This document shows, piece by piece, positions 1 through 18,800 of a DNA stretch of 18,800 bases; position 1 is the first letter of the stretch, and each line of letters begins with the position of its first letter. The position numbers were made by a program, and so were the translations under genes. The stretch is from Magnetospirillum sp. (lineage in GTDB: Bacteria > Pseudomonadota > Alphaproteobacteria > Rhodospirillales > Magnetospirillaceae): assembly GCA_020217035.1 (NCBI GenBank), contig JAIWOG010000050.1, forward strand, positions 1 through 18,800, given 5' to 3'. Below the pieces are notes generated by a model that worked only from the letters and a program-made list of their open reading frames with translations, was not told where the DNA came from and did not search any database.

Positions 1-3000
1 ATGAACTGACCATCAAGGCGCTGGTCACCGACACCGACCCCGATGGCGGTTCCGACACCGCCACGGGATCGACCACGGTCACCATCGATTTCGGCACCCC
101 CAGCGGTGGCGGCGGCCCCGGCTCGACCATCATCCCCAAGGCGACGCCCAGCGGCAGCCTGACCGGCACCGAGGACGGCTCCATCAGCCTGTCGGGCCTG
201 ACCTTCACCATCACCGACGACGACGCGGGTACCAGCCACACCTACACCCACAACGGGGCGTCGGTGTATGACGAGACCAACACGCTTGTCGGCACGCTCA
301 GTGTCAACCTGAAACTGCCCGCCGGCTGGTCCATTTCCGGCCCGGCCTATTACGATGCCGATTCCGCCAGCTACACCATTCCCTATGGTTCGCTGGGTTC
401 GGTTTCGGTCACGCCGCCCAAGGATTACGCCGGTTCGGCCTATGATCTGGACGTGCGTGGCGTCGTCACCACCACCTCGGGGCTGTACGACACCACCAGC
501 GGCAATTCCTATGTGGACGTTCCCGTCACCGTGACGGCGGTGGCCGACGGCGCCACCATCGCGGTGGGGGCCGGCGCCGCCACCGAGGACAATTCGGTGG
601 CCGTCAGCCTGGAAATCTCGAAGCTGGACGTCGATTTCTCGGAAGTCCTGACCACTGGCACCATCACCATCACCGTCGATAACGTCAGCGGCCACCAGCC
701 CGGCACGCTGTCGGGGGCGGGCGTGGTCGACAACGGCAACGGCAGCTACACCCTGCAACTGAGCCCGGCGCAAATGGCCGAGTTCGCCAATGCCGGCGAC
801 GGCACGGTGACGGTCAGCGGCCTGACCTTCACCCCCGACGCCAATTTCTCGGGCTCGGTCAAGATCGGTTTCTCGACCGGGGTGACCGACGGTCCCAGCA
901 GCACCACCTCGTCGGCGAGCCTGACCATCAATGTGGGCGCGGTCATCGACAGCACCACCATCACCGCCAACACCGTCAGCGGCAACGAAGACACCGCCAT
1001 CGCCCTTGACGTGTCCATCGCCCACCAGGATCTGGTCGGCACCGGCACCTGGGGTTCGGAAAACGCCAGCGTGGTGATCGGCAACGTGCCGGCCGGCGCG
1101 GTGATCGAAGGGGCCTACAACAACGGTGACGGCACCTGGACGGTGAAGGCCGCCAACTTGACCGTCACCGCCAACGGTATTCAGTTGAACGGGGTCAAGT
1201 ACCTGCCGGGACAAGACGATTCGTCCGACCAGCAGTTGACGGTGACCACCTACATCTTCGAAAAGGGCAATTCCACGCCCCAGGTGACCACCGAGGATTT
1301 CTGGGTCCGGGTCAACGCCGTCACCGATGGCGCCACCGTCAACCCGGCCGACGTGACCACCACCGAGGACGCGGTGATCGGGCTGGACCTCGGCGCCCAG
1401 TTGCTGGACGTGGTGGGCGATTCGGAAGCCACCACCATCACCATCACCGGGGTTCCGGCCGGCGCCAGCTTCGCGTCGTCGTCGGGCGACTTCGCCAACA
1501 CCCCCGTGGGCACCGCCCAAGTGCAGGGTGACGGCACCACTACCTGGACGTTCTCCTCGGCCGAGGTCAAGGCGCTGGGGCTGATGACCGGCGGGTTGCT
1601 GTACTTCAAGACCGAACAGCACGCCTCGGGCAGTTGGACCATGTCGGTCCAGGCCAGCACCCAGGACACCGACACCGCCACCGACGCGGTGCAGAATGCC
1701 GGATCGACGGTGCTCAGCAACAGCCTCAGCTTCACCGTGACGCAAACCGGCGTGGCCGACGCGCCGCAGCTCACCATGACCCACGCGGTGACGGCGACGG
1801 AAGACAACACCCAGTTGCTGGATATTTCCGCCAGCCTGGTGGACGCCGATTCGGAAACCCTGTCCATCACCCTGTCCGGGGCGCCGGCCGGTACCGTCTT
1901 CTATTACCAGGACGGCGGCAACTGGAACGCCGTCCACGCCGACGGCAATGGGGTGTGGACCATTCCGGGCGGCACCAACGACAGCCTGTCGGGCATCCGC
2001 ATGCTGACGCCCGCCAATTACAACGGCAGCTTCAGCCTGACGGTGAAGGCCATGGCGTCGGAAGACGGCACCACGGCGCTGGACGACGACGCCCAGGCCG
2101 GCAATCCGCAAACCATCGCCATCACCGTGCAGGCGGTCAACGACGCCCCCACCTTGGACGTCACCACCGGCGCCGGTGCCGGGGCGGGCACCCACACCAG
2201 CCCGATCTATGTGGTTCCGGCCAATCCCGATCCGTCGGTGACCAACGAAATCGTCCTGTCCGACGTGGACAGCACAGTCTTCTCCAAGATGACGCTGTCG
2301 ATCGGCGGTGCCGGCATGGCCAGCACCGACAGCCTGTCGCTGACCGGGCTGGACGACGTCGAATTGGGGGCCGACGGCAAGCTTTACGTCACCCTGGGCG
2401 GCGCCACCGTCGCGGTGTCTTGGGATCAGTCCACCCACACGCTGACCTTCGAAGGCGACGCCAGCGCCGCCCAGTTCCAGGACCTGGCCCAGCATGTGGC
2501 GTTGACCAGCACCACCGGGTCGCTGGCCAGCGGCCAGCGGGTGGTGACCATCACCGCCTTTGACGACCAGGGCGCCAGCGGTTCCGACACCGCCACGGTG
2601 ACCGTCACCGGCACGGCGGTGCTGACCGGCGACGCCATGGGCGAGGTTTCCTTCGCGAGCGACGGCACCGCCATCCTGCCGGCCAGTTCGGTCAGCGGCG
2701 CCGAGGATGCCACCATCGCGCTGAACCTGGACATGGCCGACGCGGTCGGCGCCACCCAGGCGGTGACCATCACCGGCATCCCCGAAGGCACCCAGTTCAT
2801 CCTGGCCGACAATTCGGTGGTGCTGGCCGGCGCGGGCGGCGTCACCCTTCAGGGCAGCCAGTTGGCCGGTCTGGCGGTCAACCTGAACGACTGGTCCGGC
2901 ACCGCCACCCTGGTGGTCAGCGCCAGCATCGGCGGCGAAAGCCTGACCGAGCAGGTCAACCTGACCGTCGATCCCGGCGTCACCGGCACCGACCCCACCG

Positions 3001-3794
3001 GCACGCTGACCGGCACCCAGGCCGACCCCATCCACGTGGTCAGCAACTTCACCGTGGCCGACCAATCGGCCAGCCTGACCGGCCTGACCATCACCATGAC
3101 CGGGGCGGGGATGAACGACAGCCTGGCCCTGGCCGGTCTGGACCTGACGCTGGACGGCAACGGTGGGTTGAAGGTTTACGGCACCGACATTTCCGTCAAT
3201 TACGACACCGGCACCCATACCCTGAGCTTCAGCGGTTCGGGTTCGGCCTCGGTCTATCAGGAAATCGCCAATTCGGTGGTGCTGTCCAATGACACCGGCA
3301 CCCTGGAAGCGGGCACCCGCCAGTTCCAGGTCAGCGTGTACGACAGCACCGGCGACGCCGACAGCCTGACCACCGACGCCACCTTGTCCGGAACCGTCAC
3401 CCTGACCGACGACGCCTTGGGCGACGTCCGCTGGGGCGCCGACGGCACCGACCTGGGTGACGACATCAAGGTCATCCTGGGCGGTTCGTCCCTGGCCGAA
3501 AACCAGGGGGCGCTGGCCAATTACATCAATGGCGGCGCCGGCAACGACAGCCTGGAAATGATCAACGGCAGCCAGGGTTGGGTGTTCGAGGTGGACGACC
3601 AGGACCCCACCAAGTTCACCGCCATCTCGCAGGACGACACCAATTTCGTCGTTCACATCGACGCCAATGTCGGCGCCTCGGTGGATGCCAACGGCGACCT
3701 GGTGTTCAATGGTGACGCGTCGGGGGCGATCACCTTCGACGACCACACCATCCACTTCGCCCATATCGAGCGGCTGTCCAACGGATTGCCGTAA
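1..3794 (+). CDS. Giant repeat-containing secreted adhesin-like protein (C-terminal part, 5' partial)
   Basis: The frame is open from the left edge (first whole codon at base 3) to TAA at 3792-3794, giving about 1263 residues; the true start lies outside the window, so the internal ATG at 264 is not the start. The protein is rich in Thr, Gly, Ser, Asp, Ala and Val, and I see no cysteine. It is built of modules of about 126-145 residues. Each begins with a Thr/Asn/Ala-Glu-Asp motif (bases 168, 582, 984, 1362, 1797, 2700) followed by a hydrophobic strand such as IALDVSI, as in cadherin-like/VCBS-type modules of bacterial giant adhesins. A second module type occurs twice (about 2202-2640 and 3006-3435). 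Near the end, a single RTX-like GGAGNDSLE motif (3531-3557) precedes a hydrophobic tail. Such proteins are usually exported by type I secretion and act in surface attachment. That role is inferred, because no transporter genes are visible here. Confidence 0.88.
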   Translation, partial: ELTIKALVTDTDPDGGSDTATGSTTVTIDFGTPSGGGGPGSTIIPKATPSGSLTGTEDGSISLSGLTFTITDDDAGTSHTYTHNGASVYDETNTLVGTLSVNLKLPAGWSISGPAYYDADSASYTIPYGSLGSVSVTPPKDYAGSAYDLDVRGVVTTTSGLYDTTSGNSYVDVPVTVTAVADGATIAVGAGAATEDNSVAVSLEISKLDVDFSEVLTTGTITITVDNVSGHQPGTLSGAGVVDNGNGSYTLQLSPAQMAEFANAGDGTVTVSGLTFTPDANFSGSVKIGFSTGVTDGPSSTTSSASLTINVGAVIDSTTITANTVSGNEDTAIALDVSIAHQDLVGTGTWGSENASVVIGNVPAGAVIEGAYNNGDGTWTVKAANLTVTANGIQLNGVKYLPGQDDSSDQQLTVTTYIFEKGNSTPQVTTEDFWVRVNAVTDGATVNPADVTTTEDAVIGLDLGAQLLDVVGDSEATTITITGVPAGASFASSSGDFANTPVGTAQVQGDGTTTWTFSSAEVKALGLMTGGLLYFKTEQHASGSWTMSVQASTQDTDTATDAVQNAGSTVLSNSLSFTVTQTGVADAPQLTMTHAVTATEDNTQLLDISASLVDADSETLSITLSGAPAGTVFYYQDGGNWNAVHADGNGVWTIPGGTNDSLSGIRMLTPANYNGSFSLTVKAMASEDGTTALDDDAQAGNPQTIAITVQAVNDAPTLDVTTGAGAGAGTHTSPIYVVPANPDPSVTNEIVLSDVDSTVFSKMTLSIGGAGMASTDSLSLTGLDDVELGADGKLYVTLGGATVAVSWDQSTHTLTFEGDASAAQFQDLAQHVALTSTTGSLASGQRVVTITAFDDQGASGSDTATVTVTGTAVLTGDAMGEVSFASDGTAILPASSVSGAEDATIALNLDMADAVGATQAVTITGIPEGTQFILADNSVVLAGAGGVTLQGSQLAGLAVNLNDWSGTATLVVSASIGGESLTEQVNLTVDPGVTGTDPTGTLTGTQADPIHVVSNFTVADQSASLTGLTITMTGAGMNDSLALAGLDLTLDGNGGLKVYGTDISVNYDTGTHTLSFSGSGSASVYQEIANSVVLSNDTGTLEAGTRQFQVSVYDSTGDADSLTTDATLSGTVTLTDDALGDVRWGADGTDLGDDIKVILGGSSLAENQGALANYINGGAGNDSLEMINGSQGWVFEVDDQDPTKFTAISQDDTNFVVHIDANVGASVDANGDLVFNGDASGAITFDDHTIHFAHIERLSNGLP
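168..2708 (+). repeat. Type A modules of the adhesin (Glu-Asp-led tandem repeats)
   Basis: Six copies of a short [T/N/A]-E-D motif followed by an alternating hydrophobic strand (for example TEDNSVAVSLEIS, NEDTAIALDVSI, TEDAVIGLDLGAQLLD, AEDATIALNLDMAD) start at bases 168, 582, 984, 1362, 1797 and 2700. Spacings are 414, 402, 378, 435 and 903 bases. The last gap is about double because a type B module is inserted. Several copies also share a downstream segment of the form TITGVPAGASF / TLSGAPAGTVF / TITGIPEGTQF. The copies are divergent at the DNA level, so they look like old protein-domain repeats and not recent duplications. Confidence 0.75.
2202..3435 (+). repeat. Two type B modules of the adhesin
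   Basis: Two segments, about 2202-2640 and 3006-3435, align by eye as copies of one module. Shared landmarks are a DSLSLTGLDDVEL / DSLALAGLDLTL stretch, a THTLTF / THTLSF strand (starting at 2433 and 3213, 780 bases apart), an LAQHVALTSTTGSL / IANSVVLSNDTGTL stretch, and a closing strand with a DDQG or DSTG turn. Each ends in a TLTDDALGDV- or VLTGDAMGEV-like sequence. They flank the last type A module, giving the order A-B-A-B at the C-terminal end. Boundaries are approximate. Confidence 0.6.
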
Positions 3795-3804
3795 TCCACG
3801 CAAC

Positions 3805-3831
3805 ACCGCCCCGGGCAACCGGGGCGGTTTT
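3805..3831 (+). terminator. Intrinsic terminator of the adhesin gene
   Basis: A perfect 10-bp GC-rich stem (3805-3814 with 3819-3828) is closed by a GCAA tetraloop (3815-3818, GNRA type) and followed by a short T run (3828-3831) and further T-rich bases. It lies 10 bases after the adhesin stop codon and just before the 3' end of the opposing small gene, so it mainly ends the adhesin transcript. Confidence 0.85.
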
Positions 3832-3840
3832 CGTTTGGGG

Positions 3841-4035
3841 TCAGTCGTAGAATCCTTCGGGCGGGCGCATGACCCCTTCGCCGCCCAGCCTTTGCCCGTG
3901 GGCGAAGGCTTCCTCGCAATCGGCGACGAAGGTGCGGATGGCGGAAACCGCGCAATCTTGCGGGCTTTTGCCCAGCCGCGCGGCCACTTGGCGCAGGCGG
4001 TTTTCCAGGTCGCGGTCCAGCGGGATGTCCAGCAT
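3841..4035 (-). CDS. Small ribbon-helix-helix-like protein (64 aa)
   Basis: A short protein starting MLDIPLDRDLENRLRQVAAR, followed by LGKSPQDCAVSAIRTF. A short basic/hydrophobic beta strand, then two amphipathic helices separated by a Gly-Lys-Ser/Thr turn, is the pattern of ribbon-helix-helix (CopG/ParD/Arc-type) DNA-binding proteins. A distinctive tail (VMRPPEGFYD) follows. I chose the ATG at 4035 over an in-frame TTG at 4050 because a GGAGG (4041-4045 on the + strand as CCTCC) lies 5 bases upstream of the ATG and would fall inside the gene if TTG were used. A TATAAA (4060-4065, - strand) could be a -10 element. No toxin gene adjoins it, so it is not an obvious toxin-antitoxin pair. It is divergent from prfC by 55 bp. 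The fold assignment is moderate and the function is unknown; it could be an autoregulator or an orphan antitoxin. Confidence 0.72.
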   Translation of the reverse strand: MLDIPLDRDLENRLRQVAARLGKSPQDCAVSAIRTFVADCEEAFAHGQRLGGEGVMRPPEGFYD

Positions 4036-4040
4036 CGGTG

Positions 4041-4045
4041 CCTCC
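4041..4045 (-). promoter_or_regulatory. Ribosome binding site fixing the start of the RHH gene
   Basis: GGAGG on the - strand, 5 bases before the ATG at 4035. Its position favours the 64-residue form over the 69-residue form that would start at the TTG at 4050. Confidence 0.7.
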
Positions 4046-4090
4046 GTCAATTTCCTTGATTTATAGCGTCATTCGCGACAAAAACCCGCC

Positions 4091-5677
4091 ATGACTTCGC
4101 TCGCCCAAGAAACGGCCCTGCGCCGCACCTTCGCCATCATTTCCCACCCCGACGCGGGTAAGACCACGCTGACGGAAAAGCTGCTGATGTTCGGCGGCGC
4201 CATCCAGATGGCCGGCGCCGTGCGGGCGCGCGGCGAGCAGCGGCGCACCCGGTCCGACTGGATGGCCATCGAGAAGGAACGCGGCATTTCGGTGTCGGCC
4301 TCGGTGATGAGCTTCGAGCATGAAGGACTGTCCTACAACCTGCTGGACACGCCGGGCCACGAAGACTTTTCCGAGGACACCTACCGCACCCTGACCGCCG
4401 TCGATTCGGCGGTGATGGTGCTGGACGCCGCCAAGGGCATCGAGACCCAGACCTTGAAGCTGTTCGAGGTCTGCCGCATGCGCGACATGCCCATCGTCAC
4501 CTTCATCAACAAGGTGGACCGCGAGGGCCGCGAGCCCATCGACCTGCTGGACGAGGTGGAAAAGACCCTGGCGCTGGACGTGGCGCCGGTGACCTGGCCC
4601 ATCGGCATGGGCCGCGACCTGAAGGGGGTCTACGACCTGGTCAACGACCGCGTCATCATGTTCGACCCCGGCCGCGGCGACCACATCGTCGAAACCGCGG
4701 TGGACGCGCCGCTGGACAGTCCCGAACTGGACAAGGCGGTGGGGGCGGCGGCGGCCGAGCGCCTGCGCGAGGAAGTGGAACTGGTGCGCGGCGGCTATCC
4801 GGAATTCGACCTGGAAAGCTTCCGTGCCGGTCACATGACCCCGGTGTTCTTTGGTTCGGCCCTGAAGACCTTCGGCGTCGCCCAGTTGTTGCGCGGCATC
4901 GGTCGCCTTGCCCCCAGTCCGCTGGCCCGCAAGACCGACAAAAGGCTGGTGGAGCCCACCGAGGACAAGGTCGCCGGTTTCGTCTTCAAGATCCAGGCGA
5001 ACATGGACCCCAACCACCGCGACCGCATCGCGTTTTTCCGCATCTGCTCGGGCCGTTTCAAGCGCGGCATGAAGCTGAAGCATGTGCGGTCCGGCAAGGT
5101 GATGGCCTTGGTCAACCCGGTGTTCTTCCTGGCGCAAAGCCGAGAACTGGCGGAAGAGGCGTTTCCCGGCGACATCATGGGCATTCCCAACCACGGCCAA
5201 TTGCGCATCGGCGACACGCTTTCCGAAGCCGAGGACATGAACTTCCTGGGCATTCCCACCTTCGCCCCGGAAGTGCTGCGCCGGGTGCGCCTGGACGACC
5301 CCATGAAGGCCAAGCAATTGAAGAAGGCCCTGGACGACCTGGCGGAAGAAGGCGTTTCCCAGGTGTTCAAGCCGGTGGACGGGTCCACCTGGATCGTCGG
5401 CGTCGTCGGCCCGCTGCAATTCGACGTGCTGACCACCCGCATCGAAAGCGAATACGGCATCAAGGCCGGGTTCGAGGATGGCGGCTTCGTCACCGCCCGC
5501 TGGGTGGCCTGCGACGATTCCAAGGAAATGGACAAGTTCGCCACTGTCCACAAATCCAACATGGCGGAGGACCGGGAAGGGGCGCTGGTCTACCTGGCCC
5601 GCAACACTTGGCAACTGGGCCGTGCCCAGCAGGATTACCCCACCGTCCGCTTCACCGCGACGCGCGAGCAGCATTAG
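4091..5677 (+). CDS. prfC: Peptide chain release factor 3 (RF3)
   Basis: A translational GTPase of 528 residues; E. coli RF3 has 529 and the two match nearly end to end by recall. RF3 uses GTP to speed release of RF1/RF2 from the ribosome after termination and acts in the cytoplasm. Visible motifs are G1 SHPDAGKTT (18-26), switch region RGIS (64-67), G3 DTPGH (86-90), the RF3-type stretch EDFSEDTYRTLTAVD, G4 NKVD (140-143) and a G5-like GSAL near 255. The C-terminal part contains the RF3 signatures GFVFKIQANMDP and VGPLQFDV. The ATG at 4091 gives the family N-terminus (ETALRRTFAIISHPDAG), but no clear Shine-Dalgarno precedes it. The gene appears to stand alone, closed downstream by two hairpins. 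Confidence 0.98.
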   Translation: MTSLAQETALRRTFAIISHPDAGKTTLTEKLLMFGGAIQMAGAVRARGEQRRTRSDWMAIEKERGISVSASVMSFEHEGLSYNLLDTPGHEDFSEDTYRTLTAVDSAVMVLDAAKGIETQTLKLFEVCRMRDMPIVTFINKVDREGREPIDLLDEVEKTLALDVAPVTWPIGMGRDLKGVYDLVNDRVIMFDPGRGDHIVETAVDAPLDSPELDKAVGAAAAERLREEVELVRGGYPEFDLESFRAGHMTPVFFGSALKTFGVAQLLRGIGRLAPSPLARKTDKRLVEPTEDKVAGFVFKIQANMDPNHRDRIAFFRICSGRFKRGMKLKHVRSGKVMALVNPVFFLAQSRELAEEAFPGDIMGIPNHGQLRIGDTLSEAEDMNFLGIPTFAPEVLRRVRLDDPMKAKQLKKALDDLAEEGVSQVFKPVDGSTWIVGVVGPLQFDVLTTRIESEYGIKAGFEDGGFVTARWVACDDSKEMDKFATVHKSNMAEDREGALVYLARNTWQLGRAQQDYPTVRFTATREQH

Positions 5678-5696
5678 AGCGCCGTTGCGGCGCTCT
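5676..5696 (+). terminator. Hairpin overlapping the prfC stop codon
   Basis: A perfect 9-bp inverted repeat (5676-5684 with 5688-5696) with a 3-base loop; the last two bases of the prfC stop TAG form the first pairs. No T run follows, so alone it is a weak terminator. It may protect the mRNA 3' end or act with the stronger hairpin just downstream. Confidence 0.5.
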
Positions 5697-5725
5697 GGCG
5701 AGGGGCAAGCATTAACTCATAACAA

Positions 5726-5757
5726 AAAGGCCGGTTCCCCCTCCGGAACCGGCCTTT
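5726..5757. terminator. Bidirectional terminator between prfC and the cytochrome gene
   Basis: A perfect 13-bp stem (5726-5738 with 5745-5757) with a 6-base C/T-rich loop. The left side is preceded by an A run (5724-5728) and the right arm ends in TTT, so it can work on both strands. It sits between the convergent 3' ends of prfC (5677) and the cytochrome gene (5778). Confidence 0.85.
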
Positions 5758-5777
5758 CGCTTCCCGCCAAGGGAAAA

Positions 5778-6149
5778 TCAGTTGTTCTTGGCACCCTGCT
5801 TGATCCACTTGCGGATCAGGTCGCGGTCGCAGGTGCTGAGCTTCTTCTTGCCGTGGGGCATTTGCAGCGACTTGTCGGCCTTGCCGTCCAGCAGCACCAT
5901 CAGGTTGCTGGTCACCGGGTCGCCGGGGGTGATCATCGGGCCGTGCTTGGTGCCCTTCATCAGCCCTTCATAGGACGTCATGTCCAGGCCGCTCTTGTCC
6001 AGGCCGTCGCCGCCGGGTTGGTGGCAGACGGTGCAGCGCACTTGCAGGATCGGCTGGATGTCTTCGGAGAAGCTGACCGGCTCTTCCTTGGCCAAGGCGG
6101 GGCTGGCGAAAGCCGCGAAAGCCGCGGCGACAAGGATTGATTTCTTCAT
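5778..6149 (-). CDS. Small periplasmic c-type cytochrome (PSCyt1-like)
   Basis: A 123-residue precursor with a clear Sec signal peptide (MKKSILVAAAFAAFASPALA, cleavage after ALA at about 20), so the product is periplasmic. One haem-attachment motif CTVCH lies at 39-43, and the likely distal ligand Met is in LQMPHGK (Met97). The start (FSEDIQPILQVRC) and end (LIRKWIKQGA) match the pattern of the Planctomycete-type cytochrome C domain found in many proteobacterial monohaem cytochromes. An extra Cys107 is present. The ATG at 6149 has an AGGGGAGAA purine stretch 5 bases upstream, a good ribosome site. No oxidase or reductase partner adjoins it, so its redox partner is unknown; electron transfer is inferred from the family. 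Confidence 0.9.
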   Translation of the reverse strand: MKKSILVAAAFAAFASPALAKEEPVSFSEDIQPILQVRCTVCHQPGGDGLDKSGLDMTSYEGLMKGTKHGPMITPGDPVTSNLMVLLDGKADKSLQMPHGKKKLSTCDRDLIRKWIKQGAKNN

Positions 6150-6192
6150 GGGTGTTCTCCCCTGTCCCTAGTTAAGTGAATTGCGTCCCTTC

Positions 6193-6208
6193 CTGGATAT
6201 TACTCCAG
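6193..6208. repeat. Short inverted repeat upstream of the cytochrome gene
   Basis: CTGGA and TCCAG (6193-6197, 6204-6208) flank a 6-base AT-rich centre, 44 bases upstream of the cytochrome start and 128 upstream of trpB. The size fits a dimeric regulator site, but short repeats arise easily by chance. I see no convincing -35/-10 pair for either gene in 6150-6335. Confidence 0.25.
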
Positions 6209-6286
6209 TTTGAGGTGTCCGTCCCGAGCTAATGGGCTTGCTTGCAAAGGGGGCATTTCGCGTCGGCAACAAAATCCTCCCCCCCG

Positions 6287-6314
6287 GGGGCGCTTCATGC
6301 TTTATTAGCGCCCC
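6287..6314 (+). promoter_or_regulatory. Hairpin in the presumed trpB leader
   Basis: A perfect 7-bp GC stem (6287-6293 with 6308-6314) with a 14-base AT-rich loop, ending 21 bases before the trpB ATG. The left arm is directly preceded by a C run (6279-6285) that could compete for the same G bases. If the transcript starts upstream, the structure would sit next to the ribosome site. No T run follows, so it is not an ordinary terminator. Confidence 0.35.
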
Positions 6315-6335
6315 ACCTTTGTTGGATGGATTGGG

Positions 6336-7555
<1,220 letters not shown>

Positions 7556-7556
<1 letters not shown>

Positions 7557-8368
7557 TGAGCCGCCTGGAAGCGCGTTTCGCCAAGCTGGCCGCCGAGAAC
7601 CGGGCGGCGCTGGTGACCTATTCCATGGCCTTCGACCCGGATCGGGCGACCAGCCAGGAATTGCTCAACGGCTTGCCGGGGGCGGGGGCCGACATCATCG
7701 AGTTCGGCATGCCGTTCACCGATCCCATGGCCGATGGCCCGGCCATCCAATACGCCGCCCAGCGGGCGTTGGAATCCGGCGGCACGCTGAAGGGCGTGCT
7801 TGAGATGATCAGCACTTTCCGCCAGGGCGACAACGAGACCCCGGTGGTGCTGATGGGCTATTACAACCCCATCTATTCCTGGGGCCCGGAAAAGTTCTGC
7901 GCCGACGCGGCCAAGGCCGGCATCGACGCCCTGATCATCGTCGACCTGCCGCCGGAAGAAGCTGACGAGTTGCTGCCCCATTGTCGGGCGGGCGGCATCG
8001 ACTTCATCTTCCTGACCACGCCGACCAGCGACGATTCCCGTCTGCCGACCGTCGTCGGCAACGCGTCCGGGTTCGTCTATTACGTCTCCATCGCCGGCAT
8101 CACCGGCACGGCCAGCGCCAGCGCCACCGCCATCGGCGACGCGGTCGCCCGCATCAAGACGCATACGTCGTTGCCGGTTTGCGTCGGTTTCGGTATCAAG
8201 ACCCCGGAACAAGCGGCCGAGGTGGCGCGTCTGGCCGATGGCGCCGTGGTCGGCTCGGCCATCGTGCAAGCCGCCGCCGACGCCAAGGCGCGGGGCGAGA
8301 GCCCGGTCCAGGCCGCCCTGGCCCTGGTCCGTGAACTGGCTGCCGGCGTACGCGGCGCCCGCGGTTAA
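7556..8368 (+). CDS. trpA: Tryptophan synthase alpha chain
   Basis: A 270-residue TIM-barrel enzyme (E. coli has 268) that cleaves indole-3-glycerol phosphate to indole and glyceraldehyde 3-phosphate; indole is channelled to TrpB. Both catalytic acids fall at the E. coli positions: Glu49 in IIEFGMPF and Asp60 in TDPMADGP. The phosphate-binding end is seen as GFGIKTPEQ and GAVVGSAIV. The start is the ATG at 7556, overlapping the trpB stop by one base; longer reading of the same frame from 7301 lies inside trpB and is not real. One oddity: the loop normally ending in a Gly-Asp-Pro reads TYSMAFDPD (residues 21-29), with Phe in place of the usual Gly. Confidence 0.99.
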
Positions 8369-8386
8369 CGAAAAGGACTTTCCGCC

Positions 8387-9307
8387 ATGAACTGGTTGAC
8401 CAATTACGTCCGTCCCAAGCTTCAGGCCCTGGTGCGGCCCAAGGAAGTGCCGGATAACCTGTGGCACAAATGCCCCAGCTGCGGTCACATGATCTTCCAT
8501 CGCGACCTGGAAAAGGCGCTGTCGGTTTGCCAGCATTGTGGCCACCACATGCGCCTGTCGGTGAAGAAGCGGTTGGAAATGCTGTTCGATGACGGCAAGT
8601 ATACCCGCATCGAATTGCCGAAGATTCCCGACGATCCGCTGAAGTTCAAGGATCAGAAGCGTTACACCGACCGCCTGAAGGACACCCGCGCCAAGACCGG
8701 CGAGCAGGACGCCATCGTCGTCGGCCATGGCCGGTGCGGCGGCCAGAACGTGGTCATCGCCGCCTTCAACTTCGATTTCCAAGGCGGCTCCATGGGCGTC
8801 GCCGTGGGCGAGGGCATCGTCGCCGCCGCCGAGTTGGCGGTGTTGCAGGACGCGCCCTTGATCGTGGTGCCGGCCTCGGGTGGCGCCCGCATGCAGGAAG
8901 GCATCCTGTCCCTGATGCAGATGGCGCGGACCACGGTGGCCGTGGACAAGGTCAAGGAAAAGCGTCTGCCTTACATCGTGCTGCTGACCGACCCCACCAC
9001 CGGCGGCGTGTCGGCCAGCTTCGCCATGCTGGGCGACATCGCCATCGCCGAGCCGGGCTGCATCATCGGCTTCGCCGGGGCCCGCGTCATCGAAAGCACC
9101 ATCCGCGAGAAGCTGCCGGAAGGCTTCCAGCGGGCCGAATACCTGCTGGAACACGGCATGATCGACATGGTGGTCCACCGCAAGGATTTGCGCGAGACCC
9201 TGGGCCGGGTGATTTCGCTTTTGCGCAACAAGGCCCCGGCCGGCGACCTGGTGATGCTGCCGGTGGACACCCCCGATTACGACCCGGAATCCGCCGCAAG
9301 GATGTAA
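8387..9307 (+). CDS. accD: Acetyl-CoA carboxylase carboxyltransferase subunit beta
   Basis: A 306-residue subunit which, with AccA, transfers the carboxyl group from biotin-carrier protein to acetyl-CoA to form malonyl-CoA, the first committed step of fatty acid synthesis. The N-terminal zinc ribbon is intact: Cys29, Cys32, Cys48 and Cys51 (CPSC...CQHC). The carboxyltransferase (crotonase-like) domain follows, with [38 protein letters not shown] and GFAGARVI, all expected of AccD. An AAGGA (8373-8377) lies 9 bases before the ATG. It is 18 bases after trpA, in the usual alphaproteobacterial order trpA-accD-folC. Confidence 0.98.
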
Positions 9308-9308
9308 C

Positions 9309-10613
9309 ATGGTCGATGCCGTCCTGCAGCGTCTGTCGCAACTGCATCCCAAGGTCATCGACCTGTCCTTGGACCGGGTGCTGACGCTGCTGGACAAGCT
9401 GGGCCATCCGCAGAACCGTTTGCCGCCGGTGGTCCATGTGGCCGGCACCAACGGCAAGGGCTCGACGGTGGCGTTCCTGCGGGCCTTCGCCGAGGCGGCG
9501 GGACTGCGCACCCATGTCTACACCTCGCCGCATCTGGTGCGCTTCGCCGAACGCATCCGGGTGGGCGGACAGATCATCAACGATGACGCGCTGCTGGCGC
9601 TGTTGGAAGAGATCGAGGCGGTCAACGCTGGCGATCCCATCACCTTCTTCGAGATCACCACGGCCGCCGCCTTCCTGGCGTTTTCCCGCAACCCGGCCGA
9701 TCTGGTGATCCTGGAAACCGGCCTGGGCGGGCGGCTGGACGCCACCAACGTGGTCGAACGTCCGGCGCTGACCATGTTGACCCCCATCGCCATGGACCAT
9801 GAAAGCTTCCTGGGCGGCCGTATCGAGGCCATCGCGGCGGAAAAAGCCGGCATCATGAAGCGTGGCATCGCCTGTGTCGTCGCCGACCAAAGCCGCAAGG
9901 TGACCAAGGTGCTGGAAGCCCGGTCGTTGGAAATGGGCGTGCCCTTGATCAAGGAAGGCAAGGATTTCTTCGTCCGTGCCACAACCGACGGCGGCGTGCT
10001 GTACAAGGGCGTGGGGTTGGAACTGACCCTGCCGGCGCCGTCACTGGCCGGCGCCTTCCAGATGCGCAACGCCGGCATGGCCCTGGCCGCCATGGAACGC
10101 CTGACCCGGGGCGAAAAGCCGCCGGTCCTGCCGGAAATCGCCCCGGCGGCCTTTGCGCTTGGCATGAAAAGCGCCCAATGGCCGGCGCGGTTGCAGCGTT
10201 TGACCCAAGGACCGTTGGTCGACCTGCTGCCCGATGGCTGGGAGCTTTACCTGGACGGCGGCCACAATCCGCATGCCGCCGAAGCCATCGCCCGCCATGC
10301 CCGGTCGTGGCGCGACAAGCCGCTGATGGGGATTTTCGGCATCCTGGCCAACAAGGACGTGGATGGGTACATGGAGCACATGGCCACCCGCTTCCACACA
10401 TTGCGCACGGTGGCCATTCCCGGTGAAAGCGCCACCTTGTCGGCGGAAGACGCGGCGGCCTCGGCCGCCCAGCATTTCTGCATGGATGCCAAGCCGGCGC
10501 ATAGTGTCGAGGACGCCCTGCGCCAATTGGTCGCGCTCGGTCCGCAGCCGGCCAGGGTGTTGATTTGCGGCTCTTTGTACCTAGCTGGGTTCGTATTGGC
10601 CGACCATCACTGA
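9309..10613 (+). CDS. folC: Bifunctional dihydrofolate synthase / folylpolyglutamate synthase
   Basis: A 434-residue Mur-ligase-family enzyme that adds glutamate to dihydropteroate and then to folates, using ATP. Motifs are the P-loop GTNGKGST (46-53), the TSPHL folate-site motif (72-76), MDHESFLGG, EKAGIMK (carbamylated-lysine region) and DGGHNPHAA of the C-terminal ligase domain. It starts one base after the accD stop codon, with AAGGAT (spanning the end of accD) as ribosome site, so it is almost certainly co-transcribed and perhaps coupled to accD. Length is normal for the family. Confidence 0.97.
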   Translation: MVDAVLQRLSQLHPKVIDLSLDRVLTLLDKLGHPQNRLPPVVHVAGTNGKGSTVAFLRAFAEAAGLRTHVYTSPHLVRFAERIRVGGQIINDDALLALLEEIEAVNAGDPITFFEITTAAAFLAFSRNPADLVILETGLGGRLDATNVVERPALTMLTPIAMDHESFLGGRIEAIAAEKAGIMKRGIACVVADQSRKVTKVLEARSLEMGVPLIKEGKDFFVRATTDGGVLYKGVGLELTLPAPSLAGAFQMRNAGMALAAMERLTRGEKPPVLPEIAPAAFALGMKSAQWPARLQRLTQGPLVDLLPDGWELYLDGGHNPHAAEAIARHARSWRDKPLMGIFGILANKDVDGYMEHMATRFHTLRTVAIPGESATLSAEDAAASAAQHFCMDAKPAHSVEDALRQLVALGPQPARVLICGSLYLAGFVLADHH

Positions 10614-10625
10614 ACGGGACCGATC

Positions 10626-10823
10626 ATGCGTCTTTTCCTGGCGATCTTCCTGCCCTGGTTGCAGTTCTTCACCATCGGCCGCCCCTTCGCCGGCATCATC
10701 TGCCTGCTGCTTCAGATCACCCTGATCGGCTGGCTGCCGGCGGCCATCTGGTCGGTCTATGCTTTGTCGCAGTACAAGACCGACGAAAAGATCCGCCAGG
10801 CCATGGGCGGCGGCGGGGCCTAA
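10626..10823 (+). CDS. YqaE/Pmp3-family small membrane protein
   Basis: A 65-residue hydrophobic protein with two membrane segments (about 2-19 and 21-45) joined by a short turn, then a polar tail (YKTDEKIRQAM) and Gly-rich end. The pattern FLAIFLPWLQFF...GWLPAAIWSVYAL resembles the YqaE/Pmp3 proteolipids, known in yeast and plants for membrane-potential and salt-stress effects; their bacterial role is poorly defined. The usual double-proline LPP is LPW here, so it is a divergent member. ACGGGA (10614-10619) lies 6 bases before the ATG, and the gene begins 12 bases after folC, suggesting it is the last gene of the trpB-folC operon. Its stop TAA overlaps the stop of the convergent methyltransferase gene. 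Confidence 0.82.
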   Translation: MRLFLAIFLPWLQFFTIGRPFAGIICLLLQITLIGWLPAAIWSVYALSQYKTDEKIRQAMGGGGA

Positions 10824-10832
10824 CCCCGCCGC
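10810..10832. terminator. Shared hairpin at the convergent 3' ends
   Basis: A perfect 9-bp GC stem (10810-10818 with 10824-10832) with a 5-base loop containing both stop codons: TAA of the YqaE-like gene (10821-10823) and, on the other strand, TAG of the methyltransferase gene (10820-10822). There is no T run on either side, so it may slow or stabilise 3' ends more than act as a classical terminator. Confidence 0.5.
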
Positions 10833-12145
10833 AGCACCGCCAACGCTTCCAGGTGGGGGGAATAGGGGAACTGGTCGATGGGGGTGACCGTCTCGACCCG
10901 ATAGCCCGCCTTGACCAGGATGGCCAGGTCACGGGCCAGGGTGGCGGGGTTGCATGACACCGCCACCACCACGGCTGGACCGGCCTCGGCCAGTTGTTCG
11001 GCCTGGGCTTGGGCGCCGGCACGCGGCGGGTCGAAGACCACCGCTTGGTATTTCTTCAATTCATGGGCCAGAAGCGGGCGGCGGGCCAAGTCGCGCACCT
11101 CGGTGGTCAGCTTCAACCCCGCTTGGTTGGCGGCGGCTTCCAGCACCCGGATCGGGGCTTCGTCGCCTTCCACCGCGTGGACGTGGGCACCGCTGCGGGT
11201 CAGCGGCAGGCTGAAAGAACCGCAGCCGCAATAAAGGTCGGCCACCGACTTGGCGGCGCCGACAGCCTCGGCCACCAGCTTGGCGATAGCCTGTTCGCCG
11301 CCCTGCGTCGGTTGCAGGAAATTGCCGGGGGGCGGTTCGATCGGCATTTCGGCGAAACGCACCAAGGCGGGCTTGCGCCGCGCGATGGGCTCGACGAAGC
11401 CGGAACCGGGGCGCCGCCACGACAGCCGCGCAAGGTCGGTGGCATCGGCGAAGGCGGCCAGTTTCTCGCGGTCGAACAAATCCAGCCGGGCATCCATCTC
11501 GACCAGCACGTCCAGGCCGTTTTCGGTCAAGGTGACGGTGACGTCGCCATCCTCGCCGGCCGGCACCGTCTCGGTCAGGATGGAACGCAACGGCGCCAGG
11601 AAAGCGGCGATGGGGCGTTCCAGCAACAGGCAGTCGTCCAGGTCGACGATGGTGTGGCTGGCCCGGGCGTTGTAGCCCAGATGGGTGGCGCCCTTCGACC
11701 GGTGGACGGCGAAGACGGCGCGACGGCGCGATCCTGGGGGCACCCGCAGCATGTCGCCAAAGGCGATGTCGCCCAGGCCCTGGCGGGCCAACTGGGTGAC
11801 CAGCAGGTCGCGTTTCCAGGTGGCGTAAAGGTCGTCGTCCAGATGTTGCAGCGAACAGCCGCCGCAGCGCCGGTAATGCGGACAGGGGGGGGCAACCCGG
11901 CCGCTCCCCGCTTCGGTGACCTCGACCAGGGCGGCGGCCAGGCCGTCGCCACGCTTGCCCTCGATGCGGGCGACCACCTTGTCACCGGGAAGGGTGAAGG
12001 GCACGAACACCTGGTCGTCGCCCAATCGTGCCACCCCGTCGCCGCGGGCGCCGATGGCGGTGATCTCGACCTCGACCAGACGCGGTGGCGAAGCCGGGCG
12101 GGGCTTGGCCCGACCGGGGGAACGAATGTTCTTTTTCTTGATCAT
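10820..12145 (-). CDS. TrmA/RlmD-family 23S rRNA (uracil-5-)-methyltransferase
   Basis: A 441-residue SAM-dependent RNA methyltransferase. An N-terminal TRAM RNA-binding domain (about 22-80) precedes an iron-sulfur cluster site with Cys88, Cys94, Cys97 (CPHYRRCGGC) and a fourth Cys172, as in E. coli RumA/RlmD. The Rossmann domain shows SAM motif VADLYCGCGS (301-310), FDPPRAGA (371-378), the catalytic nucleophile Cys398 in VSCNP, and the C-terminal FPYSPHLE with the likely base Glu433. The family makes m5U in 23S rRNA (U1939 for RlmD, U747 for RlmC); which site is not decidable here, so no symbol is given. The start is the ATG at 12145, which overlaps the lipoprotein stop as ATGA; a longer frame to 12490 lies inside that gene. 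It ends the Mla-type operon, where its presence is functionally unexplained. Confidence 0.93.
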   Translation of the reverse strand: MIKKKNIRSPGRAKPRPASPPRLVEVEITAIGARGDGVARLGDDQVFVPFTLPGDKVVARIEGKRGDGLAAALVEVTEAGSGRVAPPCPHYRRCGGCSLQHLDDDLYATWKRDLLVTQLARQGLGDIAFGDMLRVPPGSRRRAVFAVHRSKGATHLGYNARASHTIVDLDDCLLLERPIAAFLAPLRSILTETVPAGEDGDVTVTLTENGLDVLVEMDARLDLFDREKLAAFADATDLARLSWRRPGSGFVEPIARRKPALVRFAEMPIEPPPGNFLQPTQGGEQAIAKLVAEAVGAAKSVADLYCGCGSFSLPLTRSGAHVHAVEGDEAPIRVLEAAANQAGLKLTTEVRDLARRPLLAHELKKYQAVVFDPPRAGAQAQAEQLAEAGPAVVVAVSCNPATLARDLAILVKAGYRVETVTPIDQFPYSPHLEALAVLRRG

Positions 12146-12726
12146 GGTCTCACGGCTTGGGCCAAGTCGGCGGTGAAGGCATTCAAAATCTGGGATGTGG
12201 CCCTGGTCAGCGACTGGACCTCGGCTTCGGGGCCGGCGGCGGCCGGGGTTTCGACCTGATAGGTCTTCAGCAGCAGCAAGGTGCCGTCGCGGGCCGAAAC
12301 CACCGACAATTCCAAGGCCGCCACCGCCTTGCCGGCATGGGCGTGCATTTCGAAACGGTTCAGGCGTCCACGCAACATCCAGTCGGGCTGCACCCGGGTG
12401 TCGGGGGTGACGACGGTGGCGGCGATTCCCGATTGACGCAGCGCGTCCACCAAGGCGCCTTGCCACAGGGCGGTGGGCGGCTCGGCCCACAGGTCATAAC
12501 GATAGCGGCCCAGGGCGCCGTCGGCTTCCTGATAGGCCAGGGGGCGTTCCGACAACACGCCGTCGGTGGTCAGGCGGCCGACCTCGATCACCGCCAGGGG
12601 CGGGGTGGCGAAGGCGCGGGCGACGGGGGCGGCGTCCAGGCGGTAGAAGCGGTCCTTGGGCGGCGCTTGCTGGGCGCAGGCGGCCAGGGAGGCGGCCAGG
12701 GCGGCGGTGATCAACAGGTGTCGCAT
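12142..12726 (-). CDS. ABC-type transport auxiliary lipoprotein (PqiC-like)
   Basis: A 194-residue precursor with a lipoprotein signal: MRHLLITAALAASLAAC, lipobox LAAC with Cys17 as the lipidated residue. The mature part (FYRLDA..., VIEVGRLTTDGVLSERPLAY, then YDLWAEPPTALWQGALVDAL) fits the ABC_trans_aux/PqiC family, outer-membrane or periplasmic lipoproteins that work with MCE proteins in inter-membrane lipid transport. The residue after Cys is Ala, compatible with outer-membrane sorting. It follows mlaD by 11 bases with AAGGAA as ribosome site, and its TGA overlaps the methyltransferase ATG (12142-12145). It probably replaces the separate MlaA/MlaC parts, which are not seen here. Confidence 0.86.
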   Translation of the reverse strand: MRHLLITAALAASLAACAQQAPPKDRFYRLDAAPVARAFATPPLAVIEVGRLTTDGVLSERPLAYQEADGALGRYRYDLWAEPPTALWQGALVDALRQSGIAATVVTPDTRVQPDWMLRGRLNRFEMHAHAGKAVAALELSVVSARDGTLLLLKTYQVETPAAAGPEAEVQSLTRATSQILNAFTADLAQAVRP

Positions 12727-12737
12727 GGCATCATTCC

Positions 12738-13688
12738 TTAACGCCGTCCGGGGCCGTCCTCGGCCCCCTTGGTGCCGCCGATCAGCACGCCGGGATTGTC
12801 GCGGATCTGGCGGCTGAATTCATGCACGTTGCGGCTGGTGCCTTCAAGGTTGTAGGCGATGGAATCGATGTTGCGGGCCAGGGCCGCCAGGGTGTGGCGC
12901 AGATCCTTCATGGATTGGTCGATGGTGCCCTTGTTGCCGTCGATGGTGGCGACCACGTTGTCCAGCTTCTTCCTGGTTTCCACCAGGCCGGCGGTCAGGT
13001 CGGCGGTGTTGGCCAGGGATTGCGAGATGGCGGCGGCGTTTTCGTCGTTCAGCACCTTGCCCGAAAGCGTCCCGGTGATCCTTTGCACGTCGCTGGTGAT
13101 GCGCGGCGCCTTGGTCGCCAGGTCGGTGGAGATGGTCACCAGGTTGGCCAGCAATTCGGGGGCCTGTTTTTGCATGATGACGCCCAGCGCCTCGACCTGG
13201 GTGTTCAGCGTCGCCATCAACGGCAACAGGCCCTGGTCGTTCAGTTTGCTCACCTCGCCGGCCATGGCGTTCATGGTGGCGAAGATGTTGGCGGCGGCGC
13301 CGCCGGCGATTTCCGAGCCCGGAGGCAGCAGCTTGTCGGACGTGCCCCCCTTGATGTCCAAGGTCGGCGCCGCCAGGATGCCCGGCGCGGTGATGCGGGC
13401 GACGGAGCCTTCCGGCACCGCCCAGCCTTCGCGCACCCCCATGGTGACGCGGAACCAGGTGCGGTTGTCGCGCTGCAAGCCCTGGATGTCTTCCACCTGG
13501 CCGACGACGAAGCCTTCATAGGTGACCTTGCTGCCGTATTTGATGCCGGTGACGTTGGGGAGCGTGGTGGTGTAGACGTCGTTGTCGCCGGTCTTGCCGG
13601 TCAACAGCGCCACCGACACGACCAGGGCCGCCAACATGGCCAGGACGAAGCCGCCGACGACGACGTAGTTGGTGCGCGAATCCCTCAT
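12738..13688 (-). CDS. mlaD: MCE-domain lipid transport substrate-binding protein MlaD
   Basis: A 316-residue inner-membrane-anchored MCE protein. One N-terminal membrane helix (about 8-30, YVVVGGFVLAMLAALVV) is followed by a single MCE domain (about 38-130, with GIKYGSKVTYEGFVVGQVEDI and GILAAPTLDIKGG). A long helical, coiled-coil-like region runs to the C-terminus, ending RDNPGVLIGG, typical of longer MCE proteins. E. coli MlaD has 183 residues and one MCE domain, so the extra length is the helical tail, which may form a channel or needle toward the periplasmic lipoprotein partner. The start ATG overlaps the mlaF stop as ATGA (13685-13688). Direction of lipid transport cannot be told from sequence. 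Confidence 0.93.
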   Translation of the reverse strand: MRDSRTNYVVVGGFVLAMLAALVVSVALLTGKTGDNDVYTTTLPNVTGIKYGSKVTYEGFVVGQVEDIQGLQRDNRTWFRVTMGVREGWAVPEGSVARITAPGILAAPTLDIKGGTSDKLLPPGSEIAGGAAANIFATMNAMAGEVSKLNDQGLLPLMATLNTQVEALGVIMQKQAPELLANLVTISTDLATKAPRITSDVQRITGTLSGKVLNDENAAAISQSLANTADLTAGLVETRKKLDNVVATIDGNKGTIDQSMKDLRHTLAALARNIDSIAYNLEGTSRNVHEFSRQIRDNPGVLIGGTKGAEDGPGRR

Positions 13689-14524
13689 AACCCCGTCCTT
13701 CCCTGGGTCGGCTGGTTGGCGTGCTTTTCCTTTTCCCCCAACAGACGCCGCAAATAGGCGTCGGGATCGACCTCGGCTTCCTCGGTGCGACGGTTCAGCA
13801 GGTTCTGGATGCGTTCGTTGGGCGAGTTGCGGATGGCGTCGACGGTGTCCAGGGCCAACACCTCGCCCTTGTCCAGCACGCAGATGCGGTCGGCGATCTT
13901 GAAGGTGCTGTCCAGGTCGTGGGTGACGACGACGATGCTCATGCCCATGGCGTCGCGCAGGCGCAAGATCAGGTCGTCGATGGAAGACGCGACAACCGGG
14001 TCCAGCCCGGCGCTGGGCTCGTCGCAGAACAGCAGCTTGGGGTCCATGACGATGGCCCGCGCGAAGGCGGCACGCTTGATCATGCCGCCCGACAACTCGG
14101 CGGGCATCAGATGCTCGAACCCGGCCAACGACACCACTTCCAACTTCAGGCGGGTGACGATGCCGATGGTCATCTCGTCCAGGTCGGTATGTTCGCGCAA
14201 CGGCAGGGCGATGTTGTCGCCGACGCTCATGGACGAAAACAGGGCGCCTGACTGGAAGGCCACCCCCATGCGGGTGCGCAGATCCTGCATTTCCAAGGAC
14301 GACAGGGTGTTGATGTCCTTGCCCAGGATGCGGATGGTCCCGGATGTCGGCCGCAGCAATCCCAGAAGGTGGTTCAAAAGGGTGGTCTTGCCCGACCCCG
14401 ATCCGCCCATGATGACGAAGATTTCGCCGGGATTGACGCTGAGCGACACGTTCTTCAGCACCTGGCGGTCGCCGTAATGGGTGTCGAGGTTGATCACTTC
14501 GATGCTGGGGGGGGCGTTGCTCAT
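13685..14524 (-). CDS. mlaF: Mla-type ABC transporter ATP-binding protein MlaF
   Basis: A 279-residue ABC ATPase driving the lipid transporter at the inner face of the cytoplasmic membrane. Motifs are Walker A GGSGSGKTT (40-48), Q-loop Gln91, signature LSGGM (144-148), Walker B LLFCDEP with Asp168-Glu169, D-loop SAGLDP, and H-loop His202 in VTHDL. The signature reads LSGGM, as usual in the MlaF/Ttg2A subfamily. The start is the ATG at 14524, which overlaps the mlaE stop as ATGA (14521-14524); the open frame continues upstream to 15217 only inside mlaE. The C-terminal extension after about 240 (ERIQNLLNRRTEE...) is short, charged and probably helical, in the place where E. coli MlaF contacts its partner subunits. 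Confidence 0.96.
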   Translation of the reverse strand: MSNAPPSIEVINLDTHYGDRQVLKNVSLSVNPGEIFVIMGGSGSGKTTLLNHLLGLLRPTSGTIRILGKDINTLSSLEMQDLRTRMGVAFQSGALFSSMSVGDNIALPLREHTDLDEMTIGIVTRLKLEVVSLAGFEHLMPAELSGGMIKRAAFARAIVMDPKLLFCDEPSAGLDPVVASSIDDLILRLRDAMGMSIVVVTHDLDSTFKIADRICVLDKGEVLALDTVDAIRNSPNERIQNLLNRRTEEAEVDPDAYLRRLLGEKEKHANQPTQGRTGL

Positions 14525-15318
14525 CGCGTCACCAGGAAGACGAAGATCATGTCGGTGATGACGATGGCGGAAATGGCGTGGACCACGCTGCGGGTGGTCA
14601 TGCGTCCCACCCCTTCGGCGCCGCCCGACACCGAAGCGCCGTTGACCACGCCGACGATGGTGACCAGCACGCCGAAGATGGCGGCCTTGGCCAGACCGTG
14701 CAACAGGTCGTTCAACTTCAGGATGGAGACGACCTCGTCGGCGTAAGCCGCCAGCGAGCCTTGCAATTCGATGGCGATGTAAAGCCCGGCGGCGAACAGC
14801 CCGACCAGGTCGGCCCACAGCGTCAACAACGGCATCAGGATCATCATCGCCATCAAGGGCGGCGCCACCAGAAAGCGCACCGGGTTGATCCCCATGACCG
14901 AAAGCGCGTCGATTTCCTGGTTGATGCGCATGGTCCCCAGCCGGGCCGCCAGGGCCGAGCCGGATCGCCCGGCCACCAGGATGCCGGTGATGAGGGGCGA
15001 GAACTCGCGCACGATGGACAACGCCACCCCCAAGGTGACGCGGCTTTCGGCGCCGAAGGTCTTCAGCGTGTAGATGCCCTGGATGGCCAGCATCAGCCCG
15101 ATGGTGGTGGACAGCACGGTGATGATGGGCAGCGCCGCGATGCCGATGTCCATGGCTTGCGCCGCCACCGACGGCATGCGCACCGGCTGGCGGCGCCAGC
15201 GGCCCAAAACCAGCCAATAGACCGCCTGGCCGAACAGCGTGGCGGCGAAACCGAATTCGGCCACCCCGGCGGCCGCCTTGCGGCCCAGTCTTTCCAGCCA
15301 GTTGAGGGCATCCTTCAC
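14521..15318 (-). CDS. mlaE: Mla-type ABC transporter permease MlaE
   Basis: A 265-residue integral membrane permease (E. coli MlaE 260). Several hydrophobic segments are visible, and the family signature is clear: FGAESRVTLGVALSIVREFSPLITG, then GRSGSALAARLGTMRINQEIDAL and MGINPVRFLVAPP. The conserved Glu in NQEIDAL region is retained. The start is a GTG at 15318, which gives the normal family length; no good ATG is near. The STAS gene ends only 7 bases upstream, and the ribosome site would lie within the end of that gene, so translation is likely coupled. The next gene, mlaF, overlaps by 4 bases. Confidence 0.95.
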   Translation of the reverse strand: MKDALNWLERLGRKAAAGVAEFGFAATLFGQAVYWLVLGRWRRQPVRMPSVAAQAMDIGIAALPIITVLSTTIGLMLAIQGIYTLKTFGAESRVTLGVALSIVREFSPLITGILVAGRSGSALAARLGTMRINQEIDALSVMGINPVRFLVAPPLMAMMILMPLLTLWADLVGLFAAGLYIAIELQGSLAAYADEVVSILKLNDLLHGLAKAAIFGVLVTIVGVVNGASVSGGAEGVGRMTTRSVVHAISAIVITDMIFVFLVTR

Positions 15319-15325
15319 GCCGTCT

Positions 15326-15652
15326 TCAGGCCGACAGGCCCGCCTCCACCGTGTCGGCCAAGGCGAAGACCTTGTCCAGGCGGGCCAGTTGCAGGACCCG
15401 CATGGCCGGTTGGCTGACGGCGGCCAGGACGAACCGGGTGCCGTTCTTCCGTGCCGCCTGATAGGCTTCGACCAGCGAGGCGATGCCCGACGAATCGATG
15501 TATTCCACCGCCGTCATGTCCACCACCACCGGGCGGCGATCGAACATCAGCTCCATCAGATGCTTGCGGACACTGGGCGAGTGTTGCAGGTCGACCTCGC
15601 CGACCAGGGCCACGACCACCGCCCCATCCCGTTCACGGCTTTCGATTTTCAT
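15326..15652 (-). CDS. STAS-domain protein (anti-anti-sigma / MlaB-like)
   Basis: A 108-residue single STAS domain. The key stretch VVVDMTAVEYIDSSGIASLV carries Asp53-Ser54-Ser55-Gly56, the phosphorylation loop of SpoIIAA/RsbV-type antagonists, where a switch kinase phosphorylates a Ser. The Leu/Ile-rich strand-helix pattern and length (SpoIIAA about 117, MlaB about 97) fit either an RsbV-type antagonist or MlaB, the STAS subunit of the E. coli Mla ABC complex. Its start (ATG at 15652) overlaps the end of the upstream phosphatase gene by 20 bases, with AAAAAGGA about 9 bases before it; its stop lies 7 bases before mlaE. Position thus supports both roles. I cannot decide between them from sequence. 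Confidence 0.93.
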   Translation of the reverse strand: MKIESRERDGAVVVALVGEVDLQHSPSVRKHLMELMFDRRPVVVDMTAVEYIDSSGIASLVEAYQAARKNGTRFVLAAVSQPAMRVLQLARLDKVFALADTVEAGLSA

Positions 15653-17324
15653 GTCCGCCGATCCTTTTTGCCATGCGCAACAGATTGCCCGTTCCCGGCG
15701 GTGGTGCCAAGAACTCTACGTTGTCCATCACTTCGCGAATGAAATGGGTTCCCAATCCGCCCGGCCTGACGTCGTTCAAGTCGCGGGGGCACACCGAAGC
15801 CGGGTCGATGGTGGGCGCGAAGTCGATCAGGCGGATGTCCACGTGGTCGTGGTCGCCGCGCAGTTGCACGATCATCTCGCCCTCGCCGCCGCCATAGGCG
15901 TGGCGGATGACGTTCTGGCAGGCTTCGTCCACCGCCAGCACGATGTCGGGGATCACCGGGCCGCAAACGCCCAAGGCGGACAGGGCGTGGCCCAGGTCGT
16001 GGCGGATGGCCGACAGGCTGGCCGGGCGGGCCTGGTATTGGCGGTTCATGGCCGGCTGGTCGCGGACATCCTCGACCACCAGCATGGTCAGGTCGTCCTT
16101 CAGGGCCAAACCGGCCTCGGCCACCTGGGCCACCAGCGCCCGCAGACGGTCGGGGGCGGGGCGAACGCGGTGGGGGGCCAGCATGCGGGCAACGCCGTCA
16201 GACCCCAGCATGGCTTCGGTGCCGCCCGCCTCGGTCAAGCCATCGGTGAACAGGTACAGGGCGCCGCCATTCAATTCGATGGTCGATTCCGGGCAGCCCT
16301 GGGAGAACAGGTCGGGGACGATGCCCAAGGGCGGCATGCCTTCGTCGATGCGGGTCAGGCTGGCCCCACAGCACAGCAGCGGCGGCTCGTGCCCGGCATT
16401 GGCCAGCACCACATTGCCGGCGGCGGGGTCCAGGATGCCGGCGACCATGGTGACGAACATGCCGGCCGAACTGGTTTCCGCCAGTTCGGAATCGATGGCC
16501 GCCAGCACCGCGCCGGGACCATCCAGACGCTTGGCCAGGCAGCGGAACAAGCTGGCTGTCTTGGACATCAGCATCGCGGCGTTCATGCCCTTGCCCGACA
16601 CGTCGGCGATGGCGAAGGCGATCTTGCCGCCTGTCAGTTCCACTACGTCGAAGAAGTCGCCCGACACCCCACGCGCCGGCAGGTTGATGCCGTGAATGGG
16701 GAATTCCGGCGGACGCTGGGGGGGCAGCATGGCGCGTTGGATGTCGGCGGCCAGCGACAATTCGTGCTTCAGCGCCTTTTGTTCCGCCATGTCGGCGGCT
16801 TGGCGGGCGTTGATCAGGGCCAGGGCGGCGGACGCCGCCAGGGCTTGCAGCACCCGGCGGTCGTCGGCGTCGAACGAGCCGCCGCCCTTCTTGTTGAACA
16901 ATTCGATGGCGCCCAGTCGTTCGTCGCGCACCGCCATGGGGGCGCACAGGATCGAACGGGTAACGAAGCCGGTGTTGTTGTCGACCTGGTGGGCGAAGTC
17001 GGGGTCGTCGGTGGCGTCACGCACCAATTCGGTGGCGTTGCGGTTGACCGCCCGCCAGACGATGCCCTGGCCCTTGGGCAGGCGCAGGCCGGTGACGTCG
17101 GCGGGGCCGAAACACGCGCGGCACACCAATTCGCCGGTACCCGGCTCCATCAGGAAGATGGACGCCGCCTCGGCCTCCATGCGGCTGGAAATATGGGCCA
17201 GGCCCAGGCGCAGGGTTTCCTCGATGTCCAGCGAGCGGGCGAAATCCGCCGTCATCTCGGCGATCAGGTCCAGGTCGTCGGCAAGGGCGGCCGGCAGGTG
17301 TTGGGGACGTTCTTCCACGCGCAT
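15633..17324 (-). CDS. GAF - PP2C (SpoIIE) phosphatase - HATPase regulator
   Basis: A 563-residue soluble signalling protein with no signal peptide or membrane helix. An N-terminal GAF sensor domain (about 20-175, SRMEAEAASIFLM...GAIELFNKKGGG) is followed by a linker helix with the classic SLAADIQRAMLPP. The SpoIIE-type PP2C phosphatase domain (about 205-418) keeps GVSGDFFDV (Asp223), ADVSGKGMNAA, TDGLTEA (Asp361) and KDDLTML (Asp410/411), so it looks active. The C-terminal GHKL/HATPase domain (about 430-555) has an N-box VDEACQNVIRHAY (Glu467, Asn471), DFAPTID, and GGLGTHFI, as in RsbW/SpoIIAB kinases. Together these suit both phosphorylation and dephosphorylation of a STAS protein, the product of the next gene. 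The ribosome site before the ATG at 17324 is weak. Confidence 0.95.
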   Translation of the reverse strand: MRVEERPQHLPAALADDLDLIAEMTADFARSLDIEETLRLGLAHISSRMEAEAASIFLMEPGTGELVCRACFGPADVTGLRLPKGQGIVWRAVNRNATELVRDATDDPDFAHQVDNNTGFVTRSILCAPMAVRDERLGAIELFNKKGGGSFDADDRRVLQALAASAALALINARQAADMAEQKALKHELSLAADIQRAMLPPQRPPEFPIHGINLPARGVSGDFFDVVELTGGKIAFAIADVSGKGMNAAMLMSKTASLFRCLAKRLDGPGAVLAAIDSELAETSSAGMFVTMVAGILDPAAGNVVLANAGHEPPLLCCGASLTRIDEGMPPLGIVPDLFSQGCPESTIELNGGALYLFTDGLTEAGGTEAMLGSDGVARMLAPHRVRPAPDRLRALVAQVAEAGLALKDDLTMLVVEDVRDQPAMNRQYQARPASLSAIRHDLGHALSALGVCGPVIPDIVLAVDEACQNVIRHAYGGGEGEMIVQLRGDHDHVDIRLIDFAPTIDPASVCPRDLNDVRPGGLGTHFIREVMDNVEFLAPPPGTGNLLRMAKRIGGHENRKP

Positions 17325-17356
17325 CGGGCGATGATGCCTTGGTTTGCCCTGGTGGT

Positions 17357-17383
17357 AAAATCCCTTTTGATGGAAAGGGTTTT
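17357..17383 (-). promoter_or_regulatory. A/T-flanked hairpin upstream of the GAF-PP2C gene
   Basis: CCCTTT (17362-17367) pairs with AAAGGG (17374-17379) across a 6-base loop. Flanking AAAA (17357-17360) and TTTT (17380-17383) extend the stem to 10 pairs with one bulged base (17361). On either strand it looks like a small terminator or an operator-like palindrome. It lies 33 bases upstream of the phosphatase start codon, so it could be a leader element of the operon. Function is unknown. Confidence 0.4.
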
Positions 17384-17451
17384 GCCGTGAAAAAAGCGTG
17401 AAGTTTCAGGATGTTGTTCGGTGAATTTTTTGTTGCTACGCACTGTGCACG

Positions 17452-17479
17452 TTGACTTGATGGGGCTGCTTGCGAGAAT
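17452..17479 (+). promoter_or_regulatory. Candidate sigma-70-type promoter for the EAL gene
   Basis: TTGACT (17452-17457, 5 of 6 to consensus) and GAGAAT (17474-17479, 4 of 6) are 16 bases apart. A start near 17486 would leave a leader of about 30 bases ahead of the EAL gene. A small GCAC-T-GTGC palindrome (17440-17448) sits just upstream of the -35. Moderate support only. Confidence 0.4.
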
Positions 17480-17517
17480 CCTCAGACCGTGGCGGGGATT
17501 AAGCGCAGGATAAAAAC

Positions 17518-18800
17518 ATGTTCACGTTGGCGAATGCCCTGGGCGAAATGGACGCGCCGCCGCAGCACAAGCGGCAGGCGATGCCTGCGCATCGGCCGTT
17601 TCCCATTCCTGGGCGGCCTTCGGTACAACCCTCGGACGATCACTGGAACGAGATCATGTCCACTTTGGACGTGGCCTTCCAGCCCATCGTCAACATCCAT
17701 ACCGGGGCCTGCTACGGTTACGAAGCTTTGCTGCGCAACACCGCCGAAGCCGGGTTCAACTCGATCAGCGACTTCTTCGACACCTGCCACGCCCTGGGCG
17801 TGCTGGTCGACATCGAGATGGCGCTGCGTGAGAAGGCGGTGATCAAGTTCCAGGAAATGGAACACTGGCGCCAATCCAAGCTGTTCCTGAACCTGGACAA
17901 CCGTGGTCTGGAACTGCACGGCGACCTGCCGGCGCGGACGCGCACCATGCTGGAACGCTATGGCATCGAGGAAAGCCAGGTGGTGTTCGAGATTTCCGAA
18001 CAGCATCCCATTGGCCAACCCAACCACGCGGCGGCCATCTTCAACCACTACAAGCGCAACAACTTCCGCCTGGCGGTGGACGATTTCGGCACCGGATTCT
18101 CGGGGTTGCAGTTGCTGTATTTCGCCGCCCCCGACTTCCTGAAGATCGACCGCTTCTTCGTGTCCGACATCGCCAGCGATTCCAAGAAGAAGCTGTTCTT
18201 GTCCCAGATCGTCAACATCGCCCATCTGCTGGGGGTGGTGGTGCTGGCCGAAGGGGTCGAGACCGAACGCGAATACTTCGTCTGCAAGGATATCGGCTGC
18301 GACCTGATCCAGGGCTATCTGGTGCAGCGGCCGGACCGCGACATGAGCACCATGCTGGCCCATTACGAGCACATCGAACGCTTGTCGCGACGTGAACGCC
18401 GGGTGGCGGTGTCGGACCAGAAACTGATCGCCGACCAGATCGCCCAGGTCGAGCCCATCCCGCTGAATTCTTCCATGGAAGACGTGTTCGAACGCTTTCG
18501 CGCCGACAAGTCGGTGACCTTCTTCCCGGTGGTGGACGCCGCCGGCGAGCCGGTGGGCATCGTGCGCGAGACCGAGTTGAAGGACTACACCTATTCGCTT
18601 TACGGCAAGGCGCTGATCTCCAACAAGACCTTGGGGCGACGGCTGAAGGATTTCGTCACCCGCTGCCCCATGGCCGACATCAACACCCGGGCCGAGCACA
18701 TCCTGCAAGCCTATTCGGCGGTGGAAAAGTCGGAAGGCATCATCATCGTCGACGACATGAAGTATGTGGGCTTCCTGTCGGCCCATTCGCTGCTGCGCGT
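17518..18800 (+). CDS. EAL-domain cyclic-di-GMP phosphodiesterase with CBS-like region (3' partial)
   Basis: The frame opens at the ATG at 17518 (AGGA 7 bases upstream) and has no stop to the right edge, giving at least 427 residues. A Pro-rich N-terminus of about 40 residues precedes an EAL domain (about 45-285). Catalytic signature residues look complete: YEALLR (Glu69), LNLDN (Asn125), FEISE (Glu158), VDDFGTGFSG (Asp188/Asp189), FLKIDRFF (Lys209), LAEGVETE (Glu245/Glu248) and QGYLVQRP (Gln265). It is therefore probably an active c-di-GMP phosphodiesterase. A linker (286-305) leads to a CBS-pair-like region (about 306-427), recognised by MEDVFERFRADKSVTFFPVV, GEPVGIVRE and IIIVDDMKYVGFLS. 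EAL-CBS proteins often continue into a GGDEF domain, which would lie outside the window. It is divergent from the phosphatase-Mla operon, 193 bp apart. Confidence 0.93.
   Translation, partial: MFTLANALGEMDAPPQHKRQAMPAHRPFPIPGRPSVQPSDDHWNEIMSTLDVAFQPIVNIHTGACYGYEALLRNTAEAGFNSISDFFDTCHALGVLVDIEMALREKAVIKFQEMEHWRQSKLFLNLDNRGLELHGDLPARTRTMLERYGIEESQVVFEISEQHPIGQPNHAAAIFNHYKRNNFRLAVDDFGTGFSGLQLLYFAAPDFLKIDRFFVSDIASDSKKKLFLSQIVNIAHLLGVVVLAEGVETEREYFVCKDIGCDLIQGYLVQRPDRDMSTMLAHYEHIERLSRRERRVAVSDQKLIADQIAQVEPIPLNSSMEDVFERFRADKSVTFFPVVDAAGEPVGIVRETELKDYTYSLYGKALISNKTLGRRLKDFVTRCPMADINTRAEHILQAYSAVEKSEGIIIVDDMKYVGFLSAHSLLR

What the first reader, a model, noticed from the sequence alone, without database searches (positions are those of the whole stretch)
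12142..17324. Partner-switching module physically fused by gene overlap to an Mla-type lipid transporter
The - strand order is GAF-PP2C-HATPase regulator, STAS protein, MlaE, MlaF, MlaD, PqiC-like lipoprotein. The regulator overlaps the STAS gene by 20 bases, the STAS gene lies 7 bases before mlaE, and mlaE/mlaF/mlaD overlap by ATGA. Partner-switching proteins normally control sigma factors or c-di-GMP enzymes; here no sigma factor is in sight and the only downstream effector is an ABC lipid transporter. E. coli Mla has a STAS subunit (MlaB) bound to MlaF and needed for its activity. The inference is a phospho-switch in which the kinase domain phosphorylates the STAS protein, changing its binding to MlaF, and the GAF-gated phosphatase resets it.
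Basis: partly seen in the sequence, partly recalled or inferred. Interest (0 to 1): 0.78.

Follow-up and report, generated by a model that had tools for sequence, protein, structure and literature searches.

The report
Kinase-phosphatase switch for lipid pump
The genes of a bacterial envelope-lipid pump sit in one conserved gene block with a kinase-phosphatase and a small STAS protein, and the pair is predicted to switch the pump on and off by phosphorylating that small protein, which likely holds the pump's ATP-driven motor in place.

Summary
In detail: six minus-strand genes (GAF-PP2C-HATPase regulator, STAS, MlaE, MlaF, MlaD, PqiC-type lipoprotein) with the stated overlaps. It is conserved: of 124 non-redundant loci of this MlaE clade with at least 1.4 kb upstream, 111 have HATPase and STAS beside mlaE, 7 STAS only, 6 neither; 0 of 14 other MlaE loci have them. 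Separated parts usually stay in the genome: 6 of 7 STAS-only genomes keep the regulator elsewhere, with no STAS found beside it. Kinase and STAS are fused in one frame in some relatives. Phosphoacceptor Ser, kinase N-box and PP2C aspartates are invariant where scored. MlaF ends in a YLxRL helix resembling the E. coli 'handshake' that packs at MlaF-MlaB. Best reading: the STAS protein is the MlaB equivalent of an Mpc/Mla-type transporter, switched by this kinase-phosphatase. No binding or phosphorylation was tested. Against exclusivity: two relatives keep kinase and STAS without the transporter, one of them a clean four-gene loss. Two E. coli papers proposed MlaB phosphorylation without a known kinase; this locus makes that testable.

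The parts
15633..17324 (-). Regulator, 563 aa: GAF (res. 33-170), PP2C/SpoIIE phosphatase (232-418), HATPase_c_2 kinase of RsbW/SpoIIAB type (431-553)
   Evidence: kinase N-box E/N, D and GxG and PP2C aspartates invariant in relatives
15326..15652 (-). STAS protein, 108 aa, RsbV/SpoIIAA-like; proposed MlaB equivalent; overlaps the regulator by 20 bases
   Evidence: conserved next to mlaE
15491..15493 (-). codon of Ser54 in Y-I-D-S-S-G, the proposed phosphoacceptor (aligns with the phospho-Ser/Thr site of STAS proteins; that the first Ser is the site in SpoIIAA is recalled)
   Evidence: D-S-S in 123 of 123 STAS scored; site homology to MlaB Thr52 from PMC7367683 and PMC5016091
14521..15318 (-). 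mlaE/mpcE-type permease, 265 aa, without the N-terminal STAS domain seen in Mpc-type permeases
13685..14524 (-). mlaF-type ATPase, 279 aa
13742..13765 (-). MlaF residues 254-261 (DAYLRRLL): short helix at the end of a C-terminal extension, comparable with the E. coli MlaF handshake helix (Tyr261, Leu265, Leu266)
   Evidence: absent in 14 other MlaE loci
12738..13688 (-). mlaD-type MCE protein, 316 aa (long form)
12142..12726 (-). PqiC/MpcA-type outer-membrane lipoprotein (ABC_trans_aux), 194 aa
10820..12145 (-). TRAM / tRNA (uracil-5-)-methyltransferase family gene overlapping the lipoprotein gene by ATGA; probably only co-transcribed
17518..18800 (+). divergent EAL-CBS gene (runs off the window); neighbour, not part of the conserved module

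Best explanation
The block encodes a lipid ABC transporter of Mla/Mpc type whose separate STAS subunit is likely switched by a dedicated kinase-phosphatase encoded in the same gene run. Steps: (1) shown by sequence: regulator, STAS and MlaEFD-lipoprotein form a conserved gene unit, and kinase, phosphatase and phosphoacceptor residues are intact. (2) Inferred from E. coli MlaFB: unphosphorylated STAS binds MlaF with its helical face and keeps MlaF docked on MlaE, so the pump runs. (3) Inferred from SpoIIAA/SpoIIAB and RsbV/RsbW: the HATPase domain binds the same STAS face and phosphorylates Ser54, after which STAS would leave MlaF and the pump would stop. (4) Inferred: a signal read by the GAF domain (HDOD in some gammaproteobacteria) activates the PP2C domain, which removes the phosphate and restores the pump. 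MlaF thus takes the place that a sigma factor or its regulator has in known partner switches.
For: Conservation: 111 of 124 unique loci with HATPase+STAS beside mlaE; 45 of 46 relatives in 19 families; 0 of 14 other MlaE loci. Spread: named Alpha- (Paramagnetospirillum, Terasakiella, Dongia), Beta- (Azonexus) and Gammaproteobacteria (Tahibacter). Unlinked parts retained: regulator elsewhere in 6 of 7 STAS-only genomes; STAS+HATPase elsewhere in G026 and regulator+STAS elsewhere in G712, both STAS-less at mlaE. Co-occurrence: 14 of 14 genomes with the transporter (chosen from 46) have STAS and kinase; 11 of 14 without it lack both. Kinase-STAS fusions: L077, L078, P0001, P0003, P0004. Kinase-STAS-mlaE without PP2C in 3 loci (L087, L102, L151): kinase and STAS are the core. 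Residues: STAS D-S-S 123 of 123; HATPase E, N, D, G 114 of 114; PP2C Asp 106-107 of as many scored. STAS always within the operon even when the regulator is not (7 of 7 STAS-only loci), as a transporter subunit would be. MlaF C-terminal motif in 106 of 107 HATPase+STAS loci scored, 0 of 14 controls. Models: fusion domains match RsbV/RsbW and SpoIIAA/SpoIIAB. Literature: phosphomimetic T52E in MlaB lowers MlaF binding; MlaB needed for MlaF docking (PMC7367683 passages).
Against: No binding, phosphorylation or transport was tested, and no complex could be modelled; the fusion model has pTM 0.64, so the domain arrangement is not reliable. Ser54 is also kept in STAS with no linked regulator, and in L188's genome no such kinase was found at all, so the Ser may have a structural or catalytic role, as T52A in E. 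coli MlaB blocks ATPase without loss of binding (PMC5016091). G016 and G054 have regulator-STAS but no such transporter, and in G055 the mlaE is an 85-aa remnant. G424, G271 and G713 have the MlaE but no close module STAS (best 84 and 66 bits, none). In the own genome two other STAS genes score slightly higher on the MlaB model. STAS-fused MlaE loci do not have the MlaF motif, so the motif does not simply mark STAS binding; in E. coli the extension is not needed for MlaF-MlaB binding, and MlaB-less V. parvula MlaF has a shorter one. The clade is uncommon outside its order: 11 of 289 class genomes, 7 of 398 phylum genomes, own genome included.
Confidence: 0.66

Rival explanations
1. The regulator-STAS pair is a general partner switch whose real client is elsewhere (a sigma factor, an anti-sigma factor or a c-di-GMP enzyme such as the divergent EAL-CBS protein), and is only co-transcribed with the transporter.
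For: G016 and G054 keep regulator and STAS without the transporter; in G016 the STAS gene is followed by the methyltransferase that follows the lipoprotein gene in the window (60% identical), so the four transporter genes look cleanly lost while the switch stayed. EAL gene divergent in 14 of 46 relatives. In P. aeruginosa and Shewanella, HsbR/CrsR-type Rec-PP2C-kinase proteins work on RpoS, FlgM and HsbD (PMC6482189 passages). The own genome has 11 Sigma70_r2 matches.
Against: 32 of 46 relatives have no such EAL gene in the fetched stretch. Sigma-like genes lie in 3 of 151 loci examined and none of the own genome's is on the window contig. 11 of 14 transporter-less genomes lack both kinase and STAS. 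When linkage breaks, STAS stays with mlaE in 7 of 7 cases with the regulator moved or lost.
Confidence: 0.2
2. Same switch, opposite sign: phosphorylated STAS is the form that supports the transporter, and the GAF-gated phosphatase shuts it off.
For: In P. aeruginosa phosphorylated HsbA is the form that binds HsbD and HsbR (PMC6482189 passages). MlaB T52A assembles but has no ATPase activity (PMC5016091), so the hydroxyl or its phosphate may be needed.
Against: T52E in E. coli MlaB reduces MlaF binding (PMC7367683); in SpoIIAA, RsbR and RsbS phosphorylation breaks binding (same passages).
Confidence: 0.15
3. The STAS protein is a constitutive MlaB-like subunit, never phosphorylated; the regulator acts on another STAS protein or is a leftover.
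For: Ser kept without a linked kinase; 10 further STAS hits in the genome could be substrates.
Against: Kinase-STAS overlap, fusions and a conserved catalytic set in all three activities; a leftover would decay.
Confidence: 0.1

Closest known systems
E. coli MlaFEDB with the STAS subunit MlaB
   Same: MlaE permease, MlaF ATPase, MlaD MCE protein, one small STAS protein; MlaF C-terminal helix; Ser/Thr at the STAS site
   Different: No MlaC; long MlaD; PqiC-type lipoprotein; STAS has the extra fifth strand and last helix that MlaB lacks (model of a relative; MlaB from PMC7367683); a kinase-phosphatase is encoded beside it; STAS scores far below the MlaB model cut-off
Brucella Mpc (MpcEFDA), Mla-Pqi chimera
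   Same: Four-gene order permease-ATPase-long MCE protein-PqiC-like lipoprotein, no MlaC (PMC12436622 passages)
   Different: In Mpc the STAS domain is fused to the permease and no regulator is described in the passages seen; here STAS is a separate gene tied to a PP2C-kinase
SpoIIAA-SpoIIAB-SpoIIE and RsbV-RsbW-RsbU partner switches
   Same: STAS protein, GHKL-type Ser kinase, PP2C phosphatase; fold matches
   Different: No sigma factor in the unit; kinase and phosphatase in one protein (60 of 90 loci scored) with GAF or HDOD input; the linked output is an ABC transporter
HsbR-HsbA (P. aeruginosa), CrsR-CrsA (Shewanella), SypE-SypA (Vibrio)
   Same: One protein with PP2C and kinase domains plus a STAS protein
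   Different: Receiver-domain input (HsbR, from passages) and targets RpoS, FlgM, HsbD or an unknown biofilm target, not a transporter (PMC6482189, PMC8256260 passages)

Membership tests
Partner-switching system (SpoIIAA/AB/IIE, RsbV/W/U type) | STAS protein with the phosphoacceptor Ser/Thr | tested here: met
   D-S-S in 123 of 123
Partner-switching system (SpoIIAA/AB/IIE, RsbV/W/U type) | Cognate GHKL kinase with intact ATP site | tested here: met
   HATPase_c_2 over cut-off; E, N, D, G invariant in 114
Partner-switching system (SpoIIAA/AB/IIE, RsbV/W/U type) | PP2C phosphatase with metal-binding Asp | tested here: met
Partner-switching system (SpoIIAA/AB/IIE, RsbV/W/U type) | Phosphorylation-dependent exchange of binding partners | not testable with these tools
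   needs biochemistry
Partner-switching system (SpoIIAA/AB/IIE, RsbV/W/U type) | Sigma factor or anti-sigma target in the unit | tested here: not met
   sigma-like genes in 3 of 151 loci only, not in the window contig; known non-sigma switches exist
Mla/Mpc-type MCE transporter | MlaE permease, MlaF ATPase, MCE protein together | tested here: met
Mla/Mpc-type MCE transporter | PqiC-like lipoprotein in the operon (Mpc) | tested here: met
   ABC_trans_aux over cut-off
Mla/Mpc-type MCE transporter | STAS fused to the permease (Mpc) | tested here: not met
   STAS is a separate gene; fused STAS_2 domains are found in other MlaE loci
MlaB (NCBIfam NF033618) | Score over the curated cut-off of 90 bits | tested here: not met
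   25 bits: so it is not filed as MlaB, only as working like it
MlaB (NCBIfam NF033618) | Binds MlaF | not testable with these tools
   only indirect: gene linkage and MlaF C-terminal helix

The most novel reading that the evidence does not exclude
A partner switch that gates a transporter directly: a dedicated Ser kinase-phosphatase phosphorylates the MlaB-type STAS subunit of a trans-envelope lipid ABC transporter, so that MlaF occupies the sigma-factor position of the switch and lipid flux is set within seconds by a cytoplasmic GAF or HDOD sensor. It would be the long-sought answer to whether and by what MlaB-type subunits are phosphorylated, and a second, non-transcriptional use of the SpoIIAA mechanism conserved across three classes of Proteobacteria.
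Probability: 0.6. Interest if true: 0.86.

Novelty: new variant of a known kind. Interest (0 to 1): 0.77.

Why it matters
Two E. coli Mla papers (2016, 2020) proposed that MlaB is regulated by phosphorylation at the SpoIIAA-type site and left the kinase open. Here a kinase and phosphatase are encoded beside, overlapping or fused to a MlaB-like STAS protein, so the question becomes directly testable with four purified proteins. It would also add ABC transport to the outputs of partner switching and give a fast control of lipid traffic between the membranes.

Tried and rejected
A joint alignment of kinase-STAS fusions with separate kinase and STAS rows (A4) put the STAS rows in the wrong place and was dropped; A5 with fusions and kinase-only rows was folded instead. 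The fused model gave good domains but no reliable relative placement, so I draw no interface claim from it. No tool here folds complexes of separate chains.

Considered and rejected: that Ser conservation by itself proves kinase control (it is kept in regulator-free operons); that the MlaF C-terminal motif proves STAS binding (STAS-fused loci lack it); that the EAL-CBS neighbour is part of the module (14 of 46 relatives). An earlier count said 12 of 46 for EAL and 137 loci for the sigma scan; the recount gives 14 of 46 and 151 loci (137 of this clade plus 14 others), and the report uses those.

MAG names (Nitrospirota, Myxococcota, Deltaproteobacteria, Marinimicrobia and others) are as deposited and may be misbinned, so I do not claim those phyla. 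The co-occurrence test used 14 chosen of 46 positive genomes and is not corrected for kinship (Fisher p 3.4e-5); three of the 14 negative genomes are under 90% complete (G017, G043, G047). Where contexts of other STAS genes in the own genome are described they were read by eye.

Literature: eight paper runs for a print report (14, 15, 37, 38, 42, 68, 87, 88, plus 78 for 2021 on; 69 for HsbR) found none describing a kinase or phosphatase linked to mla/mpc genes in the open-licence library; subscription papers and preprints are not in it. Papers were seen as passages only (PMC7367683, PMC5016091, PMC12436622, PMC10665443, PMC6482189, PMC8256260); the others as listings.
Full report
Observation. 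The six genes, domains and overlaps are as described. The permease has no fused STAS; the MCE protein is the long form; the lipoprotein belongs to ABC_trans_aux. The window lies in a 3.54 Mb unnamed assembly of 334 contigs. A same-genus genome (G007) holds a 96,206-base contig of the length listed for a Magnetospirillum sp. UT-4 protein, so the window is probably from Magnetospirillum or a near relative (inference).

Own genome. There are two MlaE genes: the window's and one on contig C106 beside an alanine racemase gene and a MlaF gene; no STAS hit lies on C106. The genome has 11 STAS (PF01740) hits, the window's scoring best. By eye the other stretches hold chemoreceptor-like, CheA/CheY-like and PP2C/HATPase proteins, not transporter genes. 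No gene passes the MlaB cut-off; the window STAS scores 25 bits and two other STAS genes 26-28 bits. Eleven Sigma70_r2 matches exist, none on the window contig.

Conservation. A search of 60 relatives found this MlaE clade in 46. I fetched all 46 regions: 45 have HATPase and STAS directly upstream, 38 show all eight parts. They lie in 19 families of the order (counted). Adding 80 loci from named genomes, ten from a class sample and five from a phylum sample gives 142 loci with 131 unique MlaE (including one copy of the window); 124 have at least 1.4 kb upstream: 111 HATPase+STAS, 7 STAS only, 6 neither. Of 101 with at least 2.6 kb upstream, 84 have GAF-PP2C-HATPase-STAS, 6 PP2C-HATPase-STAS without a GAF hit, 3 HATPase-STAS only, 5 STAS only, 3 none. 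As a control, 14 other MlaE loci (nine with longer permeases, five housekeeping type, one of these from the own genome) have no STAS, HATPase, PP2C or GAF hit with the same profiles. Five long permeases were scanned: all show an N-terminal STAS_2 match, one over the cut-off (L108) and four weaker (E 3e-6 to 0.002), i.e. the Mpc layout of PMC12436622. Outside the order the clade is uncommon: 11 of 289 class genomes and 7 of 398 phylum genomes, own genome included. In the class sample 9 of the 10 others have HATPase+STAS.

Breakage. The seven STAS-only operons (Marinicella, Lysobacterales and similar) looked like evidence against. But 6 of these 7 genomes hold one strong HATPase match in a 560-618-residue frame with GAF and PP2C, and no STAS profile hit in the roughly 1.5 kb on either side that was fetched; the seventh (L188) has none. 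Most of the STAS in these operons end soon after the third helix (L191, L192, L195, L197-L199), which recalls the short MlaB. Of the six loci with neither: in G026 STAS+HATPase lie about 8 kb away on the same contig; G712 (L166) has GAF-PP2C-HATPase-STAS on another contig; G424 and G271 have only weaker STAS matches (84 and 66 bits), G713 none; L228 is a STAS-fused permease.

Co-occurrence. Fourteen genomes with the transporter (chosen from the 46) all have close STAS and kinase matches; of the 14 relatives without it, 11 lack both and 3 have both (Fisher p 3.4e-5, kinship not corrected). The three are informative against exclusivity: G055 has an 85-residue mlaE remnant and a lipoprotein remnant; G054 has another gene after STAS; in G016 the STAS gene is followed by the methyltransferase that follows the lipoprotein gene in the window (60% identity), so four transporter genes seem to have been lost while the switch remained.

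Fusions and rearrangements of the switch. In two species of one genus (L077, L078) the GAF-PP2C gene ends in ATGA and the HATPase runs without a stop into STAS; three further database proteins (P0001, P0003, P0004; 51-68% identical) have both domains, their gene context unknown. PP2C and HATPase share a frame in 60 of 90 loci and are separate in 30. In six loci without a GAF hit the input domain looks like HDOD; Pfam confirmed it in the three tested. So the input varies while kinase, STAS and transporter stay.

Active sites. D-S-S is kept in 123 of 123 STAS scored (the following G in 121); the kinase N-box Glu and Asn, the G1 Asp and the G2 glycines in 114 of 114; the PP2C aspartates in all 106-107 scored.

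MlaF. All but one of 107 scored MlaF proteins from HATPase+STAS loci, 9 of 9 from STAS-only loci and 4 of 6 from loci without STAS end in a [YF]LxRL-type motif (a loose pattern); none of the 14 control MlaF do. Tyr257, Arg260 and Leu261 are invariant in 28 aligned sequences. The AlphaFold2 model of the window MlaF shows a coil then a helix at 254-261, as described for the E. coli extension that docks Tyr261, Leu265 and Leu266 at the MlaF-MlaB interface (PMC7367683 passages). Caveats: in E. coli the extension is not needed for MlaB binding, and a shorter one exists in MlaB-less V. parvula (PMC10665443 passages).

Mechanism. In E. coli, MlaB binds MlaF with helices 1-3, Thr52 is at the centre of the interface, T52E weakens binding, and without MlaB MlaF does not stay on the complex. 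Phosphorylation at the equivalent site breaks partner binding in SpoIIAA, RsbR and RsbS (same passages). Put together with this locus: kinase and MlaF would compete for unphosphorylated STAS, phosphorylation would empty MlaF, and the phosphatase would restore it. The sign could be reversed, as for HsbA-HsbD. The signal is unknown.

Novelty. Every part is of a known kind; their union is, to my searches, undescribed (open-licence library only). Veillonella's phylogenomic study looked for MlaB by synteny with the MlaB model and could have passed over these RsbV-like proteins (inference). I call it a new variant of a known kind.

Noticed in passing
window 17518-18800 (+): Divergent EAL-CBS gene upstream of the regulator, running off the window; a similar gene lies upstream in 14 of 46 relatives' loci.
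   Followed up: partly
window 10820-12145 (-): TRAM/tRNA (uracil-5-)-methyltransferase family gene overlaps the lipoprotein gene by ATGA; in G016 its relative directly follows the STAS gene.
   Followed up: partly
L077:3735-4490, L078:1740-2495, P0001, P0003, P0004: In-frame fusions of the HATPase kinase with the STAS protein.
   Followed up: yes
L173, L176, L178, L179, L180, L185: HDOD-like input domain in place of GAF on the PP2C protein (Pfam-confirmed in L173, L178, L185).
   Followed up: partly
L203:747-1465: Two STAS hits in tandem between HATPase and mlaE.
   Followed up: no
L065 (G007): Regulator-STAS-mlaE present but no mlaF, mlaD or lipoprotein hit downstream; hydrogenase-maturation-like frames follow; loss or misassembly not resolved.
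   Followed up: no
G000 contig C68 (L003): Second PP2C-HATPase protein followed by a STAS gene, beside a chemoreceptor-like gene and not near transporter genes.
   Followed up: partly
window 264-3794 (+): Long low-complexity repeat protein frame of surface-adhesin look.
   Followed up: no
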